DNA from: Helicobacteraceae bacterium
Lineage (GTDB): Bacteria > Campylobacterota > Campylobacteria > Campylobacterales > SZUA-545
DNA length: 56,703 nt
Assembly (NCBI GenBank): GCA_031260125.1
Contig: JAIRKM010000009.1
Location: 1-56,703 of the forward strand
Direction: 5' to 3'
The translations under genes were made by a program, and so were the position numbers. Positions within the stretch are counted from its first letter, which is position 1. Every line of letters starts with the position of its first letter. This document shows, one piece after another, positions 1 to 56,703 of this stretch. A model generated the notes under the pieces. That model made no database searches. It worked only from the letters and a program-made list of their open reading frames with translations, and was not told the origin of the DNA.

Positions 1-474
1 TTTGAAGAGTTTCCGCTTGGCGACGAGTTCGACGTTGGACCTCTGCACATCGCTGGGGTCTATTTCCAACCCGTTGACATGGAGCCAAAGGCTTTAGCGG
101 GCAACCTTGCAAAAAACAAGGCGGATATGCACATGGAAGCGGATATTTCCGCCAACAAGGAAGGCACCAAGCTTGGCTACGGCGAGGGCGACTTTGTACC
201 ATTCCTTACCGTGAAGTACAAAATTCAAAAGAAAGGAAGCACCAAGGTGCAGGAAGGGACGTTTATGCCTATGAACGCGAGCGACGGTCCTCACTATGGC
301 AACAACATCAAACTTGACGGCGCAGGCACGTATAAGGTTACCTTTATCATTGAAAATCCCGAAAGAGCGGGCTATCTGCTTCACGTGGATAAGGAGACGG
401 GCGTAGAAGGCAGATTCTGGGCAAAGCCAATTGAAGTAAGCTGGGACTTTAACTGGGTTCCGCGCAAGTGGTAA
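1..474 (+). CDS. p19: Periplasmic iron-binding protein P19 (Tp34/FetP family), 5' end missing
   Basis: The reading frame is open from the first base, so the signal peptide and the first few residues lie outside the window; 157 residues remain of a family usually near 175–180. P19 is a dimeric periplasmic protein that binds copper and iron and works with an FTR1-type permease and the downstream ABC-like genes in iron uptake. Family metal-site signatures are visible: a His in the MHMEAD segment, the block FMPMNASDGPHYG with Met and His, and a His in LLHVDKETG. The next four genes match the order seen downstream of p19 in Campylobacter jejuni (Cj1660–Cj1663), which fixes the identity. The FTR1-like permease expected upstream is not in view. 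No internal damage is seen. Confidence 0.93.
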   Translation, partial: FEEFPLGDEFDVGPLHIAGVYFQPVDMEPKALAGNLAKNKADMHMEADISANKEGTKLGYGEGDFVPFLTVKYKIQKKGSTKVQEGTFMPMNASDGPHYGNNIKLDGAGTYKVTFIIENPERAGYLLHVDKETGVEGRFWAKPIEVSWDFNWVPRKW

Positions 475-503
475 GAAGGGTCTTGATCTTATTTTAGTAC
501 AAT

Positions 504-557
504 GCGCTCCGATTGCTCCTAGCGCGCCATTTTTTGGGCGTGTGCCGATCGGGGCGC
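504..557 (+). other. Nested hairpin between p19 and the DUF2318 gene
   Basis: A 10-bp outer stem (GCGCTCCGAT at 504–513 with ATCGGGGCGC at 548–557, one G·U pair) encloses a 7-bp inner stem (522–528 with 537–543, two G·U pairs). The 3' side is followed by TTTGTG, not a full T-run, so it is a weak terminator at best. An attenuator or mRNA-stabilising structure would let P19 be made in excess over the membrane components. The structure was found by eye; its role is inferred. Confidence 0.4.
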
Positions 558-594
558 TTTGTGTTGAAAAGAGATTGGATAAGTAGGATAAAGA

Positions 595-1833
595 ATGCTT
601 CACTATTTGGTAAACGTAACAGATACGTTGTTTTTCCCTGCCGTATTGATAGGCGTTGTACTTGGAATCTACGCGGGATCGGTAAAAGGCAAAGCCATGC
701 TGATCGGCGCCGCGCTTGGCGCTACCATCGCCCTTGCCGCTGCTTTGATAAGACAGTTTGAGCCAAAGGCGCTTACACGCGAGTATTACGATCTTGCCAT
801 TCTAATTCCCATGGTAGTTTTCTTGATGGCGCTTGCGATCGTTACGGCTTTAAGATTGCATATAGAAAAGATAAGCGTCGCAAGCAATATAGTCGTTTTT
901 GCGGTTTTGCTTTTGACGCTTGCGTATTCACTGACGGATATTTTTATCTACCCGTTTGAGTTTTTGAACGGGCTGGACAGCTTTTACGATAAAGAGTTCG
1001 CGCTCAGAGTGTTTGGTTACGCCGCGGCGCTTTTGATCCTACTCACTCTTTGCGGCGCCGTTTATAGCGTCTCTCGCGGCGCTCCAACGGAGATTCTTGT
1101 CTTTTGCGCCGTATCGATCACGCTTCTGATCGCATTCGACAAACTTCTATCGGTTTTGTCTATTTTTTACAGCCGCAAGATGCTTCCGGACTACGGCTGG
1201 CTCACAAGCGCGATCTTCTTTTTGATATCAAATAGCCAGAGCGTTATCTTCTATCTCGTCTGCGGTTTGACAGCGCTGATCTCTCTTTCTTTATATCTGT
1301 GGGATCGTATGCAGGCGCAAGAGGGGGCAAATCCGGCGATCACACGAAAGCTGATTGCCGATTCAAGAAGAAGAAGGCGGCTCTCTTTTCTTACCGTTTT
1401 CTCCTTGTTTTTGGCGGCGCTTTCCTTAAACGGCGGCGCTTGGCTGAGCGAGCAGAATATAGAGCTTTCCCCGTTGATCGAGGTTAAAGATATAGACGGC
1501 GTTATCTCTTTTTCATTAGACGAATTTGACGACGGGCATTTAAGAAGATATGTATATAAGACAAAAAATGGAATCGATGTTAAATTTCTCATTATCAAGA
1601 AAAAACGCGGCGGATACGGCGTAGGGTTGGACGCCTGCGAAATATGCGGAGTGGCCGGATATTATGAGAAGAACGACAGGGTCATCTGTTCGCGTTGCAG
1701 CGTGGCGATCAATATCGCCACCATCGGTTTTTACGGCGGCTGCAATCCGATCCCGTTTCCGTACGAAATTACAAACTCAATGCTTCATATATATATATCA
1801 GCGTTAGAGAAAGAGGAGAATAGATTCAGATAA
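595..1833 (+). CDS. DUF2318 membrane protein of the P19 iron-uptake locus (Cj1660-like)
   Basis: A 412-residue integral membrane protein. The first ~285 residues hold repeated hydrophobic segments (about eight). The C-terminal third is a soluble DUF2318 domain with Cys pairs in CEICGVAGYY and VICSRCSV and a later GGCNPIPFPYE motif, probably a metal or Fe–S site outside the membrane. A Shine–Dalgarno-like AGGATAAAG precedes the ATG. Homologues lie directly after p19 in Campylobacter and in the fet locus of E. coli, and are thought to help move or reduce iron across the inner membrane; the exact reaction is not settled. The stop and the next start overlap as TAATG, implying translational coupling to the permease. 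Confidence 0.85.
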   Translation: MLHYLVNVTDTLFFPAVLIGVVLGIYAGSVKGKAMLIGAALGATIALAAALIRQFEPKALTREYYDLAILIPMVVFLMALAIVTALRLHIEKISVASNIVVFAVLLLTLAYSLTDIFIYPFEFLNGLDSFYDKEFALRVFGYAAALLILLTLCGAVYSVSRGAPTEILVFCAVSITLLIAFDKLLSVLSIFYSRKMLPDYGWLTSAIFFLISNSQSVIFYLVCGLTALISLSLYLWDRMQAQEGANPAITRKLIADSRRRRRLSFLTVFSLFLAALSLNGGAWLSEQNIELSPLIEVKDIDGVISFSLDEFDDGHLRRYVYKTKNGIDVKFLIIKKKRGGYGVGLDACEICGVAGYYEKNDRVICSRCSVAINIATIGFYGGCNPIPFPYEITNSMLHIYISALEKEENRFR

Positions 1834-3095
1834 TGTTTTATCAGATGATAAAGGGAGCGTTTTCACACCAGAGAGGCAAATTTATTATGATTGCCCTGAC
1901 GATCGGGCTGGGCATCTCTATGGCTACGGCTATGCTAAACGCGATGCTGGACGTGGGAGAGAAGGTCAATCAGGAGCTACGGGCATACGGCGCCAATATC
2001 GTTATACGCCCAAAGTCAACCTTTATCCTCTCCGATCTGTACGGCAGCACAGAGGGCGAATATACCCCCAGCTTTATATCTGAAAACGACATTTTGAAGA
2101 TAAAGACGATCTTCTGGGGGAACAATATCGTTGATTTCGCGCCCTTTCTGCCCGTTGAGGCAGATATTAACGGCGAAAAGTTTCGTCTTATGGGAACGTG
2201 GTTTAATAAAACCTCGCGGCTGCCGACTGGCGAAGATGTAACGACGGGAATTGTCAACCTTAAATCATGGTGGCATATCAAAGAGGGCGAATGGATAGAC
2301 GATGATGCCGAGAACGAGGTTATGCTAGGAAGCGAGGCGGCTGAAAGGCTGCGGCTTAAAAGCGGGGACACTGTGAAAATAAAGGGCGGCGAATATATCG
2401 TTAAGGCAGTTTTTGCGGCTGGAGGGGAGGAAGACGGCGACATATACATGCCGCTGAAAACCGCTCAGAATATCTCAGGAAATCTTGACAAAGTTTCCTA
2501 TATAGACCTCAGCGCCTTAACGACACCCGCAAGCGATTTGGCGCGGAAAGCGGCTGAAGACCCTAGCTCTCTTAGTGTCGATGAGCATGAGGTGTGGTAC
2601 TGCACCGCCTATATCAGTTCGATCGTCTATCAACTTGAGGAGGCGATCCCCAACATAAGGGCGAAAGCTGTCTTACAAATATCCGAATCGGAAGGGGAGA
2701 TATTAAACAAAATTCAGCTTCTTATGCTTCTTTTAACCGCTCTGGCTCTCGTCTGTTCCGCTTTGGGCGTTTCAAATCTCGTAACTGCCTATGTGATAGA
2801 AAAGAGCGTTGAGATCGGTTTATTGAAGGCGATCGGCGCTCTTGATCGAGAGGTCGTTGTCATGGTTCTCACGCAAGTTATGATCGCCGCCGCGTTCGGC
2901 TCCGCGTTGGGTTATTTTGTAGGATTGCAGCTTGCCTCGCTGATAGGTCATATCGTTTTTGGCGCGAATATAGAGCCAAATATATTGGCCGTTCCGATCT
3001 TGATCTTTCTCGTTGTTATTACTACTCTTTTGGGCAGCATACCGTCTGTGAAGATTCTGCTATCCACCCGTCCGGCGGTAACGCTTCATGGGTAA
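1833..3095 (+). CDS. ABC transporter permease, FtsX/MacB type (P19 locus, first permease)
   Basis: A 420-residue protein with MacB-type layout: an N-terminal membrane helix (residues ~15–40), a large periplasmic MacB_PCD domain (~40–280), then three membrane helices forming the FtsX domain. The segment EKSVEIGLLKAIGALDREV is the usual FtsX cytoplasmic loop that contacts the ATPase. Proteins of this kind transmit mechanical force across the membrane rather than forming a classical import pore. It is the Cj1661 equivalent and is coupled to both neighbours, overlapping the upstream gene by one base and the next gene by 8 nt. It probably forms a heterodimer with the next permease. Confidence 0.88.
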   Translation: MFYQMIKGAFSHQRGKFIMIALTIGLGISMATAMLNAMLDVGEKVNQELRAYGANIVIRPKSTFILSDLYGSTEGEYTPSFISENDILKIKTIFWGNNIVDFAPFLPVEADINGEKFRLMGTWFNKTSRLPTGEDVTTGIVNLKSWWHIKEGEWIDDDAENEVMLGSEAAERLRLKSGDTVKIKGGEYIVKAVFAAGGEEDGDIYMPLKTAQNISGNLDKVSYIDLSALTTPASDLARKAAEDPSSLSVDEHEVWYCTAYISSIVYQLEEAIPNIRAKAVLQISESEGEILNKIQLLMLLLTALALVCSALGVSNLVTAYVIEKSVEIGLLKAIGALDREVVVMVLTQVMIAAAFGSALGYFVGLQLASLIGHIVFGANIEPNILAVPILIFLVVITTLLGSIPSVKILLSTRPAVTLHG

Positions 3096-4191
3096 GAGCG
3101 CCAATGTCAAAATGTTCGTTACGGCGCTTTTTGCCTTTTTTTTGCGGAGGCGATCCCGCGCTGCAACGGCGTTTCTGGCGATCGCGATCGGCGCGACAGC
3201 GCTGTTTGGAATGATGACGATCTATTACGATCTGCCCGATCGCCTCGCTAAGGTTTTCCGTGCCTATGGTGCGAATCTGGTTTTAGTCGGCGAGGAAGCG
3301 CTTACGAAGGAGGAGATAGAAAACATTAGGGAGTTTCTGCCGCAGGATTCTTTGATCGGCATCGCTCCTTACGCCTACAGAAGTTTAATGCTGAATTCAA
3401 GGTTGGCTACGGCGGCATATACCGATTTGAGCGAAGCGCTCGCGATCAGCCCGTACTGGCAGATTAAGGGAAGGTTGCCGGAAAACGCAAAGGAGGCGCT
3501 GATCGGTTCCGATCTTGCCGATACGCTGAATGTGAAGATCGGTTCGGCGGTGAAGCTCAAAGATGTCAACGAGGACGTTCTCATCACGGGCATAGTAAAG
3601 ACGGGCGGTAGCGGTGATATGTTTTTGTTTCTTGAGATCGAGGCGATGGGGGTGGATTACGCCGCCGATCTCGCGGAGGTAAGCGTCAGTCTCACTGGAG
3701 ACGGGCTTGAGAGGCTTCAGAACTCGCTGCGCGAACGCTTTCCCCACATAACGCCCAAGCCGATCAAGAGAGTGGCGAACTCGGAAGCCTCGACGCTTAA
3801 TAAGATCGAAGCGCTAGTCGCGCTGGCGACGATCGTGGTTCTTGCCCTGACGCTGATCTGCGTTTCCACAACCATGACCGCGATCGTTTTAGAGCGGCTT
3901 AAAGAGATCGGCTTAAAAAAGGCGATCGGCGCTAGAAGCGGGGCGATCATAACGGAGTTTTTGTCAGAGGCGCTGGTTTTGGGTCTTGTGGGCGGCGCGT
4001 TTGGCTGTGCGCTGGGATTTGCCTTTGCCAATTACGCAAGCAATTCTGTCTTTGGGGTATCGGTCAATTTCAGCCTCGCCCTGGCGGTCGCCTCAACGCT
4101 TATATCGATTGTTTTTACGGCGTTTGCCGCGATTTTTCCCGTATATTCCGCGGCGAATATAAATCCGATTATCGCTTTGAGAGGAGAGTAG
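3088..4191 (+). CDS. ABC transporter permease, FtsX/MacB type (P19 locus, second permease)
   Basis: A 367-residue paralogue of the preceding permease with the same plan: an N-terminal helix (residues ~25–45), a periplasmic domain (~50–230) and three C-terminal helices with the ATPase-contact segment LERLKEIGLKKAIGA. Its ATG lies inside the end of the previous gene. It corresponds to Cj1662. Two different permease subunits with one ATPase fit an asymmetric MacB-like complex. A run of eight T near the start (codons for AFF) is in frame and probably not meaningful. The stop lies 6 nt before the GTG of the ATPase gene. Confidence 0.87.
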   Translation: MGKSANVKMFVTALFAFFLRRRSRAATAFLAIAIGATALFGMMTIYYDLPDRLAKVFRAYGANLVLVGEEALTKEEIENIREFLPQDSLIGIAPYAYRSLMLNSRLATAAYTDLSEALAISPYWQIKGRLPENAKEALIGSDLADTLNVKIGSAVKLKDVNEDVLITGIVKTGGSGDMFLFLEIEAMGVDYAADLAEVSVSLTGDGLERLQNSLRERFPHITPKPIKRVANSEASTLNKIEALVALATIVVLALTLICVSTTMTAIVLERLKEIGLKKAIGARSGAIITEFLSEALVLGLVGGAFGCALGFAFANYASNSVFGVSVNFSLALAVASTLISIVFTAFAAIFPVYSAANINPIIALRGE

Positions 4192-4197
4192 CATATT

Positions 4198-4845
4198 GTG
4201 AATATTGTAGAACTTAAAGAGGTCTCTGTCGTATACGATCAGATCGCGGCGTTGCGCGGCATAAACTTAGAGGTAAAAAAGGGCGAAATGCTCGCGGTTA
4301 TGGGTCCTTCTGGATCGGGCAAAACAACGATGATGAATATCATCGGCTGCCTAGATCGCGTAACGAGCGGCGATCTGATCTTAGACGGGGAGAACATATC
4401 AAAGGCAAGCCTGAAAAAACTCACCGACATAAGAAAAGAGAAGATAGGCTTGATCTTTCAGCAGTTTCATCTTGTCCCCTACTTGACGGCGCTGCAAAAC
4501 GTGATGCTCGCTCAGTACTATCACAGCATCGTTGACGAGAAGGAGGCGCTTTCGGCGCTTGCGCGCGTGGGGCTGGAGAAGCGGTGCGAGCATCTGCCCA
4601 AGGAGCTTTCCGGCGGGGAACAGCAGAGAGTCTGCATAGCAAGGGCGCTGATCAACTACCCCAAGCTGATCTTAGCCGACGAGCCGACCGGCAATCTGGA
4701 CGAAGCGAACGAACAGATCGTGATCGATATTTTTAAGGGCATCAACGCCGATGGAAGCACGATCATCATCGTAACCCACGATCCAGAGGTGGCAAAAAGC
4801 GCGGACAGGATCGTAACGCTCGAACACGGCAGGGTCGTCAAATGA
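4198..4845 (+). CDS. ABC transporter ATP-binding protein (P19 locus, LolD/MacB type)
   Basis: A 215-residue cytoplasmic ATPase starting at GTG. All hallmarks are intact: Walker A GPSGSGKTT (residues ~34–42), Q-loop in FQQFHLVPYL, signature LSGGEQQR, Walker B LILADEPTG, and the switch His in VTHDP. Length and sequence class match LolD/MacB ATPases that pair with FtsX-type permeases, so it should power the two permeases just upstream (Cj1663 equivalent). In C. jejuni this gene is followed by two thioredoxin-like genes; here it is followed after ~100 nt by a copper ATPase gene, so the locus looks shortened. Confidence 0.9.
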   Translation: MNIVELKEVSVVYDQIAALRGINLEVKKGEMLAVMGPSGSGKTTMMNIIGCLDRVTSGDLILDGENISKASLKKLTDIRKEKIGLIFQQFHLVPYLTALQNVMLAQYYHSIVDEKEALSALARVGLEKRCEHLPKELSGGEQQRVCIARALINYPKLILADEPTGNLDEANEQIVIDIFKGINADGSTIIIVTHDPEVAKSADRIVTLEHGRVVK

Positions 4846-4943
4846 CGGCGCTTTAGAGGCGTTTCAGATACAATACCCGCGACAACAACCGCGTTATCAG
4901 CGGAGCGAGAGGTAGCTTTGTTTCAACTGGTAAAGGCGGCGCT

Positions 4944-7295
4944 TTGAAGTGCGCCCACTGCGGCTTGGAGTGCCGCGAGATAATCACAGAGGGCGATCTC
5001 TCCTTTTGCTGCGAGGGTTGCCGCGGCGTCTATCACCTGCTGCGCGATATGAAACTAGAGAGATTTTACGCGCTCAAAGGCGGCAGTACTCTTTCGGCGC
5101 CTAAAGAGCCTTTATTCGACAGCGGGCGTTTTGACAGCGAAGCCTTTAAGAGGCGCTACGTCAAAGACAAAAACGGCTTCAAAGAGGTAAGCCTGATATT
5201 TGAGGGGATACACTGCACCGCCTGTATCTGGCTCAACGAGAAGGTGCTTGAGCGTACGGAGGGGATCAAGAAGACGCAGATAAACTTTACGACGCACAAG
5301 GCGAAGATACTTTTTGATCCGGAAAAGATCACGCCTAGTCGTATTGTCGATACGATCCGATCGATCGGATACGATGCCGCGCCGTACGATCCGCAGCTTG
5401 CCGAAGCGCACGCCGAAAGAGAGCGCAAGGACTACTACACCCGCCTCGTCGTAGCCGTATTCGCCGTGATGAACGTGATGTGGCTGGCGGTGGCGCGTTA
5501 CCTTGGGCTTTTCAGCGGGATGGACGACGCGCTTGCTAGAGTGATCTACCTCGTGGAGTTCTGTTTGGCAACCCCCACGCTTTTCTACAGCGGCTGGGTC
5601 TTTTTCAGAGGCGGCTACTACGCCCTCAAAAATGGCTTTGTTACGATGGATCTGCTGGTCGCCACAGGCGCGACGCTTACCTATCTATACTCGATCTATG
5701 CCGCGCTGATCGCTGGAAATGAGCCCTATTTCGATTCGGTTACGATGATTATCGCTTTCGTGCTAATCGGCAAGTTTTTGGAGGTCAAGGCGAAGAAGAA
5801 CGCGGTTGACGCGCTAGACCTGCTGCTTGCCGAGTCTCCGTCCGAAGTGGTGCGGGTGCGAGACGGCACAAGGGAGCGCGTTGCGCCGGAAGTGGTAATC
5901 GCGGGCGATCTGATAGAGGCGGCGGCGGGAGAGAGGATCGTGTTTGACGGCGTTGTCGTAAGCGGAGAGGCGCTTTTGGATATGGCAAGCCTCTCTGGAG
6001 AGAGCGAACCGGTTGCCGTAAAACCCGGCAGCGTCGTTTTGGGAGGCGCGATCAACGCCAACGGCGTTTTGCTGATCGAAGCGCGGAAGGATTACGAGCA
6101 TTCCACCTTCAAAACGATCGTTACTTTGCTTGAAGAGTCGCTTGAGAACCGCCCGTCGATAGAGAATCTGGCAAACAGGCTCTCGCGCCGCTTTTCGTCC
6201 ACCGTGCTGATAATCGCCGCGCTGACTTTTTTGGGGTGGTTTGTGGGATCGCCGTTTAATCAGGCGCTGATGGTCGCCGTGAGCGTGATCGTGATTGCCT
6301 GCCCCTGCGCGCTCGCGCTCGCGACACCCATTGCTTCCGTGATCGGGGCGGGTGAAAGCGCCAAACGGCACATTCTATTCCGCGCCGCGCGTCATCTGGA
6401 GACGATGGCAAAGGCGAAACGGCTTCTTCTGGACAAGACGGGAACGCTTACGGAAGGCAAGCCCGCCGTTATTTCCTCTCAATACTTTGACGGCTTTGAC
6501 GGCGGCAGGCTGCTGGGGCTGATCGAATCTAGCACTCACCCTGTCGCCGCGGGGGTGAGGGAGTTTCTTCTCTCGCAGGGTTTTGCGGCGGCGCCGGCGC
6601 GGGGGATTACAAATATCGCGGCGCGGGGCGTGAAGGCGGACGGGCTGCTTGGCGGAAACGCGAAGCTGATCAGGGAAAACGGCATTGAGGTTGAGGAGGA
6701 GGATATAACGCACTTTTTTTTCGCTGACGGCGGGAGGATTCGGGCGAAGTTCCGCCTCGCCGATCGGCTAAGACCCAACGCGAAGGATGCGTTGGAGCGT
6801 TTGCGGCGGATGGGGCTGAGCGTAACGCTACTGACGGGAGATACAAAGCTAGAAGCGGCGAGGGTCTCTGCGGAGCTTGGCATAACCGACACGCATTCTG
6901 AGTTGCTACCGCAGGAGAAAGCGGCGCTGGTGGAGCGCTACAGGAGCGAAGGGATGGTGGTGATGGTGGGGGACGGCTTGAACGATTCTATCGCGCTTGC
7001 AAAGTCGGATATAGCCATTGCAATGCACAGCGGCACCGACACCACAATTGCGGTGAGCGACGTTATCCTGTTGAGAAGCTCGCTTTCCGATCTGGTCAGC
7101 GCCTTTGCGATCAGCCGCAAAACCTACCGGACGATCAAGCAGAACATCGCCTTCAGCTTTATCTACAACGCGCTTTCGATCCCTCTGGCTATGTGCGGCT
7201 TTGTGATGCCGCTGATCGCCGCTTTATCTATGTCGCTTAGTTCGCTGATCGTTGTGGGCAACTCATTTCGCATAAAAAAGCGGGAGGCAGAGTGA
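4944..7295 (+). CDS. ccoI: Copper-translocating P1B-type ATPase, CcoI/FixI type
   Basis: A 783-residue heavy-metal ATPase. The N-terminus has the Cys-rich metal-binding region of CcoI-type pumps (C3, C6, C10, C22, C23, C26), then one HMA domain with GIHCTACIW (~residues 88–96). The membrane CPC motif in IACPCALALATP (~450), actuator motif SGES (~350), phosphorylation motif DKTGTLT (D~497) and hinge GDGLND (~675) are intact. Members export copper to the periplasm to load the CuB site of cbb3 oxidase. The start is TTG, chosen because the metal-binding domain begins there and an AAAGGCGG stretch precedes it. A possible −10 (TACAAT, 4869–4874) suggests its own promoter. No cbb3 oxidase genes are nearby. 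Confidence 0.88.
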   Translation: MKCAHCGLECREIITEGDLSFCCEGCRGVYHLLRDMKLERFYALKGGSTLSAPKEPLFDSGRFDSEAFKRRYVKDKNGFKEVSLIFEGIHCTACIWLNEKVLERTEGIKKTQINFTTHKAKILFDPEKITPSRIVDTIRSIGYDAAPYDPQLAEAHAERERKDYYTRLVVAVFAVMNVMWLAVARYLGLFSGMDDALARVIYLVEFCLATPTLFYSGWVFFRGGYYALKNGFVTMDLLVATGATLTYLYSIYAALIAGNEPYFDSVTMIIAFVLIGKFLEVKAKKNAVDALDLLLAESPSEVVRVRDGTRERVAPEVVIAGDLIEAAAGERIVFDGVVVSGEALLDMASLSGESEPVAVKPGSVVLGGAINANGVLLIEARKDYEHSTFKTIVTLLEESLENRPSIENLANRLSRRFSSTVLIIAALTFLGWFVGSPFNQALMVAVSVIVIACPCALALATPIASVIGAGESAKRHILFRAARHLETMAKAKRLLLDKTGTLTEGKPAVISSQYFDGFDGGRLLGLIESSTHPVAAGVREFLLSQGFAAAPARGITNIAARGVKADGLLGGNAKLIRENGIEVEEEDITHFFFADGGRIRAKFRLADRLRPNAKDALERLRRMGLSVTLLTGDTKLEAARVSAELGITDTHSELLPQEKAALVERYRSEGMVVMVGDGLNDSIALAKSDIAIAMHSGTDTTIAVSDVILLRSSLSDLVSAFAISRKTYRTIKQNIAFSFIYNALSIPLAMCGFVMPLIAALSMSLSSLIVVGNSFRIKKREAE

Positions 7296-7348
7296 GTGAA
7301 ACGTTGTAAAAACCGGCGCAATAAAGCAGAGGCGTAAAGAGGCGGAGA

Positions 7349-8599
7349 GTGAAAAAAGCAACAGCACTGCGCGTCTGGCTCACCAGATCGTTCAAGCCGT
7401 TTCTGTTTCGGGGGGAAGCCGATGAGAGGCTGAACTTTCAAGAGGTTAAGAGAGTCGGCTTGTATGTGCATATTCCCTTCTGCGAAACCATCTGCGGATT
7501 TTGCCCGTACTGCAAATCGCCCTACGAATCAAAAAAAGCCGCCCGCTATGTCAAGGCTCTCATCGGCGAAATCAGAATGATCGGCAAGCAGTGCGCGGGG
7601 GTTAAAGAAGCGACAAGTCTCTACTTTGGAGGCGGCTCTCCCGCGCTTTTGCGCGAATATATTGGGGAGATCGTTGAGGCTGTAGGCGGATATTTCAGAG
7701 TCACACAGGGAATCGGCGTGGAACTGCGCCCGTCGGACGTCAATGTCGAAACCCTTTTGTCTTTGAAGCGTGCGGGAGTTTCCAAGATCAGCATTGGCGT
7801 ACAGTCGTTTCAAAGTGCGGCGCTTGCACAACTAGGGCGTCCGGCTCCCGATACGGCGGCAATTAAATCGGCGCTTGCGCAGGTGCCGTTTGAGACGGTT
7901 TCCGTGGATCTGATCTTTGCGACGCCGCGTCAGACCTTCGAGGATCTACGGCGCGATATCGACACGGCTTTTGCGATCGGCGCGAATCACGCGGCGATCT
8001 ATCCGTTCGTCAACTTTTCATTCGCGCAAAATCGTGGCGGCACGATGGGCGAAAGAGAGAAGCGGGCGTTGCTTTACCGCATCGGCGAGTATTGCGAAGG
8101 CAAGGGATATGTCCGAACCTCTGTATGGACGTTTGCCAAAGAGAGCGGCGCGCTGTATTCGTCGATGACGAGAGATAACTTTCTTGGTTTTGGCTGCTCA
8201 GCGACGAGTCTGCTGATGGATCAGTTTAAGATCAACACCTTTTCTGTGGACGAGTATATAAACCGCGTGGGGGAGACTCGCCTGCCCACCTCTTTGACCC
8301 TTCGTTTCACGCGGCGCCAGCGCATGGTATATTACCTCTTCTGGACGGCTTACACTGCGCGGATCGATCCGCGCGGCTTTGAAGATACCTTTGGCGTTGC
8401 GCTGGAAAAGGAGTTCGGGCTTGAGCTGTTTTTGGCGAGGGCGGCGGGTCTGATTGAAAAGAAGAACGGCATCTACCGCTTAACGCGCCGCGGCATATAT
8501 TATTATTACTATTTTGAGCAGTTTTATACGCTGGCTTATATTGACAAGATGTGGGGAGTTATGCGCAAGACGGCGTTTCCGGATCGGATCGCGCTGTGA
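7349..8599 (+). CDS. Radical SAM protein of the HemN/HemW (coproporphyrinogen III oxidase-like) family
   Basis: A 416-residue protein starting at GTG behind a GGCGGAGA sequence. It has HVHIPFC-type family context with the cluster motif CETICGFCPYC (CxxxCxxC plus a fourth Cys), the glycine-rich SAM segment YFGGGSPALL, and the family block KISIGVQSFQ. The C-terminal part (~320–416) resembles the HemN C-terminal domain. The superfamily includes HemN (protoporphyrinogen synthesis), HemW (haem chaperone) and ChuW/HutW-type haem-degrading enzymes; I cannot tell which applies. A run of five Tyr near the C-terminus is unusual. It lies 22 nt before a second radical SAM gene, and the two may be co-transcribed. 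Confidence 0.82.
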   Translation: MKKATALRVWLTRSFKPFLFRGEADERLNFQEVKRVGLYVHIPFCETICGFCPYCKSPYESKKAARYVKALIGEIRMIGKQCAGVKEATSLYFGGGSPALLREYIGEIVEAVGGYFRVTQGIGVELRPSDVNVETLLSLKRAGVSKISIGVQSFQSAALAQLGRPAPDTAAIKSALAQVPFETVSVDLIFATPRQTFEDLRRDIDTAFAIGANHAAIYPFVNFSFAQNRGGTMGEREKRALLYRIGEYCEGKGYVRTSVWTFAKESGALYSSMTRDNFLGFGCSATSLLMDQFKINTFSVDEYINRVGETRLPTSLTLRFTRRQRMVYYLFWTAYTARIDPRGFEDTFGVALEKEFGLELFLARAAGLIEKKNGIYRLTRRGIYYYYYFEQFYTLAYIDKMWGVMRKTAFPDRIAL

Positions 8600-8621
8600 A
8601 GGCTGAGATCGGATTAAATAC

Positions 8622-9524
8622 ATGAATTGGAAGCGAATGGTGAAATTTTCGCTATTTGGTCTTTCGACAATTTTGTTTAACAGAAAAAAGGCGATTTTAG
8701 GGACGATCATCATAACCGATAAATGCAATCTCTCATGTAGCCATTGCGCCGTCAATAATATAAACGCCTTGATCTATTCGTATCGGCAGATCAGATCGGA
8801 GATGGAGAGTATTTATAAGCGGGGCATTCGGATACTGTTTTTCTGCGGCGGCGAGACATTTCTATGGCATGATAGCGGTAAAACGCTCAGGGACTTAGTA
8901 ATTGAGGCAAAGGAGATCGGATTTGATATTGTAAATGTTGTTACAAATGGTACGCTGCCTATCGATCTTCCGGAAGCGGACATTATTTTGCTTAGTCTCG
9001 ATGGAAACGAAGAGCATCATAACGAAATAAGGGGGAATACCTATCGACAGATCTTAGCCAATATTCAAAGCGCGTCCTTTTCAAACATCATCTTGTATAT
9101 GGCGATAAACAAAATAAATAAAGGAGACATAAAACACGTTTGTGATGTCGCCGCGAACGAAGATAATGTTAAAGCCGTTTCATTTAATTTCCACACTCCA
9201 TACGCTGGTACTGAAACGCTTGCGCTAAGTGTTGATGAAAGGCGCGAATGCTGCGGCAGCATTGCCGATCTGATCGATAGCGGCTATCCTATATTTAATC
9301 TTAAAAGCGCTTTTGCATACATTGTTGATAACAGTTTTCCGGTTCCGTGTTATCAGTGCATTGTCATTGAAAACGGCAGAGAGTTTATATGCGGAAGATG
9401 TATATCTAGCGACGGATTATGCGAAAAATGTGGCTATTTTTTCGCGGCTGAGTATTCGCTTGCGTTTAAGGGCAATATAAAGGTGATCCGCGAGATGTTT
9501 AAAACCTATACGCGCTATGTGTAG
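8622..9524 (+). CDS. Radical SAM protein with Cys-rich (SPASM-like) C-terminus, function unknown
   Basis: A 300-residue protein with the radical SAM motif CNLSCSHC (~residues 34–41), a SAM-binding GGE in FFCGGETFLW, and a C-terminal Cys cluster (CYQC, then CGRCISSDGLCEKCGYF) that could hold auxiliary Fe–S clusters as in SPASM or twitch enzymes. The extreme N-terminus is basic and hydrophobic and may associate with the membrane. Base composition is noticeably more AT-rich than the flanking genes, hinting at separate acquisition. No precursor peptide gene is visible beside it. It follows the HemN-like gene closely and converges on the ATPase gene with 8 nt between stops. Substrate unknown. Confidence 0.75.
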   Translation: MNWKRMVKFSLFGLSTILFNRKKAILGTIIITDKCNLSCSHCAVNNINALIYSYRQIRSEMESIYKRGIRILFFCGGETFLWHDSGKTLRDLVIEAKEIGFDIVNVVTNGTLPIDLPEADIILLSLDGNEEHHNEIRGNTYRQILANIQSASFSNIILYMAINKINKGDIKHVCDVAANEDNVKAVSFNFHTPYAGTETLALSVDERRECCGSIADLIDSGYPIFNLKSAFAYIVDNSFPVPCYQCIVIENGREFICGRCISSDGLCEKCGYFFAAEYSLAFKGNIKVIREMFKTYTRYV

Positions 9525-9532
9525 GCATATAG

Positions 9533-10291
9533 TTAGTCATTGGCAAACTTTATTGGACCGTCGGCTGAACCATCGACAAATTGGCGAACGATCTCATTGT
9601 CGGAATTTTTGAATTTTTCCGCCTCGCCGTAATCGACAATCCGCCCCTCAAAAAGCATAGCGATATAATCCGAGCATTTGAAGCTCTCTTTTATGTCGTG
9701 GCTTATTAAAACGCTGGTTACACCAAGCTCCCGCTGCAATAAAAGTATAAGCTGGCTTATGCGATCGCTTGTGATCGGATCAAGCCCGCTGGTAGGCTCA
9801 TCGTATAAAATCGCCTGAGGATCAAGAATGATCGTTCGCGCCAAGCCTACTCGCTTGCGCATTCCGCCGGAGAGTTCATGTGGATAGAGGCATAATACTT
9901 CACGCGGCTTCAACCCCACAAGCTCCAGCGATCTCTCGATTTTTCTATCCCGTTCCAGCGGCGTTAGCTTGGTGTGTTCGATCAATGGGAATTCAACATT
10001 TTCCTTGACATTCATACTGTCAAAGAGCGCCCCGCTTTGAAATAAATATCCCACCATTTTCCTGATCTTGTATAAATTCTCTTTACTGCCGGCGTCAAGC
10101 GTTATCCCGTTAACTTCGATTGTGCCGCGATCGGGCGTCATTAAGCCAATTATATGTTTTATTATTGTTGATTTGCCCCCGCCGCTTATGCCAAAAATAG
10201 TCGTTGTTTTGCCGCTTACAAAATCAACATTTACTCCACGTAAAACCTGTTTTGCGCCAAAGGATTTATGAAGGTCTCTGATGGTTATCAT
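9533..10291 (-). CDS. ABC transporter ATP-binding protein, MlaF/Ttg2A (IamA) type
   Basis: A 252-residue ATPase beginning MITIRDLHKSFG. The upstream extension of the open frame is ignored because this ATG overlaps the prmC stop as ATGA and matches the family N-terminus. Walker A is GISGGGKST, signature LSGGMRKRVGLAR, Walker B AILYDEPTSGLDP, and the switch His is in LISHD. The GGMRKR signature and the C-terminal RQFVDGSADGP tail are typical of MlaF, which drives phospholipid transport between inner and outer membranes with MlaE and MlaD; C. jejuni IamA is similar. Unusually, neither a permease nor an MCE gene adjoins it: prmC is upstream and a convergent gene downstream. Confidence 0.85.
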   Translation of the reverse strand: MITIRDLHKSFGAKQVLRGVNVDFVSGKTTTIFGISGGGKSTIIKHIIGLMTPDRGTIEVNGITLDAGSKENLYKIRKMVGYLFQSGALFDSMNVKENVEFPLIEHTKLTPLERDRKIERSLELVGLKPREVLCLYPHELSGGMRKRVGLARTIILDPQAILYDEPTSGLDPITSDRISQLILLLQRELGVTSVLISHDIKESFKCSDYIAMLFEGRIVDYGEAEKFKNSDNEIVRQFVDGSADGPIKFAND

Positions 10292-11100
10292 ATAGTTTGT
10301 GCCGTAAATCCGCGCGTTAGATTCGCGTAATCTCTGTAAAACTCCGCGTAGCGGCAGCCTTTGAGTTCTTCCGTAAGGCTCTCTTCCTGATCGTACCCGC
10401 ATTCACACGCAAGAAACGGAATTTTACGATCCTGCGCGATCGTTATGATCTCTCTTAAAATTTCCGTTCCTTTTTCACCGCCTATAAGAGCTTCACGCGG
10501 TTCAAAAAGCAACGTCCTATTAAGCGGATAGTCATCGGCGATATAGGGCGGATTGGAAACAATTATGTCGCACTCCGTATCGACGCCGTCTATAAAAGGA
10601 GTGCAGACGAATTCTATTTGATCGGATACGCAAAAACGCTCCGCGTTGCGCCGCGCTAGAACAATTGCTTTCTCATTTATATCGGTTGATAAGATTCGTG
10701 CGTCTGGTCGAAGGATTGCCAGCATAACGGCGATCACTCCGCTACCGCTTCCAATCTCAATGATTCTTGGATTTTTGATTGACTTTATGAGACGAAGGAC
10801 ATGATCGATCAGCAGCTCTGTTTCCGTTCTTGGTATTAAAACTCCTTTTGAGCATAGAAACTCTCTTGAATAGAAACTCACCTTACCCGTTATGTATTCA
10901 ATCGGCTCATACTTTCTGCGCCGCTCGATCATCTCATAAAATTTTTTCTCGTCGATCTCCGCTTCGCCTTTTGTTATAATTTCCGTTCTTGACATTCCGC
11001 TGGCGGAAGAAAGCAGGATTTCCGCCTCAAACCGCGCTCGATCGGCTACGCCGCGAAGAGAATCAGTTCCGACAAGCAATAATTCGCTCAGCGATTTCAC
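10288..11100 (-). CDS. prmC: Release factor glutamine methyltransferase PrmC
   Basis: A 270-residue SAM-dependent methyltransferase that modifies the GGQ glutamine of release factors RF1 and RF2. The N-terminal helical domain is followed by the Rossmann fold with the SAM loop EIGSGSGVIAV (~residues 117–127) and the catalytic NPPY in VSNPPYIADDY. The segment GVLIPRTETELL is characteristic of PrmC. Length is normal. It is divergent from the HAD phosphatase gene with only 24 nt between starts and is coupled (ATGA) to the downstream ATPase gene. Confidence 0.93.
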   Translation of the reverse strand: MKSLSELLLVGTDSLRGVADRARFEAEILLSSASGMSRTEIITKGEAEIDEKKFYEMIERRRKYEPIEYITGKVSFYSREFLCSKGVLIPRTETELLIDHVLRLIKSIKNPRIIEIGSGSGVIAVMLAILRPDARILSTDINEKAIVLARRNAERFCVSDQIEFVCTPFIDGVDTECDIIVSNPPYIADDYPLNRTLLFEPREALIGGEKGTEILREIITIAQDRKIPFLACECGYDQEESLTEELKGCRYAEFYRDYANLTRGFTAQTI

Positions 11101-11124
11101 AATATCCCTTTAGAAAAGGTAATT

Positions 11125-11775
11125 ATGCCAAAAGAAACCATTGTCCTTTTTGACCTTGACGGCACCTTAATCGACTCGACAGAGGCAATTGTGGAGAGCT
11201 TTTTTGTCGCGCTTGATCGCTTCGGCATCAGCCGCCCCGGCGACAAAGAGATCGTCTCTATGATAGGCAATCCGCTGACGGCGATGTTTGAAAGGCTGGG
11301 CGTAGCCGCGGATATTTTAGATGGCGTTGTGAGAAGCTACAAAGAACACTATCAATCGATCTGTTTGGAAAAAACGGTTCTGATCGACACGGCGGCGGAA
11401 GCGGTGAAGACGCTTGAAAACCACGCGAGGCTGGGGATAGTAACGACGAAAACCAGCCATTTTTCCCGTATGATTATCGATCATCTGGGAATTGGCGGCG
11501 CATTTGAAACGGTGATCGGCTTTGAGGATGTAACCCGCACAAAGCCGGATGCCGAACCGATTAAACGGGCGCTTGAGGCGCTAAGTTACGATGGTGGCGC
11601 GGCGTTTATGGTGGGGGACACCCCTATTGATATGCAAGCGGCGCAGAGCGCCGGCGTTACTCCAGTTGGGCTTTTGTGCGGGTTTGCGCCTAAAGAAGAG
11701 CTTTTGGCGTTTACCTCCGCGCTTTTTGAAACGCCGCTTGAAGCCGCCCGCTATATTCTCGGCGTTTCCTCCTGA
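11125..11775 (+). CDS. HAD-superfamily hydrolase, phosphoglycolate phosphatase/PpaX-like
   Basis: A 216-residue cytoplasmic phosphatase of subfamily IA. Motif I is FDLDGTLIDST near the start with the nucleophilic Asp, motif II is the Thr in VTTKTSHFS, motif III the Lys in RTKPDAEPI, and motif IV is MVGDTPIDMQ. A cap of helices lies between motifs I and II, as in Gph and PpaX. The likely substrate is a small phosphate ester such as 2-phosphoglycolate, or pyrophosphate, but sequence alone cannot decide. An AAAAGG Shine–Dalgarno precedes the ATG. It converges on the DUF4149 gene with 20 nt between stops. Confidence 0.85.
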   Translation: MPKETIVLFDLDGTLIDSTEAIVESFFVALDRFGISRPGDKEIVSMIGNPLTAMFERLGVAADILDGVVRSYKEHYQSICLEKTVLIDTAAEAVKTLENHARLGIVTTKTSHFSRMIIDHLGIGGAFETVIGFEDVTRTKPDAEPIKRALEALSYDGGAAFMVGDTPIDMQAAQSAGVTPVGLLCGFAPKEELLAFTSALFETPLEAARYILGVSS

Positions 11776-11795
11776 ACGGATGCGTCCTTATGCGC

Positions 11796-12275
11796 CTAGG
11801 GCTTCGCAAGCCGCCGCAGATTTAGCGCAAAGAGCGTTAGCAACGCGAAGGCAAAAACCTTGAAGAGCGCCTCCGAAAGGCTGTGAACGGCGTGAAAAGA
11901 CGGAGAGCTTAAAACTTCAATGTCCTCCGATCGCGCGGCGGCAAGTATAAACGGCGTGCAGTAGAAGGCGAAGACGCCCCCGCTGATCACCGCCGTGAGC
12001 GCGGCGATCAAAAAGCCCGCATTGCATCTTTTGATCCGCCACTGCCAGCACTCGTACGCCGTTATCACGATCAGCGCGGCGATCAGCGCGTAGTTAAAAC
12101 GGCGGAAAATTTCACTCATCAGCTTGCCCGACTGATATAGGTCAATCGCGGTATCCATATAAACAGAGGCGCGGAAGATCACCGGCGCGGTAAGCGCCCC
12201 AAGCGTCATAACCGCGCCAAAGAGCGTGCCTAGCAGCACGATGTAAATTGCGTCGATCCAAAATATCCTGTTCAA
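11796..12275 (-). CDS. DUF4149 (TMEM205-like) membrane protein
   Basis: A ~159-residue integral membrane protein with four predicted helices (around residues 5–30, 58–75, 85–105 and 135–153). The pattern GALTAPVIF after the first helix and the C-terminal HSLSEALFKV segment fit DUF4149. Function unknown. The start is taken as TTG at 12275, overlapping the TGA of the upstream gene and preceded by GGAG about 7 nt away; a longer ATG-initiated version would run 58 nt into the neighbour and add a non-family N-terminus. It is thus translationally coupled to the small outer-membrane protein gene upstream. Confidence 0.7.
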   Translation of the reverse strand: MNRIFWIDAIYIVLLGTLFGAVMTLGALTAPVIFRASVYMDTAIDLYQSGKLMSEIFRRFNYALIAALIVITAYECWQWRIKRCNAGFLIAALTAVISGGVFAFYCTPFILAAARSEDIEVLSSPSFHAVHSLSEALFKVFAFALLTLFALNLRRLAKP

Positions 12276-12793
12276 AACATCACTCCAAAACCTAAAGAAA
12301 ATTGCAACTCTTTGTCTTTGCGTGTCCACGCCTCTATATCTGGCTCGTTGCCTTTACGGTCGATCTGCCACTCCCTGATGGCGTAGTCAATTGCGAAACG
12401 CGCCCGCAGACGATCCGTAAGCATAACATACGCGCCAACGCCGGCGCCGTATGAGAAGTGCGTAAGCGTGTTTGTGCGGGCGTATGTGTTGCCAAGCCCG
12501 ATCGAGGCTCTGACGAACGGCAGCGAGTTAAATGGCGAGTATTCCGAAAGCGACGGCATTATAAACGCGTAGCTAAATTGCGCCTCGTCCGCTTCCCGAT
12601 CGGAGAAGAGCGTCAGCATAAGCTCATCGCTAAGCGAATTAAACTGGTAGCCTACGTGCAGCGCCTCGCGCCAATAGTCGTCCGCGCCGCCGCGGTTGAG
12701 ACGAACGTAGCCTAGAGAACCGCCCACTTCCACCATCTGCGCCGCGCCGCCGACGAACAGCGCGAAAAGAAACATTACGCTGCGAAACACCAC
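12272..12793 (-). CDS. Small outer-membrane beta-barrel protein, function unknown
   Basis: A 173-residue protein with a short hydrophobic signal sequence (residues 1–18) and then alternating polar/apolar strands rich in Tyr, Phe and Gly, ending in Phe (LGFGVMF), the usual signature of a barrel inserted by the BAM complex. Length suggests about eight strands, like OmpA- or OmpX-type barrels. No OmpA peptidoglycan-binding domain is present. It is followed by a membrane protein gene whose TTG overlaps its stop. The exact family was not recognised. Confidence 0.7.
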   Translation of the reverse strand: MVFRSVMFLFALFVGGAAQMVEVGGSLGYVRLNRGGADDYWREALHVGYQFNSLSDELMLTLFSDREADEAQFSYAFIMPSLSEYSPFNSLPFVRASIGLGNTYARTNTLTHFSYGAGVGAYVMLTDRLRARFAIDYAIREWQIDRKGNEPDIEAWTRKDKELQFSLGFGVMF

Positions 12794-12876
12794 CGCCCCT
12801 CAAAAAATAAGCTAAGCGGCGTATTGTATAACTCTTTTGGTTGTAGAATCACTAACTTTGTCAGAGTGGAGGTCGG

Positions 12877-14727
12877 GTGGAAGCGAGACGATACGACAAA
12901 ACATTTACAGTCAAGACCGCCACAATCGCCAAAAGCCTCTCCGATCTGGCGGAACGGGAGCGCGTCTTAGCCGGCAGCATTGACTTTGATCTGTTAAAGG
13001 TGCGCACCTATGTCAAGGAGAACGACGAGTACAAAGAGATCGACAAGGCGAGCCTTGAGAGAATCAAAGACAAGGCGTGCCTGCAAAACCCAAAGGTTCA
13101 GTTTTTGCAGGAGTACGATGTGCGCTTTCGTCCGGTCGCCCAGCAGCCTTTCAGGTTAAATATCTCCGCCGCCGCCGATAAATTTCGTACGGTGGCGGAA
13201 GTAACTGTCAAACGCGGCTCGATCATTCAAAAAGGGGTGGAGCCGCAGACGCTCTACGCCTTTTTCAACAAGCTCAAGCTCAAGCAGTCGATGATCGTAT
13301 ATCTTTTTGACGAGGAGTTGCGCGCGGGCGTGAAGGGATTGTGCGCGTTCGCAGATGGCAAGCCGATGGAAAGCGATTTTAAGCTCATTTTGGCGCGCTG
13401 GCTTGCGCCGGTGGAGACGGTGAACGACGCGTTTATTTGGCATTACAGGCAGAAGGAGGCTGAAGCCGGCAAGAACGATCGGATCAACTACGCCGAGCGC
13501 GGATTTGTAACGGGTGTTTCCGCCGGCGAGATGATCGCCGAGTATGTCTTTCCCAAAAAGGGCGAAAACGGACGATCGTTTGATGGCAGAGTGATAGAGC
13601 AGGGCGAGCCTAAGGTTGGCTTCGTCACGCAGTTTAACGTCGATGAGAAGACGATAGAGACGCAAACCGACAGCCAAAGCCGGCGATATGTGGCAAGGAC
13701 AGACGGATTTGTGCAGTTTGACGGCGCCGCGCTGTCCATTGGCAAAACCATCTCTTTGAGCGAAGTCTCTCTGAAGACGACGGGCAACATCAAGGTTGGT
13801 CTGGACAGAGAGATTGAAGTTGAGATTATGGGAAAGACCTCCGGCGAAGAGGTTATCGGCAACGATATGGTCGTGGAGGCGGATGTCGTTACGACGAACG
13901 GCGGCGTCGCCAGCGGCGCTGTTGTAACGGGAAACACGATCTCCATAGGCGGCTCTACCCACATGAATAGCGAACTGATCGCCAAAAGCATTGAGGTCAA
14001 CGTGCTACGCGGCAAGGCGAGCGGCGAAAAGGTTACGATCAAATCGCTTGAGGGCGGAAGCGTGCGGGCTGGGTTATGCGAGGTGGGGCAGGCGGTCGGC
14101 GGAGAGATTAACGCCGAAAGCGCGATCGTGGACGGGCTTTACGGCAAAACCCGCATCACCGCCACCAAGTCGATCGTCATAAAGCGCGTCATTAAGGGCG
14201 AAAACAGGCTTACGATCGATCCGGGCTCAAAGGAGGAGGATCGCGCGCTGATCGCGTCGGTGATGGAGGCGATCAAAGAGATCAAGAAGGAGATTGAGGA
14301 ACTCAAGCGCGCTCTTAGCGACTATGCGGCTTACATCGCCAAAAATGGTTCCAGTTTCAAGCAGATACAGGAGATTCTGGCGGAGGATAAGAAAAACAAC
14401 ATCACCTCATCGGAGGTGTACGCCAAGATGGCGCGGGAGTTTACGCTTGTGCAAAAGAAGCAGGAGAGCGCGGAGAACGCAATCTCAGCGCTGGAATCGC
14501 AGATTGCCGACAAGCAGACCGAGATCGAGCGGTTCAATAAACAGACGCTAGAGGCGGCGATAAGCAACGAAGGCGCCGTGTGGGCGGGGCATAACGAGGT
14601 AGTCTTCCGACTGCCGGTGCTGGGTATGGATTATTGCCGGACGCTCTCGGACGGCGTGCGCGTAACGAAGCTCTCACTGGTAGAGGCGCGAGAGGGCGGA
14701 TACGAGATAAAATTGGTTTATGGGTAA
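12877..14727 (+). CDS. fapA: FapA family (DUF342) polymerising/flagellar-assembly-associated protein
   Basis: A 616-residue protein starting at GTG after a GGAGG. The central part (~residues 190–450) is the DUF342/FapA beta-helix, seen as repeating Gly- and Val-rich turns such as TTNGGVASGAVV and GNTISIGGSTHM. An N-terminal FapA domain precedes it and a charged coiled coil follows (~455–560, rich in KEIKKEIEEL-type heptads), then a small C-terminal domain. FapA proteins are found in flagellated and endospore-forming bacteria and are thought to form cytoplasmic scaffolds; in Campylobacterota their exact role is not established. No flagellar gene adjoins it; flhA is about 23 kb away. Confidence 0.82.
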   Translation: MEARRYDKTFTVKTATIAKSLSDLAERERVLAGSIDFDLLKVRTYVKENDEYKEIDKASLERIKDKACLQNPKVQFLQEYDVRFRPVAQQPFRLNISAAADKFRTVAEVTVKRGSIIQKGVEPQTLYAFFNKLKLKQSMIVYLFDEELRAGVKGLCAFADGKPMESDFKLILARWLAPVETVNDAFIWHYRQKEAEAGKNDRINYAERGFVTGVSAGEMIAEYVFPKKGENGRSFDGRVIEQGEPKVGFVTQFNVDEKTIETQTDSQSRRYVARTDGFVQFDGAALSIGKTISLSEVSLKTTGNIKVGLDREIEVEIMGKTSGEEVIGNDMVVEADVVTTNGGVASGAVVTGNTISIGGSTHMNSELIAKSIEVNVLRGKASGEKVTIKSLEGGSVRAGLCEVGQAVGGEINAESAIVDGLYGKTRITATKSIVIKRVIKGENRLTIDPGSKEEDRALIASVMEAIKEIKKEIEELKRALSDYAAYIAKNGSSFKQIQEILAEDKKNNITSSEVYAKMAREFTLVQKKQESAENAISALESQIADKQTEIERFNKQTLEAAISNEGAVWAGHNEVVFRLPVLGMDYCRTLSDGVRVTKLSLVEAREGGYEIKLVYG

Positions 14728-14778
14728 AATTGCCATAATTTTTACCGAAGATACAAGCGGCGCGACAATCTCTTTGAA

Positions 14779-14794
14779 GCGGCAATTTTGCCGC
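14779..14794 (+). other. Short perfect hairpin between fapA and fbp
   Basis: GCGGCAATTTTGCCGC is a perfect inverted repeat with 7-nt arms. It lies about 50 nt after the fapA stop and about 100 nt before fbp. No T-run follows, so it is not a textbook terminator. The rest of this 169-nt gap holds no gene that I can see; an AAAGAGGTG ribosome-binding site sits just before fbp. Confidence 0.35.
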
Positions 14795-14896
14795 GTGAAA
14801 GGGCGCGATCCAAAGGACGCGGAACTGTGGGACTAGCGGATCGCTTAGCCTGAAAAGAGATGGCAAAGCGCAGAGACAACATAAAGAGGTGCTGTA

Positions 14897-15748
14897 ATGA
14901 AAGAGGTGTTTGAAGGCATCGCCAAAGCGACGAGCCGCATAGCGGAGGCGCTGGCGTACGACGATACCGGCTATTCAGACAACAAAAACGCTACAGGGGA
15001 CGTGCAGCTTAAACTGGACATCAAGAGCGACTATATCGTTGAAGAAGAACTCGCGCGCATTCCGACGATAAAAGCGCTTGCCAGCGAGGAGCAGGAAACG
15101 GTGCATACCGTAAACAGCGGCGGGCAATATCTGATCGGCTACGATCCGCTGGATGGCTCGTCGCTGGCGGGGGTCAACCTTGCGGTGGGCTCTATTTTTG
15201 GCATATACGAAAACAGCTTTATCGGCGCGAATCTGATCGCCGCTTCATACGTGATCTACGGTCCGCGAATTGAGATGGTAACGGCGTACAAGCACAACGT
15301 GGAGCTGTGGCGGCAAGACAATTCGGGAGAATTCAAATTTGTTCAAACGCTGAGGTTGAGGGAGAGCGGTACGCTTGTGGCGCCGGGCGGAACACAGCAG
15401 CACTGGTATCCGCACCACAAGAGGCTCGTCGATCAGTTTTTCAGCGAAGGCTACCGCTTGCGCTATTCGGGCGGCATGGTGCCCGATCTGCATCAGATTT
15501 TGATCAAAGGCGGCGGGATATACTCCTACCCCGGCACAACCGACAAGCCGGGGGGCAAAATACGGCTGGTATTTGAATCGATGCCGTTTGCCAAAGTGTT
15601 TGAGATGGCAGGCGGCGCGGCGCTTGACGATATGGGAAAGAGGCTTTTAGACGGCGCTCCAAGCTCGCACCATGCGACTTCGCCCTGTTTCATAGGCTCC
15701 ACAACTGAGGTAGAAAGGGCGATACAGGCGTATGGAAGCGCAGCTTGA
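14897..15748 (+). CDS. fbp: Fructose-1,6-bisphosphatase, class I
   Basis: A 283-residue gluconeogenic enzyme converting fructose 1,6-bisphosphate to fructose 6-phosphate and phosphate in the cytoplasm. The metal-binding motifs are present: the acidic EEQE segment and YDPLDGSSLAGVNLAVGS (~residues 85–100), plus the substrate-binding YSGGMVPDLHQ and YPGTTDKPGGK regions. Somewhat shorter than the E. coli enzyme but like Campylobacter versions. Campylobacterota generally lack phosphofructokinase and depend on gluconeogenesis, so this step is central. The gene overlaps the next small gene by 17 nt, and the fbp–small protein–metG order matches Cj0840c–Cj0838c. Confidence 0.94.
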   Translation: MKEVFEGIAKATSRIAEALAYDDTGYSDNKNATGDVQLKLDIKSDYIVEEELARIPTIKALASEEQETVHTVNSGGQYLIGYDPLDGSSLAGVNLAVGSIFGIYENSFIGANLIAASYVIYGPRIEMVTAYKHNVELWRQDNSGEFKFVQTLRLRESGTLVAPGGTQQHWYPHHKRLVDQFFSEGYRLRYSGGMVPDLHQILIKGGGIYSYPGTTDKPGGKIRLVFESMPFAKVFEMAGGAALDDMGKRLLDGAPSSHHATSPCFIGSTTEVERAIQAYGSAA

Positions 15749-15926
15749 TCAGTACGAAACAGAGATGGTTGAGCGGATGGAGGAGATGAAAAGCTGCCAG
15801 CGCGATCGCCGCGATGAGAGCTGTTTTAATTGCGAAAGCCTCCTTGGATGCCAGCTTAGGGAGCGCTACGTCGAGGCGGTTTACGCCTCAATGAATAAGG
15901 GTACGGGCGGCGGATTTGAGTTTTAG
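15732..15926 (+). CDS. Small four-cysteine protein conserved between fbp and metG (Cj0839c-like)
   Basis: A 64-residue acidic protein with an N-terminal helix rich in Glu and Met and four cysteines (C22, C31, C34, C40), including CFNC, spaced like a small zinc or Fe–S site. The C-terminus ends GGGFEF. Start and end are constrained: the ATG lies inside fbp and the stop is 8 nt before metG. The same small gene occupies this position in Campylobacter, which shows it is real. Function unknown; a regulatory or metal-binding accessory to fbp or metG is only a guess. Confidence 0.75.
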   Translation: MEAQLDQYETEMVERMEEMKSCQRDRRDESCFNCESLLGCQLRERYVEAVYASMNKGTGGGFEF

Positions 15927-15934
15927 GAGTCAGC

Positions 15935-17830
15935 GTGGATAGACGTTTTTATGTAACATCTCCGATCTACTATGTCAACGATGTCCCGCATATCGGGCAT
16001 GCCTACTCGACAATTATATGCGATGTGCTTGCGCGCGGCGCGAGACTGCGCGGCGCTAAAACCTACTTTTTGACGGGTACGGACGAACACGGGCAGAAGA
16101 TCGAGCAGGCGGCGGAGGCAAGAGGCGATAAGCCGCTCGCGTTTGCCAATAGGATTAGCGCAGAGTTCAAAGCGCTTTGGGACTATTTTGGGATCAGCTA
16201 CGATCGCTTTCTGCGCACAACCGACGCGGATCATATTCAAGGCGTTCAAAAGGCGTTTGAAAAGATGTTTGCCAATGGCGACATATACAAAGGCGAGTTT
16301 GAGGGGAACTACTGCGTCTCATGCGAAACCTTCTGGACATCCACCCAGCTTCTCGAAGGGGGCGTCTGCCCGGACTGCGGCAAACCCACCTCTGTATTGA
16401 AAGAGGAGAATTACTTTTTCAGACTCAGTAAATATCAAGATAGATTGCTGGAGTGGTATGAAAGCGGAGAGGACGTGATCCTGCCTCGATCGCGCAAGAA
16501 CGAGGTTGTTCGTTTTGTGCGCGAAGGGCTTGACGATCTTTCGATCACTCGAACGAACTTTGAGTGGGGAATCAAGCTACCCGAAAGCGTGAACGACGCA
16601 AGGCATGTGATCTACGTCTGGCTTGATGCGCTTATGAATTACGCCACCGCGCTGGGTTGGGGGACGGACGAGAGGCTGATGGAGTTTTGGCCTGCAAGCG
16701 TTCACGTTATCGGTAAAGACATTCTGCGCTTTCACGCGATCTACTGGCCGGCCTTTCTGATGAGTCTCGATCTGCCTCTGCCCAAATGCGTCGCCGCGCA
16801 CGGATGGTGGACAAAAGACGGCGCGAAAATGAGCAAATCAAAAGGAAACGTTATCAGCCCCAAAGAGGTTGCGGATAGCTACGGTTACGAGCAGTTCTGC
16901 TACTTTTTGTTGCGCGACGTACCTTTTGGACAAGATGGTGATTACGCGCAGAAGGCATTTATCGATCGGATCAACAGCGACCTTGCCAACGATCTTGGCA
17001 ATTTGTTAAGCCGTCTTCTTGGCATGGGTAAAAAATATTTTCATAACATCATTAAAACCGATCAACTGCGGCTCTTTGAAGAAGAGCGCAGAGAAACGGA
17101 CGCCATAATTGCGCAGTTAGACGCTCTCTTTGATACGTTGCAGTTTCACCGTTATCTGGAGGAACTGTTTAAGATTTTTTCAATCGCCAATAAGCTGATC
17201 AACGACTTCAAACCATGGGATAAGATCAAGAAAAATGAGTTCGCCGCCGTTGGCGAAATGCTTGTATTTGTCGGAAACATTTTAGCAAAGGGGGCTTTAC
17301 TTCTCGCGCCGGTAATGCCTAAAAAATCGGAGCAGATCGCGCTGGCGATCGGCATATCGATCGACATCAAAACAAGAGAGAGGCTGATCGAAAAAGGCGA
17401 GTGGGATACAAGCTACGATCTAAGCGATTCTCCTGTTCTTTTCGCGCGGGTGGAGAAACCCGCCGTCATTGAAAACGAAGCGCCTCTTGCCGCTAAAATC
17501 GACAATCGCATATCGATCGATGACTTTTTGAAGACGGAAATAGTAGTTGGGACTATAGTAGATGTCCAAGAGGTACAAAAGAGCGATTCGCTGTTTGTTT
17601 TGCAGATCGATTTGGGTGAAGCGCAGCCGCGGCAGATCGTATCTGGCATCAGAAAATTTTACGATCGCCGATCGCTGATAGGACTGCAGGTATGCGTGGC
17701 GGGCAACCTTAAAAGCGTAAATATAATGGGAATCAAAAGCGACGGAATGATCCTTGCCGCGACAGATGGATCCGGTCTAAGGCTGATCACGCCGGAAGGT
17801 TCGATGGCAAACGGCGCGCGAGTCCGATGA
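15935..17830 (+). CDS. metG: Methionyl-tRNA synthetase
   Basis: A 631-residue cytoplasmic enzyme charging tRNA-Met. The Rossmann catalytic core carries the HIGH signature (HIGHAYST, ~residues 18–25) and KMSKSKGN (~295–302). A zinc-knob region has CVSCETFW and CPDCGKP pairs. An anticodon-binding helical domain follows, then a C-terminal EMAP-type tRNA-binding domain (~525–631, VGTIVDVQEVQKSDSL). Starts at GTG behind AGGAG. It overlaps the next gene by 4 nt (ATGA). Confidence 0.96.
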   Translation: MDRRFYVTSPIYYVNDVPHIGHAYSTIICDVLARGARLRGAKTYFLTGTDEHGQKIEQAAEARGDKPLAFANRISAEFKALWDYFGISYDRFLRTTDADHIQGVQKAFEKMFANGDIYKGEFEGNYCVSCETFWTSTQLLEGGVCPDCGKPTSVLKEENYFFRLSKYQDRLLEWYESGEDVILPRSRKNEVVRFVREGLDDLSITRTNFEWGIKLPESVNDARHVIYVWLDALMNYATALGWGTDERLMEFWPASVHVIGKDILRFHAIYWPAFLMSLDLPLPKCVAAHGWWTKDGAKMSKSKGNVISPKEVADSYGYEQFCYFLLRDVPFGQDGDYAQKAFIDRINSDLANDLGNLLSRLLGMGKKYFHNIIKTDQLRLFEEERRETDAIIAQLDALFDTLQFHRYLEELFKIFSIANKLINDFKPWDKIKKNEFAAVGEMLVFVGNILAKGALLLAPVMPKKSEQIALAIGISIDIKTRERLIEKGEWDTSYDLSDSPVLFARVEKPAVIENEAPLAAKIDNRISIDDFLKTEIVVGTIVDVQEVQKSDSLFVLQIDLGEAQPRQIVSGIRKFYDRRSLIGLQVCVAGNLKSVNIMGIKSDGMILAATDGSGLRLITPEGSMANGARVR

Positions 17831-18732
17831 GAGCGGTGTCGCTTGCCGAAATAACGCGCGGCAGACTGCTCACCGACTGCGATCTGGAGCTATCGTGTAA
17901 TTTTCGTTTTGATGCCAATCTGGTTCTGCGCGCCGACTGTTTTTTTCACTTTGATGGCGATGAAGAGGCGCTGCTAAAGGCGATTGCCCGCGGGGCGTTT
18001 GCCGTGATCTTCTGCGGCGCGATCCAAACGGCGCTTGATACGGAGATCGCTTACATTCAGTGCGACGATCCAGTACGCGCTCTCGCGGGCGTTCTGCGCT
18101 TTTTAACGCTGGAAAACCGATCGAAGGTTTTTGCGTGCGATCCCATATCTTACGCGATCGCAAAAAAAATAATCGCGCCGAAACATTTCTGCGCGGCAGA
18201 TTCTTTGCAAACCGCGATTGAGGAGTTTAATAACAGCGCGGCACTGCTGTGCGTAAAGGGGAGCGATATAGACGAATACGCGGCAAGCTCCCCCATGGGG
18301 CAGGTTCAAGCCGTGTGCGCCCAGTACAGCATATTTGAAAGCGTAATTTTCTTAAATTCAAAGATCGAGTATTTTGAGCTTTCATCTATTTTTGCGGATC
18401 GGTTGCAGAGTGTTGTAGCTTTTGCCGATTCGCACGATCTTTCCATCAGCGCGAACCGTCGAGTGGAGATCGAAGGCTTTGACATATTTCCTATCTTCTT
18501 AGACCGTTACGTCATCTTGGATTCGCTTGGGATAGAGAATGAAGTTATTCGCTTTTTTTCGCAGAACATGGCGTGGCTGAAACTCTATATTCCACCGAAA
18601 GTTTCTGTATGTATATTGGCGGAGGAATTGAAAAACGGCGTTTATAATTTTGCGTACGTATCCAACGTAAACAAAGACGATCTTTTAGCCAACGCCGCGC
18701 GGATTCTCCCCAAAAGCGCTTCGCTGTTTTAG
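17827..18732 (+). CDS. Conserved hypothetical protein, possibly related to the MurF N-terminal domain
   Basis: A 301-residue protein coupled to metG by an ATGA overlap. I do not recognise it firmly. The N-terminal ~130 residues (dispensing-type pattern with VLRADCFFHFDGDEEALLKA, then FAVIFCG and IQCDDPVRALAGVLRFL) recall the substrate-recognition domain of Mur ligases such as MurF. The Mur ligase ATP-binding loop GTNGKT is absent, so it cannot be a full ligase. A similar gene follows metG in other Campylobacterota. No signal peptide or membrane helix is seen. It ends 21 nt before the DUF1538 gene. Confidence 0.6.
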   Translation: MRAVSLAEITRGRLLTDCDLELSCNFRFDANLVLRADCFFHFDGDEEALLKAIARGAFAVIFCGAIQTALDTEIAYIQCDDPVRALAGVLRFLTLENRSKVFACDPISYAIAKKIIAPKHFCAADSLQTAIEEFNNSAALLCVKGSDIDEYAASSPMGQVQAVCAQYSIFESVIFLNSKIEYFELSSIFADRLQSVVAFADSHDLSISANRRVEIEGFDIFPIFLDRYVILDSLGIENEVIRFFSQNMAWLKLYIPPKVSVCILAEELKNGVYNFAYVSNVNKDDLLANAARILPKSASLF

Positions 18733-18742
18733 GTCGTTTAGC

Positions 18743-18748
18743 TAAAAT
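18743..18748 (+). promoter_or_regulatory. Possible −10 element very close to the DUF1538 start
   Basis: TAAAAT ends 5 nt before the ATG of the DUF1538 gene, in a locally AT-rich 21-nt gap with no Shine–Dalgarno. If used, the transcript would begin at or near the ATG and be leaderless. No convincing −35 is visible, which is normal for this phylum. Confidence 0.25.
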
Positions 18749-18753
18749 TTTAT

Positions 18754-20229
18754 ATGTGGGCATTTTTTGAGACACTTTTAAACGCCTTCAAAAACCTTCT
18801 GCCGATCGTGGCGGTGATTGTTTTCTTTCAGGTTGCGGTCTTTGGTGGCGCGCCGGAGAATCTATCGTCCATTCTGATCGGTATGTTGATTGTCGTTTTT
18901 GGTGTCGCGCTTCTCTTGCAGGGACTCGATCTGGGCATCTTCCCGATCGGCAGTAGCCTATCCAACGAGCTGGCAAGGCGTGGAAGCCTCTTTTTGCTCC
19001 TTCTTTTTGGATTCTGCCTTGGTTTCGCGGCGGTGATCGCCGAACCCGCGCTTATCGCTGTCGCCCAACAGGCGGAGGAGATCAGCGGCGGTCAGATCCA
19101 CGCGCTGACGCTACGGATCGTCGTTGCTGTATCGGCTGGTCTTGTCATTGCGCTTGGCGTGCTTCGCATGGCGCTGGGACATTCGGTTATGCGGTATACG
19201 CTGTGCGGATACCTGCTCATCATCGTCATTTCATACTTTGCCCCCGTTGAGATTTTGGGACTTGCGTACGACAGCGGCAGTGTTACGACAAATGTAGTAA
19301 CCGTGCCGCTAATAACGGCGTTTGGTCTGGGGCTTGCCGGTGCGATCCGCGGGCGCGATATGTTTACCGATGGCTTTGGTCTCGTGGTGATGGTTCTGCT
19401 CGCGCCGACGATAAGCGTTCTTCTTTACGGCATCGTCGTTTACAGCGGCGGCGGAGCGGAGGTGGTTGCGATCGCGCAGACGGAAGCGGAGGTGGAGATG
19501 TCCGCCAAGCTCGCCCTCTTTGAGCTGTTGGGAATGTTCCGCGACGTGCTACCGATCATCGCCGTGGTGTTGTTTTTTCAGTTTGCGATCCTGCGCCGCC
19601 CACTTGCTAGAGCGCACCACGTGGCTTTTGGCTTTGTATTGGTCATTTTGGGCTTGTACGCCTTTGTGGTCGGTTTGAAGATGGGGCTGTTTCCTATTGG
19701 CACCGCGATGGCGGAGCAGCTTGTCGGTACAGGCCGATCGCTTTACATCTATCTATTTGCGTTTATGTTTGGATTTGCCACTACGATGGCTGAGCCGGCG
19801 CTGATCGCGGTTGGCAAGCAGGCGGAAGAGGCGGCGCGCGGAAAGATCAAGGCGGGCGTGCTTCGCTTGATGGTGGCGCTGGGCGTGGCTATTGGCATTA
19901 CGGTGGGCGCGCACCGCATTCTCAACGGCGGACAGATGATGCTCTACGTGATCGTCGGCTTTGCGCTGGTTGGTCTTGCGTCCTTTTTCGCGCCGAACTA
20001 CATACGCGCGCTTGCCTACGACTTAGGAGGCGTGGCATCGTCGGTGATCAGCGTTCCCATGGTTACCGCGCTTGGCATCGGGCTTGCTTCCAATATAGAG
20101 GGGCGCAGTGTGCTGCTTGACGGCTTTGGGCTGCTGATCTTCTCTTCGTTTTTTCCCGCGATCACGGTGATGATCTACGCGGCTATCGCGGAGCGGAGCG
20201 CTAAACAACCTATGAAGGAGGTTAAATGA
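18754..20229 (+). CDS. DUF1538 integral membrane protein with tandem duplicated halves
   Basis: A 491-residue membrane protein made of two homologous halves (~residues 1–235 and 250–491). Each half opens with a LLPIVAVIVFFQ / VLPIIAVVLFFQ helix, and each carries AEPALIAVAQQAEE / AEPALIAVGKQAEE and a RALAYDLGG-like segment. About twelve helices are expected. The internal duplication and conserved acidic residues within membrane segments suggest a transporter or channel, but DUF1538 has no established substrate. No Shine–Dalgarno is visible. It overlaps a PII-like gene by 4 nt, and a CBS gene follows, so its activity is probably gated by nucleotide or metabolite signals. Confidence 0.85.
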   Translation: MWAFFETLLNAFKNLLPIVAVIVFFQVAVFGGAPENLSSILIGMLIVVFGVALLLQGLDLGIFPIGSSLSNELARRGSLFLLLLFGFCLGFAAVIAEPALIAVAQQAEEISGGQIHALTLRIVVAVSAGLVIALGVLRMALGHSVMRYTLCGYLLIIVISYFAPVEILGLAYDSGSVTTNVVTVPLITAFGLGLAGAIRGRDMFTDGFGLVVMVLLAPTISVLLYGIVVYSGGGAEVVAIAQTEAEVEMSAKLALFELLGMFRDVLPIIAVVLFFQFAILRRPLARAHHVAFGFVLVILGLYAFVVGLKMGLFPIGTAMAEQLVGTGRSLYIYLFAFMFGFATTMAEPALIAVGKQAEEAARGKIKAGVLRLMVALGVAIGITVGAHRILNGGQMMLYVIVGFALVGLASFFAPNYIRALAYDLGGVASSVISVPMVTALGIGLASNIEGRSVLLDGFGLLIFSSFFPAITVMIYAAIAERSAKQPMKEVK

Positions 20230-20573
20230 AATTTTCTGTGCTGGTGGCAATTCTTGCTGACGACCTAGAAGAAAAGGCAATTAGGGTCGCTAAAGAGGCA
20301 GGCGCCGAGGGGGTTACGATTATTTCGGCGCGCGGCATTGGCGCGATCGAGAAAAAGATCTTTTTCGGCTTGACTCTTGAAGGCGCGCAGTTGGTTCTAA
20401 TCTTTGTGCTGGAGCGAAAATTATCCGTTGCCGTACTGAAGAAATTGACAAAGGAGCTTGAACTGGTGAAGCACTCAAAGGGGGTAGTCTTTACGCTGCC
20501 GCTTGAACACATATCGGGGATCGATCCGGTACAGATTCAGCGGTTTGAACAACGCATAAAGGATGAATTATGA
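20226..20573 (+). CDS. PII-like signalling protein
   Basis: A 115-residue soluble protein with the βαββαβ pattern of the PII/GlnB-like fold: MKFSVLVAILADDLEEKAIRVA, then a short T-loop region (ISARGIGAIEKK), then LVLIFVLERKLSVAVLKKL. It lacks the uridylylated Tyr context of GlnB, so it is a PII-like paralogue rather than the nitrogen regulator itself. PII-like trimers usually bind adenine nucleotides and small ligands and sit on a membrane partner. The 4-nt overlaps with the DUF1538 gene upstream and the CBS gene downstream imply one complex; that partnership is inferred from context. Confidence 0.82.
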   Translation: MKFSVLVAILADDLEEKAIRVAKEAGAEGVTIISARGIGAIEKKIFFGLTLEGAQLVLIFVLERKLSVAVLKKLTKELELVKHSKGVVFTLPLEHISGIDPVQIQRFEQRIKDEL

Positions 20574-20977
20574 AGAGTACAAGTTTGCTGGTAAAGGATA
20601 TAATGATGCGCGAAGTCGTAACGGTTTCGCCTTTTGCCACATTACGCGAAGCGATGTTGCTGATGAACAGAAGCAAGGTTAAAGCGCTGGTTATGGATAA
20701 ACGGCATGAGCATGATGCCTTTGGAATCCTCACCTATACGACGCTTCTGCGCTATATCGTTGCGGACGAGGGCGATATCGATCTCATCAGCGTGATCGAC
20801 GCCGCCGCGAAACCGGTGCTGACGGTGAGCCGCGAGCTGGAGATAAAATACGTGGCTAAACTGATGGTCAATCAGGGCGTGAGGCGCATCGTGGTTACGC
20901 AGAACAACAAGCTAGAGGGGCTGATTACGATGGACGATATTGTAGGAGCGATCTTAAAAACTTTAGAAGAGGAGTAA
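20570..20977 (+). CDS. CBS-domain pair protein
   Basis: A 135-residue cytoplasmic protein consisting only of two CBS domains (~residues 8–62 and 72–131): VKDIMMREVVTVSPFATLREAM, then KPVLTVSRELEIKYVAKLMVNQGVRRIVV and GLITMDDIVGAIL. Stand-alone CBS pairs bind AMP, ATP or similar ligands and regulate partner proteins. It is coupled at both ends (4 nt to the PII-like gene, 1 nt to the carboxypeptidase gene) and probably provides a second adenylate-sensing input to the DUF1538 protein. Confidence 0.85.
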   Translation: MKSTSLLVKDIMMREVVTVSPFATLREAMLLMNRSKVKALVMDKRHEHDAFGILTYTTLLRYIVADEGDIDLISVIDAAAKPVLTVSRELEIKYVAKLMVNQGVRRIVVTQNNKLEGLITMDDIVGAILKTLEEE

Positions 20978-22320
20978 TGATGCGCCTTTTATGGGTGTTT
21001 TTTGCTGCCTGCGCCGTTACTTTCGCGGCTGGCGTGTGGGATGAAAATCAGACGAAAGCACACCAAAGCGGCGAATTTTTACGCTTCGGGTTTTATAAAC
21101 TTGACGGCGCGGTCAAAGGCAATACTCTTTTAGTAGTAGGCGGCGTTCACGGCGATGAGCCAGGAGGATATTTCGCTCCCGCCCTGCTTGCCACTCACTA
21201 CCGTATAAAAAAGGGTTCTCTCTGGATCGTGCCGAATTTAAATTTTGAAAGCATAATCCGCAATAGACGCGGCGTGTTCGGCGATATGAACCGCAAGTTT
21301 GCCGCCCTAAAAGAGAGCGACACAGACTATGAAACGGTGCAGAAGATCAAGGAGATCATAGACGATCCTCAGGTAAAGATGGTACTCAATCTTCACGACG
21401 GACACGGTTTTTATAGGGAGCGGTGGGAAAACACCATATTTAATCCCAAAGCGTGGGGGCAGACGCTCGTGATCGATCAGAAAACGCTTGAGCTTGACAG
21501 CGTGCCGTTTGGCAATATGGACGAGCTTGCGACGAAGATTACGGAGAATCTCAACAAGAGACTAAAAGACGATCTGCACTACTTCAGCGTTAGAAACACC
21601 GAAACAAGAAACAAAGACGAGGCAATGCGGCTCTCTCTCACCTACTACGCGGTTACTCATTTGAAACCCGCGTTTGGACAGGAGACAAGCAAAAATATAA
21701 ATGCGCTGGCGGTGAAGGTTGAGTACCATCTGCGGTTGATTGAAGAGATGATGAAACTTATGGATATTGAATATGAGCGGGATTTTGAACTCAATTTCAA
21801 AGGGATTCAAAAGGCTCTCAACAGCTATGGGAAAGTATGGATCAACGATAAGATGGCGTTCAATCTGATCGATTTAAGAAATGTACTGCGGTTTATACCG
21901 CTGGATAAAAATAAGGAAGATCGTTTTATTTTCAATCATCCGCTAGGAGCGGTAAAACGCCGCGAAGATCGGGTCGATATATATATAGGCAATCAAAGGG
22001 TAAGCTCGCTCTATCCGCAATATTTTGATCAAAACTGCTCCATCAATTTGGTACAGGTTGATGTGGACGGTAGGACAAGACGGCTCAATATGGGCATGAC
22101 GTTCGCCTTTGCGGATTATTTTAAAGTTATACCGCGAGAGGATTTAAGGATCAATGTCATCGGCTTTTCCGCCGAAGGCGTAAAAAACGAGAGCGGCATA
22201 AAGATCGCTAAAAAAGATTTAGAAACCCGCTTTTCAGAGGATGTAGGCGGCAAGATGTACCGCGTTGAGTTTTATCGAAACGAAGATTTTTGCGGTACGA
22301 TGAACGCGAGGATCAAGTGA
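20977..22320 (+). CDS. Cell-shape DL-carboxypeptidase, Csd4/Pgp1 type (M99 family)
   Basis: A 447-residue exported peptidase that trims peptidoglycan tripeptides to dipeptides and is needed for helical shape in H. pylori (Csd4) and C. jejuni (Pgp1). A signal peptide covers residues 1–18. The zinc site is visible as GGVHGDEPGG (H58, E61) and LNLHDGHGF (H140). An M99 beta-domain and an Ig-like tail follow (~255–447). H. pylori Csd4 is known for an atypical Gln as first zinc ligand; here the position is His, the ordinary carboxypeptidase ligand. Overlaps the CBS gene by one base (TAATG), although the functions seem unrelated. Presence suggests a curved or helical cell. Confidence 0.87.
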   Translation: MMRLLWVFFAACAVTFAAGVWDENQTKAHQSGEFLRFGFYKLDGAVKGNTLLVVGGVHGDEPGGYFAPALLATHYRIKKGSLWIVPNLNFESIIRNRRGVFGDMNRKFAALKESDTDYETVQKIKEIIDDPQVKMVLNLHDGHGFYRERWENTIFNPKAWGQTLVIDQKTLELDSVPFGNMDELATKITENLNKRLKDDLHYFSVRNTETRNKDEAMRLSLTYYAVTHLKPAFGQETSKNINALAVKVEYHLRLIEEMMKLMDIEYERDFELNFKGIQKALNSYGKVWINDKMAFNLIDLRNVLRFIPLDKNKEDRFIFNHPLGAVKRREDRVDIYIGNQRVSSLYPQYFDQNCSINLVQVDVDGRTRRLNMGMTFAFADYFKVIPREDLRINVIGFSAEGVKNESGIKIAKKDLETRFSEDVGGKMYRVEFYRNEDFCGTMNARIK

Positions 22321-22341
22321 GGTAGCCGCCGCTTTCCCTAA

Positions 22342-22374
22342 TCGCGGCTTTGACGCGACGTTTTTTGATTTTTT
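22342..22374 (+). terminator. Intrinsic terminator after the carboxypeptidase gene
   Basis: A 5-bp stem (TCGCG with CGCGA, 7-nt loop) is followed by GTTTTTTGATTTTTT, 22 nt after the stop. The short stem is compensated by a long T-rich tail. The rest of this 123-nt gap is AT-rich and holds a possible −10 (TATAAA, near 22432) for the following c-di-GMP gene. Confidence 0.6.
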
Positions 22375-22443
22375 ACAGCAACATTACATAAACGCCACAC
22401 ACCCTTTATCCCAGCGCGCTACGCTTATAAAAAAGCGAGAAGC

Positions 22444-24222
22444 GTGGGTATGTATCATACAAATATAAGCGGCGGCGCATTTACAAAAGAGTTGATTGAG
22501 GTTGTCAGGATCATCATAGAAGAGGAACTGATAACCACAGTATTTCAGCCGATCGTGTCGTTAAGCGACGGTAAAGTTTTTGCTTACGAAGCTCTTAGCA
22601 GAATTGTTGATAAAGAGTTGGAGATAAATATAGAGACAATGTTCAAGATCGCCGATGCGATGAGACGATCGTGGGAGCTTGAAACGCTGTGCAGGACAAA
22701 GGCTCTGAACAACGCCGCGCGCAAGCCCAAAGAGGCGAAGCTGTTTCTCAATGTGAACGCCAACATTATTTATGACGAAAAATTTATAGGCGGCTTTACG
22801 ACTAAGCGTCTTCTTGAATATAAATTCGATCCAAGCGATATCGCATTTGAAATTACCGAGCGGACGATGCCAAGCCGTCCCGATGCCTTTTTGACGGCGA
22901 TCAACCACTATAAGGAACAAAACTACGCGATTGCGATTGACGACGTGGGATCGGGTTTTTCCGGATTGAATTTGATCGTGGAGGCAAATCCAAATTTTCT
23001 TAAAATGGATATGAGTCTTGTCAGAGACATAGACAAAGACAATATCAAAATCTCTCTATGCAGGGCGCTTGTCGATTTTTGCAGAAACACGAAGATAAAT
23101 TTGATTGCGGAAGGAATTGAGACCGAAGAGGAGCTACGTACGCTCATAAAAATAGGCGTCAATTATGGGCAGGGTTTTTTTCTTGGGATTCCCAAGAGGT
23201 CTTTTGAGGATATCGATCCTGAAAAAGCAAAGACGATTGCCGCCACCCAATCGAAATATTACGTTGAAAATGTTACAAATTCCGTGCAGCCGCGAATTGG
23301 GTTTTTGAGCAAAAAAGGCTATACATGCATGCCGGACGAAAGGGCTTTGACGCTTTTTGAGATGGTGAAAGCCAATCCCGCGGTAACAGAGATATGTATA
23401 TTGAACGAAAACAAGCCAGTGGGCTTTATAACAAAGTCCGATCTATTTTCAGCTTTCGGCGGGATTTATGGTCATTCCATAAGCCGTAGGAAGCACATAA
23501 GCGAACTGATGAGATCCGATTTTCTAAAGGTGGATCAAAGCATAAATATCGACGATGTTTCGCGTATCGCCATGCAGAGACCCTACGAGAGACTATATAA
23601 TCCTATCGTGGTTGAAAAAGACAACAAGTATTTTGGCGTGGTAACAGTTAAAGACCTGCTGGACGCTAGAACAAAAATTCAAATAGAGATCGCCAAGCAT
23701 TCAAATCCGCTTACGGGACTGCCCGGAAATCTGCTTATAGAGGGCGAAATTTTTCGTCGGATATTTGATACAAAACCGTACTGTATAACCTATTATGACA
23801 TTGATAATTTCAAGGCGTATAACGACGCGTACGGTTTTGTCAACGGCGATTTAATGCTGAAGCTACTTTCCGATATTCTGAGAACCTGTTCCGCGAAGAA
23901 CGAATTCATCGGTCATATCGGCGGCGATGATTTTGTCGTAATAGCCGATTATCACGACGGGGAAGAATACTGCAAAAAAGTGATCGAAACTTTTAGTCAA
24001 AGAATCTTTTCGCTTTATAACGAAGAAGATGTAAAAAATGGATTTATCGTATCAAAAAACAGACATGGAGTAACCGAAAACTTTCCGATCGCGAGTTTAT
24101 CTGTGGCCGGCGTAACAAACAGGCGCAAAGCCTATAAAAACCTTGAAGATTTTTCGTTGGACGCGGCGCGGATAAAGAAGATATGCAAAATACAAAAAGG
24201 CAATCATCTGCACATCGAGTAG
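22444..24222 (+). CDS. c-di-GMP signalling protein with EAL–CBS–GGDEF domain order
   Basis: A 592-residue soluble protein. The EAL phosphodiesterase domain comes first (~residues 20–265), with EAL at 49–51, the NVNANII block, the IDDVGSGFSG metal motif and AEGIETEEEL, so its catalytic residues look intact. Two CBS motifs follow (~290–410). The C-terminal GGDEF domain (~420–592) has YYDIDNFKAYND and the active-site variant GGDDF at 493–497. No membrane segment or signal peptide is present. The GTG start could instead be ATG six bases later. It could break down or make c-di-GMP depending on a CBS ligand. It is flanked by gaps on both sides, so it is probably transcribed alone. Confidence 0.87.
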   Translation: MGMYHTNISGGAFTKELIEVVRIIIEEELITTVFQPIVSLSDGKVFAYEALSRIVDKELEINIETMFKIADAMRRSWELETLCRTKALNNAARKPKEAKLFLNVNANIIYDEKFIGGFTTKRLLEYKFDPSDIAFEITERTMPSRPDAFLTAINHYKEQNYAIAIDDVGSGFSGLNLIVEANPNFLKMDMSLVRDIDKDNIKISLCRALVDFCRNTKINLIAEGIETEEELRTLIKIGVNYGQGFFLGIPKRSFEDIDPEKAKTIAATQSKYYVENVTNSVQPRIGFLSKKGYTCMPDERALTLFEMVKANPAVTEICILNENKPVGFITKSDLFSAFGGIYGHSISRRKHISELMRSDFLKVDQSINIDDVSRIAMQRPYERLYNPIVVEKDNKYFGVVTVKDLLDARTKIQIEIAKHSNPLTGLPGNLLIEGEIFRRIFDTKPYCITYYDIDNFKAYNDAYGFVNGDLMLKLLSDILRTCSAKNEFIGHIGGDDFVVIADYHDGEEYCKKVIETFSQRIFSLYNEEDVKNGFIVSKNRHGVTENFPIASLSVAGVTNRRKAYKNLEDFSLDAARIKKICKIQKGNHLHIE

Positions 24223-24325
24223 CTCTACAAACCGCGCCTCACCCGCCCGCTTCATCTACGGCTCGTCCGCCTCTCTGTTGCCCAAAGCGGCGGCTTATCG
24301 GCGCGCTCTTCAAGCGGCGGTAGGA

Positions 24326-24331
24326 TATAAT
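24326..24331 (+). promoter_or_regulatory. −10 element for the pyrH–rpoZ–spoT operon
   Basis: A perfect TATAAT (in GGATATAATCC) stands 30 nt before the pyrH ATG. No clear −35 hexamer is seen, as expected for sigma-70 promoters in this phylum. The preceding ~100 nt after the c-di-GMP gene are GC-rich and contain no gene that I can see. Confidence 0.5.
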
Positions 24332-24342
24332 CCGCGTCTTAA

Positions 24343-25071
<729 letters not shown>

Positions 25072-25095
25072 AGAGATAATAAAAGGAGATTCATT

Positions 25096-25293
25096 GTGAG
25101 ACCAGAACAGATTACGGCAGAGGCGCTTAAACATACAAACGGCGATCGTTACCTGCTTTCGGCGGGAGTCGCAAAGCGCGTTTCACAGCTTCAGAGCGGC
25201 GCGAAACCGCTTGTGCCGACGGAGAAGATGGAAAAATCGGTCGACATCGCTTTGAAAGAGATTGCTGCGGGGCTGATCGAAATCAAGGCGTAG
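25096..25293 (+). CDS. rpoZ: RNA polymerase omega subunit
   Basis: A 65-residue protein starting at GTG behind AAAAGGAG. The omega pattern is clear: MRPEQITAEAL then NGDRYLLSAGVAKRVSQL, the conserved segment that wraps the beta' C-terminus, followed by the MEKSVDIALKEIAAG tail. Omega helps assemble RNA polymerase and contributes to the ppGpp site in proteobacteria. Its position directly before spoT, 2 nt away, is a widely conserved link between polymerase and stringent response. Confidence 0.92.
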   Translation: MRPEQITAEALKHTNGDRYLLSAGVAKRVSQLQSGAKPLVPTEKMEKSVDIALKEIAAGLIEIKA

Positions 25294-25295
25294 TA

Positions 25296-27446
25296 TTGCT
25301 GGAAGATATCGCTTCAAGGTTTGCTCCTGTCCGCGGCGCGGACGAGGCAAAAATGTTGCTCTTTTCGCTGATCAAAACCGAGAAGCTAGAAAGGGCGTGC
25401 CGGAAGGCAGAGGAGGTTCACAGCGGTCAGAACCGTAAAAGCGGAGAGCCGTATATCGTCCATCCTCTTCTAGTTGCGGCGGCGACCGCCTATTTTGGCG
25501 GCGATGAATCGATGGCAATCGCGGCTGTGCTGCACGACGCCATTGAGGATACGCCGTGTACTCTCGATGAGGTGCGCGAGGAGTTCGGCGACGAGCCGGC
25601 GAAGCTGGTGGACGGGCTGACCAAAATTGACAAGATACGCGAAGAGAATCTGCTGCCAAGCGATCGCAAAGACGAAAAGCTCATTGAATCCGCTCTGACA
25701 TTCCGCAAGATGCTGGTCGTCTCCATCAGCGACGTGCGCGTGCTGGTGATCAAGCTGTGCGATCGCCTTCACAACATGCTCACTCTCGACGCGCTAGAAG
25801 CGGATAAGCGCAAGAGGATCGCCGAGGAGACGCTTGTGGTTTATGCCCCAATTGCCCATAGGCTTGGGATTGGGCTGATCAAGACGCTGCTGGAGGATAG
25901 GAGTTTTTACTATATCTTCCCCGACGAGTACGCGCAGATAGACAGCTTTATCGCGGCGCACGCTCAGGCTCTCAGGCTTGGGCTCAACGGCATGATCGCG
26001 GAGATCAAAAAGATGATGCTCAATAACGGGTTCTCCGAAGGGGATTTTGAGATTGGAGCGCGGGTAAAGCACTACTATTCAATCTACACGAAGATGCAGC
26101 GCAAGGGCGTCAAGATCGACGAGGTGCTTGATCTGATGGCGGCGCGGATCCTTGTGAAGACTCCTATGGATTGCTATAAGGTGCTTGGGCTGTTGCACAC
26201 CCGCTACCGTCCGCTGATCGCCCGTTTCAAGGAGTACATCGCGCTTCCAAAGGAGAACGGCTATCAGACGCTTCATACCACGCTTTTTCACGACAGCGGC
26301 ATATACGAGGTGCAAATCCGCACCTTTGATATGCACAAGACCGCGGAATACGGCATAGCCGCCCACTGGAAGTACAAGGCGGGAGCGCTTTCGCCCAAGC
26401 TCAACTGGCTGGAGGGCATGCAGTACAGCGGCGAGAATCCGCTTGATTTCTACGAGCTGGCAAAAAACGATCTATACAGCGAGGAGGTGGTGGTTTACTC
26501 CCCTCACGGGAAGACCTTTTCGCTCCCGCGCGGGGCAACAGCGCTGGATTTTGCCTTTATGGTGCATAGCGAGGTGGGGTTGAAGGCAAAGGACGCCTAT
26601 ATCAACCGCGTAAAACAACCGCTGCTAACCGAGCTAAGAACCGGCGATATGGTGCAGATCATCACCGACGCCAGAGCGCTGCCCCGTTGCAGTTGGATCG
26701 AGGCGCTGAAGACATCAAGGGCGAGGAACATTCTGCGCCACACCTGCAACCAGCGCCTGCGCGAGCTAGATCGCCTCAGCGCCCTTTCCATTCTGCGCTT
26801 TTGCATCGGCGACGACGAGGAGAATCTGGAGAATTGGCTCAAAAGGCACGGCTACGAAGAGTCGATCGTAAAACTCCCCAAAGAGAACGCTCTGCTGGAG
26901 GAGATTTTGACCTGCTACTTCAAGGAAAAACACAAAACCGGCATCTTTAGGATCAACACCTCAAGACCAAAAAAATATCTGATCGAAAATCTGGAGATCG
27001 TCTCGCCCAAAGCGATCAGCGCGATAGATTTTGACTACTGCTGCCATCCAAAGTTCGGCGATCAGATTCTGATGTTTTACCACAAGCGCGGGCGGGCGAC
27101 TATCCATCACAAGATGTGTGAAAACGCCTACGCGCTTTTGAAGGCGGGCGAAAACGCGCTCAAGGCGGGCTGGGTCGGCGGCACGGTCGGATTGTATCGG
27201 CTGGTTGTAAATCTGGAGAACAAAAAAGGCGCTCTTCTGGCGCTTTTAACCTACCTTTCAAGGCGGGACGTGAACATAGCGACCATATCGCTGGGGCACG
27301 GCACGGAGAAACTTCCAAGCTGGTGCGAGATCACCGCCGAGTTTCCTCTGGCGACTTTAAGTAAAATAAAACTTGTAATCGCGAAAAGATTTAGCTTGGT
27401 TTCCCTTTCGATCACGGACGATATTTATAAAAACATAGGTCAATAG
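25296..27446 (+). CDS. spoT: Bifunctional (p)ppGpp synthetase/hydrolase, RelA/SpoT family
   Basis: A 716-residue RSH enzyme, the usual single stringent-response enzyme in this phylum. Domains in order: HD hydrolase (~residues 40–190, HPLLVAA and HDAIED), synthetase (~235–350, with LPKENGYQTLHTT), TGS (~395–455, VVYSPHGKTFSLPRGA), a zinc-finger/helical region with CCHP, and a C-terminal ACT domain (~640–716, VNLENKKGALLALLTYL). Both catalytic halves appear intact. The TTG start lies 2 nt after the rpoZ stop, a weak codon in a coupled position that may keep enzyme levels low. Confidence 0.94.
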   Translation: MLEDIASRFAPVRGADEAKMLLFSLIKTEKLERACRKAEEVHSGQNRKSGEPYIVHPLLVAAATAYFGGDESMAIAAVLHDAIEDTPCTLDEVREEFGDEPAKLVDGLTKIDKIREENLLPSDRKDEKLIESALTFRKMLVVSISDVRVLVIKLCDRLHNMLTLDALEADKRKRIAEETLVVYAPIAHRLGIGLIKTLLEDRSFYYIFPDEYAQIDSFIAAHAQALRLGLNGMIAEIKKMMLNNGFSEGDFEIGARVKHYYSIYTKMQRKGVKIDEVLDLMAARILVKTPMDCYKVLGLLHTRYRPLIARFKEYIALPKENGYQTLHTTLFHDSGIYEVQIRTFDMHKTAEYGIAAHWKYKAGALSPKLNWLEGMQYSGENPLDFYELAKNDLYSEEVVVYSPHGKTFSLPRGATALDFAFMVHSEVGLKAKDAYINRVKQPLLTELRTGDMVQIITDARALPRCSWIEALKTSRARNILRHTCNQRLRELDRLSALSILRFCIGDDEENLENWLKRHGYEESIVKLPKENALLEEILTCYFKEKHKTGIFRINTSRPKKYLIENLEIVSPKAISAIDFDYCCHPKFGDQILMFYHKRGRATIHHKMCENAYALLKAGENALKAGWVGGTVGLYRLVVNLENKKGALLALLTYLSRRDVNIATISLGHGTEKLPSWCEITAEFPLATLSKIKLVIAKRFSLVSLSITDDIYKNIGQ

Positions 27447-27449
27447 AAT

Positions 27450-28664
27450 ATGAAAAACGCAATAGAAAATAGGGCGCTGCGCGAGATTGAGCGCGGTTGT
27501 GTGGAGGTGATCGGCAAAGAGCGGCTGATCGAATCTCTCGATCGCTATCATAGCGGCGGCGTGGAGTGGCGGGTGAAAGCGGGCTTTGATCCCACCGCCG
27601 CCGATTTGCATCTAGGACACGCGGTTTTGCTCTCAAAACTTGCCGTTATGCAAAAGCACGGCGCGATCGTGCAGTTTCTCATCGGCGACTTCACGGCGAC
27701 GATAGGCGATCCTACCGGCAAGAGTCAGACGCGCAAAACGCTAAGCGCCGAAGAGGTGGCGCAAAACGCCAAAACCTACGAGGAGCAGGTGTTTAAGGTA
27801 CTCGATCGCGCCAGAACCCAAATTGTGTTTAACTCCGCGTGGCTAAACACGTTGGGCGCGGGCGGGCTGATCGCGCTTGCGCGTGAGCAAAGCGTGGCGC
27901 GTATGCTTGAGCGGGACGACTTTGAAAAGCGCTACCGCTCGCAGACTCCTATCGCCATCAGCGAATTTATCTATCCGCTGTTACAGGGCTACGACAGCGT
28001 TCATCTTAAAAGCGACGTGGAGCTGGGCGGCAGCGATCAGAAGTTCAATCTGCTGATGGGCAGGCAACTTCAAAAGAGCTTTAACGTGCCGCAGCAGACG
28101 GTGATGACGATGCCGCTCTTAGAGGGGCTTGATGGCGTCAGCAAGATGAGTAAGTCGCTGGGTAACTACGTGGGTTTAACGGAGCCGCCGGAGACGATGT
28201 TTGCGAAAATTTTGAGCATCAGCGACGATCTGATGTGGCGCTGGTACGAACTGCTCAGCGCTAAAAGTTTAGAGGAGATCGCGGCGCTCAAAGAGAGCGT
28301 GCGCTGCGGCGGGACGCATCCAAAGAAGGCGAAGGAGGAACTAGCAATCGAAATGACATCGCGCTATCACGGTGCGGCTGCCGCGCAAAAGGCACGCGGG
28401 GAATTTGATCGCGTCCACAGCCAAAACGCGCTTCCGGAGGAGATGGAAGAGTCTATTTTTACCGCGCCTGTCTGGATTGGCAAGGCGTTTGTCGAAGCGG
28501 GGCTTGTCGCCTCTACGAGCGAGTTGAAGCGTGTGTTACAATCCCGATCAATGAAGCTAAACGGCGAAACGATCGACGATTTTAAGCTCGAACTTCAAGC
28601 GGGCGAGTTTGTGGCGCAGATAGGCAGGCGCAAGTTTGTCCGCGTGAAGGTGGTGCAGCGGTGA
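27450..28664 (+). CDS. tyrS: Tyrosyl-tRNA synthetase
   Basis: A 404-residue class I synthetase charging tRNA-Tyr. The HIGH-type motif is HLGHAV (~residues 52–57) within AGFDPTAADLHLGHAV, and the KMSKS loop is intact in GVSKMSKSLGNYVG (~residue 230). The FIGDFTATIGDPTGKS block and the C-terminal S4 RNA-binding domain (~345–404) place it in the TyrZ-like branch common in Campylobacterota. It follows spoT by 3 nt and overlaps the next gene by 4 nt (GTGA). Confidence 0.95.
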   Translation: MKNAIENRALREIERGCVEVIGKERLIESLDRYHSGGVEWRVKAGFDPTAADLHLGHAVLLSKLAVMQKHGAIVQFLIGDFTATIGDPTGKSQTRKTLSAEEVAQNAKTYEEQVFKVLDRARTQIVFNSAWLNTLGAGGLIALAREQSVARMLERDDFEKRYRSQTPIAISEFIYPLLQGYDSVHLKSDVELGGSDQKFNLLMGRQLQKSFNVPQQTVMTMPLLEGLDGVSKMSKSLGNYVGLTEPPETMFAKILSISDDLMWRWYELLSAKSLEEIAALKESVRCGGTHPKKAKEELAIEMTSRYHGAAAAQKARGEFDRVHSQNALPEEMEESIFTAPVWIGKAFVEAGLVASTSELKRVLQSRSMKLNGETIDDFKLELQAGEFVAQIGRRKFVRVKVVQR

Positions 28665-29761
28665 AACTACAACCTGTCAAAATTGGCAAACATACGCTGC
28701 GTTATCCGATCATTCAGGGCGGAATGGGCGTTGGGATCAGTTGGTCAAACCTAGCGGGCAGCGTAAGCAAAGAGGGAGCGCTCGGCGTGATCAGCTCCAT
28801 AGGCACGGGCAACTACCAAAACCGGCGGTTTGTCAAGAACTTTTCGTTTGATCGCCCGTCTGGTACAGCCGAGTTTTACAACCGCGGCGCGACATTTGAG
28901 ATTTTCAAAAAGGCGCGGGAGATATGCGGCGATGCTCCTTTGGGGGCGAACATACTACAGGCGATCAACGATTACGAGAGGGTGGTGATCGATACGTGCG
29001 AAGCGGGAGCGGACATCATCATCACAGGCGCCGGATTGCCTATGAATATGCCGGAATACGCCGCAGACTTTCCAGATGTGGCGCTTATCCCGATCGTCAG
29101 TTCCTCCAAGGCTTTGTGCCTGATCGCCAAGCGGTGGGAGCAACGTTTCAAGCGCGTGCCTGATGCGGTGGTGCTTGAGGGGCCGCTAAGCGGCGGACAT
29201 CAGGGATTTACTTACGAGCAGTGTATCGATCCGGAGTATCAGCTTGAAAAGCTAATCGCTCCTGTGGTCGCCGCGGCGCGAAGCATAGACGCCTCTATTC
29301 CCGTTTTCGCGGCGGGCGGGATATGGGATCACGACGACATTGCGCGGGCGATAGAGCTTGGCGCGTCCGGCGTACAGATGGGTACGCGCTTTATCGGTAC
29401 CTTTGAGTGCGACGCGCCGGATATTTATAAGCGGCTGTTGCTCGACTGCACGGCGGATCAGATCAAGCTGATCAGTTCGCCCGTAGGCTATCCCGCACGC
29501 GCGATCCGCACGCCGCTTATCGACACAATCGATCGGCGCGATGGTCTGGCGATACGGTGCGTGAGCAACTGCGTTGTGCCGTGTAAACGAGGAGAGGAGG
29601 CAAAAAAGGTGGGTTACTGCATAGCCGACAGACTTTCAGACGCGGCGGCGGGCATCTTGGAGACGGGACTCTTTTTTTCAGGATCAAACGGGCATAGGAT
29701 CGACAAGATCATCAGCGTCCATGAGCTGATGCAAAAGCTGGTAAATGGGGAAGAGGTTTAA
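28661..29761 (+). CDS. Nitronate monooxygenase family flavoprotein (HP0773-like)
   Basis: A 366-residue FMN-dependent TIM-barrel enzyme of the 2-nitropropane dioxygenase/FabK group. Visible features: PIIQGGMGVGISWSNLAGSV at the N-terminus, TGAGLPMNMPEYA in the middle, the active-site segment EGPLSGGHQGF with His, and the FMN-phosphate segment FAAGGIWDHDDIARA followed by GVQMGTRF. Most such proteins oxidise toxic nitronates; a FabK-like enoyl-ACP reductase role is less likely but not excluded. Starts at GTG coupled to tyrS, and overlaps the amidase gene by 17 nt. Confidence 0.88.
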   Translation: MKLQPVKIGKHTLRYPIIQGGMGVGISWSNLAGSVSKEGALGVISSIGTGNYQNRRFVKNFSFDRPSGTAEFYNRGATFEIFKKAREICGDAPLGANILQAINDYERVVIDTCEAGADIIITGAGLPMNMPEYAADFPDVALIPIVSSSKALCLIAKRWEQRFKRVPDAVVLEGPLSGGHQGFTYEQCIDPEYQLEKLIAPVVAAARSIDASIPVFAAGGIWDHDDIARAIELGASGVQMGTRFIGTFECDAPDIYKRLLLDCTADQIKLISSPVGYPARAIRTPLIDTIDRRDGLAIRCVSNCVVPCKRGEEAKKVGYCIADRLSDAAAGILETGLFFSGSNGHRIDKIISVHELMQKLVNGEEV

Positions 29762-30845
29762 GTTTTTCTGCCTCTTTCTGTTCTGCCTGACGGCTGCGGC
29801 GGCGCAGACGCTGGAGAGTTACTCGCTCACAAAGGAGCGCCTGACTCTGGAGTTTTCACAGCCGATCGCGCAAGAGGGCTATTCGCGCTTTGTCATCAAG
29901 GCTTCCGGCGGCGAGCCTTATAGAAACGTCATCGATATTAAGGCGGCGTATCCGCTCAAAACTTTTATTGACGATAAGACCTTAGGCGCCGCCGTGAAGA
30001 TCGCGCAGTTCAACGCACAGACGGCGCGGGTGGTACTCTCGCGTTCAGGCGCGTTTGAGATCGACGTGCAAACCGACGACAAAACTATGACGATCTATAT
30101 AAAAGAGGAGCGGGGCAAAGAGGAAAAAGCCGCCGAAAATCCCTTTGGTTCTTTTATCGTAGTGGTGGACGCGGGGCATGGCGGGAGGGACGCGGGCGCG
30201 GTTGGCATCGGGAAGGTGAGCGAAAAAGAGCTGGTGCTGAAGGTGGCGCTTCTAACGGAGAAAAAACTCAAAGAGCGCGGCTTTAAGGTGTTTATGACAA
30301 GGGGTGAGGATAAATACCTTTCACTGCACGATCGCACGGGATTTGCAAACAAGGTCAATGCCGATCTCTTCATATCGATCCATGCGAATGCGGGGCCAAA
30401 ATCAAAAAACGGCGATAAGCTTGAAGGGATCGAAACCTACTTTCTCTCTCCCGCAAGAAGCGATCGCGCCAAAGAGGTCGCGGCGCTTGAAAACGGCGTT
30501 GTAGTGGACAATATGGAACACTACTCAAAGGAAACCTTCCTCAACTTCTTAAACCGCGAAATGGTGGTAAGTTCCAACAAGCTCGCGATTGACATTCAGC
30601 GCGGAATGCTTTTTGAGGCGCGCAAGCAGTTTGGCAAGGTGCGCGATAGCGGCGTAAGAGAGGGCCCGTTTTGGGTACTTGTGGGCGCGCAGATGCCCGC
30701 CGTGCTTGTGGAGATAGGATACGTTACGCACAAGGAGGACGTTAAGCGGCTGATGAGCGGCAAATATCAGCAAGCCCTTGCGGACGGTATCGTGCTTGGC
30801 GTGGAAAGCTATCTTATGCACGAAGTACTAGGAGGCAGAAATTGA
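29745..30845 (+). CDS. N-acetylmuramoyl-L-alanine amidase (AmiA/AmiC type)
   Basis: A 366-residue exported amidase that cleaves the MurNAc–L-Ala bond of peptidoglycan for daughter-cell separation. The signal peptide is residues 1–21 (ending AAAAQ). An AMIN-like targeting domain (~25–125) precedes the Amidase_3 catalytic domain (~138–360). Zinc ligands are visible in VVVDAGHGGRDAGA (His), the Glu of KVSEKELVLK, and ISIHANAG (His), with the catalytic Glu in VLVEIGYVTH. It is the HP0772 (amiA) equivalent; the ATG lies inside the upstream gene. Confidence 0.93.
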   Translation: MGKRFKFFCLFLFCLTAAAAQTLESYSLTKERLTLEFSQPIAQEGYSRFVIKASGGEPYRNVIDIKAAYPLKTFIDDKTLGAAVKIAQFNAQTARVVLSRSGAFEIDVQTDDKTMTIYIKEERGKEEKAAENPFGSFIVVVDAGHGGRDAGAVGIGKVSEKELVLKVALLTEKKLKERGFKVFMTRGEDKYLSLHDRTGFANKVNADLFISIHANAGPKSKNGDKLEGIETYFLSPARSDRAKEVAALENGVVVDNMEHYSKETFLNFLNREMVVSSNKLAIDIQRGMLFEARKQFGKVRDSGVREGPFWVLVGAQMPAVLVEIGYVTHKEDVKRLMSGKYQQALADGIVLGVESYLMHEVLGGRN

Positions 30846-30897
30846 TAAAGGCGACTTGTATTTTGACACATATCAATGCAAAACTAAAGGAATGGCG

Positions 30898-31848
30898 GTG
30901 AAGGATATTTACGATTTGGCTGTTATCGGTGGAGGTCCGGCCGGCATAGCCAGCGCGGTAGAGGCGAGCGTTTTAGGATTAAATGTAGTGCTGTTTGAAA
31001 AGGGGGAGAACCACTCCACAACGATTAGAACTTTTTATAAAGACAATAAAAGAGTCGATAAAGACTGGCGCGGGCAAAAGATTGTGCTTGAGGGAACCGT
31101 TCACTTTATGGAAGGTACAAAGGAAAGCACGATTGAGCTTTTTGACGCGCTTATAAAAAGCGCGGCAATTGAAACTCGCTTTAAGACGGAGATTGTGGAA
31201 GTCATACCGGAGGATCGGTTTTATATCAAAACCGGCGCGGGAGAAGAGTTTACCGCAAATAACGTTATTATAGCGATCGGCTATATGAGTAAGCCAAACA
31301 AGCCCAATTATGAACTGCCGTCATCGTTAAAGCAGCGCGTTCACTTCAATCTCGATTCGTTTTCAAGCGGAGAAAAGGTACTGGTAGTAGGCGGCGGCAA
31401 CAGCGCGGCGGAGTATGCCTACTATTTGAGCGACAACAACAGCGTAACGCTTAGCTATAGAAAAGATCGTTTTAGTCGGTTAAATCCGGTGAATGAGGAT
31501 ATTGTAACGCGCTTAGAGCAGGCAGATAAATTGCGCTTGAAACTCGGCGTTGACATCGTAGGAATGCGCGATCAAGACGGTCTGCCGTCCATCGATTTTG
31601 CCGATGGCACGACGGAGGCGTTCGATCGTGTGCTGTACGCGCTTGGCGGCTCTTCCCCGCTGGATTTTTTGAAACGGTGCAGGGTGGAGCTGGACGGCGC
31701 GGGTAGAGCCGCTTTTGACGAAAATTACCAGACGAGCGTACGCGGATTGTACGTGGCGGGCGACATCGCCGCGAAGGTGGGCGGCTCCATAGCCGCGTCG
31801 CTCAACCACGCCTATCGGATCGTCAATCACATAAAGGCTCTTAGGTGA
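30898..31848 (+). CDS. FAD/NAD(P)-dependent oxidoreductase, thioredoxin-reductase-like without CxxC (Cj0559-like)
   Basis: About 316 residues with two Rossmann folds: the FAD-binding LAVIGGGPAGIASAVEA near the start and NAD(P)H-binding VLVVGGGNSAAEYAYYL (~residue 160), plus the C-terminal FAD motif LYVAGDIAAKVGGSI. The redox CxxC of true thioredoxin reductases is missing; only isolated Cys remain. This resembles ferredoxin/flavodoxin-NADP reductase-type or YpdA-type proteins. The GTG start is chosen because AAAGGA lies 6 nt ahead; an ATG six bases earlier would leave no spacing, and a TTG at 30856 is less likely. Overlaps the glycosyltransferase gene by 4 nt. Confidence 0.82.
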   Translation: MKDIYDLAVIGGGPAGIASAVEASVLGLNVVLFEKGENHSTTIRTFYKDNKRVDKDWRGQKIVLEGTVHFMEGTKESTIELFDALIKSAAIETRFKTEIVEVIPEDRFYIKTGAGEEFTANNVIIAIGYMSKPNKPNYELPSSLKQRVHFNLDSFSSGEKVLVVGGGNSAAEYAYYLSDNNSVTLSYRKDRFSRLNPVNEDIVTRLEQADKLRLKLGVDIVGMRDQDGLPSIDFADGTTEAFDRVLYALGGSSPLDFLKRCRVELDGAGRAAFDENYQTSVRGLYVAGDIAAKVGGSIAASLNHAYRIVNHIKALR

Positions 31849-33062
31849 AAGACTCGATTAGATCAGAGACGGCTGCCGCGCTAAAAGAAGTTGGAAGCGT
31901 TGACATATTTATCGGCATTCCAAGCTATAACTGCGAAAAAACGATCGAGTTTGTCATATCGGCGGTTGCGATTGGGCTTGAGCGATTCTACCCCGACAAA
32001 AAAGCGATTATATTTATAAGCGACGGCGGAAGCACCGACGATACGAGAGAGTGCGCGCTCAATACAAAGACCGGCAGTCTGCCAAAGCTGGTGGCGATCT
32101 ATCGCGGCGTTTCCGGCAAAGGTTCGGCTTTTTTGCAGATCTTTGAAGCCTCTTCACTATTAAACGCCAAAGCAACGGCGATCTTTGAAAGCGATCTCAA
32201 GTCGATCTCGCCAGAGTGGATAAAAAACATACTCGATCCCGTGCTGGAACATAACTATGACCTTGTAACGCCCGCGTATAAACGCTTCAAATTTGACGCT
32301 ACCATCACCACAACGATCGCGTACAATTTGACGCGGGCGATATACGGCGCGGATATATGGCAGCCCATCGGCGGCGATTGGGCGCTCTCCACAACATTTG
32401 TCCGTTTCCTGCTAACGCAAGAGATATGGAACAACGACATAGCCAAGTACGGAGTCGATATATGGATGACGACAAGGGCGCTTGTTTACAACTTCAAGAT
32501 CGCGCAGGCAAAGCTGGGCGTAAAAGTACGTAGAGACAAAGACCCAAACGATCTCTCGGCAATGTTTTATCAGGTCGTAGGCACGATATTTAAGATGACG
32601 GAGACCGATTTCCCCGTATGGTCCAACATAAAAGGGGTAAGAGAGGTGCCGGTTTTTGGAGACTACGTTGGCGTGGAGCCGCAGAGTTTCTTGGTGGATA
32701 AACTGGCGCTTCTTGAGTATTACAAGGGCGGATTTGCCAACTTCAGCGCCGTCTGGCGCGAGCTTTTGGGCGATGAGATATTTGGAGTTTTGGAGACTCT
32801 TAACGCCAACGCGACAGGGGAGAACTTCTATTTGCCCATCGAATCGTGGGTGAAGATCGTTTACATATACGCGGGCGCCTACCGCCGTCTTGAGAGGCAG
32901 CGCGGCAAGCTGCTTAGCACGCTGATACCGATCTACAACGCCAGAGTCGCGTCTATCATTGACGCGCTGAGCGATGAGCAGGTAAGCGCCCATGAGTACT
33001 TTGAGAAACAGGCAAAGGCGTTCGAGGCGGCAAAACCGATGCTTATTGAGATGTACAGATAG
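31845..33062 (+). CDS. GT-A fold glycosyltransferase, resembling glucosyl/mannosyl-3-phosphoglycerate or mannosylglycerate synthases
   Basis: A 405-residue soluble protein starting at GTG. The N-terminal GT-A domain has IFIGIPSYNCEKTIEFVI, then FISDGGSTDDT for nucleotide-sugar binding, KGSAFLQIFEAS, and a metal-site candidate in IFESDLKSISPEWI. The helix-rich second half (~230–405) and the segment IGGDWALS are more like GT78/GT81 compatible-solute synthases than lipopolysaccharide GT2 enzymes. No membrane helix is seen. If correct it would make a glucosyl- or mannosyl-glycerate type solute; no phosphatase partner is adjacent. Family assignment is from pattern memory only. Confidence 0.65.
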   Translation: MKDSIRSETAAALKEVGSVDIFIGIPSYNCEKTIEFVISAVAIGLERFYPDKKAIIFISDGGSTDDTRECALNTKTGSLPKLVAIYRGVSGKGSAFLQIFEASSLLNAKATAIFESDLKSISPEWIKNILDPVLEHNYDLVTPAYKRFKFDATITTTIAYNLTRAIYGADIWQPIGGDWALSTTFVRFLLTQEIWNNDIAKYGVDIWMTTRALVYNFKIAQAKLGVKVRRDKDPNDLSAMFYQVVGTIFKMTETDFPVWSNIKGVREVPVFGDYVGVEPQSFLVDKLALLEYYKGGFANFSAVWRELLGDEIFGVLETLNANATGENFYLPIESWVKIVYIYAGAYRRLERQRGKLLSTLIPIYNARVASIIDALSDEQVSAHEYFEKQAKAFEAAKPMLIEMYR

Positions 33063-33114
33063 ATCGCGGCGCGCCGCCCTTTTCACAAAAGAGAGGTTTT
33101 GCCATGCCGCGATC
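33062..33114 (+). terminator. Large-loop hairpin after the glycosyltransferase gene
   Basis: GATCGCGGC at 33062–33070 pairs perfectly with GCCGCGATC at 33106–33114, enclosing 35 nt. It starts at the last base of the stop codon and is followed by TTGCCCCTTTT, so it may terminate or process the upstream transcript. The rest of the 104-nt gap contains a direct GCGCTATG repeat and a possible −10 (TATGAT) for the flavin reductase gene. Confidence 0.4.
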
Positions 33115-33166
33115 TTGCCCCTTTTGCCGCCTAGCGCTATGATCGGCGCTATGGAGGTATGACGCA

Positions 33167-33712
33167 ATGAAACAAAAGCCGGCCGTCAGCCCATCTCCCG
33201 CGTGGCGGGAGGCGGCGATCGAGGTGGATTTTGAGGGCGGAATTATCCGCCGTATTTCGAGAGATTGGGCGCTGATCGCGGCTGGAGATGGCGGCGATTA
33301 CAATGCGATGACCGCTTCGTGGGGAGCGCTGGGGTATCTGTGGGAAAGACCCATAGCGATCTGCTTTGTCCGCCCGCAGAGATTTACGCGGGGCTTTACC
33401 GACGCGAACGATCTCTTTTCGATAACTTTTTTTGGCGCGGATGTGAAGGCAAAGGTACATAAGATTTTTGGCGGCGAGTCCGGCCGAGATATAGACAAAG
33501 CAAGCAAAGCCGAGGTTACGCCGATCGTTTTTAAGGAAGGCGCAATCGGTTTTGAAGAGGCGGCGGAGACGATCGTGTGCAAAAAAATATACTTTGACGA
33601 TTTTAACCCCGCTAACTTTCTGGATAGCGCGATCGAAAAGCTCTATCCACAGCAGGACTACCACCGTTTCTATATAGGTCAGATCGTTAAGTTTTATCAA
33701 AAGAAAGAGTAG
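33167..33712 (+). CDS. Flavin reductase-like FMN-binding split-barrel protein
   Basis: A 181-residue cytoplasmic protein of the flavin reductase/flavoredoxin family. Family features: the FMN-phosphate contact region YNAMTASWGALGYLW, the WERPIAICFVRPQRFT strand, and NDLFSITFFGADVKAKVHKIFG. It probably reduces or carries FMN using NAD(P)H or a ferredoxin partner; the substrate cannot be deduced. It is preceded by GGAGG and converges on the TonB-dependent receptor gene across a pair of strong hairpins. Confidence 0.8.
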   Translation: MKQKPAVSPSPAWREAAIEVDFEGGIIRRISRDWALIAAGDGGDYNAMTASWGALGYLWERPIAICFVRPQRFTRGFTDANDLFSITFFGADVKAKVHKIFGGESGRDIDKASKAEVTPIVFKEGAIGFEEAAETIVCKKIYFDDFNPANFLDSAIEKLYPQQDYHRFYIGQIVKFYQKKE

Positions 33713-33735
33713 GCGGCGGGAGAGCGCCCGCCGCC
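33712..33735 (+). terminator. GC-rich hairpin 1 between convergent genes
   Basis: GGCGGCGGG and CCCGCCGCC form a perfect 9-bp stem with a 6-nt loop, beginning at the last base of the flavin reductase stop. Only GTTAAAG follows, so it lacks a T-run on this strand. Being symmetric it can act on both strands and probably ends or stabilises the convergent transcripts. Confidence 0.5.
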
Positions 33736-33754
33736 GTTAAAGCAAACCAATCAA

Positions 33755-33785
33755 GCGGCGGCGAGGAGAGCAGTCCCGCCGCCGC
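33755..33785 (-). terminator. GC-rich hairpin 2 between convergent genes
   Basis: GCGGCGGCG and CGCCGCCGC form a second perfect 9-bp stem with a 13-nt loop, 9 nt before the receptor stop codon. Its arms resemble those of hairpin 1, so alternative cross-pairing between the two is possible. It lies just downstream of the receptor gene on that gene's strand. Confidence 0.5.
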
Positions 33786-33794
33786 GGTAGTAGG

Positions 33795-35953
33795 TTAAAA
33801 GTCGGCGTTGAAGGCGACGGTAAGCCTTCTGCCATCGATAAACCTGCCGTGTGTAGCACTCGTTACCTCCTCGTTGCTGACGTTATAAACGCCCGCTAGA
33901 AGTTTCAAGCCGTCCCTCAAGCGAATAACCGTTCCAATATCAGCGGTGTCGTAGCCAATGTTGTCGGTAAGGCTAGTTTGCGTGGTTACCCTGCCATAGC
34001 CGTATGATTTCTGTTCGCCGATGTGGTTGTACTGCACCCAGATGTTGAACCTATCGTTGATCTCAAAATCGACGTTCGCGTTAAACATCTTCTTGGGGGT
34101 TCCGCTTATGGGTTTGTTTTTGAGAATGCCGGTTTTTTGCTCGCTGTGCGTATAGGTATAGGTAGCGCCTAACGAGACGATCGACGGCAGATGGTAGCTC
34201 AAGGAGACCTCTACCCCTTCGATAACCGCTTTATCGACGTTTTCGTATCTCGCTACAGACCGATATTGGTTATACGCGCCAAACGAGCAGTTGTTCAATC
34301 CGCCGCTGGAGCATAGATTCATCAGCACTATCTTATCTTTGTAGTCGGCGTGGTGAGCCGTTACGCTCGCGCCAAGACCGGTCGCCTTGTCGGAATAGTT
34401 TATGGAGGCTTCGTAGCTTACGCTAGTCTCCGGCTCTATATCGGGATTGCCCGCCGTTATGCACGGGTGGTTGGCAGGGCAACTTCCGCCGCCGGTAACG
34501 CCGCCAAAGTCTTTTGCGTATTGTCTTAGATTGGGGCTTTTGTATCCGCTGGAAACGCCGCCTTTTAGCGTTATGCTGTCGGTTATGCCATAGACTAGAT
34601 AGATGCGCGGATCGACATGCGTTCCAAAACCTTCGCTATTGTTAAATCTAACGCCGCCCGTTAAAGACAGATCGTCCGTTACGCTCCATTCGTCTTCGGC
34701 AAAGAGGGCGTAAGACCATCGTTCCATAATATTGGACGGATTGGCAACGGCTGGCAGCCCGTTCGTGGCGCGATCGTTAAGCTCTTCTTTCTTGTACTGC
34801 CCGCCAACAGACAAAATGTTTGTCTCAAAGAAGTATGTTCCCTGCGTATTGAGCGTTAGCGCCTCGTAGTCGATACCATCTCCCCTTGAAGGGTTTTCGG
34901 AGACGGCGTTTTGGATATAGGTCTTCACCGTAAGGTTGTCTAGCTTCAGATCGTGTCCGGCGGAAACGGTCTGTTTGATCGCTAGGCTTTCGGACGTTAT
35001 ATTGAGTCTAGTAACATTTCCGTCATTCACGCTTTTGCCGTTTGTGGTAAGCCTTCGCTGTTTTGAGTAGTCGTAACCCGCCCACACGCTGTTGGCTTCG
35101 TTGATAGAGAGGATCGTCTTTACGCCAAACTGTCTGGTGTCAAACTGTGGATTGGACGACGCGGATTTGCCTCCGCCGACCATGGTGCTTTCATCAACGC
35201 CCAAAACCGATCCGTAGGTCTGCAAGGAGAGCCGATCGGCTATAACCGGACCCGCTAGATTGAAACCTCCCTGATAGCCGTTTTCACTAAGATCGTTGTA
35301 CGACTTCGTGTATTCGCCTTTGACGCTGCCTGACCACTCACGCGGGACTTTTCGCGTGATAATGTTGATCACGCCGCCCATCGCTTCCGATCCGTAGAGA
35401 GAGGACATAGGCCCCCGCACGATCTCGATGCGCTCGATCATAGAAATGGGAGGCAGAGAGTTTGTGGCGATACCGCCGGACATACCGTTAGGGCTATGCG
35501 CCTCGTTGCCCGCCATTGGCTTGCCGTCGATCAGGTAGAGCGTGTAGCCGCTGCCCGTGCCGCGAATGGAGATGTCCTTAAAGACCGAGCCGGCCTCGAC
35601 ATAGATACCCGGCACATTTTTAAGAACGTCCGTCAGATCGTTGAATGACCTGTTTTCTAGGTCTTCCCTGCTGATCACATAGACGCTTGCGGGAGCGTCG
35701 ATTATGTTTTTCTCGTAACCGGTCGCGCTGACAAATATATCGTCCAGCCGCTCCGCCGCGCCTTGCGCCGTTTTGTCGTCGGATGACGCCGCCGCGTCCT
35801 GTGTCGTTGGGGTGCTTGAGAGCGCTGCCGCGTCTTGTTCTGACGAGGTGTCCGAGAGTGTCGTATCGACATCATCAGCGGCTATGAGCGCCCCCCCCCC
35901 CCTGATATTAGCAAGCCGATCAAAACGGCTGCGAGTCTGCGCCTTTTGGCCAT
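33795..35953 (-). CDS. TonB-dependent outer-membrane receptor, phase-variable by a poly-G tract; OFF as sequenced
   Basis: The true start is the ATG at 35953: AAGGAG lies 6 nt ahead and the peptide MAKRRRLAAVLIGLLIS is a signal sequence. A 12-G tract follows (mRNA sense), after which this frame stops at TAG, giving 23 residues. One base of shift opens the frame ALIAADD… and continues without a stop through a TonB-box-like segment (DDIFVSATGYEKN), the plug domain (NVPGIYVEAG, ISIRGTGSGYTLYLIDG, IEIVRGPMSSLYGSEAMGGVINI) and a 22-strand barrel ending in Phe. Ten or thirteen G would give a full ~718-residue receptor. Likely substrate is an iron siderophore or haem, by context only. The shift could also be an assembly error in the homopolymer. 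Confidence 0.88.
35891..35902. repeat. Homopolymer of 12 C (12 G on the coding strand) inside the receptor signal peptide
   Basis: Twelve consecutive C, far longer than any other GC homopolymer in the window. It sits after codon 17 of the receptor gene. Lengths of 10 or 13 keep the gene in frame; 11 and 12 give stops within a few codons (25 and 23 residues). Slipped-strand mispairing at poly-G tracts is the standard contingency mechanism in Campylobacter and Helicobacter. Confidence 0.92.
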
Positions 35954-35990
35954 GTTTTCTCCTTATACAGAGTGTTGTGGATTACGATCA

Positions 35991-36008
35991 GATACGATTA
36001 CAATAATC
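35991..36008 (-). promoter_or_regulatory. Fur-box-like site upstream of the TonB-dependent receptor
   Basis: Read on the minus strand, GATTATTGTAATCGTATC matches 12 of 18 positions of the Fur consensus GATAATGATAATCATTATC. It lies 38 nt before the receptor ATG, in promoter position. Iron-dependent repression is expected but inferred. Confidence 0.45.
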
Positions 36009-36099
36009 GGTCTCACAATCGTTGCGCCATAGTAGCAGAATAAACTTAAAGATCTAAGTCGTTTAAACCAAACGCGCCTTTGATCTTTTACTCCGCTAC

Positions 36100-36118
36100 G
36101 ATTATGATAATCGTTTCA
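36100..36118 (+). promoter_or_regulatory. Fur-box-like site upstream of the PepSY protein gene
   Basis: GATTATGATAATCGTTTCA matches 14 of 19 positions of the Fur consensus, including the core ATGATAATC. It lies 51 nt before the chosen ATG, followed by a plausible −10 (TATGCTA, ~36134). This site is also the main reason to reject the longer open frame, which would put the operator inside coding sequence. Confidence 0.6.
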
Positions 36119-36169
36119 TATTTAAGAGTCCTATATGCTATGATTGCGCGGCTCAAAAGGAGGGCAGGC

Positions 36170-37498
36170 ATGAACAACGTTTTTTTTCTCCGCTTCCGCC
36201 ATTTACTGGACTGGCTTTATCTCCGCTTCCGCCGTTTGCTGGGCTGGACGCAGGGCGGATTTGCGAAAAGAGGGTTTTGGTTTCAGATACATTGGGTTGT
36301 GGGCGCGGCGCTCGGCGTGGTTATCGCCATCGTGGGCGTTACGGGCGCGGCGCTCTCGTTTAGAGGCGAAATAACCAACCTTCTAAACAGGGACGTTGTG
36401 TATGTAGAACCAAACGGCGGAGAACCTTTAGCTTTGGACGAGCTTCTGACAAAGGCAAGCGCCGCTCTGCCAAACTCGCGGATCGGCTCAATTTCACTTT
36501 TTAGCGATCCGACAAGAACGGCGCGGCTGAGCGTAAGCGACGCAAACTCGACCAATATGAGAGCTAGAGGCAGAACGCAGTATGTCAATCCATATACGGC
36601 TGAAGTAGCGCCTTACAAATCTATGAAAGGCGAGGCGTTTTTCTCGACGATGTTCAGTCTGCATCGGTGGATGGGCGACTCGACGCGCACGTGGGGAAAA
36701 CAGCTAGTCGCCGCCGCGACTGTGGCTTTGATTGTGCTTTCGCTCTCCGGATTGTACATGTATCTGCCGTTTATGAAGCACAGCTTTCGCAAATCTCTCA
36801 AGGTCGATTTTCGTCAAAAGGGCAGGATATTTCTATACAGACTCCACTCGGCTTTTGGGGTGTGGACGCTGATCTTTGTGCTGTTTATGTCGTTTAGCGG
36901 GCTGTGGTGGTCTTATGGCTGGTATCGAGACGGGCTTATATGGCTTTCCGGCGTCGATCCGGCGAGCATGCAAAGAGGCGCTCCGCCGCCGCCGACTCAG
37001 GCGCAAGGCGCGGCAGGGACAGGAGCGCCGATGGCGGATCGCGGATCGCGCGGCGCGGCAGAGGGCGCAAATAGGGCAAATAGCGGCGAAGCGATCTACC
37101 GCGGTATGGCGAAAGCCTACGATCTTTTCAGGGAAACGGTGGAGCGCGATTACACCAGCGTTACCATTCAAGCGCCTCAAGGCGGTAGTATCTATAGTAT
37201 CAGCTATTCGCCCCTAAACCCAGCCCATAGCAGAGCGAGCAACCAGCTTCAAGTTGACGTTGAGAAAAACGAGGTGGTAAAGCACGTCAAGTATGACGAT
37301 AAGACGCTTGGCGAGAAATTTATAAGCAGCATATTCCCCCTGCACAGCGGGGACTTTTTTGGCGTTACGGGATTGATACTGTTTTGCGTCTCAAGTTTGG
37401 TAATGGCGCTATTTGCCATTACGGGGTATATGCTCTACTACGAGCGGTTTATAAGGAACAGGAAGAAAAAAGCCAGATGGCGGATTGCGCGGTCGTAG
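36170..37498 (+). CDS. PepSY-associated transmembrane protein (PiuB-like), iron-uptake linked
   Basis: About 442 residues, starting at the ATG with AAAGGAGG 6–8 nt ahead and downstream of the Fur-like site. Four membrane helices: FQIHWVVGAALGVVIAIVG near residue 45, QLVAAATVALIVLSLSG, a third at LHSAFGVWTLIFVLFMSFSG, and a fourth near the C-terminus (LILFCVSSLVMALFAITGY). The PepSY-type extracytoplasmic domains lie between. Conserved His residues in helices (IHWVVG, SLHRWMG, LHSAFG, PLHSGDF) suggest haem ligation, as in PiuB-type proteins thought to reduce imported ferric complexes. A Pro/Ala/Gly-rich linker (~275–315) is unusual. Divergent from the receptor gene. Confidence 0.85.
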   Translation: MNNVFFLRFRHLLDWLYLRFRRLLGWTQGGFAKRGFWFQIHWVVGAALGVVIAIVGVTGAALSFRGEITNLLNRDVVYVEPNGGEPLALDELLTKASAALPNSRIGSISLFSDPTRTARLSVSDANSTNMRARGRTQYVNPYTAEVAPYKSMKGEAFFSTMFSLHRWMGDSTRTWGKQLVAAATVALIVLSLSGLYMYLPFMKHSFRKSLKVDFRQKGRIFLYRLHSAFGVWTLIFVLFMSFSGLWWSYGWYRDGLIWLSGVDPASMQRGAPPPPTQAQGAAGTGAPMADRGSRGAAEGANRANSGEAIYRGMAKAYDLFRETVERDYTSVTIQAPQGGSIYSISYSPLNPAHSRASNQLQVDVEKNEVVKHVKYDDKTLGEKFISSIFPLHSGDFFGVTGLILFCVSSLVMALFAITGYMLYYERFIRNRKKKARWRIARS

Positions 37499-37586
37499 GG
37501 GGGTTTTGCCTACGCCGCGGGGGAGGGCGCGTCCGTATTAGCCGCCCCGCGATGAGGCGCGGAGCGCGAGCCTCCTTGCGCGCCGC

Positions 37587-39767
37587 CTAATCCTCGATTG
37601 TGATACTCCCAAGCACTTCAAATCCGGCGCTCGGATCGATCTCGGCATGGCTTAGCACGGTGTAGTCCAGCCCAAACCGCTCAAAAAGCTCGGCAACCGA
37701 TTTTCTCAAAAGCGGATCGACGATAAAGACGATCGGCGAAACGCCCTTTTCTGTCAATTCGTCCGCCTTCTTCCGCGCCGCCGCGACAAGCGCGTTGATC
37801 TCCTTGACGCTCAGCACCAGATTTCTGCTGCCGTTTTGATCTTTGAGTTTGTCCAAAAGCCGCTGTTCGCTCATCGTGTCGATCGTTACAAGCCGTACGT
37901 TGCCCTGCTCGTTTTTGTATAGGCTGGTAATTGTTCTAGCAAGCCTCTTGCGCACCTGCTCCGTCAGGATCACGCTGTTTTTGACCACGCCCGCTATGTC
38001 GGCGATCGTTTCCATGATGGTCAGCATATCTTTGATGGGGATCTTTTCGTGTAGCAGCTCCTTTAGCACCTGCTGGATCGTCCCAATTCCGCCCGCCGCC
38101 TTTAGAGCGTCGTCCACAACCGCCGGATACTCTTTTTTGAGGCTCTCAATCAGCTTTTGGACATCTTGACGGGTCAGCATCTCCTCGGCGTATTTCTTGA
38201 CAAGCTCTGTCAGATGCGTGGTGATGATCGTGGAGGAATCCACAACGATGTAACCCTTTATAATGGCGTCGTCCTTTTTCCCAGCCTGAATCCAGACGGC
38301 ATCCAGACCAAACGCCGGCTCTTTTGTGCGAACTCCGTCTATTTCGCTCATTACCAAGCCGCTGTTCATCGCCAAAAACTGACCGGGGAAGACCTGTCCT
38401 GAGCCAACCACGACCCCTTTTAACTTGATCTCATAGCCGTTTGGCTCTAGTTGCAGGTTGTCGCAGATTCTTACCTGCGGCATCAAAAAGCCGTATTCGC
38501 TCGCGATTTTTTTGCGCATAGCGCGTATCCGATCGAGTATGTCCCCTCCCTGATTCTTGTCGGCAAGCCTGATCAACTGGTACCCTACGTCTAGTTCCAG
38601 CAGTTCTATCTTCAAAATATCCTCAAGCGCCTTTTCTTCGTCCGCCTTTGTCTCTTCGGGGGTTTTTTCTTTGGGCTTCGCCTTCTCTTTGGGCGGTTGC
38701 TGCTTGGGCGGCGGTTTTGGGGCGGAGCGGGATTTTAGAAAGCTGCTGATCGCGCCATCTTGCGAGTCGCGTATCAGGAGAGCCATTGAGAGAAAGCAGA
38801 GTCCGACAAAGCCGAGCGAAAGCATGGGCAGCCCCGGCACGGCGGCAAATAGCAGCAGTATCGCTCCTACGATCAGCAGCACCTTGTAGTCGCGCCCAAG
38901 TTGCGCGATTACGCCGCTGGCGAAGTTTGAGTCCTCCTTGCTCGCCCGCGTGATGATGATGCCTGTCGCGGTGGCGATCAAAAGGGCTGGAATCTGCCCC
39001 ACAAGACCGTCGCCGATCGTGAGTATCGTGTAGGTTTCGGCGCTTTGGGATATGCTCAGATCGTTTTGCAGGCTGCCTATGAGTATGCCGCCGACGATAT
39101 TGACGATCGTGATGATGATGCCGGCGATCGCGTCTCCCTTGATAAACTTGCTTGAGCCGTCCATAGCGCCGTAGAAGTTTGCCTCCGCGAGAATATCCGC
39201 TCTGCGCGCGCGCGCTGCGGCTTCGTCGATCAGTCCCGCGTTGAGATCGGCGTCAATCGCCATCTGCTTGCCGGGCATAGCGTCTAACGTGAAGCGCGCC
39301 GCCACCTCCGCGACACGGGTGGAACCGTTGGTAACTACCATAAAGTTCACCAGCACCAGAATGCAAAAGACGACGATCCCGATCACGTAGTTTCCGCCCA
39401 CTACAAAGGAGCCGAAACTGGCGATAATGTCGCTTACCGCCTCTGGGCCATTGTGTCCCTCCGATAGGATCATGCGTGTCGTCGCGATATTCAGCGCGAG
39501 GCGGAAGAGCGTTACGAGAAGAACCAGCGTAGGGTAGGTGGAAAAATCGATCGGCCGCGCTATAAAAATGGCAATCAGAATGATGAGAGTCGCTATGGAG
39601 AGCGACACCGTAAGCAAAAAGTCCAGCACCATCGATGGAAGCGGCACGATGATGATCGCCATAATAGCAACAACGAACAGGACGACGGTGAGGTCTTTTA
39701 GCGCCATCAGCCTCTTGATGAAAGGGAAAACCTTTCCAAGCGCGCTCAGGGAAGAGGCCTCTGCCAT
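37587..39767 (-). CDS. flhA: Flagellar type III export protein FlhA
   Basis: A 726-residue inner-membrane export-gate component. The N-terminal half (~residues 25–330) has eight helices and the FHIPEP-type region with ARFTLDAMPGKQMAIDADLNAGLID. A Pro/Lys/Glu-rich linker (~350–385, PKPPPKQQPPKEKAKPKEK) leads to the cytoplasmic domain (~395–726) that binds chaperone–substrate pairs. Intact and of normal length. The ATG overlaps the TGA of the Rrf2 gene (TGATG), so the two are translationally coupled. The flhA–Rrf2–rpsO order matches Cj0882c–Cj0884. Confidence 0.95.
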   Translation of the reverse strand: MAEASSLSALGKVFPFIKRLMALKDLTVVLFVVAIMAIIIVPLPSMVLDFLLTVSLSIATLIILIAIFIARPIDFSTYPTLVLLVTLFRLALNIATTRMILSEGHNGPEAVSDIIASFGSFVVGGNYVIGIVVFCILVLVNFMVVTNGSTRVAEVAARFTLDAMPGKQMAIDADLNAGLIDEAAARARRADILAEANFYGAMDGSSKFIKGDAIAGIIITIVNIVGGILIGSLQNDLSISQSAETYTILTIGDGLVGQIPALLIATATGIIITRASKEDSNFASGVIAQLGRDYKVLLIVGAILLLFAAVPGLPMLSLGFVGLCFLSMALLIRDSQDGAISSFLKSRSAPKPPPKQQPPKEKAKPKEKTPEETKADEEKALEDILKIELLELDVGYQLIRLADKNQGGDILDRIRAMRKKIASEYGFLMPQVRICDNLQLEPNGYEIKLKGVVVGSGQVFPGQFLAMNSGLVMSEIDGVRTKEPAFGLDAVWIQAGKKDDAIIKGYIVVDSSTIITTHLTELVKKYAEEMLTRQDVQKLIESLKKEYPAVVDDALKAAGGIGTIQQVLKELLHEKIPIKDMLTIMETIADIAGVVKNSVILTEQVRKRLARTITSLYKNEQGNVRLVTIDTMSEQRLLDKLKDQNGSRNLVLSVKEINALVAAARKKADELTEKGVSPIVFIVDPLLRKSVAELFERFGLDYTVLSHAEIDPSAGFEVLGSITIED

Positions 39768-40171
39768 CAGTCTTGCGTAATATCGGCCAGACTGGTTGTT
39801 TCCAAAACGGCGTCGATCTTATTTTGCAGACGGTTTAAGAATGGCCAGACAGCGCAGATGGAGCTTTTTCCGCTGGGACACTTTGTGAGCGTGGAGGAGC
39901 AGGTAAAAACGGCGCCGCAGTGGTTATCTACTGCGCGTAATAGCTCTCCAATCATGATCGTCTCTGACGGGCGGGCAAGCACGAAGCCGCCCCCTGAGCC
40001 TTTTTTGGAGGCAAGAATACCCGCTTTTGCAAGGCTTTGTAGCACCTTTGCCAGAAAGCTCCGCGAGAGTTTTAGATTGTCGGAGAGTGTCAGTACGTCA
40101 ACGGCTTTTTCATGTTTGCAGATCGTTATGAGAGCCATCAGCGCGTACTCGCTGGCTTTTGTAAGCAGCAT
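39767..40171 (-). CDS. Rrf2-family transcriptional regulator (Cj0883c-like)
   Basis: A 134-residue winged-helix regulator. The N-terminal MLLTKASEYALMALI and LKLSRSFLAKVLQSLAKAGIL form the DNA-binding domain, and GSGGGFVLARP is the wing. Four cysteines (C85, C91, C98, C106) lie where IscR and NsrR bind an Fe–S cluster, so iron, oxygen or nitric-oxide sensing is likely. Its target is unknown. It is divergent from rpsO with a 97-nt gap and coupled to flhA, which would place flagellar export in the same transcript as an Fe–S sensor. Confidence 0.88.
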   Translation of the reverse strand: MLLTKASEYALMALITICKHEKAVDVLTLSDNLKLSRSFLAKVLQSLAKAGILASKKGSGGGFVLARPSETIMIGELLRAVDNHCGAVFTCSSTLTKCPSGKSSICAVWPFLNRLQNKIDAVLETTSLADITQD

Positions 40172-40229
40172 AAGATTTCCTTTTTCTGTCTTTGAGATTG
40201 TAACCTAGCGCTTTTTAAGGGCGTGCCGC

Positions 40230-40235
40230 TACAAT
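40230..40235 (+). promoter_or_regulatory. −10 element for rpsO
   Basis: TACAAT stands 33 nt before the rpsO start, which has a strong AGGAGGT ribosome-binding site. The 97-nt divergent gap must also hold the promoter for the Rrf2–flhA unit; no clear element was seen for it. Confidence 0.4.
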
Positions 40236-40268
40236 ACCGCACGTAAAATACCTATCAGGAGGTCTCTA

Positions 40269-40544
40269 ATGGCTTTGGATAAGGCGAAAAAAGTCGAAAT
40301 TATCGGCAGATTTTCCTCCAAAGAGAATGACACCGGCTCGCCGGCTGTCCAAATTGCGCTTCTTTCCGAACGTATCAGCGGTTTAACCGCGCACTTGCGA
40401 TCGAACGCTAACGATCATAGCTCAAAGCTGGGAATGTTGAAGCTCGTGGGTCAGCGCAAGCGGCTGCTTCGTTATCTGCGGCAGAAGGATATTCACAAAT
40501 ACGCCAGCACGATCAAAGAGCTGGGGCTTAAAGACAAAGCGTAG
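40269..40544 (+). CDS. rpsO: 30S ribosomal protein S15
   Basis: A 91-residue ribosomal protein binding the central domain of 16S rRNA. The segments FSSKENDTGSPAVQIALLSE, ISGLTAHLRSNANDHSS and LGMLKLVGQRKRLLRYLR are diagnostic for S15. Preceded by AGGAGGT. Followed 26 nt later by cmoA, probably in the same transcript. Confidence 0.97.
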   Translation: MALDKAKKVEIIGRFSSKENDTGSPAVQIALLSERISGLTAHLRSNANDHSSKLGMLKLVGQRKRLLRYLRQKDIHKYASTIKELGLKDKA

Positions 40545-40570
40545 TTTTGCGCCTTTTGGGGCGTTGTTGA

Positions 40571-41278
40571 ATGCGAGATACGCACTTTTCCACACCGCAG
40601 GGCAAGCAGTTTGAGTTTGACCGCGCCGTTGCCGGCGTTTTTGACGATATGCTTGCCCGAAGCGTGCCGTTTTATGACGAGAGTCTGGAGACGACCGCCG
40701 ATTTGATCTGCCGCTTTGTCGATGGGGAAGGGGCGGTCTTGGACTTGGGGTGTTCAACCGGCACGCTGCTTTTGAAGATACGAAAAAAGGCGGGCGGAAG
40801 GCTGAAGCTCGTGGGGCTGGACACATCGGAGGCGATGATCGAGCAGGCAAAGCGCAAAGCAAAGGCGTTTGGCGCAGAGATCGACTTTAAGTGCATGGAT
40901 GTATTGGCTGGGTGTTATGAAAATCTGGCGGCGGTATGCGCCGGCTATCTTCTACAGTTTATAAGACCGCCAAAGCGGTTGGAACTTGTAAAAAATATCT
41001 ACAGCTGGCTCAACAACGATGGGATATTTATATTCAGTGAAAAGCTAATCAGCCACCACAAGAAACTTGACAAAATCCTGATCGATCGCTATATTGATTT
41101 TAAGCGCAAGATGGGGTATTCGGATTATGAGATCAGCGCGAAGCGGGAAGCATTGGAAAACGTATTGATCCCTTATGCCGAAAATGAGAATCGCGAGATG
41201 ATAAAAAGCGCTGGATTCAGCCATTTTGAGTCTGTCTTGCGTTACAACAACTTTGCTACATTTATCGCTATAAAATGA
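40571..41278 (+). CDS. cmoA: Carboxy-S-adenosyl-L-methionine synthase
   Basis: A 235-residue SAM-dependent enzyme converting prephenate and SAM to carboxy-SAM for uridine-34 modification (cmo5U) of tRNA with CmoB. Family features: the N-terminal FDRAVAGVFDDMLARSVPFYDE, the SAM loop LDLGCSTGTLLLKI, and LQFIRPPKRLELVKNIY. Slightly shorter than the E. coli protein. Overlaps tilS by 4 nt (ATGA), giving two tRNA-modification genes behind a ribosomal protein gene. Confidence 0.9.
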   Translation: MRDTHFSTPQGKQFEFDRAVAGVFDDMLARSVPFYDESLETTADLICRFVDGEGAVLDLGCSTGTLLLKIRKKAGGRLKLVGLDTSEAMIEQAKRKAKAFGAEIDFKCMDVLAGCYENLAAVCAGYLLQFIRPPKRLELVKNIYSWLNNDGIFIFSEKLISHHKKLDKILIDRYIDFKRKMGYSDYEISAKREALENVLIPYAENENREMIKSAGFSHFESVLRYNNFATFIAIK

Positions 41279-42282
41279 TCGACGAACAATTCACAAAAGA
41301 GCTGAAAGATACCAAAAATCTTTTGGCGTTTTCCGCGGGAATCGATTCTACTGCCCTTTTTCATATACTATTACAAAATAACGTGCCGTTTGATGCGGCG
41401 CTGGTTAATTATCAAGCGCGGGAAAGCAGCTTTAACGAGGAAAATTACGCGAGGGAACTTTGCGATCGGCACAATAAAAAATTGTTTATCAAAAGAGTGA
41501 AGGTTTGCGGCGGAGGCTTTGAAAAAAAAGCGAGGACTATCCGCTATGATTTTTTTGAAGAAATTATTTCTGAACACAATTATGAGACATTGATAACGGC
41601 GCATCAGCTAAACGACTGGCTCGAATGGTTTTTGATGCAAATATGCAGAGGCGCGGGCTTTTTTGAATTGCTGGGAATGCGCCGCGTGGAGAGAAGAGAG
41701 GGATATACGCTTGCGCGTCCCCTGCTTGGAACCACAAAGGAAGAGTTGATCCGTTTTCTTGACGAGAGCAAGAATTGCGCATTTACGGACGAGAGCAACA
41801 CGAATGAATGTTTTTTGCGCAATATGTTCAGAAAGAAATATGCCGCGCCGATGATACGCGATTTTCCAGCCGGAATCAAAAGGAGCTTTGCGATTTTGCA
41901 AAAAGAGAGAGAGCAGTTGGAGACGAAAGAGTTTCTTTTGAAATACGAAAAGCTGTTTGTAATCGATCGATTCGCGATTGACGCGCTTCATCAGGCGGAT
42001 ATGGCGGCGAAGAGACTCGGAATTGTGATGACGGGCAAAGAGCGGGCGTTGCTTGAAGAAGAGGAGAGTTTTGTCGCGGGCAGATCGGTAGCTATAGCGA
42101 AAAACGATCGTTATATTTTTGTTTCGCCATACGTCAAAAATGTGATGCCAAAAGATATAAGAGAGCAATTCAGAAAGCTGAGGATACCGTCAAAAACACG
42201 CGGGTATATATATGAGGCTAAGGAGCGTCTGCTTCCTCTATTACTCGATATGCTTTCAGCACAAATTTCCACTCTTGCCTAA
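41275..42282 (+). CDS. tilS: tRNA(Ile)-lysidine synthase
   Basis: A 335-residue ATP-pyrophosphatase that converts cytidine 34 of the CAU-anticodon tRNA-Ile to lysidine, an essential step for AUA decoding. The PP-loop is LLAFSAGIDSTALFH (residues ~15–29), where the usual SGGxDS reads SAGIDS. The later motif ITAHQLNDWLEWFLMQICRG and RPLLGTTKEELIRFL are typical. It lacks the long C-terminal domains of E. coli TilS, as in other short versions. Its last ~65 nt overlap the convergent PilO-like gene tail to tail. Confidence 0.92.
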   Translation: MIDEQFTKELKDTKNLLAFSAGIDSTALFHILLQNNVPFDAALVNYQARESSFNEENYARELCDRHNKKLFIKRVKVCGGGFEKKARTIRYDFFEEIISEHNYETLITAHQLNDWLEWFLMQICRGAGFFELLGMRRVERREGYTLARPLLGTTKEELIRFLDESKNCAFTDESNTNECFLRNMFRKKYAAPMIRDFPAGIKRSFAILQKEREQLETKEFLLKYEKLFVIDRFAIDALHQADMAAKRLGIVMTGKERALLEEEESFVAGRSVAIAKNDRYIFVSPYVKNVMPKDIREQFRKLRIPSKTRGYIYEAKERLLPLLLDMLSAQISTLA

Positions 42283-42772
42283 AACCCGGCAGCGCTTTGA
42301 TCTCAATTGGAAATTCCAGTTCAATAATGTTTTTGTAACTGTTGAGCAGATCGACCAAATCAAAAAATGTCTGCGGTTCGTCCAGAATGCCGCTCACGCT
42401 GTACTCGACTACCTCAAAACGTGAATCAGAATATCGATTTATCTCTTCGTATGTAAATGTTCCGAGATCAATGTTGGTAAAGAAACCCGCAACGCTGTTA
42501 TTAAACGCCTGCACATCAAAAGAGGAGCGCAATATGCGCAGTTCATCGCGGTTATTATTTTTAATATCCGCAAGGTTTGCCATTTTAAGCTGAGACTCCA
42601 GAATCGACTGTTTAGCGAGGATACTCGTCCGCTCCTGCATCATTACGGAGAGTTTTAATTCCTTGATAACGGGCAGAAATGTAAGAGAGATTAAAAATAG
42701 CGACATAATAACGGAAAACATGATAAATAACACGGCTTTTGTGTAGTCGATATTGTTGTTGTTATTTGACAA
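42218..42772 (-). CDS. PilO-like membrane protein
   Basis: About 184 residues. One membrane helix near the N-terminus (residues ~10–35), then a coiled-coil stretch and a small alpha/beta domain with VVEYSVSGILDEPQTFFDLVDLLNSYKNIIEL, the pattern of PilO/GspM proteins that form the inner-membrane platform of type IV pili and type II secretion. The TTG at 42772 is chosen: it overlaps the PilN-like stop region, has GGGAG ahead, and gives a sensible membrane topology. Assignment rests on position after PilM- and PilN-like genes and the fold pattern; sequence similarity is weak. Confidence 0.6.
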   Translation of the reverse strand: MSNNNNNIDYTKAVLFIMFSVIMSLFLISLTFLPVIKELKLSVMMQERTSILAKQSILESQLKMANLADIKNNNRDELRILRSSFDVQAFNNSVAGFFTNIDLGTFTYEEINRYSDSRFEVVEYSVSGILDEPQTFFDLVDLLNSYKNIIELEFPIEIKALPGFRQEWKFVLKAYRVIEEADAP

Positions 42773-43283
42773 GGTCAACTCCCGCGTCCGACTGACCGGA
42801 GTAATCAAAAACCTGCTGCCCGTCTGCCGCCGAATAAAAAGAAACGTTTGATGTGGTGAAGATTGAATCCAGCAATGGCCTGAACATATAATTAAAGACT
42901 TGCGGCGACTGCGAATACCCTTTAACTTTTAGCGAATCCTCCGTCATTGTTAATTCAATTAGATATATCTGATCGGGTACGAGATTCAACACGCTCGTTA
43001 AACTTTTCCTTACCGCCGTATTTCGTGCCGCTGTGTGGGTTGCGATTTCGATATCTTGGAGGGTTATGCTTATCTGCGCCTCAATGTCTCTGATCGTTGC
43101 GACAGATTCGTTTATCGTTTTGTTGTTTGATTTAATCTCCAACTCAAGCGCGGCAATATATATAGAAAAAGCAAACTTAACCACGAAAAAGAATAAAAAG
43201 ATCGACAGCACAAAAACACACCATAACTTCGTGTCTGTGGCGAGCATTTGTTTTGGTCGCGCCTTTGTGATTGAGTAGCTCAT
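42762..43283 (-). CDS. PilN-like membrane protein
   Basis: About 173 residues: a short cytoplasmic N-terminus (SYSITKARPKQML), one helix (~20–45), a coiled coil (EIKSNNKTINESVATIRDIEAQ), then a small domain with PDQIYLIELTMTEDSLKVKGYSQSPQVFNYM, matching the PilN/GspL periplasmic part. The PilN INLLP peptide that binds PilM is not obvious. The ATG at 43283 overlaps the PilM-like stop as ATGA and has GGAGG ahead. It probably pairs with the downstream PilO-like protein. Confidence 0.65.
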   Translation of the reverse strand: MSYSITKARPKQMLATDTKLWCVFVLSIFLFFFVVKFAFSIYIAALELEIKSNNKTINESVATIRDIEAQISITLQDIEIATHTAARNTAVRKSLTSVLNLVPDQIYLIELTMTEDSLKVKGYSQSPQVFNYMFRPLLDSIFTTSNVSFYSAADGQQVFDYSGQSDAGVDLVK

Positions 43284-44341
43284 AACGCCGCCTCCGCGAC
43301 TGCCAGCGCGCATATCGATTCACTTAGGTCAATATCAATTATCTGCGATTCCACGCATAGTTCTTCTTTGAAAAATTTACCAATGCCCTTTGCCGCTCCA
43401 TGCGTGTCGAAAATATAGGCGTTTGACACGAATCCGCTCTTAAAGTGATCGTTTTTATAGAAGGCGTTCAACGAGTTTTTTATAAAATTAAACAGAAGCA
43501 TATCCCGCTTTATATTGGTTTCCAGCACCTCCTTGTCAAGATCGAATTGCGGAGCCTCTTCGGGCGCGCTGAGTTCCGGCATTTCGGGTTTTCCCATATT
43601 TGACGGATCGTCGGAAGCTATAAAGGTATTGAGGTCTTCAATAGTGTTAAAATCATCGCTTATGTTGTCCAGCTCCACAACTTCGCTATTTATGTCGTTT
43701 ACATTCATCGGTTCGCCAAATATGTCGCCTAGATCGTTACTCTCAATCATATCTTCCACTTCGTCGTCAAATTTGAAGTGGGAGCTGTATGTTAGGATAT
43801 CTCCGTTGTAAATCACAAGCGTTACTGATGTTTTGTCGTACAGCAGATAGACCTCCGATTCGCTGTTCATCAGGGCAAGGCTCATTTTATCTCTAAGATA
43901 GTCGATCACACATTCCGTAGGAAATATATAATCGATTCCTTCCAGCGTGGAAAACCTTTTTTGAATGTCTTCAACGTCATATATACTTCCATATACCGTC
44001 CATCTATCCGAGTTGCTTAAAGTAACAATTTTATCAACCTCAATGGACATCGCTTTAAAGAAATTTGGATCGGCGCCCGGGATCGCGCCCTGATTTATGC
44101 TTGAGAGCGCCGTCGCCGTGTACGCGTATGTGTTATGCTTCTCGGTTCTTTGCAGATAATCAACCATTAGCTGGCTCGGATTGCCGTTTGGCGACTCAAA
44201 CTCTCTTTTCTCTCTTTTAATCAGCTTGCGATTTTGATATATCTCTGTTGTGATTTCCGCCTTATTCGCGTTTATAACTATTCCTATGTACGCGATTCTC
44301 GCAAACTGAAACGCTATGTCGAGAAACAGCTTGCCGAGCAT
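43280..44341 (-). CDS. PilM-like actin-fold pilus assembly protein with an acidic insert
   Basis: A 353-residue soluble protein, an actin/Hsp70-like fold by pattern (IGIVINANKAEITTEIYQN; EVYLLYDKTSVTLVIYNGD). In type IV pilus systems PilM binds the N-terminus of PilN on the cytoplasmic face. Between ~residues 191 and 270 lies a very acidic, low-complexity stretch (EVEDMIESNDLGDIFGEP and following) that I do not recall from standard PilM proteins. The nucleotide-binding motifs are weak, so ATP binding is uncertain. First of three coupled pilus-platform-like genes, just downstream of a recombinase gene. Confidence 0.62.
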   Translation of the reverse strand: MLGKLFLDIAFQFARIAYIGIVINANKAEITTEIYQNRKLIKREKREFESPNGNPSQLMVDYLQRTEKHNTYAYTATALSSINQGAIPGADPNFFKAMSIEVDKIVTLSNSDRWTVYGSIYDVEDIQKRFSTLEGIDYIFPTECVIDYLRDKMSLALMNSESEVYLLYDKTSVTLVIYNGDILTYSSHFKFDDEVEDMIESNDLGDIFGEPMNVNDINSEVVELDNISDDFNTIEDLNTFIASDDPSNMGKPEMPELSAPEEAPQFDLDKEVLETNIKRDMLLFNFIKNSLNAFYKNDHFKSGFVSNAYIFDTHGAAKGIGKFFKEELCVESQIIDIDLSESICALAVAEAAL

Positions 44342-45198
44342 TAGCTTTTCCCGCCGCAGAGGGGGTGAGAGGCAATATAGCTTTTCAGCTTTGCCGATGA
44401 GGAGAGCTTTGTATATATTTCGGTGGTGGAAAGCTGGCTATGCCCCAGAATTTCGCTTACGTCGGTGATCCTCGCGCCGCGATTTAATATCTCTGTGGCA
44501 AACGAATGACGGAGCTGATGGGGAGTCACCTTTAACCCAACCCTTTCAAACGATTTAACAATTCTATATCTTAGTTGATTTTCACTTAACGGCTTTGCGT
44601 TATCTTCAAAGAGATAGGTTTTGGGATTTGTAAGCGCGATATACCTCTCGATCTTTTGGCGCAGATCGTCAAACATCGGAACTTCCCTGCTTTTGTTTCC
44701 CTTACCCGTTATGCGGATAAAGCAATCGCCGATATCGGTCAGCTTCAACTTCACGGCTTCGCCTATGCGTATTCCAAGCGCGTAGAAGCAGTAGACGATA
44801 AACGCCCCTTCGCCGCCCGCGTTCAGCGCCTCCTCAATGCGCTTGTGCGGCACGGGTTTTGGCAGGCTTTTAGGAGTCCTGACCGAGTTGCAGTTGATGG
44901 CGTGGAAGCTATCCCCTCTCTCTTTAAGGAAGGCAAAGAACGAACGAACGGCGCTGAGTTTTTTGGACACCGTTTTGGGGCTTTCCCCCGCGATCGCCTC
45001 GCGAAAGGGCATCAGATCGACGATCTTTTTTTTCTCATCTACGATCAGCATATCCGCCGCCGCCTCGAGAATGGGGCGGTAGGTACGCGCCGTCAGCCTT
45101 GCTCGACCTCTGTTTTTTTCGAGAAAGAACATAAACCTATCGATTTGGTTTTTCAAATAGCTCTTTGTAAAGGGCTGTAAATTCTCCGTTGTACTCAT
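44341..45198 (-). CDS. Tyrosine recombinase, XerC/XerD/XerH-like
   Basis: A 285-residue site-specific recombinase. The N-terminal SAM-like core-binding domain (~15–105) is followed by the catalytic domain with ALGIRIGEAVKL (Arg I), ITGKGNKSREVPM (Lys), HQLRHSFATEIL (His and Arg II), LGHSQLSTTEIY (His) and the Tyr nucleophile in that last motif. All catalytic residues are present. AAAGGAAG before the ATG supports this long start despite a 62-nt overlap with the upstream gene. Possibly the chromosome-dimer-resolving Xer of this genome, but it is shorter than the ~355-residue XerH of Campylobacter, and no dif-like site was identified. Confidence 0.87.
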   Translation of the reverse strand: MSTTENLQPFTKSYLKNQIDRFMFFLEKNRGRARLTARTYRPILEAAADMLIVDEKKKIVDLMPFREAIAGESPKTVSKKLSAVRSFFAFLKERGDSFHAINCNSVRTPKSLPKPVPHKRIEEALNAGGEGAFIVYCFYALGIRIGEAVKLKLTDIGDCFIRITGKGNKSREVPMFDDLRQKIERYIALTNPKTYLFEDNAKPLSENQLRYRIVKSFERVGLKVTPHQLRHSFATEILNRGARITDVSEILGHSQLSTTEIYTKLSSSAKLKSYIASHPLCGGKS

Positions 45199-45640
45199 CT
45201 GCTTCCTTTACCAGACTCTTTGGGGTCATATACCCGGCGCCGCCTAGCTTTGCGTACTCGTAAATCGCCGTTTCTAGTATCAACTTTATCTTCAAAGCGT
45301 CCACGTCGGCAGCAGCCGATATTTGTCCTATCTGCTCCTTGTATTCTCTGGCGTTTTTTATGTAGCGCTCGTATTTGATCGCCCTCTTTGCCTGCTCTAT
45401 GACGGTGTGAGCCATCATGTTGTACGCGTTTTTCTCGTAAACCGCCTCCGCGAGGACAAGCGACTGCTCGTACTGCCCGCTTTCAAAGAGCCGCTTTGCC
45501 TCTTTCGCGTCCGAGTACGAAGGATCGTAAAAGAAGAAAACGACTAGCAAAACAGCGCCGATCGCCGCGGCGATCAGGAGCGGCAGATTATATTTCAATT
45601 GCCTCAAGCGCCTGTCTGATTCTCTGTTTTGATTCATCAT
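45137..45640 (-). CDS. Small membrane-anchored protein with TPR-like helices
   Basis: A 167-residue protein with a basic N-terminus (ESDRRLRQLKYN), one membrane helix (~18–40, LPLLIAAAIGAVLLVVFFFY) and a helical domain with AKRLFESGQYEQSLVLAEAVYEKNAYNMMA, a tetratricopeptide-like hairpin. The extramembrane part probably faces the periplasm. An unassigned gene is found at this position in related genomes between DUF374 and later genes. The start is uncertain (ATG at 45640 or 45637, or TTG at 45598); the first overlaps DUF374 by ~53 nt. Confidence 0.6.
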   Translation of the reverse strand: MMNQNRESDRRLRQLKYNLPLLIAAAIGAVLLVVFFFYDPSYSDAKEAKRLFESGQYEQSLVLAEAVYEKNAYNMMAHTVIEQAKRAIKYERYIKNAREYKEQIGQISAAADVDALKIKLILETAIYEYAKLGGAGYMTPKSLVKEADEYNGEFTALYKELFEKPNR

Positions 45641-46238
45641 TATCCAGCCCTTCTAAGCCAAACGGCTTTCCCGCGCAGAGTGTAATTGTGCCAAAAGGCT
45701 TTGGTATCACAAAACGATCCCAGCTTTTGAGCCGATAAGAGCGTGATGCCTTAAAGCAGATCGGCACTATTTCCGCTCCGCTCTTTTTTGCCGCCATAAT
45801 CACCCCTTCGGCGATCGAGCGCCTTGGACCGCGCGGACCGTCGGGAGTAAACGCCGCGTCGTTGCCCTTTTTGAGTTCGCCGATTGCCGCAAGCAGCGCC
45901 TTTACGCCTCCTCTTGTGGAACTTCCGCGTGTAGCGCCAATCCCCAAATGCTTGACGATCCGCGCGATATATTCACCATCGTTATGTTCGCTGATCATAG
46001 CGAAAACCCTGCGATCTTTTTTATTTTTGCGTAGCCGCCTCCAGCAAAAGGCGGAGAGTAGAATGTACTCGTGCCAGAATACGACGATATAGGGCTTGTC
46101 GGGGTCGAGCCGCTTTATGCCGCTGTGCTTTTTATAGTTGAGCAAATAGATGAGCCGCACGTACAAATAGCCGATCCAGCCGATGATGGCGATTACCCAT
46201 CTGTTGCGCAGAAAACCTCTCTTACCGCGTTTGCTCAA
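45588..46238 (-). CDS. DUF374 acyltransferase-like protein (lysophospholipid/lipid A acyltransferase superfamily)
   Basis: A 216-residue protein with an N-terminal membrane segment (NRWVIAIIGWIGYLYVRLIY). The acyltransferase-like motifs are FWHEYILL (the HX4D-equivalent region), ATRGSSTRGG and FTPDGPRGPRRSIAEG. DUF374 proteins are related to KdtA/LpxL-type acyltransferases and probably modify lipid A or phospholipid in the inner membrane. It overlaps the miaB stop by 17 nt. Corresponds to Cj0457c/HP0270. Confidence 0.85.
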   Translation of the reverse strand: MSKRGKRGFLRNRWVIAIIGWIGYLYVRLIYLLNYKKHSGIKRLDPDKPYIVVFWHEYILLSAFCWRRLRKNKKDRRVFAMISEHNDGEYIARIVKHLGIGATRGSSTRGGVKALLAAIGELKKGNDAAFTPDGPRGPRRSIAEGVIMAAKKSGAEIVPICFKASRSYRLKSWDRFVIPKPFGTITLCAGKPFGLEGLDNDESKQRIRQALEAIEI

Positions 46239-47538
46239 CCGCCTCTCCTATCAGCGCTCCGTTTTTTATTCCCACCGCCCTGACTTTAACAAATTCTCCC
46301 TCTTTCGCCCCGTTGAAAATTCTGAAAGAGTAGAAGTTATGCGATTTTCCATAGAGTGTTTTCCGATCGTCCGCAAGCTCCAAAAAAACGTCAAATTCCT
46401 TGCCTATCTGCGCGTCCATCGCTTCGTTGAGCTGTTTTTTGTATAGCGAGTGTATCCGCCACAGCCGTTTAGAGGCCGTCTTATCTTCAACCCGATCGCC
46501 CATCAGCGCGGCGGCGGTAAGCTCTCGCGGAGAGAATTTGAACGAAAAAAGCTGCTCAAATTTCACCTGCCGCATAACGTCTAGCGACTCCTCAAAGTCC
46601 TCCTCGCGCTCTCCGGGAAAGCCGACTATGATGTCGGTGGAGATCGTGGCGTCCTTGACCATCTCCCTGACTTTCAGGGCGCGATCCAAATACCACTCCT
46701 TGGTGTATCCGCGCCGCATCGCTCGCAAGATTTTTGTCGAGCCGCTTTGAAGCGGAATGTGAATGTGCTTGCATATCTTGGGATTGTCGGCAAAAACCCT
46801 CAAAAACCGATCGTCGATGTGCAACGGGTGCGGCGACTGAAAGCGAATGCGCTTGAGCCCGTCAATTTGGCTTATCTCTTCGAGAAGCTCTGGGAAATCG
46901 ATCTTTTTATGCGGCGAGCTGAAGCGGCTGCCGTAGCTGTTTACGTTTTGTCCGAGCAGCACGACTTCCACCGCTCCGCTCTCCACCGCCTTTTTTGCCT
47001 CGTTGAGGATCAGTTTTGATGGAATGCTGATCTCTTTGCCGCGTGTCGCGGGAACGATACAGTAGGCACACTGCTTATCGCAGCCGATCGAAATGTTGAT
47101 CAACGCCCTGTATTTGTTGAACCTGCCTTCGGCAAAAGCAAATTCGCTCTCGTCGTAGCCGGTGCCGGTAAAGACCGATCGGCTGTTTTTGATCGCCTCT
47201 GTGATTTTAGACACGTTCCTCGCGCCTAGCACAAAATCCACGTAGGGAGCCCGTGCGAAAATCTTTTCGCCCAGCGCGGAGGCGGTGCAGCCGCAGACCC
47301 CTATCTTTGCACGTTCTTTGCGAATGAGGTTAAACGCGCCAAGCTCCGAAAAAAGCTTAGCCACCGGTCTCTCCCGCACGCTGCATGTGTTGATCAAGAT
47401 CAGATCGGCTTCTTCCGCTCTATCCGTCCGCTCGTAGCCCTCTTTTTCGCGAAGCTCAGCGAAAAGATGCTCGCTGTCGCGCTCGTTCATGGCGCAACCA
47501 AGCGTTTTGATGAAAACCTTTGGAGACAGAGTAGTCAA
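46222..47538 (-). CDS. miaB: tRNA-2-methylthio-N6-dimethylallyladenosine synthase
   Basis: A 438-residue radical SAM methylthiotransferase acting on i6A37 of tRNAs. Three domains: an N-terminal MTTase domain with cluster Cys in KTLGCAMNERDSE, INTCSVRERP and VCGCTAS; the radical SAM core with GCDKQCAYC (~residue 150); and a C-terminal TRAM domain (~375–438). The TTG start lies immediately after the stop of the HP0268-like gene, with no separate ribosome-binding site visible, so translation is probably coupled. Equivalent to HP0269/Cj0458c. Confidence 0.94.
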   Translation of the reverse strand: MTTLSPKVFIKTLGCAMNERDSEHLFAELREKEGYERTDRAEEADLILINTCSVRERPVAKLFSELGAFNLIRKERAKIGVCGCTASALGEKIFARAPYVDFVLGARNVSKITEAIKNSRSVFTGTGYDESEFAFAEGRFNKYRALINISIGCDKQCAYCIVPATRGKEISIPSKLILNEAKKAVESGAVEVVLLGQNVNSYGSRFSSPHKKIDFPELLEEISQIDGLKRIRFQSPHPLHIDDRFLRVFADNPKICKHIHIPLQSGSTKILRAMRRGYTKEWYLDRALKVREMVKDATISTDIIVGFPGEREEDFEESLDVMRQVKFEQLFSFKFSPRELTAAALMGDRVEDKTASKRLWRIHSLYKKQLNEAMDAQIGKEFDVFLELADDRKTLYGKSHNFYSFRIFNGAKEGEFVKVRAVGIKNGALIGEAVEQTR

Positions 47539-47781
47539 TTAAAACACATGTACCTGATAGAGATAGTCATCTTGGTCAAGACCATAGCGTATCTCTCTAA
47601 AATACACGTTAAGCCCATGACCTTCAAATTTCTTGATCGCCTCCATCAAGTCCTTGTGGCTGTTGGTTTTATCGAAGTAAAAAAATGCGTTGGCGTCCTC
47701 CTTGAGCGACTCAAGGAGTTTGTCGAACGATATAGTTTTCGGTTTCGTGTTCAAATCTATCCTGGCAAGTTTGAGTTCCAT
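47539..47781 (-). CDS. HP0268-like small protein (putative Smr-like nuclease)
   Basis: An 80-residue protein beginning MELKLARIDLNTKPKTISF, the same length as H. pylori HP0268, which has been described as a nicking endonuclease/RNase with an Smr-like fold. AAAGG lies 7 nt before this ATG; an in-frame ATG 27 nt earlier has no such site. The sequence KKFEGHGLNVYFREIRYGLDQDDYLYQVHVF is the conserved C-terminal half. It heads an eight-gene operon and is divergent from nusA. Nuclease function is from the literature on the homologue, not shown here. Confidence 0.82.
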   Translation of the reverse strand: MELKLARIDLNTKPKTISFDKLLESLKEDANAFFYFDKTNSHKDLMEAIKKFEGHGLNVYFREIRYGLDQDDYLYQVHVF

Positions 47782-47816
47782 CGTAAAACCTTTAAGCCCA
47801 AAATTCAAAAGGCGCG

Positions 47817-47822
47817 ATCATA
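47817..47822 (-). promoter_or_regulatory. −10 element for the HP0268-like–miaB operon
   Basis: TATGAT on the minus strand, 36 nt ahead of the HP0268-like ATG, within a direct repeat (ATACTAAAA twice). The same 126-nt divergent gap holds a possible nusA −10 (TATATGAT near 47871) on the plus strand. Confidence 0.4.
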
Positions 47823-47907
47823 CTAAAATGATACTAAAAGCCTCTTTAATGAGCTGTTAAGCCTCTGGCGTATATGATTATTCCCAATTTTTGAGGAGCG
47901 AACGGTT

Positions 47908-49014
47908 TTGGAAAAGATGCTTGATATTATCGATGCCATCGCCAACCAAAAGGGGTTGGAGACCAGCGCGGTTTACGAGGTCGTAAAGAACGCCTACATC
48001 AATACCGCCAAGCGCACGCTGGGGCAGGATGTGAACTTTGACGCGGAGATCGACAACGAGCAGAGAACCTATCGTCTTTATCAAAAGATCGAGGTGGTCG
48101 CGGACGACGACGAGCGGCTTTCGGAGGAGGACGGCGAAAACTATATCTCGTTAAAAAACGCGCTCAAGGACGACGCGGAGGCGGAGATAGGCGACGAGAT
48201 CAAGGTGGAGATCAGTCTGGAATCGTTTGGGCGCACGGCGGCGATGACGCTTCATGGCGAATTGGAAAGGGCGTTGCAGAAACTGACGGAAGACGCGGTG
48301 TTTGACAACTACAAATCAAAACTTGGCAGATTGATCTCCGGCGTTGTAACGAGAATCGACAGCGAGGGCAATACGTACATCGAGATGGGAGAGGTTAGGG
48401 CGGTGCTGCCCAGAAAAAACCGCATAAAAGATGAAAAATTCAAAGTGGGAGACACGGTAAAAACGATCGTCCGCCGCGTAACGATGAATATACGCGAGGG
48501 GATAAGGATAGAGCTTAGCCGCACGACTCCGAAGTTTTTGGAGGAGCTTCTGGCGCTTGAGGTGCCGGAGATCGCGGATGGATCGATCGCGATCGAGAGA
48601 TGTGCGCGCATTCCGGGCAGACGGGCGAAGGTGGCGCTTTACAGCAACAAGCCGCATATCGATCCGGTCGGCGCGACGATTGGCACGAAGGGGATACGGA
48701 TCAACGCCGTAAGCAGGGAGCTAAAAGACGAAAACATAGACGTGATCGGTTACTCCTCAACGCCGGAGGTGTTTGTAAGCCGCGCTATGAGTCCCGTAAC
48801 GGTAAACAACGTGATATGCGATGATAAAAAGGCGATCGTGCTGATCGACAGCGATCAGAAGGCAAAGGCAATCGGCAAGGACGGGATCAACATACGGCTG
48901 GCTTCTATGCTCACGGGCTATGAGATAGAACTGCGCGAGAGCGGCACGGGCGCGTTGAGCGGCGAGGAAAAATCAGGCGACACAAGCGTTTTAAGCGCGC
49001 TGTTTTTGGAATAG
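47908..49014 (+). CDS. nusA: Transcription termination/antitermination factor NusA
   Basis: A 368-residue RNA-polymerase-binding factor. The N-terminal domain (~1–125) is followed by S1 (~135–200, GVVTRIDSEGNTYIEMG), then KH1 and KH2 (~200–345, with GATIGTKGIRINAV and AIGKDGINIRLAS). The C-terminal acidic repeats of E. coli NusA are absent, as usual outside gammaproteobacteria. Starts at TTG with GAGGAG ahead. Not in the common rimP–infB context; divergence from the miaB operon matches Campylobacter. Confidence 0.94.
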   Translation: MEKMLDIIDAIANQKGLETSAVYEVVKNAYINTAKRTLGQDVNFDAEIDNEQRTYRLYQKIEVVADDDERLSEEDGENYISLKNALKDDAEAEIGDEIKVEISLESFGRTAAMTLHGELERALQKLTEDAVFDNYKSKLGRLISGVVTRIDSEGNTYIEMGEVRAVLPRKNRIKDEKFKVGDTVKTIVRRVTMNIREGIRIELSRTTPKFLEELLALEVPEIADGSIAIERCARIPGRRAKVALYSNKPHIDPVGATIGTKGIRINAVSRELKDENIDVIGYSSTPEVFVSRAMSPVTVNNVICDDKKAIVLIDSDQKAKAIGKDGINIRLASMLTGYEIELRESGTGALSGEEKSGDTSVLSALFLE

Positions 49015-49317
49015 CGCGCAATCTTGCCCGCGGCTTGCGGGAGCCAAAGGCGCTAAAGCGCGTCCGGACTGCGGCGCGGCGCCTTGAAACTTGCGGCGGC
49101 TGTGCGCCGCTGTACTGCGGCTGTCTGCGCTTTTGCGATCCGCGCCGCAAGCGCGCTTAAACCAAACTCCGGTAGATAGCTTGCGGCAGAATCCACTCGG
49201 CAAAGGAGCGGGCTTATTTGATTTCTGTAATTTTTCTTAACAAATAATTCACTAAGCTATGTTTAAGGATATGCTGGTTAGCATTTCAAGATCACTGTAT
49301 TACGGAGGTAGGCACAC
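49015..49317 (+). promoter_or_regulatory. Intergenic region with hydrogenase operon promoter
   Basis: No gene seen in these 303 nt. The first ~150 nt are GC-rich with small hairpins (CCCGC/GCGGG at ~49028, GCGGCG/CGCCGC at ~49093), possibly ending nusA transcription. From ~49215 the sequence turns AT-rich (TTGATTTCTGTAATTTTTC…AAGCTATG), the likely hyd promoter with −10 near 49255. In the leader, ATGCT and AGCAT (49271–49284) form a small perfect hairpin. GGAGG precedes the hydA ATG. No clear FNR, CRP or Fur site was recognised. Confidence 0.45.
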
Positions 49318-50454
49318 ATGGTGTATCAAGAACTTTATGATCGCCTTGCGGCGCGGTTGGACGCGCTTTCAAAGGCGCCGAAGATCAACGGCAGAAAGCC
49401 GATTGGCGAGGCGTTGGAGGAGAGCGGAATCTCCCGACGCGATTTTATGAAATGGTCGGCGGGCGTAACGGCGCTTTTGTCGTTGCCAGCGTCCTTTACG
49501 CCGTTGGTGGCGGAAGCGGCGGAGCTGACCGATCGTATTCCTCTTGTCTGGCTACACATGGCGGAATGCACGGGCTGTAGCGAAAGCCTGCTTCGTAGCG
49601 ACGCGCCTACGATCGACAGTTTGATTTTTGATTACGTCTCGTTGGAGTATCACGAAACGGTAATGGCGGCAAGCGGTTGGCAAGCCGAACACAACCTTGA
49701 AGAGGCGATCAAGAATTATAAGGGCAGATATATCCTGATGGTAGAAGGCGGCATTCCGGCCGGTTCCAGCGAGTTTTATCTGACGGTGGGACCTCATGGC
49801 AAAAGGGGCGCGGAACACGCGAGAGAAGCGGCGGCAAACGCGGCGGCGATCTTCGCGATCGGAACCTGTTCCAGCTTTGGCGGCGTTCAAGCGGCGTCTC
49901 CAAACCCCACAAACGCGCAACCGCTTAGCAAAATCACCAATAAACCCGTCATCAACGTGCCGGGCTGTCCGCCTAGCGAAAAGAATATCGTGGGCAACGT
50001 GCTTCATTACATTCTCTTTGGGACGCTTCCAGCCCTTGATATTTACAACCGCCCCAAATGGGCGTATGGTTTGCGCATTCACGATCTGTGCGAACGGCGT
50101 GGACATTTCGACGCGGGCGAGTTTGTCCAGCAGTTTGGCGACGAAGGCGCGAAAAACGGCTACTGCCTCTATAAAGTCGGTTGCAAAGGGCCATATACCT
50201 TCAACAACTGTTCGCGAGAGCGGTTCAACCAGCACACCTCGTGGCCTGTTCAAGCCGGACACGGCTGCATCGGTTGCTCCGAGCCGAATTTTTGGGACGC
50301 AATGGGCCCGTTTGAAGAGCCGCTTGCGAGCAAACTCTACCACTCCATCGACGCGGACGCTACGGCGGATAAAGTCGGCGTGGCGCTTTTGACCGTTACG
50401 GCGATAGGCGTAGCGGCACACGCGGCTATATCCGCGCTTAAAAAGCCAGAGTAA
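49318..50454 (+). CDS. hydA: Uptake [NiFe] hydrogenase small subunit
   Basis: A 378-residue Fe–S subunit of a group 1 periplasmic, membrane-bound H2-oxidising hydrogenase. The Tat motif SRRDFMKW is at residues 39–46, followed by a hydrophobic stretch and the cleavage region near VAEAAE. Cluster-binding Cys are visible in AECTGCSES, GTCSSFGG, PGCPPSEKN, and the distal cluster region CKGPYTFNNCS and GCIGCSEP. A C-terminal hydrophobic anchor (VGVALLTVTAIGVAAHAAI) attaches it to the membrane next to HydC. Electrons pass from HydB to the cytochrome b. First gene of hydABCDE. Confidence 0.96.
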   Translation: MVYQELYDRLAARLDALSKAPKINGRKPIGEALEESGISRRDFMKWSAGVTALLSLPASFTPLVAEAAELTDRIPLVWLHMAECTGCSESLLRSDAPTIDSLIFDYVSLEYHETVMAASGWQAEHNLEEAIKNYKGRYILMVEGGIPAGSSEFYLTVGPHGKRGAEHAREAAANAAAIFAIGTCSSFGGVQAASPNPTNAQPLSKITNKPVINVPGCPPSEKNIVGNVLHYILFGTLPALDIYNRPKWAYGLRIHDLCERRGHFDAGEFVQQFGDEGAKNGYCLYKVGCKGPYTFNNCSRERFNQHTSWPVQAGHGCIGCSEPNFWDAMGPFEEPLASKLYHSIDADATADKVGVALLTVTAIGVAAHAAISALKKPE

Positions 50455-50469
50455 TTAGGAGAAAGCATT

Positions 50470-52194
50470 ATGAGCAAAAGAATAGTAGTTGATCCAGTCA
50501 CCAGAATCGAAGGGCATTTGCGCGTGGAGGTTGTCGTAGATGATAACAACGTCGTAACCGAAGCCTACTCGACCGCTACGCTATGGCGCGGCATAGAGAA
50601 GATATTAAAAGGGCGCGATCCGCGCGACGCGGGCTTTTTTACGCAACGTATTTGCGGAGTTTGCACCTTTTCGCACTACAAGGCAGGAATTGTGGCGGTA
50701 GAGGACGCGCTAGGTATAGCGCCGCCGTTGAACGCCGTTTTGACGCGGACGCTGATGAACGCCGCGTTGTTTTTGCACGATCATCCCGTGCATTTTTACC
50801 AGCTTCACGCGCTTGATTTCGTGGATATTGTCTCCGCGCTTTCAGCCGATCCAAGACGCGCTTCTGACGAGGCGTTCAAATACGCCGACACGCCCTACGC
50901 TTGCGGCGCGGATCATCTCAAAGGCGTAAAGGAACGTGTCGCGGCGTTTGCCAAAAAGGGCGCTTTGGGACCCTTTGCCAACGGCTATTGGAGCCATCCG
51001 ACTTACCATTTAACGCCGGAGCAAAACCTAATAGCGCTTTCACACTATCTCGAATGTTTGCGCATTCAAAGAACCGTCGCGCAAATGATGGCGATCTTCG
51101 GCTCCAAGCAGCCTCACCCACAAAGCCTCTCGGTGGGCGGCGTAACCTGTGTTATGGATCTGCTCGATCCAGCGCGGCTTGGCGAATATCTCGTTAAGTT
51201 TCAAGAGATAGCGGATTTTATCAACCGCGCTTACTATCCCGATCTGGTGATGGCGGGCAAAGCCTACGCCAAAGAGCCAAGCGTCGTCGGCGACGTGGGA
51301 ACGCCCAACCTCTTCACCGTCAAAGAATTTCAGCTTGGCGCGAACGAATGGCTTTTTGACAGCGGCATCATCCTCAACGGCGATATCAGCAAGGTGCATG
51401 AAGTCGATGAAAACAAGATCACCGAAGAGGCGACGAGATCGTGGTATAAAAATGACGCGGCTTTGCACCCTTACGAGGGCGAAACCGATCCAAACTACAC
51501 GGGTTTCAAAGAGGGCGATACGATCGACGGGAACGGCAAAAACGTCAAAGCGCCGCTGATCGATGAAAAGGGTAAATACTCGTGGATCAAAGCGCCTCGC
51601 TACGACGGCATGCCTATGCAGGTAGGACCGTTGGCAAACATTGTCGTCAACTACGTCAAGGGCAACGAAAAGGTAGGCAAAGTTGTCGAAGGCTTCCTCA
51701 AAGACACAGGATTGCCTGTCGGCGCGGTATTCTCCACGCTTGGGCGCACCGCCTGCCGTATGATTGAGGCGAAGGTGATCGCCGATAACGCTCTTGCGGC
51801 GTTTAACAATCTCGTCGCCAATCTCAAGGTCGATCAATCCACCTATGCGCCTTATACTATCGATAAAAATAGAGAGTATCGGGGGCGTTATATAGGCCAT
51901 GTGCCGCGAGGGACGCTTAGCCACTGGGTAAGGATCAAAAACGGCGTGATAGAAAACTATCAAGCCATCGTGCCTTCCACGTGGAACGCTTCGCCAAAAG
52001 ACGCGCGAAATCAACGCGGCTCTTACGAGGAGTGCCTGATCGGGTTAAAGATAGCCGATCTATCCAAACCGCTGGAAATTATCCGCAAGATTCACTCCTA
52101 CGATCCGTGCATAGCCTGCGCGGTTCATGTGATGGACGCGCGCGGGGCGGAGCTTGGTTCGCATAAAGTCGCGCTAGACGGCGCGGTCTGTTAA
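50470..52194 (+). CDS. hydB: Uptake [NiFe] hydrogenase large subunit
   Basis: A 574-residue catalytic subunit. Ni–Fe ligands are complete: RICGVCTFSHY (C62, C65) near the N-terminus and DPCIACAVH (C547, C550, H553) near the C-terminus. A 21-residue peptide after H553 is the expected maturation tail removed by the HydD protease. Other family features: RIEGHLRVEV and SVGGVTC. It is exported with HydA by the Tat pathway without its own signal. AGGAG-type ribosome-binding site ahead. Confidence 0.97.
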   Translation: MSKRIVVDPVTRIEGHLRVEVVVDDNNVVTEAYSTATLWRGIEKILKGRDPRDAGFFTQRICGVCTFSHYKAGIVAVEDALGIAPPLNAVLTRTLMNAALFLHDHPVHFYQLHALDFVDIVSALSADPRRASDEAFKYADTPYACGADHLKGVKERVAAFAKKGALGPFANGYWSHPTYHLTPEQNLIALSHYLECLRIQRTVAQMMAIFGSKQPHPQSLSVGGVTCVMDLLDPARLGEYLVKFQEIADFINRAYYPDLVMAGKAYAKEPSVVGDVGTPNLFTVKEFQLGANEWLFDSGIILNGDISKVHEVDENKITEEATRSWYKNDAALHPYEGETDPNYTGFKEGDTIDGNGKNVKAPLIDEKGKYSWIKAPRYDGMPMQVGPLANIVVNYVKGNEKVGKVVEGFLKDTGLPVGAVFSTLGRTACRMIEAKVIADNALAAFNNLVANLKVDQSTYAPYTIDKNREYRGRYIGHVPRGTLSHWVRIKNGVIENYQAIVPSTWNASPKDARNQRGSYEECLIGLKIADLSKPLEIIRKIHSYDPCIACAVHVMDARGAELGSHKVALDGAVC

Positions 52195-52206
52195 AGGAGG
52201 CTTGAC

Positions 52207-52896
52207 ATGGCTAAAGAGGCTGTTGAACTAAGAGAGGCGGAAGTCGAGTTTAGCGTCCTAACGCGCGCGCTGCATTGGCTTCGTTTCGTCGCTATCGTCG
52301 CGCTGACGATCACGGGCTTTTATATTGGCGCCGTTTTCGTATCTCCGTCGATTTCGGGCGAACCCAACCTATTCCTCAACGCGAGAATGCGTATGTGGCA
52401 CGAGATATTCGGCTTTGTCCTTGTTGCGATCACGCTGTTTAAGATTTACTACTTTTTCGCCTCCAAACACAAGGCGGAAAGGCTGGAGCGCGGCTCGTTT
52501 GGCGACGCGCTAAGCCTCAAAACGTGGATCGCCCAGCTTAAATACTATCTGCTGATCGGTAAGCACCCTCATCTAAAGGGCGTGTATAACCCGCTTCAGT
52601 TTGCGGCGTATGCGGGACTCTACATCGTGTTTTCCCTGCTGTGCCTCACAGGGCTGATTCTATACGTTCACGTATATCACGACGGGCTTGGCGGCGCGCT
52701 CTACGGCGCGATGCGTCCGTTTGAAGCTCTTTTTGGCGGGCTTGCCAACGTGCGGACGATACACCATATTTTGATGTGGGTTTTGATCATCTTCCTGCCC
52801 GTGCATATCTATATGGTGATCTTCAATTCGTTAAGGGGCAAAGAGGGCGCGCTGGATTCTATTTTGAGCGGCTTAAAGTTCAAGAAGAAACATTGA
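52207..52896 (+). CDS. hydC: Hydrogenase cytochrome b subunit
   Basis: A 229-residue di-haem cytochrome b that passes electrons from HydA to menaquinone. Four helices are visible, with candidate haem ligands His in VLTRALHWLRFVAI, MWHEIFGFVL, the histidines of YVHVYHDGLGG, and IHHILMWVLIIFLPVHIYMV. The motif HHILMW…PVHIY is characteristic of HupC/HyaC/HydC. Preceded by AAAGGAGG, 12 nt after hydB. Confidence 0.94.
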   Translation: MAKEAVELREAEVEFSVLTRALHWLRFVAIVALTITGFYIGAVFVSPSISGEPNLFLNARMRMWHEIFGFVLVAITLFKIYYFFASKHKAERLERGSFGDALSLKTWIAQLKYYLLIGKHPHLKGVYNPLQFAAYAGLYIVFSLLCLTGLILYVHVYHDGLGGALYGAMRPFEALFGGLANVRTIHHILMWVLIIFLPVHIYMVIFNSLRGKEGALDSILSGLKFKKKH

Positions 52897-52900
52897 TCGC

Positions 52901-53440
52901 TTGAAGATACTTCTGCTTGGGATCGGCAATATAATGTTCTCCGACGAGGGTGTCGGAGTTCATTTGAGTCGGCTGATCAAACGTAAATACCGCTTCGCGT
53001 CCGCCGAACACTCGATCGACATAATCGACGGCGGGACGCTGGCGCAACGATTAACGCCTATTATCGTTCAATACGATTACTGCGTTATCTTTGATTGCGT
53101 CAGCGCGGATAACGCCACAGTCGGCGACGTGTTTTTCTTCGACTACGAGGATATGCCGCAGGGCGTTTGCTGGCAGGGCAGCGCGCACGAGGTGGAGATG
53201 CTTCAGACGCTCTCTATGATGGATCTGCTGGGCGACCGCCCCCAAACCAAAATTATCGGCATTATCCCGCAGGTGGTGGGCGGCACCACATTGCAGATGA
53301 CCGACAGTACGCAAAAAGGCGCTCTTGTGATGGAACAGGCGCTGATTACCCACCTGAAAAAGCTTGGCGTGGAAGTTGAGATCGTCGATCCCAATATAAC
53401 GATCCAGCAAGTTGCCGACACATTTGGACAAGAGCCGTGA
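52901..53440 (+). CDS. hydD: Hydrogenase maturation protease
   Basis: A 179-residue HyaD/HybD-type endopeptidase that removes the C-terminal tail of HydB once nickel is inserted. The family motif LLGIGNIMFSDEGVGVHL carries the nickel-sensing acidic residue; the second Asp lies in IFDCVSAD and the His in GSAHEVEM. Starts at TTG, 5 nt after hydC, and overlaps hydE by 4 nt (GTGA). Length normal. Confidence 0.92.
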   Translation: MKILLLGIGNIMFSDEGVGVHLSRLIKRKYRFASAEHSIDIIDGGTLAQRLTPIIVQYDYCVIFDCVSADNATVGDVFFFDYEDMPQGVCWQGSAHEVEMLQTLSMMDLLGDRPQTKIIGIIPQVVGGTTLQMTDSTQKGALVMEQALITHLKKLGVEVEIVDPNITIQQVADTFGQEP

Positions 53441-55023
53441 TTTTAGCCTTTGAGTTTGTCTACGTTTCGCAGAACGCCGTTTTGGAGCATTTTCTGCGGG
53501 CGATCGCGATTGAGGCGAAACGCGAGTTTTATATCAAAAGGCAAAACGAAACGACGACGCTGTTTGTAAGAGGCGAAGAAGACGAGCTAAAAGCCTTTAG
53601 CGATCTGCTTGCCGCCGAGCTGCCGCTGTCGATCTTCCTGCGCGCCGCCTCCGTCAAAGCCGCTGTGGAGTGGAAACCAGACGAGGCAAGCGAGATCGGA
53701 TCGTGCGAAGAGACAATCGGTTTTACGCCAAAAACTCAAGCTCTCGCCGCGCAAAACGGCGATTATACGATCGCGCCTGAAATAGGCAAACAGATCGCGC
53801 TTGATAATATGCCGCCGATCGACGAGACCTTTAGACGTCTGCTTGAAGGCGAAAGCGTCGCGATCGAAAACAAATATACGATTTCGCCGCTAACCGAGCT
53901 TTTTTGCGGAGAAAACGACATTATCGCGCCGACCGATATAGGTTTTGTAGCCAGCGTCGCCGTCGCCAACGAGGAGGATATTCGCGCGCTAGGCTCTCTG
54001 GAGCGGCCGATTTTGAGGCTTCCGACTAACTTGATCTTTGCTTCCAAACACCCAAAAGCGCCGCGTATCATCAACGTTGCGTTAGCGGGCGATTTGTATT
54101 TATATCTTTTGTCGATAAAGCTCGCCGAAAGCGGCGTTAAAGCGATCGCGCTTTGCGGTTACGATCGTCCGCGTGTTACCGCGCTAAAGGATAGAAATAT
54201 AATAATAAGTGGCGTTCAACTTTCGCAAAATGCCGCGCGATTTTTGACGATCAAAGAGCCGCATTTTCGCGCCTTTGCCGCGGCGATCGACGAACGAGGT
54301 TTGCAAAACGAATCTAGTTTAGGGTTTTTCTTTAGCTTACATAGCGACGATCGCGTCGTCTTCAACAGTCCCAAAACGGGCGCGATCGAACTGCTAAAGG
54401 TGGATTTTCCTTCGTCTATCGCCGCTATTTTCAACGCGATAGAAAGCCGCTCCCAAAACGGCGCGAAACTGATAGCCAACTATCGAAAACTCTGCGGCGA
54501 GATAGCGGCGAAGATCGAGCCTATTTCGTTTGAAAACGCGCCGAAAAATATCGCTTCGCTTTGGGCGGTAGCGGGGTTGATTTTGGGTTTTGGCGACGAT
54601 CTAAAATCCTCTTTTAATAAGGCGCTTGAATATATCGCTTTTTATGGCGATCTCAAAGCGCCAAGCGTGGACTACAAACTCCAAGGCGCGCTTATCGATC
54701 CGATCGCGACGCTTTCTAGCGTAATCAGCTTGAAATTAGCCGGCGCGCCTAACGAGGCGCTTGCGTTTTCGTTGTGCGAAAGTCTAGCGCGTTTTTTGGG
54801 CGATCTGCGCGATCTAATAGAAGCGGGTTTAGGCGCGGAAACCGGATTAAAAGAGGCGAGAAACGCAAAGGATTTTCTCGCTTCATTAAGTATCGAGCCG
54901 CCAAAGCATATCTTTTTAATCGGATCGCTCTTTTGCGTTAAAGCGTTTTCGCAGACGGCGCTCAATCATATTTCGCCCGCAAAAACGCCGTTTTTTCCAA
55001 ACGAAACGCCGCTTGAAATATGA
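53437..55023 (+). CDS. hydE: HydE, conserved protein of the Campylobacterota hydrogenase operon
   Basis: A 528-residue cytoplasmic protein, last gene of hydABCDE, equivalent to H. pylori HP0635. It starts at GTG coupled to hydD. The N-terminal part (AFEFVYVSQNAVLEHFLRAI … TLFVRGEEDELKAF) resembles an acylphosphatase-like or small alpha/beta module; the middle segment EDIRALGSLERPILRLPTN recalls the HypF/YrdC-type nucleotide-binding region; the C-terminal half (~310–500) could be Kae1/HypF-like. Those domain matches are impressions only. Deletion in H. pylori is reported to affect hydrogenase activity. The HypF-like pattern would fit a role in cofactor maturation. Confidence 0.82.
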   Translation: MILAFEFVYVSQNAVLEHFLRAIAIEAKREFYIKRQNETTTLFVRGEEDELKAFSDLLAAELPLSIFLRAASVKAAVEWKPDEASEIGSCEETIGFTPKTQALAAQNGDYTIAPEIGKQIALDNMPPIDETFRRLLEGESVAIENKYTISPLTELFCGENDIIAPTDIGFVASVAVANEEDIRALGSLERPILRLPTNLIFASKHPKAPRIINVALAGDLYLYLLSIKLAESGVKAIALCGYDRPRVTALKDRNIIISGVQLSQNAARFLTIKEPHFRAFAAAIDERGLQNESSLGFFFSLHSDDRVVFNSPKTGAIELLKVDFPSSIAAIFNAIESRSQNGAKLIANYRKLCGEIAAKIEPISFENAPKNIASLWAVAGLILGFGDDLKSSFNKALEYIAFYGDLKAPSVDYKLQGALIDPIATLSSVISLKLAGAPNEALAFSLCESLARFLGDLRDLIEAGLGAETGLKEARNAKDFLASLSIEPPKHIFLIGSLFCVKAFSQTALNHISPAKTPFFPNETPLEI

Positions 55024-55038
55024 TACCGTTATGACCGT

Positions 55039-55374
55039 CTATTGATCTTTGAGAAGGGCGGTAAGCGCCGCAAGAGAGATAACGATCGGAAACCAGATCA
55101 ACGCTAACGCGCCGCTTTTTGTTTTAAGATGTTTTTTTAGCGCGTTTTTGTTTTTGACAATATGAAACATGGACAGCGAAGCGAAGCAGACGCCGCTTAT
55201 TACATGCGCCGCAGTTACAAAGCTCATCATAAACAGCAGATACAGAGGAACCTCCGCCGCGTTTTCAAATACCGCTTCACCAACCGCCTCGCCAATTTCT
55301 ATAATCAGCCCCGTGCCAAAAAGCGTAACGATACATATAAGCAGGCTGATCGATATGAACGATTGGCTGCTCAT
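55039..55374 (-). CDS. Small membrane protein, possible cytochrome b-like (DUF4405-type) partner of the ferredoxin
   Basis: About 111 residues with three hydrophobic helices: ISISLLICIVTLFGTGLII, LYLLFMMSFVTAAHVISGVCFASLSMFHIV and GALALIWFPIVISLAALTALL. The second has two His (AAHVISG and MFHIV) spaced along one face, as in small haem-binding DUF4405/cytochrome b proteins. The ATG at 55374 overlaps the ferredoxin stop (ATGA). The longer open frame is rejected because it runs through the ferredoxin gene. It converges on hydE with 15 nt between stops. Confidence 0.6.
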   Translation of the reverse strand: MSSQSFISISLLICIVTLFGTGLIIEIGEAVGEAVFENAAEVPLYLLFMMSFVTAAHVISGVCFASLSMFHIVKNKNALKKHLKTKSGALALIWFPIVISLAALTALLKDQ

Positions 55375-55670
55375 AACGCCCTGCCGGTTATGTCCGATAT
55401 ATTGAAGCCGCGCCTTGAGAGTATCTTTTCTAGCGAATCGGTAAGCGTTCGGCTGAATACGCCGCTTGGACATACTTTAATACACCCTTCGCAGCCGGTG
55501 CAGCTATCGGCGTCTTTAATATAAATATGCCTGTGCCATAAAAACGCCCTTTTGCCTATCACCCGTTTTGGGCAGGCTCTTATGCATCTCCAGCAAGCTG
55601 TGCAGTTTCTCGGATTTGCCCATATATGATCCGTGCGAATCTTTCGCAGGATCCGTTGCGCGCTTTTCAT
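55371..55670 (-). CDS. Ferredoxin with two 4Fe–4S motifs
   Basis: A 99-residue protein with two complete cluster motifs, CTACWRCIRACP (~residues 23–34) and CTGCEGCIKVCP (~57–68). The N-terminus is basic without a signal peptide, so it is probably cytoplasmic or membrane-peripheral. AAGGAG lies 6 nt before the ATG. It is co-transcribed with the small membrane protein, suggesting a membrane electron-transfer pair. Its place beside the hydrogenase operon, though on the other strand, makes a link with H2 or quinone metabolism plausible but unproven. Confidence 0.88.
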   Translation of the reverse strand: MKSAQRILRKIRTDHIWANPRNCTACWRCIRACPKRVIGKRAFLWHRHIYIKDADSCTGCEGCIKVCPSGVFSRTLTDSLEKILSRRGFNISDITGRAL

Positions 55671-56035
55671 TTTTGCTCCTTATTACGCGATCGATGCGCC
55701 TCAAAGCGTAACGACGGTTACACTTATAAAGCGCCAAATTGTACCCGCGCCAATCTGAGATGTCAAGAGGCAAAACGAGAAAAATGCGCAAAAAACGAAC
55801 GGCAAAGCGCCGCTGATCAGAGTTACCTTATCTTTCGCCGCTACGCGGGAGTAGGGAAGAGGGTTCGACCTCAACGGTGGGCGTAGCCACGTTATTTGAT
55901 AATGGTTCTGTAAATCATTAAAATGGCTCATGAGCGCATGGTGATTAAATAAATGGCACAACCAAATGACAGAAACAAAGGTTTTTTAGCTAACATTCTT
56001 ACGTTTTCACATCTCAATAGAGGAAAGGTTTCAAG
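55671..56035 (+). promoter_or_regulatory. Intergenic region upstream of the porin gene
   Basis: No convincing gene in these 365 nt. The last ~150 nt are AT-rich. A possible −10 (TAACAT, 55991–55996) after a T-rich stretch would start the porin transcript with a ~35-nt leader ending in AGAGGAAAGG. A perfect palindrome GCTCATGAGC lies at 55925–55934, and AATG/CATT arms flank it upstream. On the minus strand TTTATAAG near 55727 may be the −10 of the ferredoxin operon. Confidence 0.4.
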
Positions 56036-56703
56036 ATGAAGAAGATCAGCATAGTTGCGGCGCTTGCGCTGCTTGGCTCTGCCGCTTTTGCGGCCGGCGA
56101 AACTTCGATCGAGGGGGTTATCTACGGCGATCTGACCAGCTATTCGGAAGATCAGACTAACGGCGAAAAACAGAGCCATTTCTTGAACGGCTCGGTCAAT
56201 ATCGGCTTTTCTTCGGGCGATGTTTACAACGGGCTGAGCTTTAATCTCGGCGCGCGCGGAAATCGCAAGATTTTAGAAAAAGAGACCGGCGACTGGGGCG
56301 ATCCGACAAACTTTGATTCGACGGTTTTCCATACCGCCAACCTGACCTACTCTAACGATCTGCTCACGGTTGTAGCCGGACGGCAGGAGATCGCGCTGGA
56401 GTGGCTGGGCGACTATCACGAGGCGATTGTGGGCATCCTCAAGCCTTCCGAGATTGTAACGGTTATCGCCGGCTATACGGGCAAATACGCCGAAAGCGAT
56501 TACGACGGCTACTATGCCAGCTTTGCGGACGTTATTCCAAATGGTAAGCAAGGCGCTTATGTAATAGAAGCGATCGTCTCGCCCGTAGAGGGTTTGTCGA
56601 TTGAGCCTTGGTTTTACTATGTGCCGGACGCGGCGGATTGGTTTGGCGGCAAGTTGGCTTACGGCAACGATCTGTTTGACGTAAGCGGTTCTTATACCAT
56701 CTC
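56036..56703 (+). CDS. Outer-membrane porin (Opr/major outer membrane protein type), 3' end missing
   Basis: The frame is open to the end of the window (222 residues seen). A classic signal peptide MKKISIVAALALLGSAAFA precedes the mature start AGETSIEGVIYGDLTSY. The rest alternates Tyr/Phe/Gly-rich strands (FNLGARGNRKI, LLTVVAGRQEIALEWLGDYHEAIVG, LSIEPWFYYVPDA), the pattern of Campylobacterota OprD-like porins (~400 residues), where the VVAGRQ segment is usual. AGAGGAAAGG stands ahead of the ATG. The long AT-rich leader fits a strongly expressed gene. Confidence 0.85.
   Translation, partial: MKKISIVAALALLGSAAFAAGETSIEGVIYGDLTSYSEDQTNGEKQSHFLNGSVNIGFSSGDVYNGLSFNLGARGNRKILEKETGDWGDPTNFDSTVFHTANLTYSNDLLTVVAGRQEIALEWLGDYHEAIVGILKPSEIVTVIAGYTGKYAESDYDGYYASFADVIPNGKQGAYVIEAIVSPVEGLSIEPWFYYVPDAADWFGGKLAYGNDLFDVSGSYTI

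Follow-up and report, generated by a model that had tools for sequence, protein, structure and literature searches.

Phase-variable iron receptors are already known from Neisseria, where the haemoglobin receptor systems hmbR and hpuA carry poly-G tracts in the reading frame (PMC3786947, PMC3352162) and the measured phenotype matched the state predicted from poly-G length (PMC3786947). Neisseria fetA, a phase-variable siderophore TonB receptor, is likewise under homopolymer control (PMC5953494, PMC13293289), but its tract is poly-C, listed as intergenic, and acts outside the reading frame (PMC5953494). Contingency genes of Campylobacter and Helicobacter (for example in Helicobacter bizzozeronii, PMC3234257) resemble the locus described here in their long poly-G/C runs near gene starts, their mismatch-repair-deficient order and their slipped-strand frameshifts; these sets differ in being dominated by surface-structure genes. 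No report of a TonB receptor with a poly-G switch in Campylobacterota was found in the open-access literature. The locus examined here shares with hmbR and hpuA an in-frame poly-G tract whose length modulo 3 would set the ON or OFF state, and hmbR too encodes a TonB-dependent receptor; the lengths at which Neisseria hpuA is ON (7, 10, 13, 16 and 19) follow the same arithmetic. It belongs to another phylum, its predicted product is of the CirA-like siderophore type rather than a haemoglobin receptor, and its tract lies in the receptor's signal peptide. HpuA, for its part, is a lipoprotein that partners the TonB receptor HpuB. What appears to be new is a probable poly-G receptor switch in Campylobacterota and its unusual breadth; the mechanism is known from Neisseria.

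The window, a stretch of 56,703 nucleotides, is contig C26 of the 1.64-Mb genome G000 of a Helicobacteraceae bacterium (87 contigs, completeness estimate 100%). Among named genomes the closest are MAGs that bear the label Helicobacteraceae bacterium or Campylobacteraceae bacterium; their isolate codes include Iy174_bin57 and Gsp477_bin128. These MAGs probably stem from a termite-gut survey (PMC9137090).

The initial annotation had read one gene of the window as a TonB-dependent receptor, and the plug, barrel and TonB box were all found. Pfam matches to Plug (PF07715, 1.2e-27) and to the TonB_dep_Rec barrel (PF00593, 3.2e-49) were both above cut-off. The closest solved structure by sequence was the E. 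coli colicin I receptor CirA (PDB 2hdf and 9nn6; E 1.5e-81), aligned over nearly its full length, and the top curated NCBIfam models were those of the ligand-gated channel, IreA and CirA families. As the equivalog cut-off was reached for none of the NCBIfam models listed (549 vs 942 bits for the best, NF010038, and 315 vs 745 bits for CirA), the homology allowed a refinement to a CirA/IreA-type receptor, not filed as CirA itself, whose ligand is probably a catecholate siderophore. To our knowledge, homopolymer phase variation is not known for CirA of E. coli. The dN/dS ratio was 0.155 in comparison with the nearest orthologue (77% identity) and 0.169 for the second nearest; at a ratio of about 0.15 and with 697 codons intact, the gene is under purifying selection, as had been supposed from its otherwise undamaged plug and barrel. 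The intact frame and low dN/dS together argue that the OFF state described below is not a long-term loss.

Exactly 12 G were confirmed at 35902-35891 of the minus strand, within the signal-peptide codons (Table 1). The sequence upstream of ATG 35953 on this strand is TAAGGAGAAAAC, with the Shine-Dalgarno (SD) motif TAAGGAG, and this ATG, annotated from the outset as having a strong ribosome-binding site, is the only start with a good one. The frame that it opens translates as MAKRRRLAAVLIGLLISGGGGRS and ends at a stop after 23 residues. Directly after the G12 run the minus strand reads CGCTCATAG, and the receptor frame, one base out of phase with the ATG, is open for 697 residues with zero internal stops; the early stop and the continuous frame of about 700 residues had both been described correctly. 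Tract lengths of 7, 10, 13 or 16 (3k+1) put the ATG in frame with the receptor, in keeping with the earlier proposal that 10 or 13 would join the leader to it. At such lengths the tract encodes two to five glycines where the hydrophobic core ends, after LLIS and before ALIAA, and the most hydrophobic stretch of the signal peptide is untouched by them. Because the tract lies just before the probable cleavage site, the Gly3-Gly4 stretch of the ON state would be cleaved off along with the signal peptide, with no change to the mature receptor.

Table 1 Features of the receptor locus (positions in the window)
Feature	Position	Strand	Basis or remark
Receptor reading frame past the tract, ALIAADD...ADF, stop TAA 33797-33795	33795..35890	-	
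Plug domain PF07715	35370..35702	-	Pfam
TonB box LDDIFVSA, 3' of tract	35724..35747	-	Alignment
G12 homopolymer, candidate length switch	35891..35902	-	OFF at 12, ON at 7/10/13/16 by frame arithmetic
ATG (35953-35951) and first 17 signal-peptide codons, MAKRRRLAAVLIGLLIS	35903..35953	-	
Shine-Dalgarno AAGGAG serving the ATG	35959..35964	-	Sequence
Two AT-rich palindromes like Fur boxes	35996..36118	.	Strand unassigned; 14/19 at 36100-36118, 13/19 at 35996-36014
Divergent PepSY_TM gene, likely ATG 36170	36170..37498	+	PF03929, 4.3e-63

An alternative start past the tract was sought and rejected. Between the tract and GTG 35678 the receptor frame contains no ATG, GTG or TTG, and this GTG lies inside the plug, so that a product made from it would have neither signal peptide nor TonB box and no ordinary restart would save a receptor with both. 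The TonB box, being downstream of the tract, would be lost whenever translation stops early. Homopolymers of this kind are not expected from composition: in dinucleotide shuffles of the window the G9 pattern had a mean of 0.07 matches and none reached four, and about 0.19 runs of at least 12 are expected in the 1.64-Mb genome vs about 22 in the tract loci examined. No Rfam elements were found in the window. The receptor gene is arranged head to head with a gene of the PepSY_TM family, which often adjoins iron-uptake receptors, and both Fur-like palindromes fall between the two. They are only weakly predicted as Fur boxes upstream of the receptor because 15 similar sites occur across the window; two within about 220 bp exceeds expectation.

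Tract lengths in related genomes ranged from G8 to G14 and included both ON and OFF alleles, these being differences between species and paralogues, with one genome per species. Orthologues carried G14 (L028, ON), G11 (L029, ON) and G13 (L030, OFF), and in L032 the contig begins near the tract site. Its site varies: L029 and L030 have the tract ahead of the hydrophobic stretch, the window gene has it within the signal peptide, and in L028 it comes past the signal peptide. Distant cousins had G11 OFF, G8 ON, G14 OFF, G9 ON and G14 OFF, and a tract in the signal peptide was present in cultured Aliarcobacter vitoriensis (G9, OFF) and cultured Helicobacter apodemus (G13, OFF). A pair of G007 paralogues with identical first 37 residues differed in having G14 and G8, and L059 reads GGGGAAGGGG at the position matching the tract. 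The initial annotation had held that homologues with no tract and a different start would refute a switch; this applies in part, since tract-free orthologues do exist (L031, L061 and L063), but these intact alleles stand alongside tract-bearing ones.

A total of 25 tract-bearing receptors were collected, and the 24 that could be scored comprised eight ON and 16 OFF, an approximate ratio since L148 and L115 were scored from less certain starts. One third ON is as expected of a free-running switch with random phase. The window gene has the properties of a contingency locus, namely an over-long homopolymer in coding sequence, a frame that can be restored, ON and OFF lengths in relatives, and a gene that is intact and selected. 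It is very probably a translational phase-variation (contingency) locus, OFF as assembled. The original reading of a phase-variable gene that is OFF as sequenced therefore remains the best supported, given the intact selected frame, the ON and OFF tracts in relatives and the similar tracts of cultured isolates.

The proposed mechanism would begin with replication slippage, by which a G is gained or lost in the tract. Only at 3k+1 lengths would translation from the SD-led ATG run through the signal peptide into the receptor, any other length giving a short dead-end peptide, and a population would be a mixture of receptor-plus and receptor-minus cells. Transcription is probably under iron control as well. 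The benefit may lie in shedding a receptor exploited by phages, colicin-like toxins or siderophore conjugates; from the precedents of CirA and FhuA, we infer that sensitivity to phages and colicins may be tied to the switch. MutL was over the cut-off in none of 60 relatives taken order-wide, vs 11 of 14 controls, and its absence would permit slippage. Loss of MutL was rejected as an explanation for the presence of tracts in some genera only, as no relative was over the cut-off, whether tract-rich or tract-poor. Within the order, long G tracts occur frequently in three families only (the relatives concerned being G024, G027, G044, G058, G071 and G083, families f11 and f14) and are absent or rare elsewhere, despite the order-wide absence of MutL.

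Long homopolymers can give transcriptional slippage, and an alternative is that the switch is not heritable, with slippage of RNA polymerase or the ribosome on the G run always yielding some full-length receptor at any DNA length. OFF alleles, which outnumber ON alleles, would then not be silent. We consider this explanation unlikely, as the ON share of one third looks unconstrained and the phenotype of Neisseria hmbR and hpuA agreed with the state predicted from poly-G length (PMC3786947); RNA slippage would in any case be compatible with slippage of DNA. It is also quite improbable that the tract was miscounted in sequencing or assembly, its true length being in frame and the gene always on. 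Short-read assembly may misjudge a 12-base run, the genome is in 87 contigs with nearest named relatives that are MAGs resembling short-read assemblies, and nine of the 25 tracts lie within 500 bp of a contig end vs 5% expected. This crowding, however, fits length heterogeneity and repeat-driven assembly breaks alike, as real length heterogeneity would also crowd tracts at contig ends. A run of about 12 G without MutL would be expected to slip even if the count were off by one, and the receptor tracts are spread over eight ON and 16 OFF states. Furthermore, the cultured isolates L093 and L109 are out of frame at the same place, and cultured isolates with the same arrangement argue against a quirk of assembly. 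Finally, a decayed pseudogene, its frame broken once and the gene now dying, is hardly credible: the gene is OFF in the assembly, as are the genome's three further receptors with tracts, but the 697 codons have no other lesion, dN/dS is about 0.15, a good SD and start are retained, and relatives have the same arrangement and ON alleles.

Slippage of DNA at the tract, the reading that we prefer, would concern more than one receptor of this genome. Five genes with a plug domain were found. In four of them a run of 12 or 14 lies no more than about 300 bp upstream of the plug; these are the window gene (G12), a gene on C48 with C12 in its leader, and genes on C52 and C56, in each of which a G14 directly follows the TonB box. 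In the assembly all four are OFF, with a chance of about 0.2 if each were ON with probability 1/3; four of four OFF would also fit relaxed use of receptors in this host. The switch on C48 is less certain because an ATG lies in frame 3' of its tract. A tract was also sought in the leader of the fifth receptor and none was found there; instead, a G14 lies upstream, at about C8:3591-3604, in an SD-led short ORF (L172, G000 C8:1-6000). This short ORF is followed by a Peripla_BP_2 binding-protein gene and then by the fifth TonB receptor gene, and at a length of 12 or 15 its stop would fall in an ATGA overlapping the binding-protein start. Coupling of the short ORF to the binding-protein gene is only suggestive because each has its own SD, and the relatives showed no tract in the upstream sequence available.

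Across the six tract-rich genomes of the family, tracts of at least 11 were present in 17 of 31 TonB receptors (0.27 expected), with per-genome probabilities of receptor tract enrichment from 8e-9 to 0.04; in the four tract-free genera of the family, tracts were present in none of 20 receptors. In L185 the glycine stretch past the TonB box is kept with A interruptions (GGGGGAGGGGGAGGA), as if the receptor were locked ON. We lean towards a broader proposal, that in a gut-type lineage of Campylobacterota most of the TonB import repertoire has been placed on separate poly-G/C switches, single cells drawing random sets of receptors. The switch sites would be the signal peptide, the linker directly after the TonB box, or the leader ahead of the signal peptide; different families would have acquired the tract on separate occasions at, or close to, one position in the signal peptide, and some alleles would be locked ON.

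Other tracts of genome G000 lie in genes of different kinds. At least nine genes whose leaders resemble one another (L001, L002 with its tract at 1917-1930, L004, L005, L012, L021, L022, L024 and L025) form a family with poly-C of 9-16 just ahead of a lipoprotein-like signal peptide, FLTRSLIGLVSSVLFVSLLIVGC, and the members scanned contain RCC1 or GLUG repeats. L001 (C15) alone stays open into the protein when translated from the SD-led ATG, so that eight of the nine look OFF. Poly-G runs were also observed in a glycosyltransferase 2 gene, three methyltransferase-like genes and a GDP-mannose dehydratase/epimerase gene (L006, L007, L009, L020 and L026), which are the usual kinds of surface-glycan target of the Campylobacter type. 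In L010 (C37:468-477) a G10 falls where a TetR-family regulator binds DNA; the assembled sequence is in frame here, and this regulator is possibly phase-variable. The contig of L018 (C57:1-90) opens with 64 C, an interruption and 20 C, probably an assembly artefact.

Annotation pipelines will label receptor genes such as these pseudogenes and so miss part of the iron-uptake repertoire. Work on phase-variable iron receptors has so far centred on human Neisseria, for which immune evasion is commonly invoked. That most TonB receptors appear to be switched in Campylobacterota that likely inhabit insect guts suggests another driver, for which phages, bacteriocins, toxic siderophore conjugates and a shifting supply of siderophores are candidates.
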